Positions 1 through 64,000 of a DNA stretch of 64,000 bases are shown piece by piece. Position numbers and translations under genes: made by a program. The stretch comes from Rhodococcus sp. IEGM 1381 (GTDB lineage Bacteria; Actinomycetota; Actinomycetes; Mycobacteriales; Mycobacteriaceae), in assembly GCF_030056795.1 (NCBI RefSeq), contig NZ_JASHKQ010000013.1:1-64000 (forward strand), in the 5' to 3' direction. Below the pieces are notes generated by a model that worked only from the letters and a program-made list of their open reading frames with translations, was not told where the DNA came from and did no database searches. Position 1 is the first letter of the stretch, and every line of letters begins with the position of its first letter.

Positions 1-136
1 AGTGCTTGTGCTCGACATCGAGTGTGATCCAGTCGCAGTGCACGCGGTAGCAGGCTGCGATCTTGCGGGCCGCCTGACGGTTTTCTGCTTGTGCGGCAGC
101 GGTCAACGCCTCCAGTGACACGGTCGGTACTGCCAT
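1..136 (-). CDS. N-terminal fragment, probable DUF222/HNH (13E12-type) protein
   Basis: The reading frame starts at an ATG at 136 and runs off the left edge, so only about 45 residues are visible. They begin MAVPTVSLEALTAAAQAEN and continue with a helix containing QAARKIAACYRVH. This alanine-rich N-terminus ending in a Cys-Tyr-Arg helix resembles the start of actinobacterial DUF222 proteins with a C-terminal HNH nuclease domain (13E12 repeat family), which occur in many copies in Rhodococcus and Mycobacterium. The nuclease domain is outside the window, so the assignment is tentative. The gene lies just downstream of, and on the same strand as, a decayed HxlR gene. Confidence 0.35.
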   Translation of the reverse strand, partial: MAVPTVSLEALTAAAQAENRQAARKIAACYRVHCDWITLDVEHKH

Positions 137-142
137 CCCTTT

Positions 143-507
143 TCACCCCCCGGTGACCCGAAACAAGAACGCCTGTTCGAACAAGAAGAACAGTAACCCG
201 AGCCACCGACAGGAAACGGAAGAGGCACGACGATCGAGCTGATTCTCCTGTTCAGGGGCGGTAACCGTCGGTGTCGTTGCCTTCGTTCTATCGTTCCATC
301 GTTGCGCCCACTGCCAGAGCGGTTCGAGTGCCGGCCCAAGCTCGTCATCGAGTTCGGTGAGGCGATAGGAGCCCTCGGGGGCCTCGAGAAGCACCCGAGC
401 GTCGACGAGGTGCGCAACCTGGTGGCGAGAACGCTGGACGGGATATCGTCGGTGCATCGCCTGAGTTCGAGGAAACCGGGCTCGCGCATTGTCTTTCTCG
501 CCAGCCA
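143..507 (-). pseudogene. HxlR-type regulator remnant, truncated and frameshifted
   Basis: Two overlapping minus-strand frames together spell the C-terminal two thirds of an HxlR-family winged-helix regulator. One frame gives FLELRRCTDDIPSSVLATRL (recognition-helix region). The other continues with HLVDARVLLEAPEGSYRLTE and ends near ALEPLWQWAQRW. The frame change falls around 411-414, where one base appears lost. The first ~40 residues expected of an HxlR protein, including the usual N-terminal Cys, are missing: the first frame meets a stop at 508-510, and the DNA beyond about 485 instead encodes an SDR on the opposite strand. I infer a pseudogene whose 5' end was deleted together with that of its divergent partner. 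Confidence 0.65.
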
Positions 508-844
508 TCAGGCGCATTTTCACGGCCGCAAGCCGGTCCCGGTCGAGTGCGAGCCCATTGCCGCGAGCAAGCGTGCGGGAAAATACGGCCTGCGCGATTC
601 GATCCCCGATTTCAATTCGCGCGGAATCGAATTGGTCGTCGTCTCGGGTGACATGATCGACGGAACCACCGTCGTCACTCTGCTGGAACGTCGAAACCCC
701 GACGCGGTGGCCGCTCGCACCGCATGCGGTGCGCTTCCGACAGTCGCTGAATTCGCTACGGCTGTGGTGGCAGCATGCGTCGATGCGATCGAACGATCAG
801 GGCATGTTGTCTACGTGGGCGGAGCCGATTACCTCGAGCAGTAG
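481..844 (+). pseudogene. Short-chain dehydrogenase remnant (C-terminal part only)
   Basis: From about 481 the plus-strand frame reads SRIVFLASHQAHFHGRKPVP, then AASKRAGKYGLRD and GIELVVVSGDMIDGTTVV, ending SGHVVYVGGADYLEQ. This matches the C-terminal half of an actinobacterial SDR subfamily. The catalytic Lys context (AASKRAG) and the GDMIDG stretch are present, but the N-terminal Rossmann fold with its TGxxxGIG motif is absent. Upstream, the same open frame merely runs antisense through the HxlR remnant, and no convincing start codon or ribosome site precedes the SDR portion. HxlR genes are often divergent from the SDR they control, so a single deletion through the shared intergenic region would explain both truncations. 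Confidence 0.65.
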
Positions 845-863
845 CTGGGGGTAATCGGCTCCG
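820..863 (+). terminator. Inverted repeat at the end of the SDR remnant
   Basis: Perfect 12-base arms, CGGAGCCGATTA and TAATCGGCTCCG, are separated by 20 bases. The left arm lies within the last SDR codons and the right arm just after its stop. It could terminate transcription from either side, since the DUF6764-like gene converges from the right, but no T-run follows. Confidence 0.45.
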
Positions 864-895
864 TTCGACCCGACGAGAATTGTGTCCCTGAAGAA

Positions 896-1450
896 TCAGC
901 TACCGAGGACGCAGAACTGGCCGCTGGAAAGATTCAGAGCGAGAGACAGCGGGCCGACGCAATCGACACCCTGACCCTCGGATGTGGCACCGGATCCCCA
1001 TCCGGCGACGGCGAGAGTCGTCTGGCCGGCGTCGGCCCAGGAGTGTGCGATGCCCCCGCCGAGCGCGAGGGCGTAGGCCGTGCCCGCATTCTTGCTCGCT
1101 CCGAGTGCGACGCCGAATCCGTTGGCATACGTGGTCGTCGCGCCGGGACCGTCGTTGACGCTGACCGCCGTGCCACTGTCGGCAGCCCCGGCCGTGGCCC
1201 GACCGGTGCCGTTCGAGGTGGCGCCGCAGCTCGCGGTGCCGTCGACCTGGATGTCGTTGGCCGAAGGCGGAGACACGCAGTTGACGGGGGCGGCCGACGC
1301 GGTGCCGGCACCCACCAGCGCCGCGGCGGTCATTCCTGAGCCGAGAGCGAATATTGCTGCGGTGCGGGCAATTCGGCTACCGAACCGACTCGACGTGCGC
1401 GTGGTGGAGGAGGAGGGCGAAGAACGGCGGGGCTGGGAAACAGAGAACAA
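896..1450 (-). CDS. Secreted DUF6764-like protein
   Basis: This encodes 184 residues. Residues 1-25 are Ser/Arg-rich, followed by a hydrophobic segment and an Ala-Ser-Ala-Ala type signal peptidase site near residue 53, so the mature protein starts around APVNC. The mature part is small, Gly/Ala/Thr/Ser-rich and carries four Cys (in VNCVSPP, ASCGA, VDCVG and QFCVLG), probably two disulfides after export. I recall this pattern as the actinobacterial DUF6764 family of unknown function. The start is TTG at 1450: AAGGAG lies about eight bases upstream and no ATG fits the signal peptide. It is transcribed alone and converges on the SDR remnant. Confidence 0.72.
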   Translation of the reverse strand: MFSVSQPRRSSPSSSTTRTSSRFGSRIARTAAIFALGSGMTAAALVGAGTASAAPVNCVSPPSANDIQVDGTASCGATSNGTGRATAGAADSGTAVSVNDGPGATTTYANGFGVALGASKNAGTAYALALGGGIAHSWADAGQTTLAVAGWGSGATSEGQGVDCVGPLSLALNLSSGQFCVLGS

Positions 1451-2001
1451 CAGAAAGCTCCTTCACGAGCGAAACGGGTCGGTGCGGCACACGGTACCCC
1501 GCTCGAGTCGTTCACGGCAGCAAGCCGCTGCGGTTTGTGTAACGGTGCCGCTGACATCCGGGAATGAATCGCCGTGGAAGTCCGATTTTCCGTACCCTCG
1601 CCGCGGCTGTCGTGGCCGCCGGTCATGCGTCCACGGCACTGTTCTGCTGTACGGTAGATCAATCGAATTCTCCTCCATCGCTTCGTATTTCGGCGTTCGG
1701 ATCAGCACGCTCTGGCACGCCGGACTCGGCCGGCGGCGGGGCACGGACGCAAGCGCCGATGCCCGCCGATCGCAAGGAAATCGTTACCGACAGCTGTCGA
1801 CCGCCGCTGGGCTCAGACGCGTCGAACATTGCCGATGTCATCGAGACAGGATCGACAGTATCGAGCCGTCAGGGCACGTGCGACGGTTCGTTGTCACAGA
1901 AGAACCGCCTGGCCATTTATCGACGCTCACAATTGATTTCGCGTCCGAGGAAGGGGACGGCCCGCCCGAACCGGTCCGGGCTTCGCCTTGACCTCGCAGC
2001 C
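1451..2001. other. Intergenic stretch without a convincing gene
   Basis: This 551-base interval separates the secreted-protein gene from the MerR gene, which ends at 2002. It must hold the promoter of the secreted-protein gene near 1460-1560. Open frames exist on both strands, for example one from ATG 1564 with a hydrophobic start, but none has a ribosome site or recognisable domain, and the longest run antisense through the MerR gene. I see no RNA gene or clear terminator. Confidence 0.5.
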
Positions 2002-2469
2002 TCAGGGTCCGGTTGTACCGCCGTAGGTGGCAATTTTGTATTCGGTTGCCACCAGCGAGAGTTGCAGTTCTCGGATGCGGCGTCGGACGGTGTCTCGATG
2101 CTCTACGAGCATGTCGAGTCGTTCCGGAACGGTGTGCTCCCCGCCGTCGACCAGTTCGACATAGTGCTGCAAGTCGCGCATCGGCATGCCCGACAACCGC
2201 ATGCGGGTGAGGAACACGAGTCTGCGAACAGCTACGTTGTCGTAGCTTCGATGGTCGAGCCCATCGCGGGCCACCTCGATCAGGCCACACCGTTCGTAGT
2301 AGCGGAGAGTGTGTGCTGAGATATCGAGGAGTTCGGCAACCTCGGCAATGCCGAGGGGTTCGGCGATCTCACCGGGTTCGATCAGCTCGTGCACCAGGTC
2401 GACGGTCAGCGGTACGTCCGAATCGGCCGCGGCTGCCAGCGCCTTGTTCATCAGATCCATCGTCGCCAT
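2002..2469 (-). CDS. MerR-family transcriptional regulator
   Basis: This encodes 155 residues. After a leader of about 38 residues comes the MerR helix-turn-helix with LGIAEVAELLDISAHTLRYY, then ERCGLIEVARDGLDHRSY and the wing, giving the standard HTH-wing-HTH-wing DNA-binding module (about 38-108). A dimerisation coiled coil follows (VELVDGGEHTVPERLDMLVE). No Cys-rich metal-binding or large effector domain is present, so the inducer cannot be read from the sequence. It lies 29 bases downstream of an SDR gene on the same strand. MerR-SDR pairs of this kind are common in actinomycetes, and the regulator probably controls the pair. Confidence 0.88.
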   Translation of the reverse strand: MATMDLMNKALAAAADSDVPLTVDLVHELIEPGEIAEPLGIAEVAELLDISAHTLRYYERCGLIEVARDGLDHRSYDNVAVRRLVFLTRMRLSGMPMRDLQHYVELVDGGEHTVPERLDMLVEHRDTVRRRIRELQLSLVATEYKIATYGGTTGP

Positions 2470-2498
2470 GGGTACAGAAGATAGTCCGGCCGGTGGCG

Positions 2499-3392
2499 TC
2501 AGGCCGGGCGGACGGACTCGGGTACGCCCGGGAAGTCCGCGCTCTCCGACAACTCCGCGTGGGTTTCGAGCGAGGACAGTTCTCTGCGGTACGACTCGTG
2601 AAGCCGACGGACCGCTTCGCGTCCGAGAGGAATGCGCAGGGGAGCAGATTCGGCCTCGACCAGGTCACGGATGATTCGAGCCGCGCGGTTCGGATCGCCT
2701 TCCTGTCGACCGTTCGCGGAGAGCATGTCGGCTCTCATCGCGCCGAGAGCGTCGGCGTACACAACGCCGGATGCGGCTTGTTCGAGCACGTCGGCACCGT
2801 TGAAGCCGGTTCGAAAGCGGCTCGGCTCGACGATCAGAACTCGAATCCCGAACGGTGCGACCTCGCCGGACAGTGCCTCCGACCAACCCTCCAGTGCGAA
2901 TTTTCCAGCCGAGTAGGAACCGGCTCCGGGAAACGAGATGCGGCCGCCCTGGCTACTCATCTGCACGATCGTTCCTGTGCCCCGCGCACGCATTCCCGGC
3001 AGCACGGCCCTGGTCAGGGCGGCGGGTCCGACGACATGCTGTTCGAGCATGTCGCGCAGTCGTGCGTCGTCGATTTCCTCGGCAGCACCGATCTGCCCGA
3101 CGCCACCGTTGTTGACGAGCACGTCGACCCGTCCGAATCGATCGATCGCCCTCTCGACGACGGTCGGCGCGGATGCGGTGTCTCGGACGTCGAAAGCAAT
3201 GGGCAGTAACGACTCCGGGAACTCGGCCATCAGGTCGCCGATACGTTCGGGGCGCCGCATGGCCGCGACGACGGTGTCGCCTGCTTCCAGGGCCGCTACG
3301 GTCAGCGCCCGTCCCAACCCGGACGATGCCCCGGTGATCAGCCAGTTGCGAGTGGGTCGTGGTGTCGCGGGTGTTTGTGTCATGAACGGCAA
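2499..3392 (-). CDS. Short-chain dehydrogenase/reductase (classical SDR)
   Basis: This encodes 297 residues. The cofactor motif TGASSGLG lies at 20-27, NNGG at 94-97, the catalytic Ser at 146/147 (MSSQGG) and Tyr160-x3-Lys164 (YSAGK), so the active site is intact. An Arg-rich segment after the second strand (RRPER) suggests NADP preference. The C-terminus (residues 190-297) matches the actinobacterial oxidoreductase, SDR-family proteins often annotated as broad-specificity carbonyl reductases. The substrate is unknown. Translation may start at the first Met or at Met4. It is the first gene of a two-gene unit with the MerR regulator. Confidence 0.88.
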   Translation of the reverse strand: MPFMTQTPATPRPTRNWLITGASSGLGRALTVAALEAGDTVVAAMRRPERIGDLMAEFPESLLPIAFDVRDTASAPTVVERAIDRFGRVDVLVNNGGVGQIGAAEEIDDARLRDMLEQHVVGPAALTRAVLPGMRARGTGTIVQMSSQGGRISFPGAGSYSAGKFALEGWSEALSGEVAPFGIRVLIVEPSRFRTGFNGADVLEQAASGVVYADALGAMRADMLSANGRQEGDPNRAARIIRDLVEAESAPLRIPLGREAVRRLHESYRRELSSLETHAELSESADFPGVPESVRPA

Positions 3393-3426
3393 GCTAGGGC
3401 TTCGAGCGCACTCGAACGCAAACCCG

Positions 3427-3900
3427 TCAGACGCTGCCCTCGTACCCGTGTTGCCGCCATGCCTCGTACATCGTCACCGCCGCTGCGTTGGCGAGGTTGA
3501 GCGATCGACGGCCGGGAATCATCGGGATGCGAAGGCGATCGGTCACGTGCGGGTCTTCGAGGACCTCGTCGGGGAGTCCTGTGGGTTCCGGCCCGAAGAG
3601 GAGGACATCGCCGGGCTCGTACGCGACGTCGGCGTAGGAGCGTGTGGCGTGGGCGGTGTAGGCGAACACTCGCGTCGGTGCCAGAGCAGACCAGGCCGAC
3701 GGCAGGTCTCGGTGCACGGTGACGGACGCCAGATCGTGGTAGTCCAAGCCGGCCCGTTTGAGTTTCGGCTCGGACATGTCGAAACCGAGGGGACCCACCA
3801 GGTGCAGTTCGCATCCGGTGCCGGCGACCAGGCGAATTGCGTTGCCGGTGTTCTGGGGGATTCGGGGCTCGAAGAACATCAGTCGAAACACCCGGTTCAC
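3427..3900 (-). CDS. trmL: tRNA (cytidine/uridine-2'-O)-methyltransferase TrmL, SPOUT family
   Basis: This encodes 157 residues, the usual length for TrmL, which 2'-O-methylates the wobble base (position 34) of tRNA-Leu isoacceptors. The N-terminus has FFEPRIPQNTGNAIRL, the conserved RNA/SAM-binding Asn stretch. The knotted C-terminal SAM site is visible as LFGPEPTGLP, IPMIPGRRSLNLANAAAV and a final Tyr-Glu-Ala-Trp helix. The frame stays open upstream, but homology begins at VFRLMFFEPR, so the start is GTG at 3900 or 3891. It is divergent from mfpA with about 25 bases between starts, so the promoters must overlap. In M. tuberculosis the equivalent spoU (Rv3366) also lies near mfpA. Confidence 0.9.
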   Translation of the reverse strand: MNRVFRLMFFEPRIPQNTGNAIRLVAGTGCELHLVGPLGFDMSEPKLKRAGLDYHDLASVTVHRDLPSAWSALAPTRVFAYTAHATRSYADVAYEPGDVLLFGPEPTGLPDEVLEDPHVTDRLRIPMIPGRRSLNLANAAAVTMYEAWRQHGYEGSV

Positions 3901-3924
3901 TCTGCCACCACGAACCGGGGAAGT

Positions 3925-4533
3925 ATGGGGCAGGTGGACGACGAGCAGATCATCGGTGAAGATTTTTCCGACACTCGACTGGACGGGCAGGAATGGAACG
4001 GCAGGCAATTCGTCCGGTGCACCTTTCGTGATGCCGACATGAGTGGAGTGCGAACCGACTCGGTCGTGTTCACCGAATGCGATTTCACCGGCACCGACCT
4101 GACCGAATCGATCCACACGAATTCTGCCTTTCGCTCGTGCACCTTCACTCGGACGAATCTGCAGCACAGTACATTTCGGCACTCGACCATGATGGGTTCG
4201 GTGTTCGTGGACAGCCGGATGCGGCCCGCGACCTATGACGAGGTCGATTTCACTCTCGCGGCGTTGGGGAACGTCGACCTGCGCGGTCTCGACCTCACGG
4301 GGTGCCGGATGCGGGAGGCGAACCTGGTGTCTGCAGATTTTCGGAAAGCAACAGTGCGCTCGGTCGATTTCGCGGGAGCCCGCACCGTCGACGCCAAGTT
4401 CGACGAGGCCGATCTACGCGGAGCAGTGGTCGATCCGTCTCTGTGGGTCAGCGCGAGTGTGCGGGGTGCCAAGATCGAGCTGATGCAGGCCGTGGCATAC
4501 GCGGGAGCGCACGGTCTCGTCGTGGAGGGCTGA
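3925..4533 (+). CDS. mfpA: MfpA-type pentapeptide-repeat protein (DNA gyrase inhibitor)
   Basis: This encodes 202 residues built almost wholly of A(D/N)LXX-like pentapeptides, for example [40 protein letters not shown] and [10 protein letters not shown]. Such repeats fold into a right-handed beta-helix that mimics B-DNA, binds gyrase and gives low-level fluoroquinolone protection. The block [15 protein letters not shown] and the end [10 protein letters not shown] align with mycobacterial MfpA as I remember it (about 183 residues). The start is ATG 3925, preceded by GGGGAAGT. Unlike mycobacteria, no mfpEBCD conservon accompanies it; here it stands alone, divergent from trmL and upstream of folD. 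Confidence 0.87.
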
Positions 4534-4588
4534 CGCGGTCTTCGGACCGGCGCGGCACGGCCGACCCCGAGCCTGGAACAATAGCCCT

Positions 4589-5446
4589 GTGACTGCAACG
4601 ATCCTCGATGGCAAAGCGACCCGTGACGAGATATTCGTCGATCTCACCGCCCGCGTGGCGGCGCTGCGGGAGCAGGGCATCACCCCGGGACTGGCCACAG
4701 TCTTGGTGGGCGACGACCCGGGATCTGCGGCGTACGTCCGTGGCAAGCACAACGACTGCGCCAAGGTCGGGATCACCTCGATTCGTCGCGATCTGCCCGC
4801 GGACATCACCCAGTCGGATCTCGAAGCAGTCATCGACGAACTCAACGCCAACCCCGACTGCACCGGATACATCGTGCAGCTGCCGTTGCCGAAGCATCTC
4901 GACGAGAATGCTGCTCTGGAGCGGATCGATCCGGATAAGGACGCCGACGGCCTCCATCCGATCAACCTGGGACGTCTGGTGCTCGGTAAGGACGCTGCGC
5001 TGCCGTGCACGCCGCGTGGCATCGTGCACCTGCTGCGTCGTTACGACGTGACACTCGACGGCGCGCACGCGGTGGTCATCGGCCGCGGCGTCACTGTAGG
5101 TCGACCCATCGGGCTGTTGCTCACGAGGCGGTCGGAGAACGCTACGGTAACGTTGTGCCACACCGGAACTCGCGATCTTGCTGCCGAGGTCTCGCGCGCC
5201 GATATCATCGTTGCCGCCGCCGGAGTTCCCGGATTGATCACCCCAGACATGGTCAAGCCCGGTGCCGCCGTGCTCGATGTCGGCGTGACCCGCACCGAGG
5301 ACGGATTGCGCGGGGACGTCGCCGACGGTGTTGCCGATGTGGCAGGTTTCCTCTCGCCCAACCCCGGTGGCGTCGGACCCCTAACCCGAGCCTTCTTGCT
5401 CACCAACGTCGTCGAGCGTGCCGAGCGCACCGCAGCCGAGAGCTGA
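4589..5446 (+). CDS. folD: Bifunctional methylenetetrahydrofolate dehydrogenase/cyclohydrolase FolD
   Basis: This encodes 285 residues, normal for FolD. The enzyme oxidises 5,10-methylene-THF with NADP and hydrolyses the methenyl product to 10-formyl-THF for purine and fMet-tRNA synthesis. The signatures are [14 protein letters not shown] (Tyr and Lys of the active site), [26 protein letters not shown], the Rossmann loop [16 protein letters not shown] and the C-terminal [14 protein letters not shown]. The GTG at 4589 is seven bases after an AACAAT-like box, compatible with a leaderless transcript. The DUF3017 gene follows eleven bases after the stop, as in mycobacteria (folD/Rv3355c). Confidence 0.95.
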
Positions 5447-5457
5447 GCGATCCGAGC

Positions 5458-5775
5458 ATGAACGCCGCCAAGGATTCACGGGCTGAATCCGATCAGGGAT
5501 TTCGTGCAGCCGTGGCGCGTAACCTACCGATCGTCGCGGTGTCGGTCGTCGTGCTTGCTGCGCTCGTTCTGGTGCTGGCGGATCGCTGGCGGCGCGGCGC
5601 GTTCATCTTCGGTTGTGCGGCATTACTGGCCGCGGTGCTGCGGTTGTGCCTGCCGGAATCCCGGGTCGGAACCCTCAGCGTGCGCAGTCGTGGATTCGAC
5701 GTGCTCGCGTTGGGCTGCGTCGGCGGAGCGATCGTGTTCTTGTCGCTGTCGATCGACCCACTGGGAACCGACTGA
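5458..5775 (+). CDS. DUF3017 membrane protein
   Basis: This encodes 105 residues. After about 24 hydrophilic residues come three hydrophobic segments (around 24-41, 47-60 and 78-96) with short charged links (DRWRRG, PESRVGTLSVRSRG). This fits the small three-helix actinobacterial DUF3017 family, whose members lie directly downstream of folD. Function is unknown. It is eleven bases from folD and surely cotranscribed, and it converges on metX with only 15 bases between. Confidence 0.82.
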   Translation: MNAAKDSRAESDQGFRAAVARNLPIVAVSVVVLAALVLVLADRWRRGAFIFGCAALLAAVLRLCLPESRVGTLSVRSRGFDVLALGCVGGAIVFLSLSIDPLGTD

Positions 5776-5790
5776 TCTTGCCCGTCGGTT

Positions 5791-6936
5791 TCAGCGGCGT
5801 CCGAGGCGAGCGAGTTCCATCGTCTCGGCGAGCAGTTTCGCCACGGAATCGGCTTCGGTGAGGAACCCGTCGTGACCGTCGCGAGATTGGATAACTTCGA
5901 GTCCGCGGCACTGGGGGAGTTCGCGAGCGATCTCCTTCTGCAAGCGCAGTGGATAGAGACGATCCGAATCGACTCCGCCGACGATGGTCGGAACCGGTAC
6001 CGACGCAAGAGCTTCGGCTACACCGCCGCGGCCACGACCCACATCGTGACGGTTCATTGCCTCGGTGAGTAGGACATACGTCGCCGCGTCGAATCGATTG
6101 ACCAGCTTTGCGGCCTGATGCTCGAGGTAGCTCTGTACCGAGTAGCGGCCGCCGGCCCACGGATCTTCGTCGTTCTGCGGAGAGTTGCCGAACCGGATGT
6201 CGAGTTCGCTCTCGGTGCGATACGTCAGATGCGCGATGCGTCGCGCGATACCCAGTCCGGCCGTCGGAGACGTGCCGGTGGCGTGGTAATTGCCACCGAG
6301 CCACCCCGGATCCGCCTTGATCGCGGCGATCTGCGTTGTCTGCGTGCCGATCTGGTCGGCTGTTGCCCGGGCTCCAACGGCCAGAACGAGTGCCGCTGCC
6401 ACTCGATCGGGGCGACTCACTATCCACTCGAGGGTGCGCATGCCGCCCATCGAGCCGCCGACGACAGCGGCGAAGCGGTCGATGCCCAAAGCGTCGGCGA
6501 CGGCTGCCTCGGCCGCGACCTGGTCACGGATGGAGATTTCGGGGAACGTCGACCCATACGGTGTGCCGTCGGGCGAGATACTGCTCGGTCCGGTGGTGCC
6601 GCCGCACCCGCCGAGCACGTTGGTCGCCACCACGCACCACTCGTCGGTGTCGATAGGGCGCCCGGGTCCGACCATTCCGTTCCACCAACCGGGCAGTGCA
6701 TGATCTGCGTCCGGCGGGCCCGACACATGCGAATCGCCCGTCAGTGCATGTTCGACGAGCACGACGTTGCTGCGGTCGGTGGCGAGTTCGCCCCACCGCT
6801 GCACCGCGACAGTGACCTGAGGGATGCGCGCGCCGTTCTCGAGATCGAGAGCGCCGATGTCGATGGTGCCCAGACGCCCGTCCGGAGACGGAAGAACCGC
6901 CTCCGGACGAACGCCTGTGTCGCAGCTGTGACTCAA
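5791..6936 (-). CDS. metX: Homoserine O-acetyltransferase
   Basis: This encodes 381 residues of an alpha/beta-hydrolase-fold acyltransferase that transfers acetyl from acetyl-CoA to homoserine. The nucleophile elbow GGSMGG places the catalytic Ser at 162. The C-terminus supplies the Asp ([11 protein letters not shown]) and His (SRDGHDGFL). The oxyanion region [14 protein letters not shown] and the WW...GPGRPIDTD block are typical. It is the second gene of the metYX operon: its ATG overlaps the metY stop by four bases, so translation is coupled, and both are controlled by the SAM-IV riboswitch and leader ORF upstream of metY. Confidence 0.95.
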
Positions 6937-8282
6937 GATGCCGCCGCGCTGAAGCCGACCTCGAGATCGGCGATGATGTCGTCGATTCCTTCGATTCCCA
7001 CGGCCAGACGAACCAGACCTGGCGTCACTCCCGATGCCAGCTGCTCGTCGGGAGTCAGCTGGGAATGGGTGGTGGACGCGGGATGAATGACGAGTGAGCG
7101 CACGTCTCCGATGTTAGCGACGTGGCTGTGCAGTGTGAGCGCGTTGACGAACTTCTTGCCCGCGTCCACGCCGCCCTTCAACTCGAACGCGACGATCGCA
7201 CCTTGCCCCTTGGGCAACAACTCCTGGCCGCGTCGGTACCACGGCGACGATTCGAGTCCGGCGTAGTTGATCGAGACGACATCGTCGCGGCCGGCGAGGA
7301 ACTCGGCCACCTTCTGAGCGTTCGCCACGTGCCGCTCGATTCGGAGGCTCAACGTCTCGATGCCCTGGCTGATGAGGAAGGCGTTGAACGGGGAGACCGC
7401 CGCACCGATGTCACGCAGCAGCTGCACGCGTGCTTTCAATGCGAATGCAGGTGCGCCGAGATCGGCGAAGACCACACCGTGGTAGCTGGGGTCCGCGGTG
7501 GTGAAGTTCGGGTGACGGCCCTGCGTCCAATCGAAGGTGCCACCGTCGACGATGACGCCCGCGATCGCCGTGCCGTGCCCGCCCAGGTACTTGGTCGCCG
7601 AGTGCACGACGATGTCGGCACCGTGCTTCAACGGCTGCAGCAGGTACGGCGTTGCCACTGTGTTGTCCACGATCAACGGGATGCCGTTTTCGTGGGCCAC
7701 CGCCGAGATGCCGGGGATGTCGAGAATGTCGTTCTTCGGGTTGGAGATCGACTCACCGTAGAACGCCTTGGTCGACGGCGTGATCGCGGCTCGCCACTGC
7801 TCGAGATCATCGGGATCGTCGACGAACGAGACGGTGATGCCCAGCTTGGGGAGCGTGTAGTGGAAGAGGTTGTACGTACCGCCGTACAGTCGAGGGCTTG
7901 AGACGATGTGGTCTCCTGCCTCGGCGAGGTTGAGAATCGCAAACGTCTCGGCCGCCTGACCCGACGCGAGCAGCAGGGCAGCGACGCCACCTTCGAGAGC
8001 GGCGATGCGCTGCTCCACGACGTCCTGGGTGGGGTTGATGATGCGGGTGTAGATGTTGCCCGGCTCTGCGAGGCCGAACAATGCAGCCGCGTGATCGGTG
8101 TTGTCGAACGTGTACGAGGTGGTCTGGTAGATCGGCAATGCGCGGGCGTTGGTAGCGCCGTCCGGGGTCTGACCCGAGTGGATCTGCTTGGTCTCGAAGC
8201 TCCAGTTGGCCGACGGGTCGGTGAACGGATCCTCGGTGGGTGCTCCGGTGGCGTCGACGACGTCGGGGGTCGAATCGGTCAT
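6933..8282 (-). CDS. metY: O-acetylhomoserine sulfhydrylase
   Basis: This encodes 449 residues of a PLP-dependent Cys/Met-metabolism enzyme that makes homocysteine from O-acetylhomoserine and sulfide. The PLP Lys is 231 in [28 protein letters not shown] and EKRIA-like helix residues (90-97), the TTSYTF segment and the C-terminal [11 protein letters not shown] loop are family hallmarks. The length and the extended C-terminal region favour MetY over MetB or MetC. The start is ATG 8282 with GGAG eleven bases upstream. The gene follows a 300-base leader containing a SAM-IV aptamer and a short Cys-rich ORF, so SAM and perhaps cysteine supply both tune it. Confidence 0.94.
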
Positions 8283-8317
8283 GGCTGGTGATACTCCGTT
8301 TTCTGAGACGAGTCTGT

Positions 8318-8389
8318 CTAAGACGAATCGAATGTCGAATGATGCTCGAGAAGTCGAGCGTTACGGGGCGTATCGGTACAGCAACACAT
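8318..8389 (-). CDS. Cys-rich leader peptide ORF ahead of metY
   Basis: A 23-codon ORF begins ATG-TGT-TGC-TGT (MCCCTDTPRN...) and ends with TAG at 8318-8320, 35 bases before the metY start. A perfect AGGAGG sits seven bases before the ATG, a stronger ribosome site than that of metY itself. Three consecutive Cys codons directly after the start are very unlikely by chance. They match the pattern of actinobacterial leader peptides whose ribosome stalls or slows when charged tRNA-Cys is scarce. It lies between the SAM-IV aptamer and metY, downstream of two hairpins. I infer a second, cysteine-responsive control layer. Confidence 0.7.
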   Translation of the reverse strand: MCCCTDTPRNARLLEHHSTFDSS

Positions 8390-8406
8390 GAGAGAACCTC
8401 CTGACA

Positions 8407-8458
8407 GGCCTCGACCCCAGGAGGCCGAAGATTCAGTGGGTCCGCTTCCTGCGGACCC
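8407..8458 (-). other. Two hairpins between the SAM-IV aptamer and the leader ORF
   Basis: Two perfect stems lie here. One is GGGTCCGC/GCGGACCC around a five-base loop at 8438-8458. The other is GGCCTC/GAGGCC around an eight-base loop at 8407-8426. The second ends only a few bases before the AGGAGG of the leader ORF. They are candidates for the expression platform of the riboswitch, acting on termination or on access to the ribosome site. No T-run follows either, so translational control is more likely. Confidence 0.5.
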
Positions 8459-8580
8459 GCGCTTGTCGATTCGGCACTCGGCGTGCCGGATCGGCCCGGT
8501 CGTTCACCCGGGGCACCCCACCGCGGTTGGAGGGTTGCCGGCCAGCAAGCCGGGGCTCGATGCTGGCACTCATGACCTGG
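8456..8580 (-). promoter_or_regulatory. SAM-IV riboswitch upstream of metYX
   Basis: On the minus strand the element opens GGTCATGAGTGCCAGC at 8577. It continues through CCCCGGCTTGCTGGCCGG, CAACCCTCCAACCGCGG and TGGGGTGCCCCGGGTGA, and the 3' part contains GACAAGCGCGGGTCC. These blocks match the SAM-IV aptamer known from Actinomycetales, which binds S-adenosylmethionine and represses sulfur-metabolism genes. Position and orientation are as expected for metY. The 3' boundary is approximate. Confidence 0.9.
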
Positions 8581-8820
8581 CGAAGATCTTAGCGGGTGGG
8601 GACGTGTCAGCGGAACAAGGGCTCGGCGCGGCGGCCGGTGAGGCTCGAGCAGATGCTCGGGTGAGGACAATCACCGCGCTGCGACTCGAAAACGAGTTGC
8701 CGGAGGGAAGACAATGGTCTGGTTGGCTGTTCTCTTACTCGGTTCCCCCGTGCTGAATCGATTCGGCGAGCCACCGTTCTTGTTGTTCATTTCCCCGATC
8801 GAAACGAAGGTAGTACCGCT

Positions 8821-10071
8821 GTGACTGTCACCGATTCCGCTCTTTCCCGAGTCAGCGCTGTGCGCGGCAAGGTGTCGAGTGGTCTGAGTGTCGGTCATCG
8901 GCCGCACTCGACCCGTCGCAGGCTCGCCATGTTGGCCCTGTCCATCGGCGGCTTCGGCATCGGCACCACGGAATTCGCGTCGATGGGCTTGCTGCCGGAC
9001 ATCGCCACCACGATGGGGATCTCCGAGCCCTCTGCGGGCCACATGATCTCTGCCTACGCTCTCGGCGTCGTGGTCGGAGCACCCACCATCGCTGCCCTGG
9101 CTGCACGCGTTCCACGGCGGATGTTGCTGCTGGTGTTGATGGTCGCCTTCACTCTGGGCAACCTCGGCACGGTGTTCGCACCCAGTTTCAACGAGCTCGT
9201 CGCCTCGCGATTCGTCGCGGGCCTGCCGCACGGTGCGTACTTCGGAGTGGCCGCGCTGGTGGCTGCCCACCTCGCCGAACCGGGCAAACGAGCCAAAGCC
9301 GTCGCAATGGTGATGATGGGACTCTCGGTCGCCAACGTCGTCGGCGTACCGGTGGCAACCTGGATCGGGCAGGCGCTCGGTTGGCGCAGTGCGTTCGCTC
9401 TCGTGGCGGTCATCGGTGCCCTCACCGTCGCCGCGCTCGCTGTGTGGATGCCGCGACTCGACGCCATGCCGACCACCAGCCCCATCACCGAGCTCGGTGC
9501 ACTGCGCCGGAGCCAGGTGTGGATGACCCTGTTCGTGGGCATCGTCGGATTCGGTGGCATGTTCGCGGTCTACACCTACATCGCGTCGACGCTGACCGAT
9601 GTCGCCGGTCTCGCTCGCGCGCTCGTTCCGGTCGCCCTGATGATCTATGGACTCGGGATGGTCGCGGGCAACTATGCCGGTGGCTGGCTGGCCGACCGGT
9701 ACCAGCTCAAGGGCACCTTCGTCGGCCTGGCCGCGACTGCAGTGTTCTTGGCGCTGTTCGTGGTGGCGGCACACAATCCGATCACCGCTCTGCTCCTGGT
9801 GTTCCTGATCGGCGCGGCCGGCTCCTCGGTCGTACCCGGCCTCCAGACGAGGTTGATGGACGTGGCCGAGGACGCCCAAACGCTGGCCGCATCGCTGAAC
9901 CACGCTGCATTCAACCTGGCCAATGCCATCGGTGCAGCAGTCGGTGGAGCCGTGATTGCCGCCGGCTTCGGCTACACGGCACCCGCCGCCGTCGGCTCGG
10001 GCCTGGCGGTGGCCGGTCTCGGTGTGCTGGCCACCGCCATGTGGATGGACAGGCGCGCGGCCGCACAGTAG
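8821..10071 (+). CDS. MFS transporter (DHA1, AraJ-like drug/sugar efflux)
   Basis: This encodes 416 residues with a ~35-residue cytoplasmic N-terminus and about 12 transmembrane helices. The first helix carries SIGGFGIGTTEFASMGLLP, typical of AraJ/YdhP-type DHA1 transporters (GxTTEF). The loop between helices 2 and 3 is ARVPRRM. A second-half repeat includes AGGWLADRYQLKG. These exporters expel sugars or small drugs by proton antiport, and the substrate is not deducible. The start is GTG 8821. It stands alone, divergent from the metYX leader, with a ~240-base shared intergenic region, and converges on the siderophore-binding protein gene. Confidence 0.87.
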   Translation: MTVTDSALSRVSAVRGKVSSGLSVGHRPHSTRRRLAMLALSIGGFGIGTTEFASMGLLPDIATTMGISEPSAGHMISAYALGVVVGAPTIAALAARVPRRMLLLVLMVAFTLGNLGTVFAPSFNELVASRFVAGLPHGAYFGVAALVAAHLAEPGKRAKAVAMVMMGLSVANVVGVPVATWIGQALGWRSAFALVAVIGALTVAALAVWMPRLDAMPTTSPITELGALRRSQVWMTLFVGIVGFGGMFAVYTYIASTLTDVAGLARALVPVALMIYGLGMVAGNYAGGWLADRYQLKGTFVGLAATAVFLALFVVAAHNPITALLLVFLIGAAGSSVVPGLQTRLMDVAEDAQTLAASLNHAAFNLANAIGAAVGGAVIAAGFGYTAPAAVGSGLAVAGLGVLATAMWMDRRAAAQ

Positions 10072-10085
10072 GCGACCCGGTCCTG

Positions 10086-11144
10086 TCAGCTGGTGATCGT
10101 CGCTGCCGTTCCGCCGAGTGCTTCGGTCAGCGCCGGAGTCAGCTTGTCGATGACGTACGGCAGGCTCAGCACGCTGGTGAAGTAGATCGCACCGGCCGTC
10201 ACCCCGTCGGTGAAGACAAGATTGCCGTCCTGCACCGGCTCCAGCGCGTTGTACACCGCTTCTTTCTCCAACTGGGCGCGGTCGCTGGGCCCCTCGGTTC
10301 CCCAGATCAACACGTCGGCGACGTTGAGGACAGACAGGTTCTCCATCGGAATACTGGCCTGAGCACTACCGTCCGCCGGAACGTACGCGTCGATGTCGTC
10401 GGGAATCGTGAAGCCGAGCTTGGTGAGAAAGTCGGTGCTCAGTCCGTCCTGGTACGCAATCGCCTTGCCCTCGTAGAACGCGTTCTGCAAGAAGATCGCG
10501 TTCTTGCCGGCAAACTCCGGATGTGCGGCCGCGGCGTCCGCGAACTTCTGGTTCACGTCGTCGATCAACGCATCGACCTCGGTCTTCTGGCCCAGTGCGC
10601 GTCCGATCTTCTCGGCCTGGACGTCCCAGGGCTCGAAGTAGGCGGTCGACGTGTCGGACTGCGCGAGCGTCGGTGCGATGTCGCTGAGTGTGTCGTACGT
10701 GTCCGCCGTCAGGCCGGCATTGGTGGCGATGATCAGATCGGGCTCGAGTGCGGCGATCTTTTCCGTCTCGAATCCATCGCCGACGTTCGAGAGAACCTCG
10801 GGCTGCGCGTCACCCAACGCTGCTTGAGCCCAGGGCCAGGTTGCGTACGGCTGTTCGCCGTACCACTCCGTGACGCCGACGGGTATGACGCCGAGCGCCA
10901 GCACGGTGTCCTGCTCGGTGTACCCCGCCACGACGATGCGAGTGGGTTTCGCGGGAACGACGGTCTGACCGAACGCGTGCTCGATCGTGACCGGAAATGC
11001 GGACGAGCTGGACGGGGAGCCCGTGTCCGGCCCTGCGGTGGGCGACGCCTCGTCACTCGAGTTCGAGCAAGCGCTGAGCAGTCCTGCGGTGGTCAGCGCT
11101 ATCGCACACACCGCCAGAGTCGTGCGTAGTGGTCGGGGGTGCAT
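10086..11144 (-). CDS. Iron-siderophore ABC transporter substrate-binding lipoprotein (FecB/FepB type)
   Basis: This encodes 352 residues. The signal peptide ends in the lipobox LLSAC, with acylated Cys at 26, followed by a Ser/Pro-rich linker. The periplasmic-binding domain begins FPVTIEHAFGQTVVPAKPTR, the classic opening of class III siderophore-binding proteins, followed by RIVVAGYTEQDTVLALGV and KIAALEPDLIIA. The ligand is presumably a ferric siderophore. No permease or ATPase gene is adjacent, so it must use components encoded elsewhere. A candidate iron-regulator box lies 15 bases before the start, consistent with induction under iron starvation. Confidence 0.9.
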   Translation of the reverse strand: MHPRPLRTTLAVCAIALTTAGLLSACSNSSDEASPTAGPDTGSPSSSSAFPVTIEHAFGQTVVPAKPTRIVVAGYTEQDTVLALGVIPVGVTEWYGEQPYATWPWAQAALGDAQPEVLSNVGDGFETEKIAALEPDLIIATNAGLTADTYDTLSDIAPTLAQSDTSTAYFEPWDVQAEKIGRALGQKTEVDALIDDVNQKFADAAAAHPEFAGKNAIFLQNAFYEGKAIAYQDGLSTDFLTKLGFTIPDDIDAYVPADGSAQASIPMENLSVLNVADVLIWGTEGPSDRAQLEKEAVYNALEPVQDGNLVFTDGVTAGAIYFTSVLSLPYVIDKLTPALTEALGGTAATITS

Positions 11145-11158
11145 CGATACGCCTTTCG

Positions 11159-11177
11159 GAAGGGTTGGCTAACAAAC
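11159..11177 (-). promoter_or_regulatory. Candidate IdeR/DtxR iron box
   Basis: The plus-strand sequence GAAGGGTTGGCTAACAAAC matches 12 of 19 positions of the IdeR consensus TTAGGTTAGGCTAACCTAA, with the core GGCTAAC intact. It sits directly upstream of the siderophore-binding lipoprotein gene, where an iron-responsive repressor would act. It was scored by eye only. Confidence 0.5.
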
Positions 11178-11309
11178 GGAAGGATAGCCGGCCCTAAAAC
11201 AGACGTGCAGTCGAGTTCGGGATCGACCTGACGGTCCGGCTCGAACCTTCACCGAACCTCCACATTTCCCGACGGAGTCCTCCATCTGCGCCCTCTAGGG
11301 TCAGTTCTC

Positions 11310-11984
11310 ATGAGCCGCACAGTTCTCGTCGTGGACGACGAGCCCACGATCTCCGACGCCGTCGCAGCGCGGCTCCGCGGCGAGGGGTACCAGGTCGTCA
11401 CCGCGGCCGATGGCCCCACCGCTGTCGAGGCCTGTGCGCAATTCGATCCCGACCTCGTGGTTCTCGACCTGATGCTGCCCGGTTTCGACGGGCTCGAGGT
11501 GTGCCGCCGTATTCAAGTATCCCGGCCGGTGCCGGTGTTGATGCTGACGGCCAAGTCCGACGAGACCGACATGCTCGTCGGCCTGGGCGTCGGCGCGGAC
11601 GACTATCTGGGCAAGCCGTTCAGCATGCGGGAGTTGGTCGCTCGCGTGCACGCGCTGATTCGCCGCGCCGAGCGATCGGCGACCGTCGAATCGAACTCCG
11701 TCCGAATCGGCGACCTGCAGATCGATCACCGTGAACGACGCGTGTCCAATGAATCCGGTGACATCCATTTGACCAGAACGGAATTCGACATCCTGGCTTA
11801 TCTTGCTGCTCGTCCCCGTACGGCGGTCTCACGAGAGACCCTGCTGTCGCAATTGTGGGGCTGGGACGATTCCGCAAGCAGTCGAACCGTCGACTCTCAC
11901 GTGAAAGCATTGCGCCGCAAGCTCGGTGGCGATCTCATTCGAACGGTGCACGGCGTCGGGTATGCCGTGGAGTCGCCGCGATGA
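11310..11984 (+). CDS. OmpR/PhoB-family response regulator
   Basis: This encodes 224 residues. The receiver domain (1-118) has the acidic pair DDE at 9-11, phosphoacceptor Asp53 (VVLDLMLPG), Thr in LMLTAKS and Lys in GKPFSM. The winged-helix effector domain (about 128-222) ends RTVHGVGYAVE. It pairs with the histidine kinase whose ATG overlaps its stop by four bases. The ATG is eight bases after TAGGGT, a likely -10 box, so the mRNA may be leaderless. The downstream genes (DUF4153-like protein, two small membrane proteins, YidC paralogue) are candidates for its regulon. The signal is unknown. Confidence 0.93.
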   Translation: MSRTVLVVDDEPTISDAVAARLRGEGYQVVTAADGPTAVEACAQFDPDLVVLDLMLPGFDGLEVCRRIQVSRPVPVLMLTAKSDETDMLVGLGVGADDYLGKPFSMRELVARVHALIRRAERSATVESNSVRIGDLQIDHRERRVSNESGDIHLTRTEFDILAYLAARPRTAVSRETLLSQLWGWDDSASSRTVDSHVKALRRKLGGDLIRTVHGVGYAVESPR

Positions 11985-12955
11985 TGCCCATGCTGCCGCG
12001 CCCGCTGGATCCCTTGCGCTCGTTCAAGCTCAAGGTCTCGTTCGTCGTAGGCACGGTGTTGGTGTTGGCCAGTGTCGTCTTCTGGATCGGGGCGGGCTGG
12101 CAGTTTCGCTACACCCTGCTCGCGGCGCTCGTGGTCTCCTTGGCCGCAACACAATTCGTCGCTCACGGAATGACGTCGCCGCTGCGCGAGATGACCTCGG
12201 CGGCCAAGGCGATGGCGCGCGGCGACTACTCGAAACGAGTGCGGGCCACCTCGCGGGACGAGGTGGGAGAGCTCGCCACCGCGTTCAACACCATGGCAGA
12301 CGATCTGGAAGCCGCCGAGAAGTATCGCCGAGAACTGATCGGCAATGTCTCGCACGAGTTGAAGACGCCCATCGCGGCGCTGCGTGCAGTATTGGAGAAC
12401 ATGGTCGACGGGGTGACCGACGCGAATCCCGCAACACTGTCGGTGGCGCTGAGCCAGACCGAGAGACTCGGCGATCTGGTCAACGAACTGCTCGACCTGT
12501 CGCGGGTGGAGGGCGGTGTTCTCTCCATTGCCCCGGAGGAGTTCGCGGTACGGCAATTCCTCGAGGATGCGACCTCCGTTCACCGAGAACGAGTGTCGAT
12601 CGTTGTCGCGCCCGGCGATTCGACCGTCGTGGCCGACCGATCTCGCATGACCCAGGTGATCACCAACCTCGTCGACAACGCCGTGCGGCATTCACCCCAT
12701 TCGAGCACCGTGACGCTGCGGGCCCATCGAATCGGTGGAGCGTACGCATTCGACGTCGTCGACCAGGGCCCAGGCATCGCGCTCGCCGATCGCCATGCGG
12801 TGTTCGACCGATTCACTCGCGGCGGATCCACCGACGGCGGAACAGGTCTCGGCCTCGGCATCGCCCGCTGGGCCACCGAACTGCACGGCGGAACCATCGA
12901 AGTTCTCGACAGCGAATTCGGCTGCCACATCAGAGTGGCCATCCCCGAGCACTGA
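11981..12955 (+). CDS. Sensor histidine kinase partner of the upstream regulator
   Basis: This encodes 324 residues, short for the class. Two transmembrane helices (about 17-38 and 44-60) are separated by only a few residues, so there is virtually no extracytoplasmic sensor domain. The kinase probably senses the membrane itself or a membrane partner. HAMP follows (around 62-112), then the H-box NVSHELKTP with phospho-His 125, the N-box NLVDNAVRHS, the G1 box DQGPGI, the F-box FDRF and the G2 box GTGLGLGIA. Every catalytic motif is intact. Translation is coupled to the regulator by a four-base overlap. Confidence 0.93.
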   Translation: MMPMLPRPLDPLRSFKLKVSFVVGTVLVLASVVFWIGAGWQFRYTLLAALVVSLAATQFVAHGMTSPLREMTSAAKAMARGDYSKRVRATSRDEVGELATAFNTMADDLEAAEKYRRELIGNVSHELKTPIAALRAVLENMVDGVTDANPATLSVALSQTERLGDLVNELLDLSRVEGGVLSIAPEEFAVRQFLEDATSVHRERVSIVVAPGDSTVVADRSRMTQVITNLVDNAVRHSPHSSTVTLRAHRIGGAYAFDVVDQGPGIALADRHAVFDRFTRGGSTDGGTGLGLGIARWATELHGGTIEVLDSEFGCHIRVAIPEH

Positions 12956-13043
12956 CTTTCACGATCCATCCGAACCGCGACTGCTCTTCTCCGGACTGCA
13001 GCCGCCGACCTTCCATGCCCGAAACACACAAGAAGGAAAAGCC

Positions 13044-14474
13044 ATGAGCACGATCGACATTCCGATTCATCCGAGAACGAAGCACGGGCGCTTTCCCTGG
13101 GGGCCGCGCACCTGGCCGGTGCTGCGGTATTCGCAGCCCCCTCGCGCGGCGCTCCTCGGGTCGGCTCTTGCCGGACTGATCGGTGCAGTGACGTTGGTGA
13201 ACAACACGTTCGGTGTGCTGATCACTGCCGTGACCTTCGTGGTCGTCGTGCTCGCAGCGCGCAGCGGCAGGTTATCGCGGTGGGAATGGGCGGGCGTGGC
13301 AGGAGTGCTGGCACTGGCGAGTGTGTCCGCACTGAGAGCGGCCGAGTGGATCGTGACGATGTCGACGACGCTTGCCATCGTGGTCGGAGTGGTGGTGCTC
13401 TCCCGTGCCTGGACGTGGACGGGAATTGCACTCGGCGCTCTCCTGCCGTTGTTTCTACCGGTGCGCGTGGCTCGGTGGACCCGACGCGGAGCCGGTTCGA
13501 TCGATCTGGAGGGGCCTCGGCCGGTGCGGATCGGCATGGTGGCCGTCGTGACTGTGGCGCTCTGCGTCGTGTTCGCGGCGTTGTTCGGTGCGGCCGACAA
13601 GCGTTTCGCGGATGCACTGGGCGCGGTGACGCCCGAGTTCGATGCCGCGTCGATCGTCGGACGCACTCTCGTCTTCGTGTTCACCGCAGCAGGTGCGCTT
13701 GCCGTGGCATACGTTGCACTGCATCCGCCTCGGTTCGATCGCCTGGCACCGTCGCCGCGTCGAACACTGCGGTTGTGGGAGTGGATGGTTCCCCTCGGGG
13801 CGGTGGTAGCCCTGTTCGTCGTGTTCGTCGCCTTCCAGGTGCCGACGCTGTTCGGCGGGCAGGGGCACGTCGTGACCACCGAAGGTCTGACCAATGCCGA
13901 ATACGCCCGGCAGGGCTTCTGGCAATTGCTCGCGGTCACGGTACTGACACTGCTCGTCATCGCCGTCACGGTCGCGAAGGCTCGACGCGAGGATCGGCGC
14001 GATCGAAGTGCATTGCGGGCCCTGCTCGGAGGGCTGTGCCTGCTGTCGTTGGTGATCGTTGCGTCAGCCCTGCACCGAATGTCGTTGTACGAGCAGCAGT
14101 ACGGCTACACGACGCTCAGGTTGTTCGTCACTGCCGTCGAGTGGTGGCTGGGATCGGTCTTCGTACTGCTGCTGGTCTCGGGCGTTCGGATGTCGGGCCG
14201 CTGGCTTCCGCGAGCAGTGGGAGTCGGTGCAGTTCTGACCGTGCTCGCGCTGGCGGCTCTGAATCCGGATGCGTACATCGCACGGCACAACGTCGATCGC
14301 TTCGAGCAGACTGGACGCATCGATACGTCCTATGTGGGTGGGTTGTCGGCCGACGCGGACGCAGAACTCGAGCGACTGCCCGACTACGTGCGTCCCTGCG
14401 TAGAAGCTCGCGGTCCGGTGTTCGTCGGCGATACCTGGCACCTGTGCACGGACCCATCGGTATCTGTACCCTGA
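13044..14474 (+). CDS. Polytopic membrane protein, DUF4153/DUF4173-like
   Basis: This encodes 476 residues with about 12 hydrophobic segments. The family-type motif NNTFG lies near residue 54, and a central block reads ADKRFADAL. Further on are TTEGLTNAEYARQGFWQLL and RMSLYEQQYGYTTLRLFV, the conserved core of DUF4173 (formerly within DUF4153). The function is unknown. Such proteins often accompany two-component systems in actinobacteria. The C-terminus is extracytoplasmic-looking, with two Cys (RPCVEARG, LCTDP) that may pair. The start is ATG 13044 with AAGGA eight bases upstream. It lies 88 bases after the kinase gene and may belong to the same operon or regulon. Confidence 0.8.
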   Translation: MSTIDIPIHPRTKHGRFPWGPRTWPVLRYSQPPRAALLGSALAGLIGAVTLVNNTFGVLITAVTFVVVVLAARSGRLSRWEWAGVAGVLALASVSALRAAEWIVTMSTTLAIVVGVVVLSRAWTWTGIALGALLPLFLPVRVARWTRRGAGSIDLEGPRPVRIGMVAVVTVALCVVFAALFGAADKRFADALGAVTPEFDAASIVGRTLVFVFTAAGALAVAYVALHPPRFDRLAPSPRRTLRLWEWMVPLGAVVALFVVFVAFQVPTLFGGQGHVVTTEGLTNAEYARQGFWQLLAVTVLTLLVIAVTVAKARREDRRDRSALRALLGGLCLLSLVIVASALHRMSLYEQQYGYTTLRLFVTAVEWWLGSVFVLLLVSGVRMSGRWLPRAVGVGAVLTVLALAALNPDAYIARHNVDRFEQTGRIDTSYVGGLSADADAELERLPDYVRPCVEARGPVFVGDTWHLCTDPSVSVP

Positions 14475-14522
14475 GCAACGACTCGAACCATCGGGCAGGC
14501 GTCGGAAACAGGGAGGTGCGCG

Positions 14523-14807
14523 ATGAGATACCAGAGCATGGTCGTCACTTCGTTGCTCCTCGTGTCGCTGTACCTGACGATGCCGACCGCGACCGCAGAC
14601 GTGGCGCTGATCCTCGTCGCGGCGCTGGCAACGCTGATGCTGATTGCGCACCGTATCGATGTTCCGGCACTGCTGGGCCTGCTGCCGAATATCGGCCCCA
14701 CCGCCGAGGAACGCCACCTCCGAGGTTCGTTCCGGCGTCAGGATCGCCCGGATGCCCCGGGCCGCCCACAGCCACGAGCACCCGGTGCACTGGTGGGGGC
14801 ACTGTAG
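14523..14807 (+). CDS. Small membrane protein, DUF6412-like (copy 1)
   Basis: This encodes 94 residues. Two hydrophobic helices (about 7-21 and 26-42) and a short segment around 48-56 are followed by a basic tail, LRGSFRRQDRPDAPGRPQPR. I recall this DPDAxGRPxPRAPG-type tail as the hallmark of the actinobacterial DUF6412 family, commonly encoded next to a YidC/Oxa1 gene. The start is ATG 14523 with GGAGGTG close upstream. It is one of two tandem paralogues lying between the DUF4173-like gene and the YidC paralogue. The conserved tail, probably cytoplasmic, may contact the ribosome, nascent chain or insertase; this is inference. Confidence 0.68.
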   Translation: MRYQSMVVTSLLLVSLYLTMPTATADVALILVAALATLMLIAHRIDVPALLGLLPNIGPTAEERHLRGSFRRQDRPDAPGRPQPRAPGALVGAL

Positions 14808-14869
14808 CTCGACAGTTCCCCCACACCTTCGCAACCCGTTGTCCGCGAGGCTGTCCCAAGGAACTGAAG

Positions 14870-15208
14870 ATGCTCCATTCTCGAACCCTTCGTCTGGCGA
14901 TTCGACGCTACGCCGGGACGCTGGTCGGCGTCCTCGCCGTCCTGCTCGTCGTCTTCACCGTCGTCGACGCACAACCCGCCGCACAGATAGCGATGTTCGG
15001 TGCGCTGGTCGCGGCGTCCCTGGTCGTCCTCGGTGCGCCGTCCGACCTCGCAGTGATCGCACCGCTGTCGTCGTGCGCTGCAGGCGCGGACGGGCGGAGA
15101 CTTCGCGGGTCCTATCGCAGGCAACAGCAACCCGATGCGCCAGGTCGCCCCATGCCCAGAGCGCCCGGTCCGGTCCATGGACCGGACCGGTGGCTCCAGT
15201 TCTCCTGA
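14870..15208 (+). CDS. Small membrane protein, DUF6412-like (copy 2)
   Basis: This encodes 112 residues. It has a basic N-terminus (RTLRLAIRRYAG), two hydrophobic helices (about 15-32 and 37-54), and a tail LRGSYRRQQQPDAPGRPMPR that differs from copy 1 at only a few positions while the rest of the two proteins has diverged. The ATG is at 14870 with AAGGAAC nine bases upstream. It is a tandem paralogue of the preceding gene and lies 63 bases before the YidC paralogue. Retention of two copies with a near-identical tail argues that the tail is the functional part. Confidence 0.68.
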   Translation: MLHSRTLRLAIRRYAGTLVGVLAVLLVVFTVVDAQPAAQIAMFGALVAASLVVLGAPSDLAVIAPLSSCAAGADGRRLRGSYRRQQQPDAPGRPMPRAPGPVHGPDRWLQFS

Positions 15209-15271
15209 GCCACTGCGAGATCCGGTCGAGACGCCAACCGACCGACTTCTCTCACAGTGAGGTGCTCCACC

Positions 15272-16174
15272 ATGCTCGATGTCGTCTACTATCCCGTCTC
15301 CGCGGTGCTGTGGTTCTGGCACAAAGTCTTCGGGTCCGTGCTCGGCCCCGACAACGGCTTCGCCTGGGCCTTGGCGGTGATATTCCTTGTCTTCACACTG
15401 CGTGCGTTACTGATCAAGCCGTTCGTCAGCCAGATTCGTTCCCAGCTCGCCATGAAAAGGCTCCAACCACAGATCAAGGCCGTGCAGAAGAAGTACTCCG
15501 GGGACCGTGCTCGACAGGCAACCGAGATGCGGAAGTTGCAGCAGGAACACGGTTTCAACCCCTTGATGGGGTGCCTACCCCTGCTGGCGCAGGGCCCGGT
15601 CTTCATCGGTCTGCTGCACGTGCTGCGCTCGTTCAACCGAACCGGTACCGGATTCGGTCATCTCGGTATGACGGCGCAGGAAAATGCGAACACCGCGAAC
15701 TACGTCTTCAGCGCCGCCGATGTGCAGTCCTTTCTCGACGCCCGGCTCTTCGGCGCGCCGATCTCTGCTGCCGTCAACAGCTCTCGGGAGGTGCTGGAGG
15801 CTTTCGGTCCGTTCGGGGGAGTGCCGTCGGTCTGGAGCATTGCGTTCGTTGCCGTCCCGTTGATGATCGTCGCTGCGGTGGCGACGCATATGAACTCGCG
15901 GGCGTCCGTCGCCCGGCAGGACGCAGCGGCGATCGCCAACCCGCAGACGGCGATCATGAACAAGCTCGTGCTCTGGGTGTTCCCGGCAGGCGTGCTCGTC
16001 GGTGGGCCGGTACTTCCGGTCGCGGTGCTGCTGTACTGGGTGAGCAACAACATCTGGACCTACGCCCAGCAGCACCTCGTCTACCGACGCATCGATCGAG
16101 AACCGAGTATCTCGCCGGAGGTGACATCGGCGGTCTCCGCGCCGAAACCCGGGGCCAAGCCGAGGCGTCGGTAG
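15272..16174 (+). CDS. YidC/Oxa1-family membrane protein insertase (second paralogue)
   Basis: This encodes 300 residues. The N-terminus [18 protein letters not shown], the [16 protein letters not shown] coiled region, and [20 protein letters not shown] (second core helix) are Oxa1 hallmarks. The helices in the last third, including [20 protein letters not shown], complete the five-helix core, followed by a basic tail (KPGAKPRRR). Actinomycetes keep their main yidC near the replication origin with rnpA, and none of those neighbours is here, so this is a paralogue. A GAGGTG ribosome site supports ATG 15272 over the in-frame GTG at 15257. It is the last gene of a run following the two DUF6412-like genes. 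Confidence 0.9.
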
Positions 16175-16281
16175 CCGGCCGGCGGTGACGGCTCCCACGA
16201 GCGGGAGTGGAGCCTGCAGGGATGACCTCGGGCAAGAAGCCCACGTGCCGTCTGTCGGTGGGCTCCGCTACCGTCGTCGGC

Positions 16282-17088
16282 GTGCCGATCACTGTTTCCA
16301 CTGTCAACGTCAACGGAATTCGCGCAGCTGTTCGCAAGGGCATGCTGCCGTGGCTCGAGACCACCGATGCCGACGTCATCTGCTTGCAGGAAACCCGCGC
16401 CAACGACGGCGAACTGACCAAGGCGCTGGCCCCGGCCCTCGATGCGGGCTGGCACCTGGCCTCGGCCGAGCCGTCCGCCAAAGGACGCAACGGGGTGGCG
16501 TTGCTGTCGAAGGCGGCTCCCGATGCGATTCGCACCGGCATCGGGGCGGCCGAATTCGCCGACGTAGGTCGCTACATCGAAGGCGACTTCGGCGACGTCA
16601 CCGTTGCGAGCCTGTACTTGCCGTCAGGCGAGGTGGGTACCGAGCGTCAGGACGAGAAGGAACGCTTCATGAAGGCGTTCGCGAAGTATCTGGCCAAGAC
16701 GGCCAAGGCCGCGAAGTCCGATAATCGTGACGTGGTGGTGTGCGGCGATTGGAACATCGCCCACACCGAGGCCGATCTGAAGGCATGGAAGACCAACCGC
16801 AAGAACTCCGGCTTCCTGACCGAGGAACGCGAGTGGGTGACGCGGTTGCTCGCCGAGAAGGCCCCCTGGACCGACGTCGTGCGGGCGCTGCACCCGGGCG
16901 TCGAAGGTCCGTACAGCTGGTGGTCCTACCGCGGCAAGGCCTTCGACAACGACGCCGGCTGGCGGATCGACTATCAGTTGGCCACGAGTGATCTGGCCGA
17001 GCGCGCCAAGGAAGCGATCACCGAGCGGGCCGAGGCATACGACCAGCGATGGTCCGATCACGCGCCGGTGACAGTGCGCTACCGCTAG
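16282..17088 (+). CDS. xth: Exodeoxyribonuclease III
   Basis: This encodes 268 residues, the same length as E. coli XthA, of a class II AP endonuclease/3'-5' exonuclease for base excision repair. The signatures are VNVNGIRAA (Asn), CLQETRA (metal-binding Glu), YLPSGE, CGDWNIAHTEADL (Asp/Asn pair), RIDYQLAT and the terminal YDQRWSDHAPV (Asp-His). The frame is open further upstream, but homology starts at VPITVSTVNVNG, so the start is GTG 16282. A TACCGT box ends seven bases earlier, suggesting a leaderless mRNA. It is followed by trpS. Confidence 0.93.
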   Translation: MPITVSTVNVNGIRAAVRKGMLPWLETTDADVICLQETRANDGELTKALAPALDAGWHLASAEPSAKGRNGVALLSKAAPDAIRTGIGAAEFADVGRYIEGDFGDVTVASLYLPSGEVGTERQDEKERFMKAFAKYLAKTAKAAKSDNRDVVVCGDWNIAHTEADLKAWKTNRKNSGFLTEEREWVTRLLAEKAPWTDVVRALHPGVEGPYSWWSYRGKAFDNDAGWRIDYQLATSDLAERAKEAITERAEAYDQRWSDHAPVTVRYR

Positions 17089-17117
17089 GCAGGAAGTGGG
17101 CGTCGATGGGTTCGTGA

Positions 17118-18170
<1,053 letters not shown>

Positions 18171-18284
18171 CATCTACGGCACACCGAGTTTGGGCGTGCT
18201 GGATTTCGGCAAAGAGTACTTCGAGGCGCGGCACCGTGGCGACACGATCCGACAGCAGCCGACGACAGCGAGAAGGTGAGTGCC

Positions 18285-19304
18285 ATGCCCGATTTCAAGG
18301 CGATCCTCGACGACCGGCGCACACGGTGGCCGTGGCTCGATCACACCGTTGTTGCTGCGCAGCGGTATCAGGGCCAGAAGGGCGACTACTACGCGGCAGG
18401 CATGACGTATTTCAGTGTGCTGGCCCTGTTCCCGCTGCTGATGGTCGCATTCGCGATCGCCGGGTTCGTGCTGGTGAATCAGCCCGAATGGCTTGCCGAA
18501 ATCCAGTCGCAGATTGCCGAGAACGTGCCCGGCAGCTTCGGTGAGACCATCAGTTCGCTGATCCAGACGGCCATCGAATCTCGGACGAGCGTCGGCATCA
18601 TCGGTCTGCTCGGTGCCCTGTATGCCGGTCTCGGTTGGATCGCAAACCTGCGCGAGGCACTGACCGCCATGTGGGAGAGCCAGCACGAGCAGGGCGGTTT
18701 TCTGGCCACCAAGGCCAAGGATTTCGCCGCGCTGCTCGGGCTGGGGACCGCACTGGTGCTGTCGCTGGCGTTGTCGGCACTGGCCGGTGGTGACCTGATG
18801 CGCAGCATTCTCGAGTGGGCCAATCTCGATTCCGTCCCAGGAGTGGGTGTCGCACTGCGCGTCTTCTCGATTCTCCTCGCGCTGGCGGGCACCTGGGCGT
18901 TGTTCACCTGGGTGATCTCGCGGCTGCCGCGCGAGCCGGTGTCGTGGCGCAGCGCGGCCAAAGGTGCGTTGCTCGCTGCCGTCGGGTTCGAGATCTTCAA
19001 GCAACTCGGTGCCATCTACCTGGCATCGGTGACGAGCGGTCCTGCAGGCGTGGTCTTCGGACCCATCATCGGTCTGCTGGTGTTCGTGTTCACGACGTCG
19101 CGGCTCGTGCTGTTCTCCACGTCGTTCGCCGCGACGACTCGCGAAAGTCTGGCCGAAGCTCATGTTCCGGCCCCGGACCCGGCGGTGATCAACACGAGGG
19201 TCGAGGTCAGCGAAGGACCGTCCGTGACGGGTGGCCTGGCGCTGGTGGGTGCTGGTGCCCTCGCCGCTCTCGGCGTCGCGGGATTGCGCAACAGACGCCG
19301 CTGA
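18285..19304 (+). CDS. yhjD: YihY/BrkB-family inner membrane protein YhjD
   Basis: This encodes 339 residues with six main transmembrane helices. GDYYAAGMTYFSVLALFPLL near residue 35 is the family signature. Further motifs are ALYAGLGWIANLREALTAMW and a re-entrant region, VSWRSAAKGALLAAVGFEIF. The C-terminus adds a hydrophobic stretch ending in an RNRRR tail. BrkB/YhjD proteins are poorly understood; some act as transporters, and YhjD was proposed as an alternative lipid A export partner in E. coli, which cannot be its role here. The start is ATG 18285 with AGAAGG eight bases upstream; the GTG at 18276 abuts that site and is unlikely. Confidence 0.88.
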   Translation: MPDFKAILDDRRTRWPWLDHTVVAAQRYQGQKGDYYAAGMTYFSVLALFPLLMVAFAIAGFVLVNQPEWLAEIQSQIAENVPGSFGETISSLIQTAIESRTSVGIIGLLGALYAGLGWIANLREALTAMWESQHEQGGFLATKAKDFAALLGLGTALVLSLALSALAGGDLMRSILEWANLDSVPGVGVALRVFSILLALAGTWALFTWVISRLPREPVSWRSAAKGALLAAVGFEIFKQLGAIYLASVTSGPAGVVFGPIIGLLVFVFTTSRLVLFSTSFAATTRESLAEAHVPAPDPAVINTRVEVSEGPSVTGGLALVGAGALAALGVAGLRNRRR

Positions 19305-19337
19305 ATTGCTCGCGACCGCTCTGTCGGTGGACGCGGT

Positions 19338-20648
19338 TCAGCGGTTGCGCGAAAGCCGTCGAGCTCCCCACAGCAGTCCGATCACCACGATCGCACCGAT
19401 GACACCTATCGCGATGCGAACGACGGTGTCGCCTTGGGCCTGCATCTCGGACTGGCGGGAGCTCGACCCCGACGCCGATGCGGGTGGCTGGGCGAGAGTC
19501 GGCGTGGCCTCGGGCGCGCGTGTGCTCGTCACCGCGGACGTCGACTGCGGCTCCACGAGTTCGCCTATGCCGCGGCTCGAATCGAGCGCGAACCCGTAGT
19601 CCAACAGGCGGGCCGCTTGCTCCCACGGGCGGATCGGCAGCACGTCACCCTTCATGATCGTCACGACGAGCCGCCGGTCGCCCCGTTCTGCTCCTGCGAC
19701 GAATGTCTGGCGAGCATCGTCGGTGTACCCGGTCTTGCCTCCGAGTGCTCCCTCGTAGTTGTAGAGCAGCTGATTGTCGTTGGAGAGGGTGAACCCGGGC
19801 CGGTCTTGGTCGTCCGGGATCGTGGGATCCTTCGGGTAGCCGGGAAACTGAACGGTCTCGGTCGAAATCAGTTGCGCGAAGGTCGGATCACGCATGGCCG
19901 CGCGATAGATCAATGCCAGATCGTAGGCAGAGCTCGCCATGCCCGGACCGTCGAGACCCGACGGCGTGGCCGTGCGAGTGTCGAGCGCACCCAGTTCTGC
20001 GGCCTTGGCATTCATCTTGTCCACGGTGGCCGCGTCGCCGCCCAACTGCCTGGACAACGCGTGCGCTGCATCGTTTCCCGATGCCATCACCAGGCCCTGC
20101 ATCAATTGGAGATTGGTGTAGACACCGTTCTCTCCGATGCCGACGGCACTGCCCTCGGCATCGGCGTCCTCTGCGGTCGCGGTGATCTGGGAATTCAAGT
20201 TCAGCTCGTCGAGGGCGACGATCGCAAGTAGCACCTTGATCGTGCTCGCCGGCCGATGCCGCCCGTGCGGATCCTTGGCGGCCAGAACGGAGCCGGAGTC
20301 CATATCGGCCACCACGAACCCGGTGGCCGAGATATCGGCAGGCAAAGGGGGAGCCCCGTCCGGCAGCACCGCTCCACACTCGGCGAGCCGATCCCCGCCG
20401 ACGGCCTCAGCGGGAATCGGGAGTGGTTGCGGGGCAGTGCCTCCAGGGGCCGGTACCTCGGACAGGTCGATCGCCGGGGGAGGTGACGCGGCGAACGGGC
20501 AGCTGTCGGTGTCGGGCGTCGTGAACGGCGGTGTCGTCGTCACCGCCGGTGGCTCGGCGGCGGGTTGCGCCAGAGCCGGTCCACAGCCGATGCCGACGAG
20601 AACCATCGACACTGCCGACACGGCCACGCACACTCGAATCCTTTTCAT
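19338..20648 (-). CDS. D-alanyl-D-alanine carboxypeptidase (class C low-mass PBP, DacB1-like)
   Basis: This encodes 436 residues. A signal peptide (1-27) is followed by a Pro/Thr-rich linker. The penicillin-binding fold has SxxK Ser135-Lys138 (PASTIK), SGN at 190-192 and KTG at 305-307 (GGKTGYTDDARQ), so the enzyme should be active in trimming pentapeptide stems of peptidoglycan. A second Ser/Thr/Pro-rich linker (about 375-405) leads to one C-terminal transmembrane helix and a basic end (WGARRLSRNR), so it is anchored at both ends of the periplasmic domain. The ATG follows TATGGT by eight bases. It converges on yhjD, as with Rv3330/Rv3335c. Confidence 0.92.
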   Translation of the reverse strand: MKRIRVCVAVSAVSMVLVGIGCGPALAQPAAEPPAVTTTPPFTTPDTDSCPFAASPPPAIDLSEVPAPGGTAPQPLPIPAEAVGGDRLAECGAVLPDGAPPLPADISATGFVVADMDSGSVLAAKDPHGRHRPASTIKVLLAIVALDELNLNSQITATAEDADAEGSAVGIGENGVYTNLQLMQGLVMASGNDAAHALSRQLGGDAATVDKMNAKAAELGALDTRTATPSGLDGPGMASSAYDLALIYRAAMRDPTFAQLISTETVQFPGYPKDPTIPDDQDRPGFTLSNDNQLLYNYEGALGGKTGYTDDARQTFVAGAERGDRRLVVTIMKGDVLPIRPWEQAARLLDYGFALDSSRGIGELVEPQSTSAVTSTRAPEATPTLAQPPASASGSSSRQSEMQAQGDTVVRIAIGVIGAIVVIGLLWGARRLSRNR

Positions 20649-20798
20649 CGCGAATCACCATAGGCGCTCGGGGGTCGGTCGACGTGGCGACCCACCGGCG
20701 AGCATCGCCCGAACGACCGTTCCGGCTCTTGTCCCGGCATCGTCACCGGCAACGGCCGAATGTCGCCCCTCGCGTCGCGGCACGCGCCCGTCGCCAGT

Positions 20799-20814
20799 AT
20801 GAGAACTCGCTCAT
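20799..20814. promoter_or_regulatory. Inverted-repeat motif upstream of Asp-rich gene 1
   Basis: ATGAGAACTCGCTCAT lies 90 bases before the Asp-rich gene. It matches 13 of 16 positions of ATGAGAGTTCTCTCAT at 23870-23885, upstream of the second Asp-rich gene and the sensor kinase. I infer a binding site for the response regulator encoded between them. Confidence 0.5.
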
Positions 20815-20903
20815 GTTGTGCTCCTTCGGTTCTCACGTTCGACAGCGATCGTTGAGTCATCACCGAAACGGTGGCCCACAGAACTCGGATCGAAGGAGCA
20901 GAC

Positions 20904-21326
20904 ATGAGAATGCCAGGAAAGTTCATGATCGTCGGCGCAGCAGCCGTTGTCGTCACCCTCGGAAGCGTCGGCGCACTCGCGATCGCCGATGACGACCCCA
21001 CCCAGCAGCGGCCGTCTTCGATCTCGGTGGAACAGCCTCTGTCGGAGGCAGATTCGGCTCCGAACCCGCCGGCAGCTCCCCAGCAGCCCGCACCGACCCA
21101 GATCCCGGACGACCGCTACGACGACGACTGGGACGACCGCAACGATGATCGCGATGATCGCGACGGTCGCGACGACGACTGGGACGACCGCAACGATGAT
21201 CTGGACGACCGCAACGATGATCTGGACGACCGCAACGATGATCTGGACGACGACCTGGACGACAGCCTGGACGACGACAACGACTGGGACGACGATCTGG
21301 ACGACGAGAACGACTGGGACGACTGA
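20904..21326 (+). CDS. Exported Asp-rich repeat protein (copy 1)
   Basis: This encodes 140 residues. Residues 1-28 form a basic start and hydrophobic segment (FMIVGAAAVVVTLGSVGALA) with AIADD as a possible cleavage site. A Pro/Ala/Gln-rich spacer (30-68) follows. Residues 69-140 are almost only Asp with Trp, Arg, Asn and Leu, including three exact DDRNDDL heptads and DDDWDD or DDLDD units. The net charge is extremely negative. Such tails bind Ca2+ or other divalent cations, or basic polymers; no known domain is recognised. ATG 20904 has GAAGGAG nine bases upstream. It converges on a two-component system whose operon begins with a second Asp-rich protein. Confidence 0.8.
   Translation: MRMPGKFMIVGAAAVVVTLGSVGALAIADDDPTQQRPSSISVEQPLSEADSAPNPPAAPQQPAPTQIPDDRYDDDWDDRNDDRDDRDGRDDDWDDRNDDLDDRNDDLDDRNDDLDDDLDDSLDDDNDWDDDLDDENDWDD
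21183..21245 (+). repeat. Three exact 21-bp tandem repeats in the Asp-rich gene
   Basis: The unit GACGACCGCAACGATGATCT plus G occurs three times without mismatch and encodes the heptad DDRNDDL. Degenerate copies flank it on both sides. Codon-level identity points to recent slippage expansion, and copy number probably varies between strains. Confidence 0.9.
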
Positions 21327-21335
21327 TACTCGAGC

Positions 21336-21363
21336 AGTGGCGTCGGCACCGGCCGACGCCACT
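21336..21363. terminator. Bidirectional terminator hairpin
   Basis: The arms AGTGGCGTCGGC and GCCGACGCCACT pair perfectly over 12 bases around a four-base loop. The hairpin fills the gap between the convergent Asp-rich gene 1 and the response regulator, whose stop codon it touches. It would serve both strands. Confidence 0.75.
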
Positions 21364-22025
21364 CATGTCTCGGACAGTCGGTATCCCATTCCGCGGACGG
21401 TCTCGATTCGTGCGGCGCCGAATTTCGCCCGAAGGTAGCGGACGTAGACGTCGACGACATTCGATCCCGGGTCGAAGTCGTAGCCCCACACCTGCGACAG
21501 GAGTTGCTCTCGCGAGAGGACCTGGCCGGGGTGGCGCATGAAGGTCTCGGCCAGGGCGAACTCACGGGCCGACAGGTCGACGGTTCGGTCTCCCACCACA
21601 GCTCGCCGAGTACGCAGGTCGAGGGTGAGGTCGGCGACCGCGAGCTGCGTGGTGTCGACGGTTCGTTTGGTGCCCAGGCGAACTCGGATGCGCGCCAGCA
21701 GTTCCTCGAATCGGAACGGCTTGGCCATGTAGTCGTCGGCACCGGTCTCGAGACCGGACACCACGTCGTGGACGCTGTCGCGGGCGGTCAACACGATCAC
21801 CGGTATCTCGCACTGCTCTCCACGCAGTCGCTGCAGTACCTCGAAGCCGTCCATGATCGGCAACCCGATGTCGAGTACCACCAGATCGAAGTCACCGCTG
21901 CGGGCGTGTTCGTACGCGGATCTGCCGTCGGAGACGGTCGTCGTGCTGAAACCGCTCGCTCGCAGCCCCTTGTGGACGAATGAGGCTATGCGGGGTTCGT
22001 CTTCGGCGATCAGGATGCGGGCCAT
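21363..22025 (-). CDS. OmpR-family response regulator of the Asp-rich locus
   Basis: This encodes 220 residues. The receiver domain has EDE at 8-10, phosphoacceptor Asp52 (VVLDIGLP), LTARDS and KPFRFEELLARI. The DNA-binding winged helix (about 125-218) ends IETVRGMGYRLSET. The recognition region NVVDVYVRYLRAKFG resembles the MprA/TcrA-like branch of actinobacterial regulators. It is the last gene of an operon, Asp-rich protein 2 - kinase - regulator, and its ATG lies inside the kinase gene (16-base overlap). This kinase-first order is less common. Likely targets are the two similar inverted repeats upstream of the Asp-rich genes. Confidence 0.92.
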   Translation of the reverse strand: MARILIAEDEPRIASFVHKGLRASGFSTTTVSDGRSAYEHARSGDFDLVVLDIGLPIMDGFEVLQRLRGEQCEIPVIVLTARDSVHDVVSGLETGADDYMAKPFRFEELLARIRVRLGTKRTVDTTQLAVADLTLDLRTRRAVVGDRTVDLSAREFALAETFMRHPGQVLSREQLLSQVWGYDFDPGSNVVDVYVRYLRAKFGAARIETVRGMGYRLSET

Positions 22026-23482
22026 GGTCGATCCTTCTGCGGGGGTAGGGAATCGGTCAGTGGAATCGTGATGGTGAACGTGGCCCCGTGTCCCGGTGCG
22101 CTGCCGACACTCACCCGTCCACCATGGGCCTGTGCGATGGCGGTGACGATGGACAATCCGAGCCCCGCGCCCTCGGTGCGTCTGGTTCCGTTGCGACCGC
22201 GGGCGAAGCGCTCGAAGATTCGTTCCTGCTCGTCGCGCTCGATTCCCGGGCCCGAGTCTGTGACCCAGAACCGGATGTCACCGTCGGACAGTTGTGATCC
22301 GATGCCGACGCGACTGCCGGGTATCGTGTGGTGAGTTGCGTTGTCCGCCAACGCCAGCAGTGCCTGGGTCAGTCGTTGCGCGTCGAGCGACGCGTGGACG
22401 GTTGCGCTCGCCTCCAGCACCCATTCCCGGTCGGCGAGGGTGGTCACCTTGTCGAACACGCTTCGAGTGAGCGCGTCGACATCGGTGTCCACCGGCGTGA
22501 CGAAGCTCGTCTGGTCGGCCCGGGTGAGCAGCAACAGGTCTGCGACGAGTCGGTTCATTCGATCGAGTTCGTCGTCGACGAGCGCGACGGTATCTCGAAC
22601 GTCGGCGGGGTCGCCGTGGTCGAGCACATCGAGATGACCTCGGACGATGGTGATGGGAGTGCGGAGCTCGTGGCCTGCATCGTCGAGGAATCGGCGCTGA
22701 CTCGCCGCGCCGGACTCGATTCGGTCGAGCATCGAGTTCAGGGTGTCGATCAGGGCTCCGATGTCGTCGCCTCGACCCGTCGTTCTGGCGTCGGTGATTC
22801 GGCCGGACAGGTCGGTCTCGGTGATCGTTCTGGCGGTGGCGGTGATGTGTCTGATCGGCGACATGATGCGGCCCGCGACGAACCACGCCCCTGCTGCCGC
22901 CAGCACCGAGGTGACGCCGCCGACGACGAGCATCAGGGTCGCGGTCTCGTCGGCCGACGCGCGTTCCTGGTCGGCGAAGTAGGCGGCGACCACGACCCCG
23001 GTCACCGGGTCGCCCGCCAGGGAGACCGGCACCGCGAGGTACACCACTTCACCTGCCGCACTCGAATACGAACCCTCGACCGGCGCGGTGACGGTACCGA
23101 CCTCGGCGGTGAAGCCGGTGTCGTCGGAGAGACGCACCGGTGCCTGCTGCCTGCTCTGCACGGCGAAAGCGCCGTCCACGTAACCCAGGAACTTCTCGTT
23201 GGGGCGAGCGAGGTTGTAGGTGATCACCACGCGGAGCACGTCGTTGATGTCGACGAACGGTGCGCCGGTTCCTGGATCGACGCCTGCGTCGGTGAGGGTG
23301 GTGAACTCGGCGATCTCGGTGCGCAGCGATTCGCGCATGCGATTGTCGGTCGCGCGGATCATGAGCAGCCAGGTGGTGACGGTGACGGCCGCCAGAGACG
23401 CCAGCACCAGCAGCAGCACCCACGAGAAGATGCGGCTCCGAGCGCTCGTCGGGCGTAGTGGGAGCAGTCGCGTCCGCATCAC
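22010..23482 (-). CDS. Sensor histidine kinase of the Asp-rich locus
   Basis: This encodes 490 residues. Transmembrane helices (about 19-42 and 184-205) bound an extracytoplasmic sensor domain of about 140 residues with a PAS-like (sCache-type) look, including DINDVLRVVITYNL, GEVVYLAVPV and TGVVVAAYFADQ. A HAMP domain (206-258) is followed by the H-box DDAGHELRTP with phospho-His 271, LADNATHHT, DSGPGIERDE and GAGLGLSIV, all intact. The start is GTG 23482 or the adjacent ATG 23479. It begins 21 bases after the Asp-rich gene 2 stop. A plausible signal is the cation status or charge of the cell surface, inferred only from its neighbours. Confidence 0.92.
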   Translation of the reverse strand: MMRTRLLPLRPTSARSRIFSWVLLLVLASLAAVTVTTWLLMIRATDNRMRESLRTEIAEFTTLTDAGVDPGTGAPFVDINDVLRVVITYNLARPNEKFLGYVDGAFAVQSRQQAPVRLSDDTGFTAEVGTVTAPVEGSYSSAAGEVVYLAVPVSLAGDPVTGVVVAAYFADQERASADETATLMLVVGGVTSVLAAAGAWFVAGRIMSPIRHITATARTITETDLSGRITDARTTGRGDDIGALIDTLNSMLDRIESGAASQRRFLDDAGHELRTPITIVRGHLDVLDHGDPADVRDTVALVDDELDRMNRLVADLLLLTRADQTSFVTPVDTDVDALTRSVFDKVTTLADREWVLEASATVHASLDAQRLTQALLALADNATHHTIPGSRVGIGSQLSDGDIRFWVTDSGPGIERDEQERIFERFARGRNGTRRTEGAGLGLSIVTAIAQAHGGRVSVGSAPGHGATFTITIPLTDSLPPQKDRPWPAS

Positions 23483-23503
23483 GTGGTCGGTCTCGCAGCA
23501 GGG

Positions 23504-23824
23504 TCAGTCGTCGTCATCGTCATCCCAGTCGTCGTCGAAGTCATCGTCCCAGTCGGCAGGCGGCAGCGGCGGCGGGGGCACGAATCCGTCCGGTGCCACC
23601 GGCTGTGGCGCGGTGGTGGGCGCAGTGGTGGGCGCGGGATCGCCCGGTTCCGGTGCTGGGGGAACGGGTTGCGGGGTACCCGGGGCGGATTGCACGGGTG
23701 CGGCGGGTGCGACGATGGGTGCGGGCAACGGGGTCTGCTCGCCCGTCGATCGAGTCGTCAGCAATGCTGCGACGAGCACGGCGAGCGTGAGCAGTCCCAG
23801 GGCCGAGACGATGATGGTTCGCAC
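23504..23824 (-). CDS. Exported Asp-rich protein (copy 2), first gene of the kinase operon
   Basis: This encodes 106 residues. An N-terminal hydrophobic helix (3-23, SALGLLTLAVLVAALL) without an obvious cleavage site suggests a membrane anchor. Residues 30-88 are Pro/Ala/Thr-rich with repeated APTT and PVAP units. The last 17 residues are ADWDDDFDDDWDDDDDD. The layout (helix, Pro-rich spacer, Asp/Trp tail) is the same as in copy 1, although the sequences are otherwise different. It is cotranscribed with the kinase and regulator. A strong inverted repeat lies 46 bases upstream of the start and is a candidate autoregulatory site. It may serve as an accessory cation sensor or buffer. Confidence 0.78.
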   Translation of the reverse strand: MRTIIVSALGLLTLAVLVAALLTTRSTGEQTPLPAPIVAPAAPVQSAPGTPQPVPPAPEPGDPAPTTAPTTAPQPVAPDGFVPPPPLPPADWDDDFDDDWDDDDDD

Positions 23825-23869
23825 ACAGCCGAGTCTGACGACGGCGCATTGTGGGTACGTGAGTCACCG

Positions 23870-23885
23870 ATGAGAGTTCTCTCAT
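23870..23885. promoter_or_regulatory. Inverted-repeat motif upstream of the Asp-rich/kinase operon
   Basis: ATGAGAGTTCTCTCAT, extended to GATGAGAG-TT-CTCTCATC, is an eight-base perfect inverted repeat with a two-base centre. It resembles the motif at 20799 (13 of 16 bases). It is a candidate site for the locus response regulator. Confidence 0.55.
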
Positions 23886-24024
23886 CTCGTCGGGGGCCGC
23901 CGGTGCTCGCACGAGTCCTATTGCCCTGACAGATGATCGACAACATGTCCGACGGGTACCGCATCCGTTCGGGCGCGACCAGGCCGGTGAGATCGGACTC
24001 GTCGGTTTACCGAGAGGAAGTGCA

Positions 24025-25068
24025 ATGCCGTTTCGACAGGTCCTCGGCTCCGTAGGTTCGGGTGCGGTGCGGGTTCGGACTGGGCGCGGGCATATCGTCG
24101 TCGCGCTCGGAGCGGTTGTGGCACTGACGCTTGCTGCCTGTTCGAGCACCGGTGGTGCTCCCCGATCGTCGGACGAGGGAAGCAACGCGGGCGTCGCCGA
24201 CACGCCGTTGGCAACGATCGCGATGATCACTCACGAGGTTCCCGGCGACACCTTCTGGGATCTGGTTCGCAAGGGTGCCGAGGCCGCCGCGGCCAAGGAC
24301 AACATCGAACTGCGCTACTCCGCAGATCCCGAGGCGCCCAACCAGGCCAACCTCGTCCAGAGTGCGATCGACTCGAAGGTCGACGGTATCGCGGTCACTC
24401 TGGCCAAACCCGACGCGATGGCCCCCTCCGTCGAGGCCGCGACCGCCGCGGGCATCCCGGTCGTCGCGTTCAATTCCGGCTACGACTCCTGGAAGGACAT
24501 GGAAGTCCAGCAGTACTTCGGCCAGGACGAGACCATCGCAGGCCGTGCGGCAGGCGCGCGACTCACGGAGGACGGTGCACGCACGACGCTGTGCATCATC
24601 CACGAGCAGGGCGCAGTGTCACTCGAGTCTCGCTGCGCCGGAGTGAAACAGGGGTTCACAGGCGGCAGCACGGAGATCCTCAACGTCAACAGCAAGGACT
24701 TGCCGTCCGTGGAGGCGACCGTCACCGCCAAGCTGCAGCAGGACCCGACCATCGACCACGTCATCGCGCTGGCCGCTCCGATCGCTCTGACGGCGGTGCA
24801 GTCCAAGAACAATGCGGGCAGCGACGCCACGATCGTCACGTTCGACACCAACGCCGCACTCGTCGATGCGATCGAGTCGGGCGACGTTGCGTGGGCCATC
24901 GATCAGCAGCCCTACCTGCAGGGTTACCTGGCCATCGACTCGCTGTGGCTCTACCTCAACAACGGCAACACGATCGGCGGCGGCACCCCGGTGCTGACCG
25001 GGCCCGCGTTCATCGACTCGACCAATATCGACGCTGTCGCCGAGTACGCCCGTAACGGCACACGCTGA
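24025..25068 (+). CDS. Sugar/polyol ABC transporter substrate-binding lipoprotein (RbsB-like, orphan)
   Basis: This encodes 347 residues. The long N-terminus contains a hydrophobic segment and the lipobox LAAC (Cys39). The periplasmic-binding domain (PF13407 type) starts LATIAMITHEVPGDTFWDLV and includes the hinge and ligand segments GIAVTLAKPDAM, IPVVAFNSGYD and FDTNAALVDAIESGDVAWAI. These proteins bind sugars such as ribose, xylose or inositol. No permease or ATPase is encoded nearby. The polyol-type catabolic cluster at 26.3-31.1 kb and its LacI regulator, whose effector domain has the same fold, are the natural functional partners. Confidence 0.86.
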   Translation: MPFRQVLGSVGSGAVRVRTGRGHIVVALGAVVALTLAACSSTGGAPRSSDEGSNAGVADTPLATIAMITHEVPGDTFWDLVRKGAEAAAAKDNIELRYSADPEAPNQANLVQSAIDSKVDGIAVTLAKPDAMAPSVEAATAAGIPVVAFNSGYDSWKDMEVQQYFGQDETIAGRAAGARLTEDGARTTLCIIHEQGAVSLESRCAGVKQGFTGGSTEILNVNSKDLPSVEATVTAKLQQDPTIDHVIALAAPIALTAVQSKNNAGSDATIVTFDTNAALVDAIESGDVAWAIDQQPYLQGYLAIDSLWLYLNNGNTIGGGTPVLTGPAFIDSTNIDAVAEYARNGTR

Positions 25069-25160
25069 GTGCATCGCCTCGGCGGGGCGTGAGAATCGGG
25101 ATCGGCGGGTAGACGAACGGTAGCGGTGCCCGACGGAGGTGCCAGACGAAGGAGCCGACC

Positions 25161-26366
25161 ATGAGCGAACACAAGCCCCTCGGACCACTGTCGCCGGACT
25201 TTCTCGAATCCGATTTTTTCGGGTATCAGGGCATGCTCGACGACGCCGAGGTCGAGGCAGTACTGCGCACTCGTCGGTTCCTGCAGGATGAGGTCGCGCC
25301 GAGGGCCAACGAATTCTGGGAGAAGGCCACCTCTCCGGTGCACCTGTTGCCGATGATCGACCAGCTCGAGATCACCGGTCTCGGTTACGCGTTCGCTGAT
25401 CGCAAGGCCTCGCGCAAGCTGCTCACCGGATGGCTGGAGATGGAGTTCGCTCGGGTCGATCCGTCGACGGGAACGATGTTCAGCGTCCACAGCTCGCTGG
25501 CGATGAGCAGCATTTCGATCCTGGGCTCGGAGGAACAACGTGCGCGGTGGTTACCGTCCATGCGCCGGATGGAGACGATCGGTGCCTTCGGCCTGTCCGA
25601 ACCGCACGGTGGATCCGATGTCGCGGGAGGGCTCGAGACTACGGCGCGTCTAGAGGGCGATCACTGGATTCTCAACGGCAGCAAGCGCTGGATCGGCAAC
25701 GCCACCTTTGCAGACCTGACCATCGTCTTCGCCAAGGACGAGGCCGACGGCGAGGTCAAGGGCTTCGTGGTGGAAAAGGAATTCGAGGGGTTCCGGGCGG
25801 AGAAGATCGAGGGCAAGTATTCGCTACGCGCAGTCGAGAACGCCGATATCCATCTGGAGAACTGCCGAGTGCCGCTCGACAACAAGCTCGCCGACGCCAA
25901 CTCGTTCGCCGACACCGCCAAGGTACTTCGGCTCACGCGTGGAGGGGTCGCGTTCCAAGCGGTGGGTGTGATGATGGGTGCGTACGAGCGAGCCGTGGCC
26001 TACGCACGTGAACGCGAGCAGTTCGGCGCTCCGATCGCCTCGTTCCAGCTGATCTCAGATCTCATCGCACGGATGACCGCCAACATCACTGCATCACTCA
26101 GCATGGCGATTCGGGTCTCGCAGTTGCAGGACAACGGCGTCCACTACGACGAGCATGCAGCGCTCGCGAAGACGTTCTGTACGACGTGACTGCGCGAGGT
26201 GGTGAGTTGGGCCCGAGAGATCATGGGCGGCAACGGAATTCTGATCGAGCATGATGTCATCAGGTTCTTCGCCGATGCCGAGGCGCTGTACTCCTACGAG
26301 GGCACTGCGCAGATCAACAATCTGATCGTCGGACGCGGCGTGACGGGCTTCAGCGCGTTCGTCTGA
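25161..26366 (+). pseudogene. Acyl-CoA dehydrogenase interrupted by an in-frame TGA
   Basis: The 402-codon frame encodes a glutaryl-CoA-dehydrogenase-like acyl-CoA dehydrogenase, with GAFGLSEPHGGSDVAG (flavin and substrate loop), GSKRWIGNATFADL, REREQFGAPIASFQLI, then [11 protein letters not shown] and [20 protein letters not shown]. Codon 343 (26187-26189) is TGA where relatives carry Arg (CGA), a single C-to-T change. The frame continues undisturbed afterwards. The catalytic Glu (380, in YEGT) lies beyond the stop, so the 342-residue product should be inactive. Codon bias is preserved on both sides, so the change is recent or a sequencing error. ATG 25161 has GAAGGAG upstream. The 3' end overlaps the convergent oxidoreductase gene by 17 bases. 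Confidence 0.85.
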
Positions 26367-27342
26367 TGTCGGTGCGCGAGGCGATCTCGAGGACTCGGTC
26401 GATCATCTGCATGTTCTGCACTGCGTCGTCGGTGTCCAGCGGCACAGAACCGCCGTGCAGAACGTGGTTGGCGAACGCCTCGAGCTGGTAGGTGTACGAC
26501 GAACGCGTACCGAGGTGCTCGGTTGTGCGGTCGCCGTTCACGATCGTCGTGACGCGATCGTCTTCGTTCGGTTTGATGAAGTTGTGCGCCAACGCTTCTC
26601 CGCGGCAACCGATGATCTTGATCCGGAAGTCGTACTCCGGTGCGGTCATGGAGCCGATAACCGAGCCGGTGGCACCGGTGGGAAATGTCAGATCGACCTC
26701 GAAGGCAGCGTCCACTCCGGACGGGTGTGGGGTGAGGCGGGCTGCCGTGATGCTCGGGTCGCCGCCGACCGTCGTTCCGAACAGTCGTTGCGCGTGCAGG
26801 CCGTAGCACCCGAGGTCCATCATGGCACCGCCGGACAGTTCGGGGGACCACCTGGGGTCACCCTCCGCCGGGGCAGGCATGTGGGTGATCGTCTCGATGC
26901 GAAGCACGTCTCCGAGCGTGCCGTCGCTCGCCAACTGCTGCAAGCGCTCGGTGACCGGGTGGAACAGATAGTGGAACCCCTCCATGACCGGGACTTCGGC
27001 TTCCGACGCGGCTCGACGAACTTCATCGGCCTCGAACGCGGTTCTTGCGGAGGGCTTCTCGGTGAGTACCGGTTTGCCGGCGCGGATCGACGCGAGATTC
27101 CACGGTGCGTGCAACGCATTTGCCAGTGGGTTGTACACGACGTCGACCTCCGGATCGTCGACGACGTCCTGGTACGAGTCGAGAACCCGCTCCACTCCGA
27201 ATCTTTCGGCGAAATTCTCCGCTCGCGTGCGGTCTCGTGCCGCGCACGCGACCAGACGGTGACCGAGAATGCGCGCTGGTTCGACGAGAGCGTGTTCCGC
27301 GATCCGGGACGCCCCCAGAATGCCGATGCGCAGCACGCTCAC
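26350..27342 (-). CDS. Gfo/Idh/MocA-family oxidoreductase
   Basis: This encodes 330 residues. The N-terminal Rossmann domain begins [34 protein letters not shown] supplies the conserved EKP, with the catalytic Lys. The C-terminal domain has [13 protein letters not shown] and the [14 protein letters not shown] active-site helix (Asp-x3-His type). It is a dehydrogenase of an unknown sugar or polyol, probably NAD(P)-linked. The start is GTG 27342, which overlaps the stop of the upstream epimerase gene by four bases, so homology and coupling agree. It is the last gene of the four-gene catabolic operon. Confidence 0.87.
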
Positions 27343-28229
27343 GCGGGTACCCCCGCGCGCGATCTCACGATGCTGCGCAAGAATTCGACACTGGCAACGA
27401 CATCGCGAACCGGTCCCTCGCCCGACGGCTCCTCGGACAGGATGGTGTCCTGTTCCAGTACGAACCAGCCCTCGAAACCTGCGTCCAGCAGATGGTTCAC
27501 GACCGAGGATATGTCGACATCGCCGGTACCGAGCGGGGTGTACATGCCTTGGGAGACAGCCTCGGTGTAGGTGAGCTCGCCCGATTGCACCTTGGCGGCC
27601 AAGGGAAGAGATACGTCCTTGAGGTGAGCGTGGGTGATGCGCTCGGGCGCGACGGTCACCAGTTCCACCGGATCGGTCCCACCGATGAGTAGGTGGCCGG
27701 TATCGAGACACAGTGGGATGCTCGATCCATCGAGCACCCGGAACACTTCGTCGCGCTTCTCGATCATGGTGCCCACGTGTGGGTGCAGAACGGCACGGAT
27801 GCCTCGGCTGTCGGCGGCAGCGTGCAGCCGATCGAGGTTGAGCAGCAACGTTGTCCATTGATCATCGTTCAGGATGGGGCGTGAGTCGTAGCCTTCGCTG
27901 CCGGTGGTGGCGGCGAGGACGAGAACCTCGGCGCGGCTCGCGACGAACGCGTCGAGCAGTGGCCCGATGCCTGGAACCGGGTCGTGATCTCGGTCGTGCA
28001 GCAGGACCGGAGCGAACCCGCCGACGGAGGTCAGGCCGTAGCGTTGCAGAGTCTGTGCGAGTTCGGCGGGCTCGGCAGGGAGGAATCCCTCCGGTCCCAC
28101 TTCCGTGGCCGTCAGTCCTGCTCCGCGCATCTCGGTCAGCACGCGGTCTGCCGGAATTTGGTAGCCCCATCCGGGAACCTCGCACACTCCCCACGAGATA
28201 GGTGCTCCAGCAATACGAATGGCGCTCAT
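27339..28229 (-). CDS. Sugar phosphate isomerase/epimerase-like TIM-barrel protein (IolE/IolI type)
   Basis: This encodes 296 residues of the xylose-isomerase-like (AP endonuclease 2) fold. IAGAPISWGVCEVPGWGYQ at the start and ATEVGPEGFLP resemble actinobacterial proteins annotated as inosose dehydratase or isomerase. Metal ligands are expected in HPHVGT, CLDTGHLLIGG, THAHLKD and the C-terminal VLEQD. Together with an IolG-like dehydrogenase, a second Gfo/Idh enzyme and an SDR, it suggests conversion of an inositol-like polyol. ATG and stop overlap both neighbours by four bases. The precise substrate is unknown. Confidence 0.82.
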   Translation of the reverse strand: MSAIRIAGAPISWGVCEVPGWGYQIPADRVLTEMRGAGLTATEVGPEGFLPAEPAELAQTLQRYGLTSVGGFAPVLLHDRDHDPVPGIGPLLDAFVASRAEVLVLAATTGSEGYDSRPILNDDQWTTLLLNLDRLHAAADSRGIRAVLHPHVGTMIEKRDEVFRVLDGSSIPLCLDTGHLLIGGTDPVELVTVAPERITHAHLKDVSLPLAAKVQSGELTYTEAVSQGMYTPLGTGDVDISSVVNHLLDAGFEGWFVLEQDTILSEEPSGEGPVRDVVASVEFLRSIVRSRAGVPA

Positions 28230-29233
28230 GGACGTACCTCGTCGATCCGCACCGGTCGGTGCTGTTGTAAGGACATTGTTGCGGCCTCGGCAATCCACGC
28301 GACCTCGAGGGCGTCGCGCGCCGTGCACGGTGAGGGGATGTCGCCGGCGACGACCCGCAGAAAGGCAGACAGTTCGGCCTGGTAGGCCGACTCGAAGCGG
28401 TCCATGAAGAAGCTGTGCGGTGTGGAATCGGGGAACGTTGCGCCCGCGTCGAGGTTGCGCACCGGTACCTGCTGATCCCACCCGGCCACGACGGTATCGT
28501 CGCTGCCGTGTACTTCGAGGCGACAGTCGTAACCGCGTCCGTTGTATCGGGTGTTGGATACGACGCCCAGCGTGCCGTTCTCGAAAGTGATTGTCGTAGT
28601 TGCCGTGTCGACGTCGCCGACGGCGGAGAACTCGGGATCACCCTGGTTCGACCCTGCTGCGTACACCTCGACGACCTCGTGTCCGACGACCCATCGAACG
28701 ATATCGAAATCGTGCACACTGCAGTCTCGGAAGATGCCACCGGAGGTGGCGATGTACGACATCGGCGGGGGAGCAGGATCGAGGGTGGTCGAGCGGACGG
28801 TATGTAGTCGGCCTAGATCGCCCGAGACAACGGCGGCCTTGGCTGCGACGAAGGCGGGATCGAATCGCCGGTTGTACCCGATCTGAACCGGCACGGAGCA
28901 GCCCGAGATTCGTTGCACCACAGCGAGACTTTCGGCCGCGGTGAAGGCAATGGGCTTTTCGCAGAACACCGGTATCCCGGCATCGACACACGCCAGAACC
29001 AGCCCCGCGTGCGCGGACGTTGCGGCGGCGACGACAACTCCATCGACCCCCGACGCGATCATCTCCGCGGCGGACGAGACCGCTGTGGCACCGGATTTCT
29101 GCGCCACCGAGTCGGTCACTTCCTGACGCTCGTCCGTGACGACGAGGCCGTCTACGCCGTCGAGTGTGCTGAGCGTGTCGACGTGGAACGCGCCGATGCG
29201 TCCGAGTCCGATGACGCCGATCCGCGATCCCAT
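28226..29233 (-). CDS. Gfo/Idh/MocA oxidoreductase, myo-inositol 2-dehydrogenase-like
   Basis: This encodes 335 residues. IGVIGLGRIGAFHVDTL is the NAD-binding loop, CEKPIAFTAAES contains the catalytic Lys (EKP), IGYNRRFDPAF follows, and GGIFRDCSVHDFDIVRWVVG carries the Asp/His pair used for hydride transfer in inositol dehydrogenases. The similarity to IolG is clear in these motifs, but family members also oxidise scyllo-inositol and other sugars. It is cotranscribed with the SDR before it (TGATG overlap) and the epimerase after it (ATGA overlap). Confidence 0.86.
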   Translation of the reverse strand: MGSRIGVIGLGRIGAFHVDTLSTLDGVDGLVVTDERQEVTDSVAQKSGATAVSSAAEMIASGVDGVVVAAATSAHAGLVLACVDAGIPVFCEKPIAFTAAESLAVVQRISGCSVPVQIGYNRRFDPAFVAAKAAVVSGDLGRLHTVRSTTLDPAPPPMSYIATSGGIFRDCSVHDFDIVRWVVGHEVVEVYAAGSNQGDPEFSAVGDVDTATTTITFENGTLGVVSNTRYNGRGYDCRLEVHGSDDTVVAGWDQQVPVRNLDAGATFPDSTPHSFFMDRFESAYQAELSAFLRVVAGDIPSPCTARDALEVAWIAEAATMSLQQHRPVRIDEVRP

Positions 29234-30030
29234 CAGTCCTGCCCTCCGATGATCGTTTGATCCCAGTCGATGACGGAACCGGTGACTACTCCACTGCGCG
29301 AGGAGAGCAGGAGAACGACGAAGTCGGCAATCTCGTCGACTTGGCCGAGCTTGCCCATGGGGACTCTGTTGTTCGCGGTGGCGGCCCAGTCGTCGTCACC
29401 ACCGTGGAAGCGCTTCTGTATCTCGGTCTCGCCCTCGGTCTCGGTCCAGCCGATGTTCAGCCCGTTGATGCGGATGCGATCCCACCGGTGCGCGTAGGCC
29501 GCGTTCTTCGTCAGACCGGCCAGTCCGGCTTTGGCCGCGACGTAGGGGGCGAGAAAGGACTGGCCGCCGTGCTCGGCAATCGAGATGACGTTGACGATGG
29601 TCCCGGCTGCACTGCGCGAGAGCATGTTCTGCACTGCTGCTTGCATCGTGAAGAAGGGGCCGCGCAGATTGACGCCGATGTGGTGATCGAACAACTCCGG
29701 AGTGGTGTCCAGCAGTGTGCCCCGCGTGGTGAGCCCGGCTGCATTGCACAGAGCGTCTATTCGTCCGAACCTGTCCACCGTGCGCTCGACCGACCCGCGA
29801 GCGGAGTCGGGGTCCGACACGTCGGCCTCGATGAAATGTGTGGAGTGTCCGGCGGCGTTCAACTCGTCCTGCAAGGCCGAACCGACGTCGACGCGTCGGC
29901 CGGTGAAGGCGACTGCAGCACCCTCTCGCGCAGCAGCTCGAACAACGCCCGCACCGACGCCCTGGGTTCCGCCACTGACGAGAACGACGGAGTTCTCGAG
30001 CAGGGGTGCGCCGGACAGGTAGGAATTCAT
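29233..30030 (-). CDS. Short-chain dehydrogenase of the polyol operon
   Basis: From ATG 30030 this encodes 265 residues of a classical SDR: VSGGTQGVGAG at 18-28, CNAAG near 95, catalytic Ser150, Tyr163 and Lys167 (YVAAK). The end, SGVVTGSVIDWDQTIIGGQD, is typical of NAD-dependent polyol or sugar dehydrogenases. The frame is open to TTG 30072, which would add 14 residues. That TTG is part of a TTGAC hexamer in the divergent promoter region, so I prefer the ATG, although neither has a good ribosome site. It is the first gene of the operon, divergent from lacI. Confidence 0.86.
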   Translation of the reverse strand: MNSYLSGAPLLENSVVLVSGGTQGVGAGVVRAAAREGAAVAFTGRRVDVGSALQDELNAAGHSTHFIEADVSDPDSARGSVERTVDRFGRIDALCNAAGLTTRGTLLDTTPELFDHHIGVNLRGPFFTMQAAVQNMLSRSAAGTIVNVISIAEHGGQSFLAPYVAAKAGLAGLTKNAAYAHRWDRIRINGLNIGWTETEGETEIQKRFHGGDDDWAATANNRVPMGKLGQVDEIADFVVLLLSSRSGVVTGSVIDWDQTIIGGQD

Positions 30031-30107
30031 GCGTTCAGTGTTGCGGCCGATGAGGTTACGATCAACAGTCAAAACCCCTCAAAAAGGCATCACGAAACGA
30101 GGTCGGT

Positions 30108-31139
30108 GTGAGGCATCGATTCAAGGTCCGCGAGATTGCGCAGCAGGCCGGTCTGAGCGAAGCCACGGTCGATCGTGTTCTGCACGACAGGCCGGGGGTG
30201 CGGCAGGACACCAGAGCCGAAGTGCAGCAGGCGATCACAGACCTGGACAAGCAGCGATCGCAACTTCGACTCAACGGTCGCAAGTTTCTGTTCGACGTCG
30301 TGATGCAGACGCCGCCACGATTCTCGGCCGAGTTCCGTACCGCGATCGAGGCCGAACTGCCGATGCTCTCGCCTGCGCTCGTCCGATGCAGATTCCACTT
30401 TCGAGATACCGAATCGGTACCTGCCATGGTCGAGACCCTCGGAAAGCTCGCCGCCCGCGGCACCCATGGAGTCATCCTCAAAGCCCCGGACGATCCCGAC
30501 GTCGCTCAGGCGATCGACGCCGTGGTCGGCACCGGCGTGCCGGTGGTGACTTACGTGACCGACGTATCGGCCTCGGACCGCCTCGGGTACGTAGGCATCG
30601 ACAATCGCGCGGCGGGTGCCACTGCCGCGTTTCTGGTCGATCAGTGGCTCGGGGACGTGGACCGAGAGGTGCTGATAACGCTCAGCAGCAACACCTTTCG
30701 TGGCGAAGAAGAACGCGAAATGGGATTTCGGGCAACTCTGCGCACCCTTGCGGCAGAGCGGGGTGCGGGATTCGGGCGCACCGTCGTCGAGCTCGCCGGT
30801 ACCGACGGTCTGGACGCGACGGTCGAGTCTCTCGTCGTGGACGCCCTCGGCCGGCATCCGGCGATCGAGGCCGTCTATTCGATCGGGGGCGGGAACACAG
30901 CGATCGTCAGGGCGTTCGAGGCAGCAGGGCGCCGGTGTCGGGTGTTCATCGGCCACGACCTCGACGAGGACAATCGGGTGCTGCTGCGGTCCGGTGCGGT
31001 GTCCGCAGTTCTGCATCACGAACTGCGCGCCGACGCACGGTTGGCCTGCCGGATGATCATGCAGGCGAGGGGCGCACTGGACGGCGTGGTCAACGAGGCC
31101 TCGCGGATCCATGTCCTGACCCGCTACAACAACGGGTGA
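30108..31139 (+). CDS. LacI-family transcriptional regulator
   Basis: This encodes 343 residues. The N-terminal LacI helix-turn-helix is KVREIAQQAGLSEATVDRVL, followed by the hinge HDRPGVRQDTRAEVQQAI. The effector domain is of the RbsB/PF13407 kind (VIVLKAPDD-like block, VPVVTYVTDVSASDRLGYVG, GGGNTAIVRAF, FIGHDLDEDNRVLL). It is divergent from the polyol operon across 77 bases, the classical arrangement for local repression relieved by a sugar. The intervening DNA contains the direct repeat TCAAAA-CCCC-TCAAAA, but no clear LacI palindrome was found by eye. The start is GTG 30108. Confidence 0.9.
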   Translation: MRHRFKVREIAQQAGLSEATVDRVLHDRPGVRQDTRAEVQQAITDLDKQRSQLRLNGRKFLFDVVMQTPPRFSAEFRTAIEAELPMLSPALVRCRFHFRDTESVPAMVETLGKLAARGTHGVILKAPDDPDVAQAIDAVVGTGVPVVTYVTDVSASDRLGYVGIDNRAAGATAAFLVDQWLGDVDREVLITLSSNTFRGEEEREMGFRATLRTLAAERGAGFGRTVVELAGTDGLDATVESLVVDALGRHPAIEAVYSIGGGNTAIVRAFEAAGRRCRVFIGHDLDEDNRVLLRSGAVSAVLHHELRADARLACRMIMQARGALDGVVNEASRIHVLTRYNNG

Positions 31140-31189
31140 CCGGTCGAGACCGGAGAGGGCCCGAGAAGTTCGGTCGTGAGTCGAGAGGG

Positions 31190-32362
31190 TCAGATGCTGT
31201 GGCGCCGGCTCTGAGCCTCGAGCAGTGTCGTCAACTCGGCCGCAGGCATTGCGGCGTCGACGGCGCGCGCGAGAAGTTCGGCCTGGGTCTCGCCCGCCAG
31301 GCCGGTCGTCGGTCGGTCGCGATCGAGGTTGGTGGGGAATGCGTATCCCTCGGCCGACGCCGCAATGACGTTCTCGACGGAAGCGGCGCTGCTGCTCGAC
31401 GCCATCCGAAGCAGAGACGGATAGATGGCCTCGACAACGGCCTTGCGGTCGACGGTGTCGATCGCCCGACCGAATGGCGACGACACCTGCAACAAATTCG
31501 CTATCCGGCGGATGCCATTCGTGGTGTTGTGTCCGGCAGCATGGAACAGTGCCGGATTGAAGAAGACGGCGTCGCCGACCCGAAGGGGTAGTTGAATGTA
31601 GTTCTGCGCGAAGTACTCCCGGAACTCGGGCAAATTGAATGCGATGTAACCCGGTTCGTACCGCTGTGAGAACGGTAAGTACATGGTCGGCCCGCTCTCG
31701 AGCGGCATGTCGCAGTGTGCGACGGCTCCCTGCAGAGTCAGGGCAGGCGACAGTCGGTGTACGTGTGCCGGGAATGCAGCGGCGGTGTCGATGGACATGA
31801 ATCCCAGGTGGTAATCACGGTGAGGATTCTGGGCTCGACCGCCCGGGTTGACGACGTTGATCGAGGACGTCACCTGATACATCGGTCCCAACCACGCGTG
31901 CGACACCAATGCGAGCACATCGTTGGCGTAGTACTTCGTGAACACCTCGGGCCGATCGACGGCCAGCTTCTGCAACGCAGACCAGACGCGATCGTTGGCA
32001 CCGGGCTCCGCGAAGTGATCGCCCGAATTCGTCCCTGCCGCGTGCTGACCGGCGATGGTGTCCATGAAGTAGTCGGTGGCCTCACGGACACCGTGGTCTT
32101 CGGTGAAGGCGCCCTCGAACACGACGATGCCGGGCCCGGTGAGCAGAGCCTGGGCGAGCTCGTTCTGCACCGCCTCGCGTGTCGGGACATCGAGGCCCTC
32201 GACCGAGCGGGCGTCGTAGATCAGAACGTTCTCGCGCACGCTCGCTGCATGCGGATAGTTCGCGAGGTCGACCTGCTCCGATACCGATTCACGGAATCGA
32301 TCGATGTCGCAGTCGTCTTCTCCGAGCCGTCCGGTCCGGGTTGTGCTGGTGCCGGTGGTCAT
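31190..32362 (-). CDS. Phytanoyl-CoA dioxygenase (PhyH)-family protein
   Basis: This encodes 390 residues. The non-haem Fe(II)/2-oxoglutarate core is visible: VVNPGGRAQNPHRDYHLGF supplies the HxD pair, and AVFFNPALFHAAGHNTTNG holds the distal His and the 2-oxoglutarate Arg region (IRRIANLLQ). The large N-terminal part (1-90) is less conserved. The substrate is unknown; bacterial members hydroxylate small molecules as often as lipids. It converges on lacI (50 bases apart), beside the polyol cluster, and may share its pathway, for example by processing a modified cyclitol; that is inference. The first residues (MTTGTSTTRT) are weakly supported as start. Confidence 0.83.
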   Translation of the reverse strand: MTTGTSTTRTGRLGEDDCDIDRFRESVSEQVDLANYPHAASVRENVLIYDARSVEGLDVPTREAVQNELAQALLTGPGIVVFEGAFTEDHGVREATDYFMDTIAGQHAAGTNSGDHFAEPGANDRVWSALQKLAVDRPEVFTKYYANDVLALVSHAWLGPMYQVTSSINVVNPGGRAQNPHRDYHLGFMSIDTAAAFPAHVHRLSPALTLQGAVAHCDMPLESGPTMYLPFSQRYEPGYIAFNLPEFREYFAQNYIQLPLRVGDAVFFNPALFHAAGHNTTNGIRRIANLLQVSSPFGRAIDTVDRKAVVEAIYPSLLRMASSSSAASVENVIAASAEGYAFPTNLDRDRPTTGLAGETQAELLARAVDAAMPAAELTTLLEAQSRRHSI

Positions 32363-32519
32363 GGTGAAAGTCCTCTCGATGGCCAGGTGCAGAGTCCGAA
32401 CTCGAGCCTGATCCCTTTCGACCTGCGAATCAACCCCCTGATTCCATCAGAAACACCTCATCTCGCTCGAGCGACGAGATCGAATCCCGCGGGGGCCGGC
32501 ACTCTGATACGACGCGAAA

Positions 32520-32548
32520 GCCCCCATGCAGACTGTCTGCATGGGGGC
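32520..32548. terminator. Strong terminator downstream of sdhB
   Basis: GCCCCCATGCAGAC and its exact complement GTCTGCATGGGGGC flank a single base, giving an 11-14 bp stem. It lies 28 bases after the end of sdhB and also faces the PhyH promoter region. It insulates the sdh operon. Confidence 0.85.
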
Positions 32549-32576
32549 CACTGTGGTTCCCGATGGGAACCGACGA

Positions 32577-33359
32577 TCAGCGTGCGAAGAGCAACGCGCG
32601 CTTGACTTCCTGAATCGCCTTGGTCACCTGGATACCGCGGGGGCATGCGTCGGTGCAGTTGAAGGTGGTGCGGCAACGCCACACACCCTCGACGTCGTTG
32701 AGGATGTCCAGACGTTCGGTTGCGCCCTCGTCACGGCTGTCGAAGATGAACCGGTGTGCATTCACGATCGCAGCGGGGCCGAAGTAGCTGCCGTCGCTCC
32801 AGAACACGGGGCACGAGGTCGTGCAGCACGCGCACAGGATGCACTTGGTGGTGTCGTCGAACCGGGCGCGGTCCGCGGCGGATTGAATCCGCTCACGGGT
32901 CGGCTCGTTGCCGGTCGTCATCAGGAACGGCTTCACGGCGCGGAACGCGTCGAAGAAGGGTTCCATGTCGACGATGAGGTCCTTCTCCACCGGCAGACCC
33001 TTGATGGGCTCGATGGTGATGTTGAGCGTCTTCGACGAGTCCTTGGGGAGCATGTCGCGCATCAGCACCTTGCAGGCGAGACGGTTGACGCCGTTGATGC
33101 GCATTGCGTCGCTGCCGCAGACGCCGTGCGCGCACGAACGTCGGAACGTCAGGGTGCCGTCGAGGTAGCCCTTCACGTACAGGAGCAGGTTCAGCAGACG
33201 ATCGGTGGTCAGGGTCGGGACCTGGAAGGTGTCCCATCGCTGTCCCTCGCCGCTCTCGGGGTTGAAGCGCGCGATCTTGAGGTTGACCATCACCGCGCCT
33301 TCGGGGACGGGCGGCAGATCCTTCTTGTCCGACTTCTTGTCCAGTGTGGGTGCGCTCAT
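32577..33359 (-). CDS. sdhB: Succinate dehydrogenase iron-sulfur subunit
   Basis: This encodes 260 residues. It carries the N-terminal [2Fe-2S] ferredoxin domain (RSCAHGVCGSDAMRINGVN...LACK) and the C-terminal domain with CILCACCTTSCPVFW and CRTTFNCTDACPRGIQ for the [4Fe-4S] and [3Fe-4S] clusters. It passes electrons from SdhA to quinone in complex II. It is the last gene of sdhCDAB, one base after sdhA, and is followed by a strong terminator. Confidence 0.96.
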   Translation of the reverse strand: MSAPTLDKKSDKKDLPPVPEGAVMVNLKIARFNPESGEGQRWDTFQVPTLTTDRLLNLLLYVKGYLDGTLTFRRSCAHGVCGSDAMRINGVNRLACKVLMRDMLPKDSSKTLNITIEPIKGLPVEKDLIVDMEPFFDAFRAVKPFLMTTGNEPTRERIQSAADRARFDDTTKCILCACCTTSCPVFWSDGSYFGPAAIVNAHRFIFDSRDEGATERLDILNDVEGVWRCRTTFNCTDACPRGIQVTKAIQEVKRALLFAR

Positions 33360-33360
33360 G

Positions 33361-35112
<1,752 letters not shown>

Positions 35113-35128
35113 GTAAGCGTCAGTGTCC

Positions 35129-35584
35129 TTAGCTCGCCGAGATGTTGGGATCGAACGTGAAGATGACGTAGGTGCCGACGCCCATGATGAGGATCATCGA
35201 CAGCACCAGCAGCGTGGTCAGCCAGAATCGCGTCGTGTCCTTGCGGGAGTAGTCCGCGATGATTGTGCGCAGGCCGTTACCGCCGTGCAGCTGAGCGAGC
35301 CACAGCATCGTCAGGTCCCAGAACTGCCAGAACGGACTGGCCCAACGACCGGCGACGAAGGCGAAGTTGATGCGGTGCACGCCGTCGTCGAGCATCAGCA
35401 TGATGAACATGTGTCCCAGCACGAGCACGACGAGTGCCAGACCGGAGAAGCGCATGAACAGCCACGCGTAGAGTTCGAAGTTGCCCTTGCTCTGCCGGCG
35501 CGGTGAACGCGGGTTGGCCAAGCTGGCCGGACGGTCGTAGTTCGTACCGAGTGACTTGGCCTCGGGGCCGTGTGTCGTGGACAT
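35129..35584 (-). CDS. sdhD: Succinate dehydrogenase membrane anchor subunit D
   Basis: This encodes 151 residues. A ~40-residue hydrophilic N-terminus is followed by three transmembrane helices (about 44-64, 80-100 and 118-140). His and Tyr residues for haem b or quinone binding are in VLVLGHMFIM and the loop after it. It anchors the catalytic subunits with SdhC. The start codon overlaps the sdhC stop by one base (TGATG). The sequence GLRTIIADYSRKDTTRFW near the third helix is characteristic of actinobacterial SdhD. Confidence 0.92.
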   Translation of the reverse strand: MSTTHGPEAKSLGTNYDRPASLANPRSPRRQSKGNFELYAWLFMRFSGLALVVLVLGHMFIMLMLDDGVHRINFAFVAGRWASPFWQFWDLTMLWLAQLHGGNGLRTIIADYSRKDTTRFWLTTLLVLSMILIMGVGTYVIFTFDPNISAS

Positions 35585-35994
35585 CAGTTGCTACCTGCCG
35601 TGAACATGTTGTAGAAGATTCGTCCCGCGCCCGGGATCATGACGACGAGCCAGACGACTCCGATGACCCACAGCATCGGCTTCTGGTACTGCGGTCCCTT
35701 GCCCCAGAAATCGATCAGCATGACGCGGATGCCGTTCAACGCGTGGTACAGAACAGCCGCGACGAGGCCGAGTTCCATCAGGCCGACGAGCGGAGTCTTG
35801 TAGGTCTCGATGATGGCGTCATACGTCTCGGGGTTGACCCGGACCATTGCCGTGTCGAGGACGTGGACGAACAAAAAGAAGAAGACCAACACGCCTGTGA
35901 TTCGATGAAGAACCCAGGACCACATGCCCGGATCCCCGCGGTACAGCGACCGCTTGTGCTCCTTGACCGGAGCGACTTCCGTTGTGCTACTCAT
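35584..35994 (-). CDS. sdhC: Succinate dehydrogenase cytochrome b556 subunit C
   Basis: This encodes 136 residues. SLYRGDPGMWSWVLHRITGV is the classic SdhC signature before the first helix (His for haem), followed by VHVLDTAMVRVNPE and LYHALNGIRVMLIDFWGKG with the second haem or quinone His. It has three transmembrane helices. The start is ATG 35994 with GGAGG eleven bases upstream; the in-frame TTG at 36012 lies on that site. It is first in the sdhCDAB operon, and the upstream 250 bases are shared with the divergent cdd gene. Confidence 0.93.
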   Translation of the reverse strand: MSSTTEVAPVKEHKRSLYRGDPGMWSWVLHRITGVLVFFFLFVHVLDTAMVRVNPETYDAIIETYKTPLVGLMELGLVAAVLYHALNGIRVMLIDFWGKGPQYQKPMLWVIGVVWLVVMIPGAGRIFYNMFTAGSN

Positions 35995-36177
35995 CGAGTG
36001 CAATGCCTCCAACGTCGTTGGTGGACGCGTCGAGCCCCGGTAGCCGGTCTTGCCTGGCTCGATTTGTCGCGATTCGGCCCTAGTGCTGGTTGTACTAGCC
36101 GCTTACTCGAAACTGTAAACCCATTCGAAACACGGAACTAATTCGACTCGAGCTTCGTACGGTGCCGAAATTCGGTG

Positions 36178-36196
36178 TTAGGTTTGCCTTCCCAAT
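36178..36196. promoter_or_regulatory. Iron-box-like sequence between sdhC and cdd
   Basis: TTAGGTTTGCCTTCCCAAT agrees with the IdeR consensus at about 12 of 19 positions, including the full left half TTAGGTT. It is about 185 bases from sdhC and 64 bases from cdd. Complex II genes are iron-regulated in several bacteria, but the right half is poor and this may be chance. Confidence 0.25.
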
Positions 36197-36259
36197 TCGT
36201 AATCGAAGTTCGGGGCAGATTTCTGCATCAATTCAGACGGCGTGATTGGATGGGGAACC

Positions 36260-36673
36260 ATGGACGGAATCGACTGGAATACGTTGCGCGACAATGCTCA
36301 TGAGGCGATGCGACATGCCTACGCCCCGTACTCGAACTTTCCGGTCGGTGCGGCCGCTCTGGTGGACGACAATCGAATAGTGACCGGGTGCAATGTGGAA
36401 AATGTCTCATACGGTTTGGGGCTCTGCGCCGAATGTGGGTTGGTCTCGAACCTGCACTCGAGCGGCGGCGGCAGGCTCGTGGCGTTCTCCTGCTGCGATT
36501 CTCGGCGCGAGATCCTGATGCCGTGCGGGCGATGTCGACAGTTGCTGTTCGAGTTCGGCGGCCCGGATCTGCTCGTCGACACCACCTCGGGACCGCGTCG
36601 ACTGGCAGAGTTGCTCCCGGATGCATTCGGCCCCGACAACCTCGACGAAGGACGCGTGAACAACCATGCCTGA
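36260..36673 (+). CDS. cdd: Cytidine deaminase
   Basis: This encodes 137 residues, normal for the small tetrameric enzyme. RHAYAPYSNFPVGAAALVDD is the pyrimidine-binding stretch, CNVENVSYGLGLCAEC carries the zinc Cys and catalytic Glu, and PCGRCRQLLFEF the other two zinc Cys. It converts cytidine and deoxycytidine to uridine forms. ATG 36260 starts the homology; the frame extends to a GTG at 36242. The gene overlaps deoA by eight bases, so salvage of pyrimidine nucleosides is coordinated. The order cdd-deoA matches M. tuberculosis Rv3315c-Rv3314c. Confidence 0.94.
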   Translation: MDGIDWNTLRDNAHEAMRHAYAPYSNFPVGAAALVDDNRIVTGCNVENVSYGLGLCAECGLVSNLHSSGGGRLVAFSCCDSRREILMPCGRCRQLLFEFGGPDLLVDTTSGPRRLAELLPDAFGPDNLDEGRVNNHA

Positions 36674-37949
36674 CGCCGTATCGATCATCAGCGCCAAGCG
36701 CGACGGCCGCGTTCTCGACGACGAACAGATCGAGTGGGTGATTGCCGAGTTCACGCGCGGAACCGTCGCGCCGGAACAGATGTCGGCACTGGCGATGGCA
36801 ATTCTGTTGCGGGGATTGTCCCGTCGGGAACTGAGTACGTGGACCAACGCGATGATTGCCTCGGGCACCCGCATGGATTTCTCGGCGCTGCCGCTGCCCA
36901 CCGTCGACAAGCACTCGACCGGCGGTGTCGGAGACAAGATCACGCTGCCGCTCGCCCCTTTGGTTGCCGCGTGCGGGGCAGCGGTGCCGCAACTGTCGGG
37001 TCGAGGACTGGGCCACACCGGCGGGACACTCGACAAGCTCGAGTCCATCCCCGGGTGGCGAGCTGACCTCAGCGGTGAGGAGATGCATCGCATCCTGGCC
37101 GATCCGTTCGTGGGTGCGGTCGTCTGCGCCGCCGGTGCAGATCTGGCTCCGGCCGACAAGAAGCTCTATGCACTGCGGGACGTCACCGGAACCGTCGAGT
37201 CGATTCCGCTGATCGCCAGCTCGATCATGAGCAAGAAGATCGCCGAGGGCACCGGCGCACTGGTGTTGGACGTGAAGGTCGGCGGCGGCGCGTTCATGAA
37301 GAACGTCGACGATGCGCGCGAACTCGCGACCGCGATGGTCGAGCTCGGAACCGATGCGGGTGTGCGCACTCTGGCGGTGCTGACGGCGATGGACACCCCG
37401 CTCGGGCTCACCGCAGGCAATGCACTCGAAGTGCAGGAGTCCGTCGAGGTACTCGCCGGAGGCGGCCCCGCCGACATCGTCGAGCTGACGATCACGCTGG
37501 CACGCACCATGCTCGCCGCGGCCGGGATCGAGGGCATCGATCCGGCCGACAAGCTCGCCGACGGGTCTGCCATGGACCGGTGGAAAACCATGATCGCCGC
37601 GCAGGGCGGGGATCCCGACGCCGCGCTGCCCGTCGCCCGGGAGAGCCAGGAATTCACCGCGACGCAGGACGGCATCGTCACCGGGCTGGACGCGATGGGA
37701 GTCGGACTCGCGGCGTGGCGGCTGGGGGCAGGCCGAGAACGTCAGGGTGAGCCGGTGCAGAGCGCAGCCGGTGTGCGGCTGCACGCCAAGCCGGGCGATC
37801 GGGTGCGGGCCGGGGATCGGCTCGCAACCCTGTACACCGACACCCCCGAGCGTTTCGAGTACGCGCAGCAGGCGCTCGACGGCAGCTGGGAAATCGGTGC
37901 CACGGCTGTCGCGCCGAGCCCTCTCGTCATCGACCGCATCGGCCAGTAG
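36666..37949 (+). CDS. deoA: Thymidine phosphorylase
   Basis: This encodes 427 residues. VDKHSTGGVGDKITLPLAPL is the phosphate-binding signature of pyrimidine nucleoside phosphorylases. SGRGLGHTGGTLDKLESIPG and LIASSIMSKKIAEGTGALVL follow, then the C-terminal alpha/beta domain with VRLHAKPGDRVRAGDRLATL. It splits thymidine or deoxyuridine to base and deoxyribose-1-phosphate. It is translationally coupled to cdd. In M. tuberculosis add follows directly, whereas here a 7.5-kb amine-degradation block intervenes. Confidence 0.95.
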   Translation: MPDAVSIISAKRDGRVLDDEQIEWVIAEFTRGTVAPEQMSALAMAILLRGLSRRELSTWTNAMIASGTRMDFSALPLPTVDKHSTGGVGDKITLPLAPLVAACGAAVPQLSGRGLGHTGGTLDKLESIPGWRADLSGEEMHRILADPFVGAVVCAAGADLAPADKKLYALRDVTGTVESIPLIASSIMSKKIAEGTGALVLDVKVGGGAFMKNVDDARELATAMVELGTDAGVRTLAVLTAMDTPLGLTAGNALEVQESVEVLAGGGPADIVELTITLARTMLAAAGIEGIDPADKLADGSAMDRWKTMIAAQGGDPDAALPVARESQEFTATQDGIVTGLDAMGVGLAAWRLGAGRERQGEPVQSAAGVRLHAKPGDRVRAGDRLATLYTDTPERFEYAQQALDGSWEIGATAVAPSPLVIDRIGQ

Positions 37950-37958
37950 CAGTTTCGG

Positions 37959-39326
37959 TCAGATCAGGTTCCCCGCCTCGGTCAACACGCTGCGCAGAAT
38001 CTGTTCCATCTCGTCGAACTCCTTCTGGCCGCAGATGAGTGGCGGAGCGAGCTGTACTACCGGATCGCCGCGATCGTCGGCGCGGCAGTACAGCCCTGCG
38101 TCGAACAGAGCGGTTGACAGGAACCCGCGGAGGATGCGTTCTGCTTCGGCATCGCTGAACGTTTCCTTCGTGGCTTTGTCCTTGACCAGTTCGATGCCGT
38201 AGAAGAACCCTTCACCGCGCACGTCTCCGACGATCGGCAGATCGTGCAGTTTCTCGAGCGTCGTGCGAAACGCCGGTGCCTTGTCTGCGACATGCGCGTT
38301 GATTCCCTCGCGCTCGAAGATGTCGAGATTGGCCATGGCGACCGCAGCGGAGACGGGGTGGCCGCCGAAGGTGTAGCCGTGGGCGAAACTGGATGTGCCG
38401 TCGTCGAACGGCTCGAACAGTCTGTCGGAGGCGATCATTGCGCCGATCGGGGAGTAGCCCGAGGTCAATCCCTTAGCGCAGGTGATGATGTCGGGAACAT
38501 AGCCGAAGTCGTTGCACGCGAACATCGATCCGATCCGTCCGAAGGCACAGATCACCTCGTCCGAGACCAAGAGGACGTCGTAGCGGTCGCAGATCTCGCG
38601 GACCCGCTCGAAGTATCCGGGCGGGGGCGGGAAGCAACCCCCGGCATTCTGGACCGGCTCGAGGAACACCGCGGCCACCGAGTCGGGGCCCTCGAATTCG
38701 ATGGCCTCGGCGATGCGATCCGCAGCCCATATTCCGAACGCCTTCGGATCGGTGTCCAGGGGAGCGGGAGCGCGGTAGATGTTGGTGTTCGGGACTCGGA
38801 ACGCGCCCGGCGTCAACGGCTCGAAAGGCTCTTTGAGCGCAGGGATTCCGGTGATCGCGAGCGCACCCTGTGGGGTGCCGTGATAGGCGATGGCCCGCGA
38901 GATCACCTTGTGTTTACCGGGCTTGCCGACCTTCTTGAAGTACTGCTTGGCCAGCTTCCATGCGCTCTCGACGGCCTCGCCGCCACCGGTGGTGAAGAAG
39001 ACCCGGTTCAGGTCGCCCGGGGCGTAACCGGCGAGGCGCTCGGCAAGTTCGACGGCCGGTTCGGTGACGTACGACCACAGCGGGAAGAAGGCCAATTCCT
39101 TGGCCTGCTTGGCCGCGGCCTCGGCCAGTTCTTCGCGGCCGTGCCCCACCTGAACCACGAACAGGCCCGACAGTCCGTCGATGTAACTCTTGCCGTTCGA
39201 GTCCCAGATGGTCGAACCTTCACCGCGGGTGATGATCGGGGGCGTGACCCCGGCTCCGTGGCGGGTGAAGTGGCCCCACAGGTGCTTGGCTGCGGAGGCG
39301 TCGAGTTCGGCTGTCGTTCGTGTCAT
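37959..39326 (-). CDS. Class III (omega) aminotransferase, putrescine/amine type
   Basis: This encodes 455 residues. The fold-type I features are TTGGGEAVESAWKLAKQY (phosphate site), YHGTPQGALAITGI, EPVQNAGGCFPPP, LVSDEVICAFGRIG and the PLP Lys in ITCAKGLTSGYSPIGA. The N-terminus HLWGHFTRHGAGVTPPIITR is typical of putrescine/aminopropane or taurine pyruvate aminotransferases rather than GABA transaminase. With the adjacent Lrp regulator, aldehyde dehydrogenase and permease it fits conversion of a diamine to an aminoaldehyde. The start is ATG 39326, overlapping the Lrp stop by four bases, so it is coexpressed with its regulator. Confidence 0.9.
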   Translation of the reverse strand: MTRTTAELDASAAKHLWGHFTRHGAGVTPPIITRGEGSTIWDSNGKSYIDGLSGLFVVQVGHGREELAEAAAKQAKELAFFPLWSYVTEPAVELAERLAGYAPGDLNRVFFTTGGGEAVESAWKLAKQYFKKVGKPGKHKVISRAIAYHGTPQGALAITGIPALKEPFEPLTPGAFRVPNTNIYRAPAPLDTDPKAFGIWAADRIAEAIEFEGPDSVAAVFLEPVQNAGGCFPPPPGYFERVREICDRYDVLLVSDEVICAFGRIGSMFACNDFGYVPDIITCAKGLTSGYSPIGAMIASDRLFEPFDDGTSSFAHGYTFGGHPVSAAVAMANLDIFEREGINAHVADKAPAFRTTLEKLHDLPIVGDVRGEGFFYGIELVKDKATKETFSDAEAERILRGFLSTALFDAGLYCRADDRGDPVVQLAPPLICGQKEFDEMEQILRSVLTEAGNLI

Positions 39327-39787
39327 CGTGTTCCCCAATTGTATTGCTGTTTGACGAGTTTGAGATAGACCAGGGTTTCGGTACTGGTGACACCGTCCAG
39401 GCTGCGGATCTGCTTGTTGAGAATCTGCAGAAGCTGTTCGTCGTCCTCGCACACCACTTCTACGACGACGTCGAACGACCCTGCGGTCAGGACTACGTAG
39501 TCGATCGCGTCGATGGCAGACAGCTCCTCGGACAGTGCATAGCTGTCTCCGGTGCACTTGATACCGATCATGGCCTGCCGTTTGAATCCGACCTGTACCG
39601 GATCGGTCACCGCGACGATCTGCATGACGCCGGAGTCCGTCAGACGTTGAACGCGTTGGCGGACAGCGGCTTCCGAGAGGCCGACGGCTTTGCCGATCGC
39701 GGCGTACGAGCGTCGCCCGTCCTCCTGGAGTTGTTCGATGATCGCCTTGGAGACGTCGTCGAGTGCGATGGGTGGCTGCTCGGGCAT
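39323..39787 (-). CDS. Lrp/AsnC-family transcriptional regulator
   Basis: This encodes 154 residues. The N-terminal winged helix (12-60, DVSKAIIEQLQEDGRRSYAA then GLSEAAVRQRVQRL) is followed by the RAM/AsnC effector domain (70-150) with VGFKRQAMIGIKCTGDS and YVVLTAGSFDVVVEVVCEDD. It is divergent from the aldehyde dehydrogenase gene over about 140 bases and coupled to the aminotransferase, the standard layout of a local activator responding to an amine or amino acid of the pathway. Confidence 0.92.
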   Translation of the reverse strand: MPEQPPIALDDVSKAIIEQLQEDGRRSYAAIGKAVGLSEAAVRQRVQRLTDSGVMQIVAVTDPVQVGFKRQAMIGIKCTGDSYALSEELSAIDAIDYVVLTAGSFDVVVEVVCEDDEQLLQILNKQIRSLDGVTSTETLVYLKLVKQQYNWGTR

Positions 39788-39850
39788 GCGTCGATCTTGT
39801 CATTGTCGTGGTGGTGAACACAACCCTTCGACGATGAAATGCGTATCAAT

Positions 39851-39867
39851 TGTCGATTCGGACGACA
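39851..39867. promoter_or_regulatory. Inverted repeat in the Lrp/aldehyde dehydrogenase intergenic region
   Basis: TGTCGATTCGGACGACA has five-base arms TGTCG/CGACA around seven bases. Further TTGTC and GTTGTCG half-sites lie on both sides within 60 bases. It could be part of an Lrp operator array; this is inference from location only. Confidence 0.35.
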
Positions 39868-39929
39868 GAATCAGTTGTCGCGAGGCATGAAAAGGAGAGA
39901 ATCAGTAGATTCGGCGGTACTGTGCAGGT

Positions 39930-41435
39930 ATGGCGAACATTCCTGGTTGTTGGATCGACGGACGCGCGGTGGACGGTAGTGGTCAGCGATATGTCGTCGA
40001 CGATCCCGCGACGGGGGCGGTCGTGGCCGAGGTCGGGCTGGCCACGGCAGACGACGTCGATTCGGCACTCGCACATGCGCGGTCGGCATGTCCGGAATGG
40101 TCCCGCGCAACGCCCGCGCAGCGCAGCGAGGTCCTGACGGAGTTGGCTCGGCTGGTTGACGCCGATGCCGAGAACTTCGCGGCCGAGGAAGTGGCGCAGA
40201 CCGGCAAGGCCGTGCGACTGGCACAGGAATTCGACGTGCCGGGCAGCATCGACAACATCGAATTCTTCGCCGGAGCCGCACGGCACCTCGACGGCAAGGC
40301 CACCGCCGAGTACTCGGGTGAGCACACCTCGTCGATTCGGCGCGACGCCATCGGAGTCGTCGGGTCGATCACCCCGTGGAACTATCCGCTGCAGATGGCG
40401 GTGTGGAAGGCAATTCCGGCACTCGCTGCAGGGTGCGCCATCGTGCTCAAGCCCAGCGAACTCACTCCGCTGACCACACTGCGTCTGGCGCGCTTGGCCA
40501 CAGAGGCAGGAGTTCCCGACGGCGTGTTCAACGTGGTCACCGGAACCGGAGAAGACGCCGGGGTCGCGTTGTCCTCGCACGAGGGCCTGGATCTGATGAC
40601 CTTCACCGGCTCGACCCCCGTCGGCAGGCGAGTCATGGCGCAGGCCGCCGTCCACGGCACTCGGGTGCAGCTCGAACTGGGCGGCAAGGCCCCGCTGGTT
40701 GTCTTCGACGACGCGGATCTCGATGCCGCCATTCACGGTGCCGTCGCCGGATCGTTGATCAACGGGGGCCAGGACTGCACGGCGGCCACCCGCGCCATCG
40801 TCGCAGAATCCCTCTACGACGACTTCGTCGCTGGAGTGGCCGAGTTGATGGGACGCGTCGTGGTGGGAGACCCGACCGATCCGGCGACCGACATGGGTTC
40901 GTTGATCTCGATCGCACATCGCGATCGTGTCGCGGCCATGGTGAATCGGGCTCGCGACACCGGAGCCAGGATCGTCACCGGAGGCAGCGTTCCGGACGGC
41001 CGGGGTGCCTTCTACCCGCCGACATTGGTCGCCGATGTGGGCGAGCAGGACGAAATCTATCGCGACGAGGTGTTCGGCCCGGTGCTCACGGTGTCCAAGC
41101 ATCACGGTGACGACGATGCAATTCGGCGCGCCAACGACACTGCGTTCGGACTCGCGGCCTCCGCGTGGACCCGAGACGTGTACCGCGCAGGACGAGCGAC
41201 GCGCGAGATCGCCGCCGGCTGCGTATGGATCAACGATCACATTCCGATCATCAGCGAGATGCCACACGGAGGATTCGGAGCCTCGGGCTTCGGCAAGGAC
41301 ATGTCGAGCTATTCGCTGGACGAGTACCTCACCGTCAAGCACGTCATGACCGACATCACCGGGATCGCCCGAAAGCCTTGGCATCGAACAGTGTTCGCCG
41401 CAGCGGGCCCTGACGTTCAGGAGGATGCCTGGTGA
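39930..41435 (+). CDS. Aldehyde dehydrogenase, gamma-aminobutyraldehyde type
   Basis: This encodes 501 residues. The NAD site is GSITPWNYPLQMAVWK (oxyanion Asn in PWNYP) with KPSELTPLT. The general base Glu is in QLELGGKAPLVVFDDADL, and the catalytic Cys in NGGQDCTAATR. The Cys context GGQDC(T/A)A is that of gamma-aminobutyraldehyde/betaine aldehyde dehydrogenases. It would oxidise the aldehyde left by the aminotransferase or oxidase to GABA. ATG 39930 follows TACTGT by six bases, suggesting a leaderless mRNA. Its stop overlaps the FAD oxidase start by four bases. Confidence 0.91.
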   Translation: MANIPGCWIDGRAVDGSGQRYVVDDPATGAVVAEVGLATADDVDSALAHARSACPEWSRATPAQRSEVLTELARLVDADAENFAAEEVAQTGKAVRLAQEFDVPGSIDNIEFFAGAARHLDGKATAEYSGEHTSSIRRDAIGVVGSITPWNYPLQMAVWKAIPALAAGCAIVLKPSELTPLTTLRLARLATEAGVPDGVFNVVTGTGEDAGVALSSHEGLDLMTFTGSTPVGRRVMAQAAVHGTRVQLELGGKAPLVVFDDADLDAAIHGAVAGSLINGGQDCTAATRAIVAESLYDDFVAGVAELMGRVVVGDPTDPATDMGSLISIAHRDRVAAMVNRARDTGARIVTGGSVPDGRGAFYPPTLVADVGEQDEIYRDEVFGPVLTVSKHHGDDDAIRRANDTAFGLAASAWTRDVYRAGRATREIAAGCVWINDHIPIISEMPHGGFGASGFGKDMSSYSLDEYLTVKHVMTDITGIARKPWHRTVFAAAGPDVQEDAW

Positions 41436-42853
41436 ACGGAATGTGGGCCACCGAGCCCTCCGAGCGCGGTGTAGCAATGGTGGCGGGTGCCACGCCGGAG
41501 TCCTACTGGCTCGACCGTCCCGGACGGCCCGCTCCGCGCAGTAGGCACACCGGCTCTGCGACAGCGGATCTGGTGATAGTCGGCGGCGGATTCACCGGCC
41601 TGTGGGCGGCGGTGCACGCGGCCGAAGAGAATCCCGACAGATCGATCGTGTTGCTCGAAGGCGACCGCATCGCGGAAGGGGCGACCGGCCGCAATGGCGG
41701 CTTCTGTGCGGCCAGCCTGACGCACGGTCTCGGCAATGGAATTGACCGGTATGCCGACGAACTACCGGACCTGCTGCGGATGGGGACGGAGACGCTCGAC
41801 GCGATCTGCGCGACCGCGGAGAAGTACGGAATCGACGCCGACATCGAACGCACCGGCGAGCTCGACATCGCGAACTTCGAGTGGCAGGTCGACGATCTGC
41901 GCGAGCTCGGCGACGAGGCAGCGCGCCTGTCACAACCGATGGAATATCTCGACGTTGCCGCAGTGCAGTCCCGGATAACCTCGCCGATGGCGCGCGGTGC
42001 ACTGTTCGACCCCGACGTCGCGATGATCGACCCCGCCAAACTGGCCTGGGGCCTGGCCGACGCGGCCGAGTCTCTCGGCGTACACATTCACGAGAACACC
42101 AAGGCACTGTCGATCGACAAGTCCGGCAATGGTATTCGGGTGACGACAGGCTACGGAACCATCGAAGCGGCCAAGGTTCTGCTGGCCACCTCGGCATCGA
42201 AGTCGTTGCGGCGCAAACTCCGCCACTGGATCGTGCCGGTGTGGGACTACGTCATCATGACCGAACCGCTGAGTCCCTCGCAGCTCGCCGACATCGGCTG
42301 GTCCGGCCGTGAAGGATTGGCAGACTCCGGCAACAGATTCCACTACTTCCGGTTGACGTCGGACAATCGCATCTTGTTCGGCGGGTGGGACGCGCACTAC
42401 TTCTACGGTAGCGACACCGACCCGCGCCGAACCCAACATCCCGAAGAGTTCGCATTGCTCGCCGAACACCTGCTGCAGATGTTCCCCGGCCTCGAAGGAA
42501 TCCGCGCCACCCATGCCTGGGGCGGATCGATCGACACCTGCTCGCGGTTCAGTGCGTTCTGGGATCTCGGTATGAACGGACGGGTGGCGACGGTGGCCGG
42601 GTTCACCGGGCTCGGCGTCGGCGCGTCCCACTTCGGAGCCCGCACCGCTCTCGACCTACTCGACGGCAAGGACACCGAACGAACGCGACTGAAGATGGTG
42701 CGCAGCATGCCGCTGCCGTTTCCGCCCGAGCCGATCAGATCCATCGGCATCAACATCACCCGCGCAGAATTCGCCCGAGCCGACCGCAACGGCGGAAAGC
42801 GCGGCCTGTGGCTCAAGGGAATGGACGCGCTGGGTCTGGGCTTCGACAGCTGA
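41432..42853 (+). CDS. FAD-dependent amine oxidoreductase (DAO family, PuuB-like)
   Basis: This encodes 473 residues. The FAD fold is DLVIVGGGFTGLWAAVHAAE with VLLEGDRIAEGATGRNGGFC, the GATGRNGG motif being shared with gamma-glutamylputrescine oxidase and related enzymes. The C-terminus has GGWDAHYFYGS, THAWGGSIDTC and VATVAGFTGLGVGASHFGAR. The substrate is probably putrescine, a derivative, or another amine. The start is GTG 41432, overlapping the aldehyde dehydrogenase stop. An aminotransferase and an oxidase in the same cluster suggest two entry routes, or separate steps, for the same amine. A long hairpin follows. Confidence 0.88.
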   Translation: MNGMWATEPSERGVAMVAGATPESYWLDRPGRPAPRSRHTGSATADLVIVGGGFTGLWAAVHAAEENPDRSIVLLEGDRIAEGATGRNGGFCAASLTHGLGNGIDRYADELPDLLRMGTETLDAICATAEKYGIDADIERTGELDIANFEWQVDDLRELGDEAARLSQPMEYLDVAAVQSRITSPMARGALFDPDVAMIDPAKLAWGLADAAESLGVHIHENTKALSIDKSGNGIRVTTGYGTIEAAKVLLATSASKSLRRKLRHWIVPVWDYVIMTEPLSPSQLADIGWSGREGLADSGNRFHYFRLTSDNRILFGGWDAHYFYGSDTDPRRTQHPEEFALLAEHLLQMFPGLEGIRATHAWGGSIDTCSRFSAFWDLGMNGRVATVAGFTGLGVGASHFGARTALDLLDGKDTERTRLKMVRSMPLPFPPEPIRSIGINITRAEFARADRNGGKRGLWLKGMDALGLGFDS

Positions 42854-42861
42854 GTGCCTGC

Positions 42862-42911
42862 GGCAGTGGTGCGGTTGAGTGCTGCCCACGGCACTCGACC
42901 GCACCACTGCC
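42862..42911. terminator. Long bidirectional terminator hairpin
   Basis: GGCAGTGGTGCGGTTGAGTG and, after an eight-base loop, its complement form a 21-bp stem with a single G-T mismatch. It fills the gap between the convergent FAD oxidase and universal stress protein genes. Confidence 0.88.
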
Positions 42912-42917
42912 TTGGCA

Positions 42918-43772
42918 CTACTCGTGCGGAACGACGACCACGGGCACCGGGGCGGCCCGCAGTATCTTGGCCGCACTCGATCCGAGGAATACCCGCTTGG
43001 GGCTTGCCAATCCACTCGATCCGAGGAACAGCACGTCGCCCGGCTTCCAGTCGAGGTTGCCCATGGCCTCGTCCAACGAAGACCCGTCGGCGACGATCGA
43101 CTGCAAGCCGTCGATGTCGGGGAGAGTGCGGGCCGCATGCTCGAGATTCTCCTGCGCGGCGGCGACCTGTCGTCGACGCGTGTCGAGGGAGGTCTCGTCG
43201 CTCGGTGCTCCGGTCGGTTCGAGAGACACCAGCGACACCAACCGGACCGGCACGTGTGCGGCGCTGGCAAGAGCGATCGCGAACGGCAACGGATTCGGGG
43301 CCGATGCCCGGGTGGGGACAGCGACGGTGAGGTCGGTGATCGGAGCGTCGGAGAGCCGGTAGCCCCGAGGTGCGAGTGCCAGCGGCACTTCGGAGGCGTG
43401 CAGAAGCTGACCGGCAACCGACCCGATCGAATGCCGATTCAGCAGACCGTCGCCCGCGCCGCCGACGACGATCATGTCGGCATCGGTCTGTACCGCGAAG
43501 TCGATGAGGGCCCGGGCGAAAGACTCGTGCGAGAGCACATGGGTGGTAACCGCGATGTCCGACGGGACCTGGGCAGCGGCGTCGTCCACCCAACCCTTCG
43601 CTTTCGCCTCCAGCACTTTTCGGTACGGGCCGCTGCCTTCCATGACCGGTTCGTCCACGGACACGACCAGCACGATGTCGATTGAGGCGTCGAGGGCACG
43701 AGCGAGGGCGATGGCCAGGGCTACGCCGTCGTCGCCGCTGGGAGTGGCGAGGTAGCCGACGGTGATCTTCAT
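42918..43772 (-). CDS. Tandem-domain universal stress protein
   Basis: This encodes 284 residues with two UspA domains (about 1-142 and 148-284). Domain 1 has TVGYLATPSGDDGVALAIA and the ATP-loop-like GGAGDGLLNRHSIGSVAGQL. Domain 2 ends GSSGLASPKRVFLGSSAAKI, both close to the G-2x-G-9x-G-S/T nucleotide-binding motif. It lies 19 bases downstream of the permease gene on the same strand and is probably cotranscribed, a known pairing in which the Usp domain modulates an amino acid transporter. Confidence 0.88.
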   Translation of the reverse strand: MKITVGYLATPSGDDGVALAIALARALDASIDIVLVVSVDEPVMEGSGPYRKVLEAKAKGWVDDAAAQVPSDIAVTTHVLSHESFARALIDFAVQTDADMIVVGGAGDGLLNRHSIGSVAGQLLHASEVPLALAPRGYRLSDAPITDLTVAVPTRASAPNPLPFAIALASAAHVPVRLVSLVSLEPTGAPSDETSLDTRRRQVAAAQENLEHAARTLPDIDGLQSIVADGSSLDEAMGNLDWKPGDVLFLGSSGLASPKRVFLGSSAAKILRAAPVPVVVVPHE

Positions 43773-43791
43773 GAGTTTCGGTCCTTCTCTT

Positions 43792-45294
43792 CTAGTAAGT
43801 GTCCGGAACCTTGACTTCGGTGGACGCGGTGAGTGTCTTGCCCTGGAAGAAGTCCTTGTTGCCCACGAAGCACAGCAGCATCAGCGGGATTCCGAGTACC
43901 AGCATGCCGACGCCGAGGACGAACACTCCGCCGATCGGACCGTAGACGGTGTAACCGTAGTCGGGCTTGATCATGTCGATTGCGCTCTGCACGAACGCCC
44001 ACGTCATCGACAGTCCACCGAGTAACGGAAAGATGCCGCGCATGAACAGGTTTCGGACGGACGTCAGCAGCGTGCGGCGGAAGTACCAGGTGCACGCATA
44101 CGCGGTGATGCCGTAGTAGAACGCGACCGCGAGCCCGAGCGACGCCACCGAATCCTGCAGCGCGTTGGCGCTGACGAAGGTGAGCACCAGGTAGAACAGC
44201 AGGGCCGCGGCCCCCATCACGAGCGTGCCGAAGCCGGGGGTCATGTACTTGGGGTGCACGCTGGCGAACCGCTTCGGAATAGCCTCGTACACAGCCATCG
44301 ACAGGGTTCCTCGGGCCGTGGGCAGAATGGTCGTCTGAGTAGAGGACAGTGCCGAGATCGAGACGGTCAGCAACAGCAAGGACGCCACGATCGAGCCGGC
44401 GACGGGATCTCCGAGAATGGTGAGCACGTCGTCGACGTTGTCCGGATTGTTCAGGCCGATGCCGGTATCGCCGAAGCCGGCGAACGACTGCACGGCGTAT
44501 CCGACGAGAACGTACGTGGCGACGAGGATCAGCGTGGTGATCACCGCGGCGCGTCCCGGCGTCTTCTCCGAATCCTTCGTTTCCTCGCCGACGGCCAGGC
44601 AGGCGTCCCATCCCCAGTAGATGAAGATGCACAGGATGATGGCCTGGGCCGCGTCGGACATCGTCACCCCGGTGGGAACCAACCAACTCCACTGGGGCGT
44701 GATGGCCTGAGGTCCGGCGGTGCCGGTCCCCACCTTGACCAGAGCCGTCACCGACACTCCGATGAGGACACCGAACTGCACGACCAGCAGCACGTTCTGC
44801 ATGCGTTCGCTGATCAGGATGCCGCGAAAACTGACGTAGGTCATCGAGACGATGAAGAACGAACCGAGTGCGACCTTGGCCGCAGTCGACTCCGCCAAGT
44901 CCGACAGGCCGAGGAACTCGAACAGATAGATGGCAGCGATCTCGGCAACGTTGGCGAGCACAATGATCGCCGAGACTGCCAGCCCCCATCCCGCCATCCA
45001 GCCGACCCACGGGCCGAACGCCTTGGTGCCCCAGGTGAACGACGTTCCGCAGTCCGGGGTGTCGCGTCCCAGTTCTCGGTAGGCGAAGGCCGTGAGCAGC
45101 ATCGGGACGAAAGCGATGAGGAACATCGACGGTGCTTTGTCGCCGACCGCCAGAACGACGTAGCCGAGGGTGGCGGCCAGACTGTATGCCGGTGCCACCG
45201 CCGACAGTCCGATGACGATGTTGCCGACCAACCCGAGAGCGCCGGTGTTGAGTCCCTTACCCGGAATGGTGTTCGGCGGTTCCGCAATCGACAT
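43792..45294 (-). CDS. APC-superfamily amino acid/polyamine permease
   Basis: This encodes 500 residues with about 12 transmembrane helices. VGNIVIGLSAVAPAYSLAATLG is the first broken helix of the LeuT-like fold, and ELGRDTPDCGTSFTWGTKAFGPWVGWMAGWG is the second helix and consensus loop of APC transporters. A cytoplasmic VGEETKDSEKTPGRAAV stretch follows helix 6. The neighbours suggest putrescine or a related amine as cargo. GGAGAG before ATG 45294 is a good ribosome site. It is transcribed with the universal stress protein and converges on the catabolic genes. Confidence 0.9.
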   Translation of the reverse strand: MSIAEPPNTIPGKGLNTGALGLVGNIVIGLSAVAPAYSLAATLGYVVLAVGDKAPSMFLIAFVPMLLTAFAYRELGRDTPDCGTSFTWGTKAFGPWVGWMAGWGLAVSAIIVLANVAEIAAIYLFEFLGLSDLAESTAAKVALGSFFIVSMTYVSFRGILISERMQNVLLVVQFGVLIGVSVTALVKVGTGTAGPQAITPQWSWLVPTGVTMSDAAQAIILCIFIYWGWDACLAVGEETKDSEKTPGRAAVITTLILVATYVLVGYAVQSFAGFGDTGIGLNNPDNVDDVLTILGDPVAGSIVASLLLLTVSISALSSTQTTILPTARGTLSMAVYEAIPKRFASVHPKYMTPGFGTLVMGAAALLFYLVLTFVSANALQDSVASLGLAVAFYYGITAYACTWYFRRTLLTSVRNLFMRGIFPLLGGLSMTWAFVQSAIDMIKPDYGYTVYGPIGGVFVLGVGMLVLGIPLMLLCFVGNKDFFQGKTLTASTEVKVPDTY

Positions 45295-45410
45295 AGGTCT
45301 CTCCGAGGTTCGAGTCGACCGAGGACGTCGGAAGGAGACCCGACAGAATCGGTCGCGTGTGTTGGATGAACACTACGATTTCCGTCGCCGATTCGCTGTG
45401 TATCGACGGA

Positions 45411-45433
45411 ATTGTTTTCATCGGAGTAACAAT
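45411..45433. promoter_or_regulatory. Inverted repeat in the permease promoter region
   Basis: ATTGTT and AACAAT flank eleven bases about 117 bases upstream of the permease start, in an unusually AT-rich patch. It is a candidate operator for the cluster regulator or a global regulator; no similarity to the 39851 repeat beyond TTGT was seen. Confidence 0.35.
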
Positions 45434-45539
45434 GCAACGAAATAGGTCGCAGAAGTAGCAGGGTTCACCGGAATCCGCGGACTCGCCGAGGGGCTCCGGC
45501 GGACGCGCGGACGCACGGGCTGCGCGCTACCGTCGACAC

Positions 45540-46664
45540 ATGAGCACCACGGAGAACACACAGTCTTCGATCGGTGGCAGTGCGCCACTCGATCTCGCGT
45601 CGATCAGGACAGCTCCGAAGGCGTTGCTGCACGATCACCTCGATGGCGGACTTCGACCGCAGACCGTGCTGGAACTGGCCGACGAGTGTGGCTACGACGG
45701 ACTCCCCGCCACCGACGGCGCCGCATTGGGCGAATGGTTCCGTGAGTCCGCCGACAGCGGCTCGCTCGTGCGCTACCTCGAGACGTTCGCGCACACGGTG
45801 GCCGTGATGCAGACTCCCGAGGGACTGTTTCGAGTAGCGCGCGAATGCGCCGAGGATCTTGCCGATGACGGCGTCGTCTATGCCGAGGTGCGCTTCGCCC
45901 CGGAGCAGCATCTCGAACGCGGGCTGACCCTCGACGAGGTCGTCACCCACACGCTCGCAGGTTTCGAGGCGGGAATCTCCGCAGCCAAGGTGCGAGGCAA
46001 GAACATCACGATCGGCACCCTGCTCACCGCGATGCGACATGCGGCTCGGTCGCGGGAGATCGCCGAGCTGACGGTTCGATTCCGCGATCGCGGTGTCGTC
46101 GGCTTCGACATCGCCGGTGCCGAAGCGGGCTTCCCTCCCAGCCGCCACCTCGATGCCTTCGAGTACATGCGAGCAAGCAACGCGCACTTCACCATTCACG
46201 CGGGCGAAGCGTTCGGTCTGCCGTCGATTCAGGAAGCAGTGGCGTTCTGCGGGACCGACAGGCTCGGTCACGGAGTTCGGATCACCGACGACATCACCCG
46301 CGAGGCCGACGGCTCGCCTACGCTCGGTTTGCTGGCCGCATACGTGCGTGACACCCGAATGCCGCTCGAACTCTGCCCGAGCTCCAACGTGCAGACCGGC
46401 GCGGTCGAGTCCTTGGCGACACACCCGTTCGATCTGCTTGCACGCCTACGCTTTCGGGTCACCGTGAATACGGACAACCGGTTGATGAGTGACACGTCCA
46501 TGAGTCGCGAGATGGTCAAGCTCGTCGAGACGTTCGGCTACGGTTGGAGCGATCTGGAGCGGTTCACCATCAATGCGATGAAGTCCGCGTTTCTACCGTT
46601 CGACGAGCGACTGGCGCTGATCGACGACGTCATCAAACCCGGTTATGCGGTCCTGATCGGCTGA
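45540..46664 (+). CDS. add: Adenosine deaminase
   Basis: This encodes 374 residues of the amidohydrolase fold. The metal ligands and active-site residues are [12 protein letters not shown] (in place of the usual HxHLDG), [18 protein letters not shown] and [14 protein letters not shown] (Asp). It deaminates adenosine and deoxyadenosine to inosine forms. ATG 45540 follows TACCGT by six bases, so the mRNA may be leaderless. It is part of the purine/pyrimidine salvage run, separated here from deoA by the amine cluster. Confidence 0.94.
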
Positions 46665-46685
46665 TCCTGCGTGCGAGGCCGGGCA

Positions 46686-47966
46686 CTACTTCTTGCGGAG
46701 CCGGCCCTCGAACTCGCGCTCGAGAGCGCGCCATGCTTCGGCCTCGACGGCGAACGGCGCGCTCGGAGCGAGCCGATCGGGGCTCGGTTCGAGTGTGTAC
46801 GAGACGTACCAGCCCAACGGCGTGGACGTGGGGAGCGCCTCCTCGACGGAGTTGTCACCGGCGAACTCGGCTGCATCGGTGAACAATTCGACGGCCAGAT
46901 CCAGCTGATCGGCATCGACGGCAGTCGGGCCCTCGGCGAGATCGTCGGCAAGGCCGGGAAGCACGTACACGTTGTCGTCGGTGATTTCGATGTCGAGCGA
47001 GCCGTCGATAGCGGCAGTCTGAATGTCGGAGTACGTGCTGACCTGCGCCAGATCGTGGTCGTGATCATCGGCCAGGTACCGGGCGAGCGAGCGCTCGGAG
47101 CCGAACACACTGATCGCACCGCCGCGGCCGAGGAACACCGGTTTGTCGCCGAGATAGCAACGCAGGGTGTACAGCGTGTCGTCCGAGGTGATGATGCGAA
47201 TCGGATCGATCCCGACAGTGGTCCAGAACGTCTCCTCGGCGGCCGCCGCGGCGATCGGATCACGATCGACATCCTCGGCGTCGGAATTGTCGTCTTCGTC
47301 TTCGTCTTCGTCGTCGGAATCGGAGTCGATGTCGTCCGTGGCGTCATCGGCGTCCACGGCATTCTCCGCCGCGGCTGTGATCTCGGCTTCTGCTACGGCA
47401 ACGGCAGCAGAGTCGACGTCGGGGGAGGTGACGATGGAGTCGACCGCGTCCAGCACGTCGTCCCAGTGTTTGGCAACCGCCGCTCCGATGCGATCCCACA
47501 ATTCGGCTCCCTCGCGGCCGAGGAAGTTCTCGACGCCTCCGCCGACTGCCCCCACGAACGGATTGGTTCCGAAAAAGCTTGTGACGGGGCGCAATTCGCA
47601 CACATCGCCGATGGAGGCGACGATGTCGAAGGTTGCCTGCAGTTCGGCGAGGACGTCGGCTTCGGGGTCCGAGGCCACCAACTCGGGTACCGACACCAGA
47701 TCGAAGTGATGCAGATCGTCGGGCTCGAGCTCGTACGCCGCCAGAGCGGAGACCACCGGCCACGACGGATGGTCGGTGAGATCGTTGTCGTCGTCGGATC
47801 GGACGAACGCCGCGAGCTCTGCGACGGTCGAGAATCCATACAGATCTTCCTCGTGTCCGAGGAATGCCTCCCACTCGTCGTCGCCTTCTCGCCACTCCGG
47901 TGCCCACAGTGTCGAGAAGTCACCGGCGGTGAGACCGAGTTCGATCGGGATGATGTCTCCAGCCAT
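46686..47966 (-). CDS. Conserved acidic protein (Rv3311-like)
   Basis: This encodes 426 residues, strongly acidic. Two similar-looking folded regions (about 1-180 and 245-420) each contain a block around Val-Phe-Leu-Gly or Leu-Tyr-Gly residues. They are joined by a linker (190-240) that is nearly all Ala, Glu and Asp, including DIDSDSDDEDEDEDDNSD. No catalytic motif is recognised. By position between add and upp it corresponds to M. tuberculosis Rv3311, a conserved protein of unknown function. Related genes are sometimes labelled primosomal protein, for which I see no support. It converges on add with 21 bases between. Confidence 0.75.
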   Translation of the reverse strand: MAGDIIPIELGLTAGDFSTLWAPEWREGDDEWEAFLGHEEDLYGFSTVAELAAFVRSDDDNDLTDHPSWPVVSALAAYELEPDDLHHFDLVSVPELVASDPEADVLAELQATFDIVASIGDVCELRPVTSFFGTNPFVGAVGGGVENFLGREGAELWDRIGAAVAKHWDDVLDAVDSIVTSPDVDSAAVAVAEAEITAAAENAVDADDATDDIDSDSDDEDEDEDDNSDAEDVDRDPIAAAAAEETFWTTVGIDPIRIITSDDTLYTLRCYLGDKPVFLGRGGAISVFGSERSLARYLADDHDHDLAQVSTYSDIQTAAIDGSLDIEITDDNVYVLPGLADDLAEGPTAVDADQLDLAVELFTDAAEFAGDNSVEEALPTSTPLGWYVSYTLEPSPDRLAPSAPFAVEAEAWRALEREFEGRLRKK

Positions 47967-47981
47967 GGCGCGAAGCCTATC

Positions 47982-48296
47982 TCAGGAGTCTGTGAACGAC
48001 GCTTGCAGACTTTGCAGGATGCTTTCGCGGTGGTCGAGTGCCCCAGCGGCGGCCTCGGCAGCCACGGAGGTGATCGTCGACGCGAGTACACGAGCGGTCA
48101 CCGATCCGAGGTTCTCGGCGAGTTCGAGTTCGACCATGGCACCGGATCCATCGGCGACGACGGTCACCAGGTTGTCCGGAGAGGTGACTCGAAACCTGAT
48201 GCGGTCCAGTCGCTCGTGAGTCTCGCGCAGGGTGTCCAGCCGGTGCCTGGCCCCGCCGACCAGAGCGTCGAGTTCGGTGGAGTGCGTGTGGGTCAT
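47982..48296 (-). CDS. Small YbaB/EbfC-like protein (T7S-type cassette, gene 4)
   Basis: This encodes 104 residues. An amphipathic helix (10-32, LDALVGGARHRLDTLRETHE) is followed by a beta region (FRVTSPDNLVTVVADGSGAM) and a second long helix (70-104). This helix-sheet-helix layout with VTV.ADGSGAMVELELAE is that of YbaB/EbfC nucleoid-associated-like proteins, which in actinomycetes also occur beside WXG100 genes. The ATG overlaps the stop of the preceding gene by four bases. It is the last gene of a four-gene unit. Confidence 0.62.
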   Translation of the reverse strand: MTHTHSTELDALVGGARHRLDTLRETHERLDRIRFRVTSPDNLVTVVADGSGAMVELELAENLGSVTARVLASTITSVAAEAAAGALDHRESILQSLQASFTDS

Positions 48297-48631
48297 GCCT
48301 GCCTCAGCCAACTCGCGGGTGCGACGTCCTCGGCCAGGTGCTCGTTCGCAGCGGCAGCCACTCGGGCGCTCGTGGGTAGTCCGAGGCGGTCGAGTACGTC
48401 GGCAGGAACTCCGTCCTCGGCCAGCAGGATACGACGCTGGGCGCGGGCTGCGGCGCTCGCTCGCTCGCATTGCTGCAGAATCGTCGTTGCCAATGCGCCT
48501 CCGCCGTAACGCAGTTCGCGCTCGTCGATGGCAACTGCGATCGGTAGCCCGTGTTCGGTGGAGCGCACTGTCACCGATCCCGATCTGGTGCCCGATACCG
48601 CGCTGAGGACGGTGAGGGTGGAGTCGGTCAT
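48293..48631 (-). CDS. Small YbaB-like protein (T7S-type cassette, gene 3)
   Basis: This encodes 112 residues. A beta-rich start (STLTVLSAVSGTRSGSVTVR, GLPIAVAIDERELRYGGGAL) precedes a helix with QQCERASAAARAQRRILLAE and a short C-terminal helix. It looks like a YbaB-type domain lacking its first helix. ATG 48631 has AAGGG eight bases upstream; an alternative ATG at 48661 overlaps the NlpC/P60 stop by four bases. It pairs with the next gene, and the two could form a heteromer or chaperone for the exported proteins. Function is unknown. Confidence 0.55.
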   Translation of the reverse strand: MTDSTLTVLSAVSGTRSGSVTVRSTEHGLPIAVAIDERELRYGGGALATTILQQCERASAAARAQRRILLAEDGVPADVLDRLGLPTSARVAAAANEHLAEDVAPASWLRQA

Positions 48632-48657
48632 CGTCTGGCCCTTCATTCGATCGGCTC

Positions 48658-49794
48658 TCATTCGGTCGGACGGTAGAAGCCCTTGAAGCCCATACCGCTG
48701 TTGGTCGTTCGGATCGGTCCGACCTGCACCGGATCTCCGGCTTCGACCAGCTGGCCGTTGCCGATGACCATGGCCACGTGGCCGTCCCAGACCGCAAGGT
48801 CGCCGGGCATCACCTCACCCGGTGCCACGGCCGAGCCGATTCCCTGTTCCTGAGCCAGACGGGGGATCTCGACGCCCTGCTGCGAATACGCCCACTGCGT
48901 CAATCCGCTGCAGTCGAGTCCGCTGCCCGGAGTGGTTCCGCCCCACGCGTAGGGCACGCCCTGTTGCGTCAATGCACTACGTACGGCACCGGCGGCCTCG
49001 GGGTTCGGTGCGGTGACGATACTGCCGTCGGGCAACCGCACCTCGACACCGCGACCGGCGCTGTCGGTCGACCGGGAAGAATCGGAGCCCGGATCACCCA
49101 GATAGTTCAGTGCGCCACCGCCACCGCCACCGCCACCCGGCGCGTCGGCTCCGGTATCAGGGGAGGACAACGACTGCGCGAACGTCTTCGCCAATTTCTC
49201 GCCGGCCTCGATCACCTGCGACGTCGCAGGTGAGGTCATGAGATTCGAGGGGGATCCGGGGGCCGGAGCCGGCCCTCCGCCCACGGGCGCGGGCACCGTC
49301 GGCGGAGCAGCGAGTGCCCCGACTTTCGCAGTGTGCGCGGCCAATTCGGCGCGAACACGGGCAATCACAACCAGAGCCCGCTCGAGGTGCTCGATGGCTG
49401 CCGAGATCAGCATGGTCTGCCCTACCGGTGTAGCGATGATCGGTCCGGCCGAGAGTGCGATGCCCACGAACGACGCCGCGATGGCCTGCAGTTCGAGGAA
49501 ACCCTGATTGGTATCGCGGCAGGCCTGATCGACGACGGCAGCGATGTCGTCGGCGTGGTCCACGAGGGCGATCGCGGACGAGTGCGCGTTCTCGGCGTAC
49601 CGAATTGCGGCGTCGGCGGCCTCACCGTTCCAATTCGCGGCGAGCTCGGTGATCGCGACCCTGCCGACTCCCTGCGCTGCCTCGATCGCTGCCGAGGACA
49701 CACGAAGCACGTCGGCCGGACCCCCGGTGGGAACCGCTCCGTTGCCGAAGGCACCGAGCAGATCGACGATCGGACGGGCCAACAGATCGATCAT
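48658..49794 (-). CDS. WxG-domain NlpC/P60 peptidoglycan hydrolase
   Basis: This encodes 378 residues without a Sec signal peptide. The N-terminal ~170 residues are helical and contain a WNG (W55-G57) turn in ELAANWNGEAADAAIRY, the helix-WxG-helix pattern of type VII secretion substrates. A Pro/Gly-rich linker (about 175-260) leads to the NlpC/P60 domain with catalytic Cys295 (GLDCSGLTQWAYS) and His339 (WDGHVAMVIG) and a polar third residue downstream, so D,L-endopeptidase activity is expected. It begins five bases after the EspC-like gene. I infer export through an ESX system encoded elsewhere. Confidence 0.87.
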   Translation of the reverse strand: MIDLLARPIVDLLGAFGNGAVPTGGPADVLRVSSAAIEAAQGVGRVAITELAANWNGEAADAAIRYAENAHSSAIALVDHADDIAAVVDQACRDTNQGFLELQAIAASFVGIALSAGPIIATPVGQTMLISAAIEHLERALVVIARVRAELAAHTAKVGALAAPPTVPAPVGGGPAPAPGSPSNLMTSPATSQVIEAGEKLAKTFAQSLSSPDTGADAPGGGGGGGGALNYLGDPGSDSSRSTDSAGRGVEVRLPDGSIVTAPNPEAAGAVRSALTQQGVPYAWGGTTPGSGLDCSGLTQWAYSQQGVEIPRLAQEQGIGSAVAPGEVMPGDLAVWDGHVAMVIGNGQLVEAGDPVQVGPIRTTNSGMGFKGFYRPTE

Positions 49795-49799
49795 GGCCG

Positions 49800-50132
49800 C
49801 TACCGCGCGTCCGGCGCGATACCGGCAGCCGAGCCCGCGACGGTTGCGCCGGTGCCGGCATCGGTGAGGGCGTACGACACGGCCGACGCCGTGGCCGCGG
49901 AACCGATGCTCGCCACTGCCCCGGCCAAGCGCACCACGGCGTCGGTGTGCGCCAGGTGGGTACCGGCGGCAGCACCGAGAAATTCCTGTCCGATCAGGCC
50001 GAATACCGGTGCGAGCACAGCGGGCCCGCAGGCAGCAGCGGCGGCACCCGCTGCGGCGATCTGTTGGGCCATGGTCGACGCCACCGCACCGTATGCGAGG
50101 ACCCCCTCGGTATCGACGACGAGTTCGGCCAT
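49800..50132 (-). CDS. EspC-like type VII secretion-associated protein
   Basis: This encodes 110 residues, Ala-rich and fully helical, opening ELVVDTEGVLAYGAVASTMA as in the EspC/DUF2580 family. A YxxxD element (YALTD, 87-91) stands near the C-terminus, matching the type VII export signal. There is no signal peptide. ATG 50132 has AGGGGG five bases upstream, which fixes the start; the frame is open further. It is first of the four-gene cassette and the likely secretion partner of the WxG-NlpC/P60 protein five bases downstream. Confidence 0.72.
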   Translation of the reverse strand: MAELVVDTEGVLAYGAVASTMAQQIAAAGAAAAACGPAVLAPVFGLIGQEFLGAAAGTHLAHTDAVVRLAGAVASIGSAATASAVSYALTDAGTGATVAGSAAGIAPDAR

Positions 50133-50266
50133 CAGTGCCCCCTGAGAAAGCAATCGATTCGTAAGCCGCCGAGTGCGACGCCCAACTGGTTCGACGCGGA
50201 TGCCCGCCATTCGGTTCCCGTGACTTGCCGTTCGCGTCCGACCCCCGAAGTCCTATCCTGGACGGC

Positions 50267-50890
50267 ATGGAAACACACGTGGTCGACCACCCACTGGCCG
50301 CAGCTCTGCTCACCACGATGCGGGATGAGCGCAGCGACAACGCCACGTTCCGGACGGCTCTTCGTCAACTCACCCACATGCTGGTCTACGAGGCCACCCG
50401 AGACGCCGCCATCGACACCTTCGAAGTGCGTACCCCCGTCGCCGTGACCGAAGGAACCAGGCTGGCTCGACCGCCGTTGCTCGTACCGGTACTGCGTGCA
50501 GGTCTCGGCATGGTCGAGAAGGCCAGCAGCCTCATCCCGCAGTCCCGCGTCGGTTTCGTGGGGATGGCCCGGGACGAGGAGACCCACCAGCCCGTTCCTT
50601 ACATGGAGTCCTTGCCCGACGACCTGTCGCAGACGCCGGTGTACGTGCTCGATCCCATGCTGGCCACCGGCGGTTCCATGGTGCACACGATCGAACTGCT
50701 CGTCGGTCGCGGTGCGGCGGAGGTAACGGCCATCTGCGTCGTGGCCGCTCCCGAAGGTGTTGCCGCGCTCGAAGCCTCGGGCCTGCCGGTGCGATTGGTG
50801 GCGGCGAGCATCGACGACGGCCTGAACGAGAATGCGTTCATCGTCCCCGGCCTCGGTGACGCCGGCGATCGTCAGTTCGGTCCGCGCTGA
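50267..50890 (+). CDS. upp: Uracil phosphoribosyltransferase
   Basis: This encodes 207 residues. The PRPP loop is [19 protein letters not shown]. The flexible loop and uracil-binding end are seen in [30 protein letters not shown] and the C-terminal [20 protein letters not shown]. It converts uracil and PRPP to UMP, closing the pyrimidine salvage path begun by cdd and deoA. ATG 50267 follows TATCCT by seven bases, consistent with leaderless transcription. Confidence 0.95.
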
Positions 50891-50982
50891 CCTCCGCTAC
50901 CGCCGCCCGCTTGGTGCTCGGGGTCTCCTGGCCCTCGAATGCATCGCCGACGCCAACGGACGTTCCGCAAGCTCCACTCCTG

Positions 50983-51852
50983 ATGCCATCTCCACAGCTG
51001 CGGGTACTCGATATCGACACCGAGCAGATCGAGTTCCACGAATTGGTCGGGCGCAGGCTCGGTTTCCGTGCGCTGGGTGCCTCGACCGATCGCTACTGCA
51101 CCGGGCGAACGGCCTTCCGGGCCGACGGTCCACCGCGCTACGTTCCGTGCCCCGGCCGGGAGCGGGCTGTCGGGTCGGGGCAGTGCGAGACGTGCGCCGG
51201 TAAGGACAGCTTCAGGTTCGTGCACACCGTGCATCGCAGCGGTTTCGTCTCGCGTGATCTGGAAAAGCATGTCATGCAGCCACATTGGCTCTATCTAGCT
51301 GCTTTCGCCAACGGAGCGTTCAAGATCGGCACGGCTGCCGACACGCGCAAGTGGGGCCGGCTCGCCGAGCAGGGTGCCATCAGTGCGCGGTACGTCGCCC
51401 ACGCCGACGATGGGAAAGCCGTTCGGGTGGCCGAGGATCTCGTGACCGAGTCGATGGGGCTTCGGCAAGCAGTGCGATCCGCGGCGAAAGCGGCCTCGCT
51501 GTGTCTTCCGATCGACGTCGAGAAGCTCGACGCCGCCACCGCCCGCCGCGCAGCACAGGTCCGCGAGATGTTGACCGGCGCGGGCATCGCAGGGTGCACC
51601 CCGATCGACGACCGGTGGACGCCTCCTGTTGGGCGTGAAGCGTTGAGCGAGAACGTCAGTCGCGTCGCCTACCCCGCGGATGTCGCGACCGGGTCTCACG
51701 GACTCGCGATCAGGACATGCGTCGGGCAGGCGGTGATCGCCACCGTGGACGACGACACCTACGTCGTGGATCTGGCAGCACTCAAGGGTCGGCGAATAGA
51801 ACTCGGTGCCTTCACCTCTGACCTGCCCGCGGTGCAATCGGCGCTGTTTTGA
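50983..51852 (+). CDS. DUF2797-like protein
   Basis: From ATG 50983 this encodes 289 residues; a GTG at 50911 would add 24. The N-terminal third has a Cys cluster that may bind zinc (YCTGRTAF, YVPCPGR, GQCETCAGKD). Next comes QPHWLYLAAFANGAFKIGTA followed by WGRLAEQGAISARYV, the core of DUF2797, which resembles a GIY-YIG-like layout (YLA...KIG...R..QGA). The rest is helical with a C-terminal beta region. Function is unknown. The family contains very few studied members. It converges on the phosphohexomutase gene. Confidence 0.7.
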   Translation: MPSPQLRVLDIDTEQIEFHELVGRRLGFRALGASTDRYCTGRTAFRADGPPRYVPCPGRERAVGSGQCETCAGKDSFRFVHTVHRSGFVSRDLEKHVMQPHWLYLAAFANGAFKIGTAADTRKWGRLAEQGAISARYVAHADDGKAVRVAEDLVTESMGLRQAVRSAAKAASLCLPIDVEKLDAATARRAAQVREMLTGAGIAGCTPIDDRWTPPVGREALSENVSRVAYPADVATGSHGLAIRTCVGQAVIATVDDDTYVVDLAALKGRRIELGAFTSDLPAVQSALF

Positions 51853-51871
51853 CTCCTGGCGTCCGCCGCGT

Positions 51872-53473
51872 CTAGAGCTGCTGGGCGAAGGTTGTCAGCT
51901 CGGCCAGCAGCTCGCCCGCCGTCGCCCGCGCTCTCGTCAGGTCGTCTCGGTTGTCGACCTGCTCGACAACTTCGAGATAGGCCTTGAGTTTGGGTTCGGT
52001 ACCGGACGGCCGCACGATCACCCGTAGCCCCGATCCGCCGATCTCGACTGCGTCGGTACGCAATTCGTCGTCGCGGTCGGCGTAGTCCAGTATGGCCACA
52101 GGGCGGCCCGCCAGGTGAGTCGGCGGTTCGGTACGCAACCTGCGCATCATGTTCCCGATCTCGGCGAGGTCCTCGACCCGCCGCGACACCTGTGAACCCA
52201 GGTGCACACCGAACTCGACCGCGAGGTCGTCGAGTACGTCGAGGAGCGTGCGGCGGTCCAGTTTCAGTCCGGCGGCCAGATCCGCGAGCACCACCGCCGC
52301 CGAGATGCCGTCCTTGTCGCGTACCACATTCGGATCGACGCAGTGCCCGATTGCTTCCTCGTATGCGTACACGAGGCCGTCGCCGGCGCGGACCAACCAC
52401 TTGAAACCGGTCAGGGTGCGGGCATAGCGGGCACCACGCGCCGGAGCGAGCGCGGAGAGCAGCTGCGACGAGACGATGGTGTTGGCCACCAACGGGTCGG
52501 CCGTCGAATCGCTCAGCAGATAGTTCGCGAGCAGGGCTCCGGTCTGGTCCCCGGTCAGCATTCGCCAACCGTCCGGCCCCGGAACTCCGACTGCACAACG
52601 ATCGGCATCGGGGTCGAGGGCGATCGCGATATCGGCATCGATCTCGGCCGCGAGAGCCAGCACCGCATCGGCAGCGCCCGGCTCCTCGGGGTTGGGGAAC
52701 GTGACGGTGGGGAACGTGGGGTCGGGCTCGAATTGTTCCTCGACCACCTGGACGTCGCGGAACCCTGCTCCACGCAGCGCAGCGGTGGCCAGCTCGCCGC
52801 CGACGCCGTGCAGTGCCGTGAGGGCGATGCGAATATCTCGGCGCGTCGAACGAGGCAGTGCAACAACCGAATCGAGGTAGCGCGCAGCGATGTCGGTACC
52901 GCTGGGTTCGACGATCGAACGGGGAACGTCGACCGCGTCGCCGGTGGCGGCGATCAGCGCCTCGATCTCCGCGTCACTCGGCGGGATCAGTTGCGAGCCG
53001 CCGCGGAGGTACACCTTGTAGCCGTTGTCCGCCGCGGGGTTGTGTGACGCTGTGATCTGCACGCCGAGCTCGGCACCGAGGGCCCGTACCGCAAAGGCGA
53101 CGACGGGAGTCGGGAGTGGTCGAGGCAGCAACACCACCGAGAAGCCCTGAGCGGACAGGGTTTCCGCAGCCGCGAAAGCGAACTGTTCGGAGCCGGTTCT
53201 GGCGTCGCGACCGACGACGACGGTCGACCCGCCGAGGCCCTTCTCGATCAACCATGCTGCGATACCGGCGGTGGTCTTCACCACCACCGCCACGTTCATG
53301 CCGTTCGGTCCTGCGCGTACCGGTCCTCTCAAGCCCGCCGTGCCGAACGTCAGTGGGCCGCTGAACCGATCGGTGAGCTCGGCATCGGACAGGCCGTGAA
53401 GTTCCTCGCGGGTAGCGGGGTCCGGGTCGCCGGCGATCCAGCGCTGTACACGTTCGGCGAGCTCCTCGGTCAC
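51872..53473 (-). CDS. Phospho-sugar mutase (phosphomannomutase/phosphoglucomutase, PmmB-like)
   Basis: This encodes 533 residues with four domains. The phosphoserine is Ser143 in [17 protein letters not shown]. The Mg loop is [10 protein letters not shown], the sugar-specificity loop YAYEEAIG and the phosphate-binding end [35 protein letters not shown] at the start is typical of the large subfamily active on glucose/mannose or pentose phosphates. It is paired with punA (its GTG overlaps the punA stop), as in Rv3308-Rv3307. That suggests a deoxyribo- or ribose-1-phosphate mutase role in nucleoside use besides hexose phosphates. Confidence 0.91.
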
Positions 53474-54297
53474 AGTCGAGTAACCAATTCGTGCAGCAAG
53501 GCACCCATCCGGGCAGCGGAATCCTTACCGGCGGCGAGCACTTCGGTGTGGTTCAGGTGCTCGCCGGTCATTCCGGCCGCAAGATTGGTGACCAGCGAGA
53601 TGCCGAGGACTCGAGCGCCCTTCGCCCTCGCGGCGATCGTCTCGTGCACCGTCGACATACCCACGAGGTCTGCTCCGAGAGTGCGCAGCATTCGGATCTC
53701 GGCAGGCGTCTCGTAGTGGGGACCGGGCAGACCCGCGTAGACGCCGTCTTCGAGCGACGGATCGATCTCGGCTGCAAGAGCGCGGAGTTCAGGGGAGTAC
53801 GCGTCGACCAGATCCACGAACTCGGCACCGACGAGAGGCGAACGTGCGGTGAGGTTGAGGTGGTCGGAAATCAGGACGGGCTGCCCGACGCTCATGCCTT
53901 CGCGGATTCCGCCTGCGGCGTTGGTCAGCACGACGGTCGTCGCGCCTGCGGCGATCGCGGTGCGCACGGGGTGCACGACGCGTCGTAGGTCGTGACCTTC
54001 GTAGGCGTGGGTGCGGCCCTGCAGCAGCAGGGTGTGGGTACCACCGACGTCCACCGAGGTGATGGTGCCCGAGTGACCCGAAGCCGACGGCGGCGCGAAA
54101 CCGGGCAGGTCTGCCATTCGCACGGTCGCGGTGGGGGAGCCGAAGACATCGGCTGCAGCCTGCCAGCCGGAGCCGAGGACGATGGCCACGGAATGGGTGT
54201 CGACTCCGGTTGCCGCGGCGAGAGCGTCGGCGGCGGTGCGCGCGGCCCCCTCGGGGTCGGTCACGGGGTCGGTCTCATGTGCGTCGGTGATTGCCAC
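53470..54297 (-). CDS. punA: Purine-nucleoside phosphorylase
   Basis: This encodes 275 residues from GTG 54297 of the trimeric PNP type. The motifs are [60 protein letters not shown] and [20 protein letters not shown] with the substrate Glu and Asn ([10 protein letters not shown]). It cleaves inosine and guanosine with phosphate. A TTG at 54306 is in frame, but the TACTGT hexamer at 54306-54311 ends eight bases before the GTG, so I take GTG 54297 and a leaderless mRNA. It is coupled to the downstream mutase. Confidence 0.92.
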
Positions 54298-54384
54298 GAT
54301 GATCAACAGTAGGAGATCGGCGCGATGGATGTGCGACCGATGGAGGTTGCCACCAGCAAGTTACCCCCGAGTAGTATCCGCTGC

Positions 54385-55089
54385 ATGCCCTATCTCGAAC
54401 GCGACGGCGACGTCCACATCCTGTTCCTCGGTGCCCAGGACGGTGCGAACAATCCGGAGAATCGGTTCCACCCGGACTGGATCGACGCCGTCCACGCGTT
54501 GCTCGACGAGGTCGAGGCGGCGACCGGTCCGGCGGCGCTGGTCACCACGTCGGCGGGCAAGTTCTACACCAACGGTCTCGACACCGATTGGCTCTTCGCC
54601 AACCTGGACAAGATCACCTGGTACCTCGACCGCGTGCACACGCTCTACACCCGGCTCCTCTCGTTTCCGATGGCTACCGTCGCCGCGGTGCAGGGGCACG
54701 CGTTCGGGGCGGGCGCAATGTTCGCCACCTCGCACGACTTCCGCATCCAACGCGTCGATCGCGGTTTCTACTGCTTGCCCGAGGTCAACCTGAACATGCC
54801 GTTCACCGTCGGAATGTCCGCACTGATCAACTCCCGGTTGCCCAAACAGACCGCTGTCGACGCGATGACGACCGGACGCCGCTACGGCGGTGCCGACGCG
54901 CAGGCCGCGGGAATAGTCGAGTCGACGGCTCCCGAGGAATCGCTGGTCTCCGACGCGGTCGCCAAGGCCGCAGCACTGACCAGCACCCGCGGCGCGAACC
55001 TGGCGGGGATCAAGAGTCGTATTCACGTGGATCTGCTGGCCGCGTTGAACACCGCCACCGACGACAGCAACTTCAGCTTCGGAAAGTAG
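54385..55089 (+). CDS. Enoyl-CoA hydratase/isomerase-family protein
   Basis: This encodes 234 residues. LVTTSAGKFYTNGLDTDWL contains the substrate/oxyanion segment, GHAFGAGAMFATSHDFRI the second oxyanion Gly, and FYCLPEVNLNMPFTVGM one acidic catalytic Glu; the second Glu of true hydratases is not obvious. The pattern fits delta3,delta2-enoyl-CoA isomerases. Homology begins at MPYLERDG (ATG 54385). TAGTAT ends seven bases before that ATG and TTGCCA lies 19 bases further up, a good promoter for a leaderless transcript. It is divergent from punA. Confidence 0.85.
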   Translation: MPYLERDGDVHILFLGAQDGANNPENRFHPDWIDAVHALLDEVEAATGPAALVTTSAGKFYTNGLDTDWLFANLDKITWYLDRVHTLYTRLLSFPMATVAAVQGHAFGAGAMFATSHDFRIQRVDRGFYCLPEVNLNMPFTVGMSALINSRLPKQTAVDAMTTGRRYGGADAQAAGIVESTAPEESLVSDAVAKAAALTSTRGANLAGIKSRIHVDLLAALNTATDDSNFSFGK

Positions 55090-55161
55090 AAGCCCCGTCT
55101 CTTTCCGCAACTCGGCACAGCCGTTCCGACTATCGGCCGCGCTAGTGACACACTGTCTCTC

Positions 55162-56364
55162 GTGATCGACGAATCGAACAGCGCTGCGGTCGGCGAGGCA
55201 ATGGACCGCGCCCTCGCCACCGCCACGGACGAAGTGGTCGCGCTCTCGCACTCGATTCACGCGGAACCGGAGCTGGCGTTCGAGGAACATCGCAGTGTCG
55301 CCAAGATTCTCGACACGCTCCGAGCCCACGATTTCGAGGTCGAGACGGCCGTCGCAGGCATGGACACCGCGTTCACCGCGTCGTTCGGTAGCGGCGACCT
55401 GGTGATCGGGATCTGTGCGGAGTACGACGCGCTGCCCGAGATCGGTCATGCGTGCGGGCACAACATCATTGCGGGTTCCGCGGTGGGGGCTGCGCTTGCG
55501 CTCGCTCCGGTCGCCGACTCTCTTGGCATCACCGTCCGAGTGCTCGGCACCCCGGCCGAAGAGACCGGCGGAGGCAAGGTGCTGATGCTCGAGCGCGGAG
55601 TGTTCGACGGCATCGGCGCGGCGCTGATGGTCCACCCCGGACCCTTCGACATCGTCGGTGCGACCTCGCTGGCTCTGGCCGACGTCGCCGTGAAGTTCAC
55701 CGGCCGCGCCGCGCACGCGTCGGCCGCTCCCGAGTGGGGAATCAACGCTGGCGATGCGGTCACCATCAGCCAGGTGGCGCTCGGTCTGCTGCGTCAGCAT
55801 CTGGCGCCCGGTCAGCAGTTCCACGGCATCGTCAGCGACGGCGGGGCGGCGCCGAACATCGTTCCCGGCCATGCCGAGTTGCTCTACTACCTGCGGGCGA
55901 ACACCACGGAGTCGCTCGAGGCGCTGAGAACCAAGGCGTTCGCGTGTTTCGAGGCCGGGGCACTCGCCACCGGGTGTACTCACGAGATTCGTACGGTGTC
56001 ACCGACATACGCGGCGTTGACGCCGGATTCGTGGCTGGTTGCGGCTTTTCGTCAGGAGATCGAAGCGTTGGGCCGATCGCCGTTGGCTCCGGATTTGGAA
56101 GGATTTCGCCCGTTGGGCAGCACAGACATGGGAAACGTGACGAATGTTCTACCCGGTATCCATCCCGTCGTCGGGCTCGACGCAGGCGGGGCGGTGACGC
56201 ATCAGCCTGAGTTCGCCGCTGCGTGCGTCACCGAGTCCGCCGACCGAGCATTGCGCGACGGAGCCCTCGGTCTGGCCAGAACTGCTGCGCGTGCTGCAGC
56301 CGATCCCAGCACTCGGGCCCGCCTGCTCGACGGCGTGAGTGCCCGATCGGCTGGGCAGCTGTGA
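55162..56364 (+). CDS. M20-family amidohydrolase (AmiB1-like)
   Basis: This encodes 400 residues. The metal site is AEYDALPEIGHACGHNI (Asp and Cys/His region) and TPAEETGGGKVLM (Glu pair). The lid domain runs about 185-295 (GRAAHASAAPEWGINA). Such enzymes cleave N-acyl or p-aminobenzoyl-glutamate-like amides. The GTG at 55162 starts it. Its stop overlaps the GTG of a second M20 gene by four bases, matching amiB1-amiA1 (Rv3306c-Rv3305c). The physiological substrate is unknown. Confidence 0.88.
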   Translation: MIDESNSAAVGEAMDRALATATDEVVALSHSIHAEPELAFEEHRSVAKILDTLRAHDFEVETAVAGMDTAFTASFGSGDLVIGICAEYDALPEIGHACGHNIIAGSAVGAALALAPVADSLGITVRVLGTPAEETGGGKVLMLERGVFDGIGAALMVHPGPFDIVGATSLALADVAVKFTGRAAHASAAPEWGINAGDAVTISQVALGLLRQHLAPGQQFHGIVSDGGAAPNIVPGHAELLYYLRANTTESLEALRTKAFACFEAGALATGCTHEIRTVSPTYAALTPDSWLVAAFRQEIEALGRSPLAPDLEGFRPLGSTDMGNVTNVLPGIHPVVGLDAGGAVTHQPEFAAACVTESADRALRDGALGLARTAARAAADPSTRARLLDGVSARSAGQL

Positions 56365-57524
56365 ACTCTCGTGAGGCCGAGATCGATCGGTGGATCCAGT
56401 CGCACACTGCAGATCTGGCACTGTGGCGGCGGCACATTCACGCCAACCCGGAACTCGCTCGACGCGAATTCGGCACCACCGCATTTGTGATCGAACAACT
56501 GGAAGCAGCGGGTCTGTCACCCAAGCCCCTCCCCGGCGGAACGGGGTTGATCTGTGACATCGGACCCGACGGTCCTCGTGTCGCGTTGCGGGCAGACATG
56601 GACGCCCTGCCGCTGCACGAGAAGACCGGCGCGGCGTATTCGTCGACTGTGCCCGGGGTGTCGCACGCCTGCGGCCACGACGCGCACACCACGGTGTTGC
56701 TCGCGACCGGGCTGGCGCTGGCGTCCCTGCCGGACCTGCAGTACGGCGTGCGCCTGATCTTTCAGCCCGCCGAGGAGGTCATGCCCGGGGGTGCGCTCGA
56801 CGCAGTGGCCGCGGGAGCGCTCGACGGTGTCACCAAGATCTTTGCGCTGCACTGTGATCCGCGGCTCGAGGTCGGTCAGGTCGGCGTACGTGTCGGGGCC
56901 ATCACCTCCGCCGCCGACACCGTCGAGCTGCGGCTGGACTCACCCGGCGGTCACACGTCGCGGCCGCACCTGACGACGGATCTCGTGTACGCCCTCGGCA
57001 CGGTCATCACCGGCCTGCCCGGGATGCTCAGCAGGCGCATCGATCCCCGGACCAGCACGGTCATGGTGTGGGGAGCGGTGGTGGCGGGCCAGGCCCCCAA
57101 CGCCATTCCGCAGACCGGCATGCTGACCGGTACCGTCCGCACCGGCGATCACGAGACCTGGGCCTTGCTCGAACCGTTGGTCCGCGAGATCGTCACCGGA
57201 TTGCTCGCACCCACCGGGGTGCAATTCGAGTTGCACTACCGACGAGGCGTGCCTCCCGTGGTCAACGACCCAGCGTCCACGCACACCTTCGAGAAGGCGA
57301 TCGAGCGGGTGGGGCCGACGGCCCTCGCCGATACCGCGCAGTCCGGTGGCGGCGAGGACTTCTCGTGGTACCTGGAAAGGGTGCCGGGGGCGATGGCTCG
57401 GCTGGGCGTCTGGCCCGGTACCGGCCCTCAACTCGACATTCATCAGCCCACGTTCGATCTCGACGAGCGAGCACTGGCCGTGGGCGTGAAGGTGATGACC
57501 GGAATCGCACTGGATCCGAACTAG
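56361..57524 (+). CDS. M20-family N-acyl amino acid/hippurate-type amidohydrolase (AmiA1-like)
   Basis: This encodes 387 residues. ALRADMDALPLHEKTGAAYS, HACGHDAHTTVLLATGLAL and FQPAEEVMPGGALDAVAAG are the di-metal site of IAA-amino acid/hippurate hydrolases. The dimerisation lid (about 180-290, DSPGGHTSRPHL) and the final SGGGEDFSWYLERVPG complete the active site. The start is GTG 56361, coupled to the preceding amidohydrolase, with homology beginning at EIDRWIQSHTADLALWRR. It is the second of a tandem pair that probably acts on different acyl groups. Confidence 0.9.
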   Translation: MNSREAEIDRWIQSHTADLALWRRHIHANPELARREFGTTAFVIEQLEAAGLSPKPLPGGTGLICDIGPDGPRVALRADMDALPLHEKTGAAYSSTVPGVSHACGHDAHTTVLLATGLALASLPDLQYGVRLIFQPAEEVMPGGALDAVAAGALDGVTKIFALHCDPRLEVGQVGVRVGAITSAADTVELRLDSPGGHTSRPHLTTDLVYALGTVITGLPGMLSRRIDPRTSTVMVWGAVVAGQAPNAIPQTGMLTGTVRTGDHETWALLEPLVREIVTGLLAPTGVQFELHYRRGVPPVVNDPASTHTFEKAIERVGPTALADTAQSGGGEDFSWYLERVPGAMARLGVWPGTGPQLDIHQPTFDLDERALAVGVKVMTGIALDPN

Positions 57525-57540
57525 GGGCAGGGAACGAGAT

Positions 57541-57857
57541 GACTTTCGATGTGTCGCCGATCGGAATCGTTCGATCCGGCCGCGACGACCATCGGCTCGC
57601 GCCACCCCCGCGGTGACATGACGCTTCCTCGGGTGGGAATCCTCGCCCAACGCGTCAAGGACCGGCCCAACCATCTCGGAGTGTCGCGGTGCGAGATCGT
57701 CGACGTCGACGGACTGCGCATCCGAGTCCGGGGTCTCGACGCGATCGATGGTTCACCTGTCCTCGACGTCGAACCGTTCCTGCAGTCCATGGTTCCGAAG
57801 CGTGCGGACGTGACCGAGCCGACCTGGGTGGCGTCGGTGATGAAGAACTACTTCTGA
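57541..57857 (+). pseudogene. TrmO/TsaA-like tRNA methyltransferase remnant with internal deletion
   Basis: ATG 57541 opens MTFDVSPIGIVRSGRDD, the N-terminal strand of the TsaA/TrmO (YaeB) family, but this frame stops at 57616. From about 57590 another frame reads GSRHPRGDMTLPRVGILAQR, VKDRPNHLGVSRCE and GLDAIDGSPVLDVEP, the family's C-terminal half, to the stop at 57857. About 50 codons expected between (the stretch leading to FSHVEVV-like residues) are missing, and the join is out of frame. I infer a deletion pseudogene; the fragment starting at ATG 57618 could still be translated but lacks half the SAM site. Confidence 0.72.
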
Positions 57858-57870
57858 TCTGTCCTTCGAG

Positions 57871-58335
57871 CTACGAGGCTGTGCCGGGACCGACGTTGCG
57901 GCTGTTGCGGGTTCGTAGGTCTCGCACGTATTCGGCTGGGGCACCGGCAATTTCGGCTGCTTCCGCCATCACTCCGAGATAGCGGGCCGACGGCAGGCCA
58001 CCCTCGTAGGCGTCGAGCACGTACATCCACGCCAGTACCGGCTCCCGGCCGGTTTCGATGCGTAGTCGGATCTTGCGGTGAATGCCGAGTTCGGAGCCTT
58101 CCCAGCGATCCAGACTTTCCTCGTCCTCGTCCGATACGTCGTAGAGCACGACGAAGACCTGCGAGTCGGGATCCTCCACGACCGTGGCGAGTGCGCCTTC
58201 CCAGCCGATGTCGCCGCCGCCGAAGGTCAACCGCCATCCGTGCAGCCACCCGGTTCCCGACAGGGGCGAGTGAGGGCATCGCTGCAACATCTGCTCCGGA
58301 TGCATGTTCGATCCGTAGGCGGCATAAATTGGCAC
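57871..58335 (-). CDS. Gamma-glutamylcyclotransferase-like protein (Rv3304-like)
   Basis: This encodes 154 residues. PIYAAYGSNMHPEQMLQRCP has the YGSNM substrate loop. LSGTGWLHGWRLTFGGGDIG and AWMYVLDAYEGGLPSARYLG follow, and the catalytic acidic residue is expected in the DRWEGSELG segment. The fold is gamma-glutamylcyclotransferase/AIG2-like, and the substrate is unconfirmed. Homology starts at the GTG at 58335, which TAGGCT precedes by seven bases. It is divergent from lpdA, as Rv3304 is from Rv3303c. Confidence 0.85.
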   Translation of the reverse strand: MPIYAAYGSNMHPEQMLQRCPHSPLSGTGWLHGWRLTFGGGDIGWEGALATVVEDPDSQVFVVLYDVSDEDEESLDRWEGSELGIHRKIRLRIETGREPVLAWMYVLDAYEGGLPSARYLGVMAEAAEIAGAPAEYVRDLRTRNSRNVGPGTAS

Positions 58336-58517
58336 GTCGGCCAGCCTAAACCGTATCGGTGCCGGTTGACGCGTCGTGGTCCTGTTTCGGTGAGTCGTCG
58401 CAGGTCCGCTCCCTTGTCGGGTGATCGAAGCCAGCCCTACCGACGCGCCGGGGCAGCCTCTGCAATACCGTTGAGGAGACCAGGCGAGAGAATGTCGAGC
58501 ACGCGAGAAGAGGATCA

Positions 58518-59921
58518 ATGACCCGGATTGTGATCATCGGTGGTGGTCCGGCAGGGTACGAAGCAGCATTGGTAGCCGCCCAGCACGGCGGACAGGTGAC
58601 GCTCGTCGATTCCGACGGTATCGGTGGTGCCTGCGTTCTTTGGGACTGCGTGCCGTCGAAGACGTTCATCGCCTCGACCGGCATTCGCACCGAGATGCGT
58701 CGAGCCAGCGACCTGGGCATTTCGCTCGATCCATCGCAGGCCGCCGTCGCGCTTCCGAAAATTCACGACCGAGTCAAGAGTCTCGCGCAGGCACAGTCGG
58801 CCGACATCGCTCACCGCGTCACCTCGGTCGGCGTCGAACTTCTGGCCGGCCGCGCCGAGATGATCGACACCCACGTCGGTATGGCCTCGCATCAGATCAA
58901 GGCCGTGCTGGCCGACGGTGAGGAGCGAATCCTGGACGCCGACGTCGTTCTCATCGCGACCGGTGCCCGTCCCCGCGTGGTCAAGGGAGCCGAACCCGAC
59001 GGCGAACGCATTCTCAACTGGCGTCAGCTCTACGACCTCGAGGCCCTACCCGAGCACCTGGTGGTCGTCGGATCCGGTGTGACCGGTGCCGAGTTCGTCT
59101 CGGCCTACACCGAGATGGGCGTCAAGGTCACCGCGGTCTCGAGTCGCGACCGCGTGCTTCCGCACGAGGACGAGGACGCCGCTCTGGTCCTCGAGGACGC
59201 GTTCAACGAACGAGGCGTCACCCTCGTCAAACATGCTCGAGCCGATTCGGTGGTCCGCACCGACGACGGCGTTCTCGTCACGCTGTCGGACGGTCGCACC
59301 GTCGAGGGCAGCCACGCGCTGATGACCGTCGGATCGGTTCCCAACACCTCGGGTCTCGGACTCGAGAAGGTGGGCATCGAACTCGACAAGGGGGGGTACC
59401 TGCGGGTGGACCGCGTATCTCGCACTGCGGTCGCGGGCATCTACGCAGCCGGTGACTGCACCGGTCTGCTGCCGCTGGCCTCGGTCGCGGCGATGCAGGG
59501 CCGCATCGCGATGTACCACGCGCTGGGTCAGGCCGTCAGTCCGATCAAGCTCAAGACCGTGGCGTCGGCGGTATTCACACGGCCCGAGATCGCGTCGGTC
59601 GGCGTCGCGCAGTCCAAGATCGACGCCGGTGACGTACCGGCGCGCGTGGTGATGCTGCCACTGACCACAAATCCCCGAGCGAAGATGAGCGGCCTCAAGC
59701 GCGGCTTCGTCAAGATCTTCTGCCGCCCGGCCACCGGCGTCGTCATCGGCGGCGTCGTGGTGGCCCCGAGTGCATCGGAGCTGATTCTGCCGATCGCGAT
59801 GGCGGTGCAGAACAATCTGTCGGTGAACGACCTGGCGAACACGTTCTCGGTGTACCCGTCGTTGTCGGGATCGGTCATCGAGGCTGCGCGTCAGCTGATG
59901 GCACACGACGATCTGGACTGA
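58518..59921 (+). CDS. lpdA: LpdA-type FAD-dependent NAD(P)H:quinone reductase
   Basis: This encodes 467 residues of the pyridine nucleotide-disulfide reductase fold: IIGGGPAGYEAALVA (FAD), VVVGSGVTGAEFVSAY (NAD), GIYAAGDCTGLLPLASVAA and a C-terminal dimerisation domain. The redox region is IGGACVLWDCVPSKTF with Cys39 and Cys44, so a CxxxxC pair is present, whereas M. tuberculosis LpdA as I remember it lacks the first Cys. The C-terminal catalytic His-x4-Glu of lipoamide dehydrogenase is replaced by YPSLSG. This makes E3 activity unlikely and quinone reduction more likely. The position, divergent from the Rv3304-like gene and near glpD, matches Rv3303c. Confidence 0.88.
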   Translation: MTRIVIIGGGPAGYEAALVAAQHGGQVTLVDSDGIGGACVLWDCVPSKTFIASTGIRTEMRRASDLGISLDPSQAAVALPKIHDRVKSLAQAQSADIAHRVTSVGVELLAGRAEMIDTHVGMASHQIKAVLADGEERILDADVVLIATGARPRVVKGAEPDGERILNWRQLYDLEALPEHLVVVGSGVTGAEFVSAYTEMGVKVTAVSSRDRVLPHEDEDAALVLEDAFNERGVTLVKHARADSVVRTDDGVLVTLSDGRTVEGSHALMTVGSVPNTSGLGLEKVGIELDKGGYLRVDRVSRTAVAGIYAAGDCTGLLPLASVAAMQGRIAMYHALGQAVSPIKLKTVASAVFTRPEIASVGVAQSKIDAGDVPARVVMLPLTTNPRAKMSGLKRGFVKIFCRPATGVVIGGVVVAPSASELILPIAMAVQNNLSVNDLANTFSVYPSLSGSVIEAARQLMAHDDLD

Positions 59922-59922
59922 T

Positions 59923-59935
59923 CTCACTATGTGAG
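59923..59935. promoter_or_regulatory. Palindrome between lpdA and the aminotransferase
   Basis: CTCAC-TAT-GTGAG is a perfect inverted repeat starting two bases after the lpdA stop and about 125 bases before the aminotransferase start. It may be an operator for the latter; the regulator is not identifiable. Confidence 0.35.
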
Positions 59936-59972
59936 AATTGCGTTTCATATTTCGGTAGCACGTGAGACAGTC

Positions 59973-60002
59973 GAGAGAGCGGACACACCCGTCCGCTCTC
60001 TC
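59973..60002 (+). terminator. Terminator-like hairpin after lpdA
   Basis: GAGAGAGCGGAC and GTCCGCTCTCTC form a perfect 12-bp stem with the six-base loop ACACCC, 52 bases after the lpdA stop. No T-run follows, which is common for terminators in this group. Confidence 0.7.
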
Positions 60003-60060
60003 CTCGACTCAGCGGATCCGCGGGCCGTTCCTTCGTTCCTGCTGCCCCGGAGTCTCTTTC

Positions 60061-61284
60061 ATGTCTTCTACTCACCGCCCCGTCGGCTTGGCCCGACGTA
60101 CCGCATCGCTCTCCAGCTCGGCCATTCGCGATCTTCTCGCCCTGACCGCACGTGACGACGTCATCAGCCTGGCAGGAGGTCTGCCGGCCACGGATCTGAT
60201 CCCCGTCGCCCGCATCGCGGCAGCTGCCGAGGCGGTGCTGCGGAGCCCTGATGCCGTCCAGTACTGCGAGACCGCCGGCCATCGCACGCTGCGCAGCGTG
60301 ATCGCGTCGAGAGAGAGCGCCGTGCGCGGGGGAGTGGAAGTGCCGGCGGACACCGTCGTCGTCACGCACGGATCGCAACAAGCGCTGACGTTGCTCGCCC
60401 AGGCGCTGATCGACCCGGGTGCCGTTGTCGTCGTCGACGAGCCCGCGTATACCGGTGCGCTGCAGGTGTTCTCGATCGCCGAGGCACGGATCGAGGCAAT
60501 CGAAATCGACGCCGACGGGATGGATACCGCGGAACTCGAACGACGGTTGACGGCGGGCCTGCGTCCGGCCGTGGTCCACACGGTTGCCAACTTCCACAAC
60601 CCTCGCGGGGTCACGATGAGCGAGCAGCGTCGGCGGCACCTCGCGGCGCTCGCGGATCACTACGGATTCTGGGTGATCGAGGACGACCCGTACGGCGAGA
60701 TCTGGTTCGCCGCAACAGGCTCTACGCACGGTACGGGCGCACCGCCGCCGCCGATAGCCTGTTTCGGCGATCGCGTCATCCGGCTGTCGAGTGCGTCGAA
60801 GATCCTCGCTCCGACGCTGCGTGTCGGCTGGTTCGTCGCTCCGCCCGCCGTGTGTGCGGCTGTGGAACTGCTCAAGCAGGGTGCCGATCTGTGCGGTTCC
60901 TCGATGACGCAGCTGATGGCAGCGAACATGCTCGGTGACACTGCGTGGTTGGACGCCCACTTGGCGACTTTACGTCGCGAGTATGCCTGCCGTGCAACGG
61001 CATTGACGGCTGCGCTCGATGCCCAGTTCTCCGCGCGGCTCACGGTCTCGCGCCCGACGGGTGGAATGTTCGCCTGGGCCACGTTCGAGGATGGGACCGG
61101 CACGGACGAGCTGCTCGCGGCCGCCCTGGAGCATGGGGTTGCCTTCGTTCCAGGCTCGGCGTTTGCGTCGGCCGAGCAGTATGGACGCTCGCTCCGGCTG
61201 AGCTTCGCGGGATCGACGCCGGCAGAGCTGGCAGAGGCAGTACGGCGATTGGGTGCTGCACACGCGTCCATCCGCGCTCACTGA
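60061..61284 (+). CDS. PLP-dependent aminotransferase class I/II (MocR/ARO8-like, no HTH)
   Basis: This encodes 407 residues. SLAGGLPATDLIPVARIAAA and VVTHGSQQALTLLAQALIDP (PLP phosphate and ring contacts), VANFHNPRGVTMS, IEDDPYGEIWF and the PLP Lys in IRLSSASKILAPTLRVGWFV define the 2-aminoadipate/aromatic aminotransferase group. MocR regulators share this domain, but here no N-terminal winged helix is present, so it is an enzyme. ATG 60061 has GGAG nine bases upstream. The substrate is unknown. It stands alone between the lpdA terminator and glpD. Confidence 0.88.
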   Translation: MSSTHRPVGLARRTASLSSSAIRDLLALTARDDVISLAGGLPATDLIPVARIAAAAEAVLRSPDAVQYCETAGHRTLRSVIASRESAVRGGVEVPADTVVVTHGSQQALTLLAQALIDPGAVVVVDEPAYTGALQVFSIAEARIEAIEIDADGMDTAELERRLTAGLRPAVVHTVANFHNPRGVTMSEQRRRHLAALADHYGFWVIEDDPYGEIWFAATGSTHGTGAPPPPIACFGDRVIRLSSASKILAPTLRVGWFVAPPAVCAAVELLKQGADLCGSSMTQLMAANMLGDTAWLDAHLATLRREYACRATALTAALDAQFSARLTVSRPTGGMFAWATFEDGTGTDELLAAALEHGVAFVPGSAFASAEQYGRSLRLSFAGSTPAELAEAVRRLGAAHASIRAH

Positions 61285-61378
61285 GCGTCGCCAGCAGGTT
61301 CTGCGCGTGGCGGACCTGGGGCGGTAACCTGACATGCACGTAGTGCGCGGGGTTTTTCGACGGATAGGGAGCGTCACA

Positions 61379-63109
61379 GTGAGCAACCGATCGAACACGA
61401 AGTTCCTCGGACCCACCCAGCGGGTGGAGGCGTGGGACCAGCTCGGAAGCGAGCAGTTCGACGTAGTGGTCGTCGGCGGTGGCGTCGTCGGCTCCGGTGC
61501 GGCCCTCGACGCGGCGACGCGGGGTCTGAAAGTGGCTTTGGTCGAGGCTCGAGATTATGCGTCGGGAACGTCGTCTCGGTCGTCCAAGATGTTCCACGGC
61601 GGCCTTCGTTACCTCGAGCAGCTCGAGTTCGGGCTCGTGCGCGAGGCTCTGCACGAGCGGGAACTCTCGTTGTCCACACTCGCACCGCACCTGGTCAAGC
61701 CGTTGAAGTTTCTGTTCCCGCTCACCCATCGTGTGTGGGAGCGCCCGTACATCGCCGCGGGCATCTTTCTCTACGACCGGATGGGTGGGGCCAAATCGGT
61801 TCCGCAGCAGAAGCATCTGACGCGGTCCGGCGCATTGCGGATGTCGCCCGGTATCAAGCGGAAGTCGCTGATCGGCGGAATTCGGTACTACGACACCGTT
61901 GTCGACGATGCCCGGCACACCATGACTGTCGCCAGAACGGCCGCTCACTACGGCGCAGTGGTTCGTACATCCACCCAAGTTGTCGGGTTCCTGCGTGAGG
62001 CAGATCGGGTATCGGGTGTGCGAGTGCGCGATTCGGAAACCGGTGCCACCACCGAAGTGCGCGCACACGTGGTGATCAACGCCACCGGTGTATGGACCGA
62101 CGAGATCCAGTCGTTGTCCAATATGCGCGGACGGTTTCGGGTGCGTGCATCGAAGGGTGTGCACATCGTGGTGCCGCGCGACCGAATCGTCAGCGAAGCC
62201 GCGATCATTCTGCGCACCGAGAAATCCGTACTCTTCATCATCCCGTGGGGAGCGCACTGGATCATCGGTACCACCGACACCGACTGGAATCTCGATCTCG
62301 CGCATCCGGCCGCGACCAAAGCCGACATCGACTACATCCTGGGTGAGGTCAACGGCGTGCTCGTCACGCCGCTCACCCACGAGGACATCGACGGTGTGTA
62401 CGCGGGCCTACGGCCACTGCTGGCAGGCGAGAGCGACGAGACCTCCAAGCTCTCTCGTGAGCACGCGGTCGCTCGGGTGGCACCGGGACTCATCGCCATC
62501 GCCGGCGGCAAGTACACGACATACCGAGTGATGGCCGAGGACGCCGTCGATCTGGCGGCGGAGGACATCCCGGTGCGGGTCGCGTCCTCGATCACCGAGA
62601 AGGTGCCCCTCGTCGGTGCCGACGGTTACTTCGCCCTGGTCAATCAGGCACCGCATCTGGGCGAGATGTACAACTTGCATCCACATCGGGTGACGCACCT
62701 GCTGGACCGATACGGTTCGTTGATCGACGAGGTGTTGGCGATGGCGGACGGCAAACCCGAACTGCTGCAACCACTCACCGACGCACCGTCCTACCTGCAG
62801 GTCGAGGTGGTCTACGCAGCGGCGGCGGAGGGCGCGTTGCACCTGGAGGACGTGCTGTCGCGTCGTACCCGGATTTCCATCGAGTACTCACACCGCGGGA
62901 TGAACTGCGCGGGTCAGGTAGCAGCGTTGATCGCTCCCGTTCTGGGCTGGGACGAGGCCATGGCCGATCGTGAAGTCGAGACCTACCGCGCCCGGGTGGA
63001 GGCCGAAATCGAATCGCAGCGCCAGCCCGACGACGAGTCGGCGGACGCGCTGCGGGTTGTCGCTCCGGAGGCCCGACAGGAAATTCTGGAACCGGTTCGC
63101 GGGTTCTGA
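61379..63109 (+). CDS. glpD: Glycerol-3-phosphate dehydrogenase, aerobic FAD type
   Basis: This encodes 576 residues. FDVVVVGGGVVGSGAALDAA is the FAD loop, SGTSSRSSKMFHGGLRYLEQ the signature of GlpD, and FIIPWGAHWIIGTTDTDW the substrate region. The C-terminal helical domain holds EYSHRGMNCAGQVAALIAPV. It oxidises glycerol-3-phosphate to dihydroxyacetone phosphate and delivers electrons to the quinone pool at the membrane. GTG 61379 has AGGGAG seven bases upstream; the frame extends to ATG 61334, but TAACCT ends three bases before that ATG, placing transcription start after it. The order lpdA...glpD matches Rv3303c-Rv3302c (glpD2). Confidence 0.94.
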   Translation: MSNRSNTKFLGPTQRVEAWDQLGSEQFDVVVVGGGVVGSGAALDAATRGLKVALVEARDYASGTSSRSSKMFHGGLRYLEQLEFGLVREALHERELSLSTLAPHLVKPLKFLFPLTHRVWERPYIAAGIFLYDRMGGAKSVPQQKHLTRSGALRMSPGIKRKSLIGGIRYYDTVVDDARHTMTVARTAAHYGAVVRTSTQVVGFLREADRVSGVRVRDSETGATTEVRAHVVINATGVWTDEIQSLSNMRGRFRVRASKGVHIVVPRDRIVSEAAIILRTEKSVLFIIPWGAHWIIGTTDTDWNLDLAHPAATKADIDYILGEVNGVLVTPLTHEDIDGVYAGLRPLLAGESDETSKLSREHAVARVAPGLIAIAGGKYTTYRVMAEDAVDLAAEDIPVRVASSITEKVPLVGADGYFALVNQAPHLGEMYNLHPHRVTHLLDRYGSLIDEVLAMADGKPELLQPLTDAPSYLQVEVVYAAAAEGALHLEDVLSRRTRISIEYSHRGMNCAGQVAALIAPVLGWDEAMADREVETYRARVEAEIESQRQPDDESADALRVVAPEARQEILEPVRGF

Positions 63110-63110
63110 G

Positions 63111-63248
63111 TCAGCGCTGTCGAACCAGTGTCCGCGGTGCGCGAGCCGCCGTCGCGCCGGAGACGGCCATGATCAGCAGGGTGAGTATCGCCAGTGTCAA
63201 CATGGGATCCATGGTGATCGGCAAAGCTGTGAGCAGGCTTGGTCTCAT
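63111..63248 (-). CDS. Possible small membrane protein
   Basis: This would encode 45 residues: one hydrophobic helix (about 13-31, DPMLTLAILTLLIMAVSG) and a basic tail ending RTLVRQR. It lies 14 bases downstream of the sigma factor gene on the same strand, so it could be cotranscribed, and it abuts glpD. There is no clear ribosome site, and an internal ATG at 63209 is also possible. Many ECF sigma genes are followed by a short membrane partner, but nothing in the sequence proves that role. Confidence 0.28.
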   Translation of the reverse strand: MRPSLLTALPITMDPMLTLAILTLLIMAVSGATAARAPRTLVRQR

Positions 63249-63262
63249 CTGACAGTGAGCCG

Positions 63263-64000
63263 TCAGGTTTGTTCCCGGCGGTGCTGATCGAGGCGCGAAG
63301 GCGATTCGAGCTGCGCTCGGAGGAACGCCCTTTCGGCCGGCGACGGGTCGAGAGTCAGAGCGGTCGTTCGTGCACTTCTGGCCTCCTCCACCCGGCCGAG
63401 TCGATCCAGCATCGCAGCTCGACAGGCATGCCAGAGATAGTGCCCGGACAGCGAGTCGATGGCGTCGAGGGCATCGAGTCCGGCGGCAGGACCCTGGCTT
63501 TCCCCAACGGCCACACCTCGGTTCAGTGCCACGATCGGTGTGTTCTCGACGACGGCAAGCGCGTCGTACAGCACGACGATCCGAGACCAGTCGGTGTCGG
63601 CGTAGGTCGCCGCACAGGAGTGACATGCTGCGATGGCTGCCTGAAAGGTGTAACGGCTCGGCCGAGAGTCGTTGCGACGCAATGCACTGTTCATCAACCG
63701 TGTGCCCTCTTCGATCGCCTCTCGATTCCAGCGGGATCTGTCCTGATCCTCGAGCCTGACCAGGCCGCCCGTTTCATCGGTCCTCGTGGCCCGGCGCGAG
63801 TCCGTGAACAGCATGAGTGCCAGCAGACCTCGAAGTGACGGCTCGTCCGGCATGAGGTCGATCATCAGGCGGGCCAACCGAAGTGCCTCGTCACATAGTT
63901 GAGGCCGCACCAGCGTCTCGCCGCCGAGATGGCCGGCAGTGAACATCAGGTACACCGTGGTGGCCACCGCGTCGAGTCGCTGCGGTAACTCCGCCGAATC
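63263..64000 (-). CDS. ECF RNA polymerase sigma factor, ECF42-like, 3' part
   Basis: The last ~245 residues are visible and the 5' end lies beyond the window. The text starts ELPQRLDAVATTVYLMFTAG, then DEALRLARLMIDLMPDEPSL, LALMLFTDSRRATRTDETGG, VRLEDQDRSRWNREAI, YTFQAAIAACHSCAATYADT and VALNRGVAVGESQGPAAGLD. This is the long C-terminal TPR-like extension (DUF6596) of ECF42 sigma factors, which takes the place of an anti-sigma factor. The sigma2 and sigma4 regions are outside. Such factors are usually encoded beside a YCII/DGPF-domain protein, expected to the right of this window. Confidence 0.88.
   Translation of the reverse strand, partial: DSAELPQRLDAVATTVYLMFTAGHLGGETLVRPQLCDEALRLARLMIDLMPDEPSLRGLLALMLFTDSRRATRTDETGGLVRLEDQDRSRWNREAIEEGTRLMNSALRRNDSRPSRYTFQAAIAACHSCAATYADTDWSRIVVLYDALAVVENTPIVALNRGVAVGESQGPAAGLDALDAIDSLSGHYLWHACRAAMLDRLGRVEEARSARTTALTLDPSPAERAFLRAQLESPSRLDQHRREQT

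Follow-up and report, generated by a model that had tools for sequence, protein, structure and literature searches.

What does a two-component system sense, and which genes does it govern, when its operon opens with a membrane protein that ends in a run of aspartates? The question is raised by a four-gene locus in the window, the 64,000-nt stretch of DNA from Rhodococcus sp. IEGM 1381 that we analysed. To our knowledge, no signal has been assigned to a two-component system headed by a polyaspartate-tailed membrane protein. The original prediction described two Asp-rich exported proteins flanking a kinase-regulator pair; its coordinates and features for the four genes were correct, and the case proved larger than it described.

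The locus and its promoters

Asp1 consists of a hydrophobic N-terminal anchor, a Pro-rich spacer and an Asp/Trp C-terminal tail, and the window protein ends in ADWDDDFDDDWDDDDDD, where 13 of the 17 residues are D. The tail of the window Asp2 (72 residues) contains 44 D, 1 E, 8 R, 6 N and 4 W, and by eye the protein has a signal-peptidase-like site (AIA/DDD); AAGGAG precedes its ATG. Neither window protein has a family match in Pfam or NCBIfam. A PepSY origin of Asp2 was considered and dropped: the one weak match, in the Asp2 of locus L060, scored 25.5 against a cut-off of 60, a family search of 61 genomes gave matches in 8 and none in the window's genome, and the Pfam and NCBIfam searches found no PepSY domain in the window Asp1 or Asp2. 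The domains of the response regulator (RR) and of the histidine kinase (HK; HAMP, HisKA and HATPase_c) are above the Pfam gathering cut-offs, and the extracytoplasmic domain of HK spans about residues 42-169. The predicted HK model has a mean pLDDT of 81 and a pTM of 0.48, and its structure comparison spanned the kinase core only.

Table 1. Genes and promoter elements of the locus (window coordinates).
Feature	Position	Strand	Remarks
Asp1	23504-23824	(-)	106 aa; GTG start; first gene of Asp1-HK-RR operon
HK, sensor histidine kinase	22010-23482	(-)	Pfam HAMP, HisKA, HATPase
RR, OmpR/PhoB-type response regulator	21363-22025	(-)	Pfam Response_reg + Trans_reg_C
Asp2, secreted low-complexity Asp-rich protein	20904-21326	(+)	140 aa; convergent to Asp1-HK-RR operon
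Asp1 promoter, operator core	23870-23885	(-)	ATGAGAGAACTCTCAT (gene orientation); half-sites 1 + 2
Asp1 promoter, half-site 3	23859-23863	(-)	CTCAC, +22
Asp1 promoter, half-site 4	23848-23852	(-)	ACAAT, +33, degenerate here
Asp1 promoter, -10 element	23832-23837	(-)	CAGACT, +48; GTG start 7 nt downstream
Asp2 promoter, operator core	20799-20814	(+)	ATGAGAACTCGCTCAT; half-sites 1 + 2
Asp2 promoter, half-site 3	20821-20825	(+)	CTCCT
Asp2 promoter, half-site 4	20832-20836	(+)	CTCAC
Asp2 promoter, -10-like element	20847-20852	(+)	GATCGT, +48

The two 16-mers are identical at 13 of 16 positions, as predicted, and an inverted repeat is present upstream of both Asp genes; the palindrome is, however, only part of the full operator. 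It forms the core of a fixed promoter in which half-sites recur every 11 nt and the -10 element lies at +48. After dereplication of the promoters from related loci (Asp1, 44 of 58; Asp2, 42 of 55; a further target encoding an APH-fold kinase, 12 of 13), the -10 element was at +48 in 37/44 Asp1, 32/42 Asp2 and 11/12 APH promoters. Half-site 3 is degenerate in most Asp2 promoters and half-site 4 in most Asp1 and APH promoters. Asp1 probably has a leaderless start. In an 84-sequence RR alignment, the best covariation of all columns was between residue 197, in the recognition helix, and operator base 5; we set this aside as proof because the tree gives one coincident change only.

Recurrence of the operator and of the Asp1 tail

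In the 5.5-Mb genome, ATGAGANNTCNCTCAT, a pattern derived from the two sites themselves, has exactly 2 perfect matches, both of them these sites, and the looser ATGAGN6CTCAT has 3, 2 of them at this locus. Whether relatives had lost the motif was checked, and no such loss was found: 77 related loci, fetched with the kinase as query and not dereplicated, contain 129 palindromes, compared with 0.15 in Markov shuffles. Independence of Asp1 from the kinase was likewise sought and not found. Asp1, called by a rule of at least 8 D within the last 30 residues, lies ahead of the kinase in 63/77 loci, and the box lies upstream of Asp1 in 58/77; L101 was first scored as having neither because its kinase match started late, but both are present according to its ORF list and the scan for boxes, raising these counts to 64/77 and 59/77. 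Loci without Asp1 had no perfect box upstream of the kinase, and in three of the 77 (L088, L091 and L092) the kinases are 57-59% identical, yet neither Asp1 nor box is present.

The 63 Asp1 proteins, chosen by the 8-D rule, have a median of 16 D in the last 30 residues; among 161 coding-like background ORFs, 0 reach at least 8. Anchors change among Asp1 relatives and the tail stays. Some relatives have a lipoprotein-like N-terminus: of the three loci flagged by the lipobox pattern (L051, L071 and L099), L071 was judged false, and L093, L095 and L108 were added by eye. The same pattern flagged the Asp2 proteins of L051, L093, L095 and L099, and in Actinomycetospora both Asp1 and Asp2 are lipoprotein-like with their tails retained.

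The design also extends across the class. It recurs with kinases of 40-46% identity and is kept in 12/13 loci with kinases of 37-43% identity. In an even class sample, 43/148 genomes (the window's own included) have a kinase of this type at E<=1e-65. Among the best-scoring 29 new class loci, the Asp tail is present in 24 or 25 (25 called, L174 being dubious), and no Asp1 was called in L170, L171, L172 and L186. Promoter scores were at least 15 in 16/29 of these loci, compared with 0/580 shuffles, and below 15 in 13/29.

Because the promoter is fixed, palindromes are enriched at the locus, Asp1 is linked to the kinase and the design recurs across the class, these genes very likely belong to a single regulon under the regulator that the operon itself encodes. 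The single shared regulon of the original prediction is thus strongly supported, with motif, promoter geometry and gene layout conserved across families.

Possible roles of the aspartate tails

In 48/48 sequences the sensor domain of the kinase has 0 Cys and each has 0-4 His, with no His conserved at 90% among 41 orthologues, which argues against sensing of soft metals. The domains are also somewhat acidic, with net charges between -1 and -17, so direct contact of the Asp1 tail with the sensor is not obvious.

We give an even chance to a self-contained, autoregulated sensory operon whose regulon centres on one locus and whose Asp1 tail binds cations and modulates the kinase. Phosphorylated RR would occupy the stepped half-sites and activate two promoters, that of the Asp1-HK-RR operon and that of Asp2, which faces it. 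The Asp1 N-terminus would sit in the membrane with the aspartate tail outside, beside the kinase translated after it. The tail would most likely bind a multivalent cation, either a hard metal ion (Ca, Mg) or an organic polycation, and the cation-bound tail would in turn modulate the kinase, acting as an accessory or a feedback element. Asp2 would be a co-induced secreted disordered protein and, in this genus, possibly an extra cation buffer. The steps differ in standing: promoter architecture and co-occurrence can be read from the sequences themselves, binding of RR to the boxes and an outside tail are strongly inferred, and uptake of cations by the tail, with its control of the kinase, is no more than an inference. 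The preference for Asp speaks for such a tail: Asp1 tails have means of 16.2 D and 0.44 E per 30 residues, although GAC and GAG have equal GC cost.

In the original prediction the system would sense divalent cations, cationic peptides or envelope charge and answer by covering the surface with polyanionic protein. Such a covering does not fit the Asp2 counterparts. Automatic calling found Asp2 in 55/77 loci, of which 6 calls were false (L056, L073, L076, L081, L088 and L109), leaving 49. The Asp-rich character holds for the window protein, but acidity is not class-wide: counterparts have neutral Ser/Ala/Pro tails in L214, L215 and L218 and Arg/Asn/Thr-rich tails in L216, L217 and L225. This variation by clade weakens the idea of a general polyanion coat.

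The main rival to a cation-binding accessory tail is defence against cationic or other antimicrobials, in which the kinase would sense the compound or damage to the envelope, the acidic tails would be decoys and accessory targets would modify or export the compound; we consider it somewhat unlikely. It draws on the additional targets. An APH-fold kinase gene is nearby in 35/77 loci, and 13 perfect boxes go with it, having the -10 position described above. When its predicted model was compared by Foldseek, 4 of the best 5 matches were macrolide phosphotransferases, and the best 50 included many aminoglycoside phosphotransferases (query TM 0.28-0.50); the substrate is nevertheless ambiguous, since a mycobacterial maltokinase stands at rank 5. 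Three APH-fold proteins scored at most 34.3 bits against NCBIfam APH families, where 205 are needed, and Pfam APH was above cut-off for L045 and L103 with no match for L060 and L094. The window has no APH-fold kinase gene, and 37 genomes of its genus gave no APH-like match at E<=1e-20, an empty answer that carries little weight. In L214 and L215 a CNNM-like gene lies divergently to the APH gene; it was rejected as a target, the box pointing toward the APH gene. Three loci of mycobacterial MAGs, all lacking Asp1, also have a box ahead of an MFS_3 exporter gene; it is perfect in L090 and L096 and has one mismatch in L089. These exporters have sub-cut-off likeness to Tet(V) and Mef, and in L090 also to Tap, but in NCBIfam they match best, likewise below cut-off, to an H+ antiporter subfamily and to EntS. 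A pure charge decoy, moreover, would not need Asp over Glu.

It is unlikely that the tails are structural, as disordered spacers or bristles through the cell wall that report or maintain the state of the envelope with no ligand. Asp2 tails are low-complexity throughout despite their varied composition, and a Pro-rich stretch precedes the tail in both window proteins, in line with such spacers; against this, Asp is retained in the Asp1 tail at most loci, and Glu hardly occurs there.

That the box is read by a regulator encoded elsewhere, with the Asp genes mere neighbours of the two-component system, is very unlikely. Such a regulator could account for the 9/21 strict palindrome sites that lie away from the locus in 12 class genomes, of which 7 have low promoter scores and 2 high ones (L227 and a decayed copy in L231, both 18). 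However, in 11 whole genomes 25/32 palindromes are at this locus, and operator variants travel with HK-RR relatives. Within the genus, 12 genomes with an orthologous kinase have 24/36 palindromes at the locus, 3 at the locus of a related kinase and 9 elsewhere, whereas the 35 palindromes in 25 genomes without one equal the background rate. Slippage in GC-rich DNA, which the repetitive, length-variable tails might bring to mind, is hardly credible as their source, given an Asp:Glu ratio of about 36:1, the use of both GAC (859) and GAT (162), the persistence of the tail while anchors change and its matching position in loci ranging from Rhodococcus to a MAG of the Acidimicrobiaceae (L103).

Extending the cation-binding accessory tail to the whole class, we tentatively consider it possible that these are actinobacterial three-part sensors. 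The tethered polyaspartate tail would be the input, condensing multivalent cations (or being competed off by cationic antimicrobials) and setting the kinase; the system would produce further copies of that tail from a stereotyped leaderless promoter, and its outputs would be a lineage-specific secreted disordered protein and a detoxifying enzyme. Operator, -10 position and start are alike across much of a bacterial class, and the fixed operator is a ready target for ChIP, EMSA and reporters, which opens the way to direct tests of the signal and of what a polyelectrolyte tail does in signalling.

Comparison with known systems

That no system of this form has been described, as originally stated, agrees with what we found among the open-access papers listed in our searches. 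Streptomyces MacR has the operator TGAG..CTCA; it was considered for that operator and rejected, a review table listing MacR as NarL-type. Streptomyces CutRS is an actinobacterial, envelope-related two-component system, but the CutR motif, TAWATAAA (PMC12802291), is unlike the box here, and CutR was rejected. Extracytoplasmic proteins that act with a sensor kinase include CpxP (CpxAR) and QseG (QseEF) (PMC4160245, PMC12691602, PMC6075780); by analogy, the accessory part here would be the Asp tail, encoded by the operon's first gene. The actinobacterial operon AfsQ1/Q2 of Streptomyces coelicolor has an exported partner as here, the lipoprotein AfsQ3, proposed to contact the kinase; the portion of the review available describes no acidic tail, and 'acidic' occurs 0 times in its main text (PMC9739842).

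The regulators of CusRS, CopRS and CzcRS are, like RR, OmpR-type. The nearest NCBIfam family of RR is cztR/silR/copR (TIGR01387), but both proteins are below the family cut-offs (RR, 222.2 against 279.2; HK, 183.2 against 292.55 for cztS/silS/copS, TIGR01386), and no metal pump is among the targets seen here. The tails of SilE and PcoE are Met/His-rich, in contrast to the Asp-rich disordered proteins here; the window Asp1 and Asp2 have no His, with Met confined to the N-terminal signal region of Asp2, and Asp1 differs further in being membrane-anchored and inside the kinase operon. SilE has been described as a 'molecular sponge' of the periplasm that is intrinsically disordered (PMC5008109). 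PMC11195947 reports that E. coli CusR binds AAAATGACAAnnTTGTCATTTT, that its regulon is very restrictive and that it also controls pcoE. In a palindrome of equal spacing and a very small regulon, RR would resemble CusR. Compared with the ATGACAAnnTTGTCAT-like palindrome of CusR as given there, ATGAGAAnnTTCTCAT here differs by one base in each half-site and the more frequent ATGAGAGnnCTCTCAT by two, both with the same spacing, and the operator here is extended by stepped half-sites.

The window locus and its palindrome

Asp1, the small membrane-anchored protein encoded first in an operon with a sensor histidine kinase (HK) and an OmpR-type response regulator (RR), begins with a short N-terminus ahead of a hydrophobic segment; a Pro-rich stretch then leads into a tail in which 13 of 17 residues are Asp. 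The secreted protein Asp2 has a signal-peptide-like start that ends AIA/DDD, followed by a tail of 72 residues with 44 Asp, 1 Glu, 8 Arg and 4 Trp. Pfam and NCBIfam searches gave no match for Asp1 or Asp2 of the window. The neighbours of Asp2 encode a D-Ala-D-Ala carboxypeptidase (Peptidase_S11; window 19338-20648; Pfam) and a BrkB/YihY membrane protein (18276-19304; Pfam), and a genome scan for ATGAGN6CTCAT found no perfect palindrome near them except the box of Asp2 itself.

Features of the window locus, and boxes before MFS_3 exporter genes in other loci
Feature	Position	Strand	Basis or remark
Asp1	23504-23824	-	ORF
Histidine kinase (HK)	22010-23482	-	Pfam
OmpR-type response regulator (RR)	21363-22025	-	Pfam; overlaps HK end
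Asp2	20904-21326	+	ORF; convergent to Asp1-HK-RR
Asp1 start GTG	23822-23824	-	7 nt after CAGACT
Asp2 GATCGT at -10 position	20847-20852	+	offset count
Asp2 start ATG	20904	+	ribosome-binding AAGGAG precedes
Boxes before MFS_3 exporter	L089:8359; L090:6547 and 6585; L096:7319 and 7357		L089 box with one mismatch

The joint pattern of the two window 16-mers has 2 perfect matches in the 5.5-Mb Rhodococcus-type genome, precisely those two sites, and ATGAGN6CTCAT has 3 genome-wide, 2 of them at the window locus. With HK as query, we collected 77 loci from public genomes (best 80 of 194 matches, not dereplicated) and found 129 palindromes where 20 Markov shuffles gave an expectation of 0.15; the motif that the original prediction had placed upstream of both genes is thus conserved in related genomes. 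Of these palindromes, 58 fall within 700 nt upstream of the kinase match, 66 within 2600 nt downstream of the regulator and 5 elsewhere; HK and RR coding DNA contains none. All 58 upstream palindromes accompany a called Asp1 (63 called by rule). Among the 5 called Asp1 genes that lack a perfect box, four have a single-mismatch box (L046, L058, L075, L100) and one is cut short (L054), and the rule found no upstream palindrome in the 14 loci where Asp1 was not called. At L101, a late-starting kinase match kept the rule from counting the Asp1 ORF and its perfect box; with this locus included, 64 of the 77 loci have Asp1, 59 have it with a perfect box and 13 have neither, among them the cut contigs L072 and L077.

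When we surveyed 37 genomes of the genus, the 12 with an orthologous kinase carried 36 palindromes (24 at the Asp1-HK-RR locus, 3 at the locus of a 40%-identical kinase and 9 elsewhere), and the 25 without one carried 35, comparable to the reversed-pattern control (48 in 37 genomes). Across 11 further whole genomes, 25 of 32 palindromes are at the locus (control 4).

Promoter architecture and the regulator

Counting by offset in aligned promoters, we found that the operator exceeds the palindrome, with half-sites at 0 (inverted ATGAG), 11 (CTCAT), 22 and 33. Exact CTCA is present at 22 in 37/44 Asp1 promoters, in 11/12 promoters of an aminoglycoside-phosphotransferase-like (APH-fold) kinase gene found near some loci, and in 4/42 Asp2/other promoters; at 33 it is present in 3/44, 0/12 and 32/42, respectively. 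A -10-like [TCG]A...T stands at 48 in 37/44 Asp1, 11/12 APH and 32/42 Asp2/other promoters (median at other offsets 0). The regular spacing, with a half-site standing in for the -35, points to an activator as the reader of the box. By eye, the Asp1 start codon lies a few nucleotides past the -10 in many loci, so that the transcript is probably leaderless.

In NCBIfam, RR comes nearest to cztR/silR/copR, with a score below the cut-off. Of all RR alignment columns (84 sequences), residue 197, by eye part of the recognition helix, tracks operator base 5 best, but the tree shows just one such change. The E. coli CusR box appears as AAAATGACAAnnTTGTCATTTT, and the CusR regulon is called very restrictive, in PMC11195947. 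The Asp1/Asp2-type box matches that box in spacing; its ATGAGAAnnTTCTCAT form differs from it by one base per half-site and its commoner ATGAGAGnnCTCTCAT form by two. In view of the family likeness, the box spacing and the co-occurrence data, we regard RR as very likely to bind the box.

Spread beyond the orthologues

The promoter scoring rule was built on orthologues and afterwards applied to other loci. It was applied to 13 loci (11 from the genus and 2 from the order) whose kinases are 37-43% identical. All but L029 score at least 15 (12 loci; ATGAAGAAACCTTCAT is one example of their operators), and again all but L029 encode an Asp-tailed protein ahead of the kinase. An even sample of the class (148 genomes) gave kinase matches at E<=1e-65 in 43 genomes, the window's own included (49 matches altogether). 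Among the 29 best matches, the window's own excluded, the Asp tail is present by rule in 25 (24 if L174 is dropped), no Asp1 being called at L170, L171, L172 and L186, and 16 score at least 15 while 13 do not (shuffles 0/580). The strict palindrome occurs 21 times in 12 class-sample genomes (control 0), with 12 occurrences assigned to the main locus. With the 64 of 77 loci from the HK search, these counts support conservation of the Asp1-kinase part of the layout in relatives.

L231 (G186:C1:5811500-5817500) carries a second copy of the system in decay, in which a fragment of the kinase is left beside an RR gene and an Asp1 whose box is good (score 18). Far from the system, the strict palindrome at L227:2361-2376 (G204:C3:386000-391000) forms part of a complete stepped promoter (score 18), and no gene start was placed immediately behind it. 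Strict palindromes near a nucleotide-sugar dehydrogenase-like gene (by eye; L226:2252, L232:2408 and L233:2401, three genomes of one genus) are without the stepped promoter and are perhaps the site of another regulator. One cyanobacterial contig carries two genes for related kinases, and ATGAGAAGGTTCTCAT stands directly before one of them (L104:1183-1198); no Asp tail was called before the best-matching kinase of this contig.

Tails, signal and other candidate targets

In the last 30 residues of 63 Asp1 proteins we found means of 16.2 Asp, 0.44 Glu and 0.30 Lys+Arg; the use of Asp rather than Glu suggests hard-cation coordination or selection for an extended chain. In Actinomycetospora, a lipoprotein-like Cys ends the hydrophobic segment of both Asp1 (L051, L093, L095, L099, L108) and Asp2 (L051, L093, L095, L099) and the tails are kept (partly by eye), from which we strongly infer that both tails lie outside the membrane. 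Asp2, found in 49/77 loci after removal of 6 false calls, is less constant than Asp1. It is Asp-rich in Rhodococcus. Its counterparts in Geodermatophilaceae and Pseudonocardia show TPDD or SPESADSP repeats, those of L214, L215 and L218 are neutral and made of Ser/Ala/Pro, and those of L216, L217 and L225 carry repeats of Asn/Thr/Arg/Asp, with a box at L216 (score 18) and L225 (score 20) and no perfect box at the L217 counterpart. Thus, of the exported polyanion originally proposed, the secreted disordered protein recurs but the polyanion does not.

Across 48 sequences of the sensor domain, Cys is absent and His is scarce, which makes copper- or zinc-type coordination unlikely. In the HK model the extracytoplasmic domain is mixed alpha/beta, and the core structure resembles DivL, HprS, CusS and others. 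We favour Asp1 as a cation-binding accessory or feedback element, a reading that we hold at about an even chance. In kind this would be a two-component system with an accessory protein; CpxP and QseG are known cases of such proteins, and AfsQ3 is a proposed one in PMC9739842. Among the open-access literature matches listed, no paper concerns Asp-tailed partners or this operator, in keeping with the view that no system of this form had been described.

The main rival to a cation-binding Asp1 is defence against cationic compounds. The APH-fold kinase and an MFS exporter suggest a compound as the signal instead. The APH-fold kinase gene is near 35/77 loci, with 13 perfect boxes assigned to it, and had no match in the 37 genomes of the window's genus at E<=1e-20. 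The enzyme keeps the HGD...Q and LxDxD motifs, and its AlphaFold model (pLDDT 90.7) has as nearest folds, among the matches listed, macrolide phosphotransferases, mycobacterial maltokinase (rank 5) and aminoglycoside phosphotransferases (query TM 0.28-0.50). The MFS_3 exporter lies behind boxes in 3 mycobacterial MAG loci without Asp1. At L094:7885, a box precedes a phytase-like lipoprotein gene by about 100 nt, next to the APH-like gene. A gene that by eye encodes a CNNM/haemolysin-like membrane protein (L214:7337-8686 and L215:1112-2461) and the APH-fold kinase gene beside the box run divergently, and the box is oriented toward the kinase gene.
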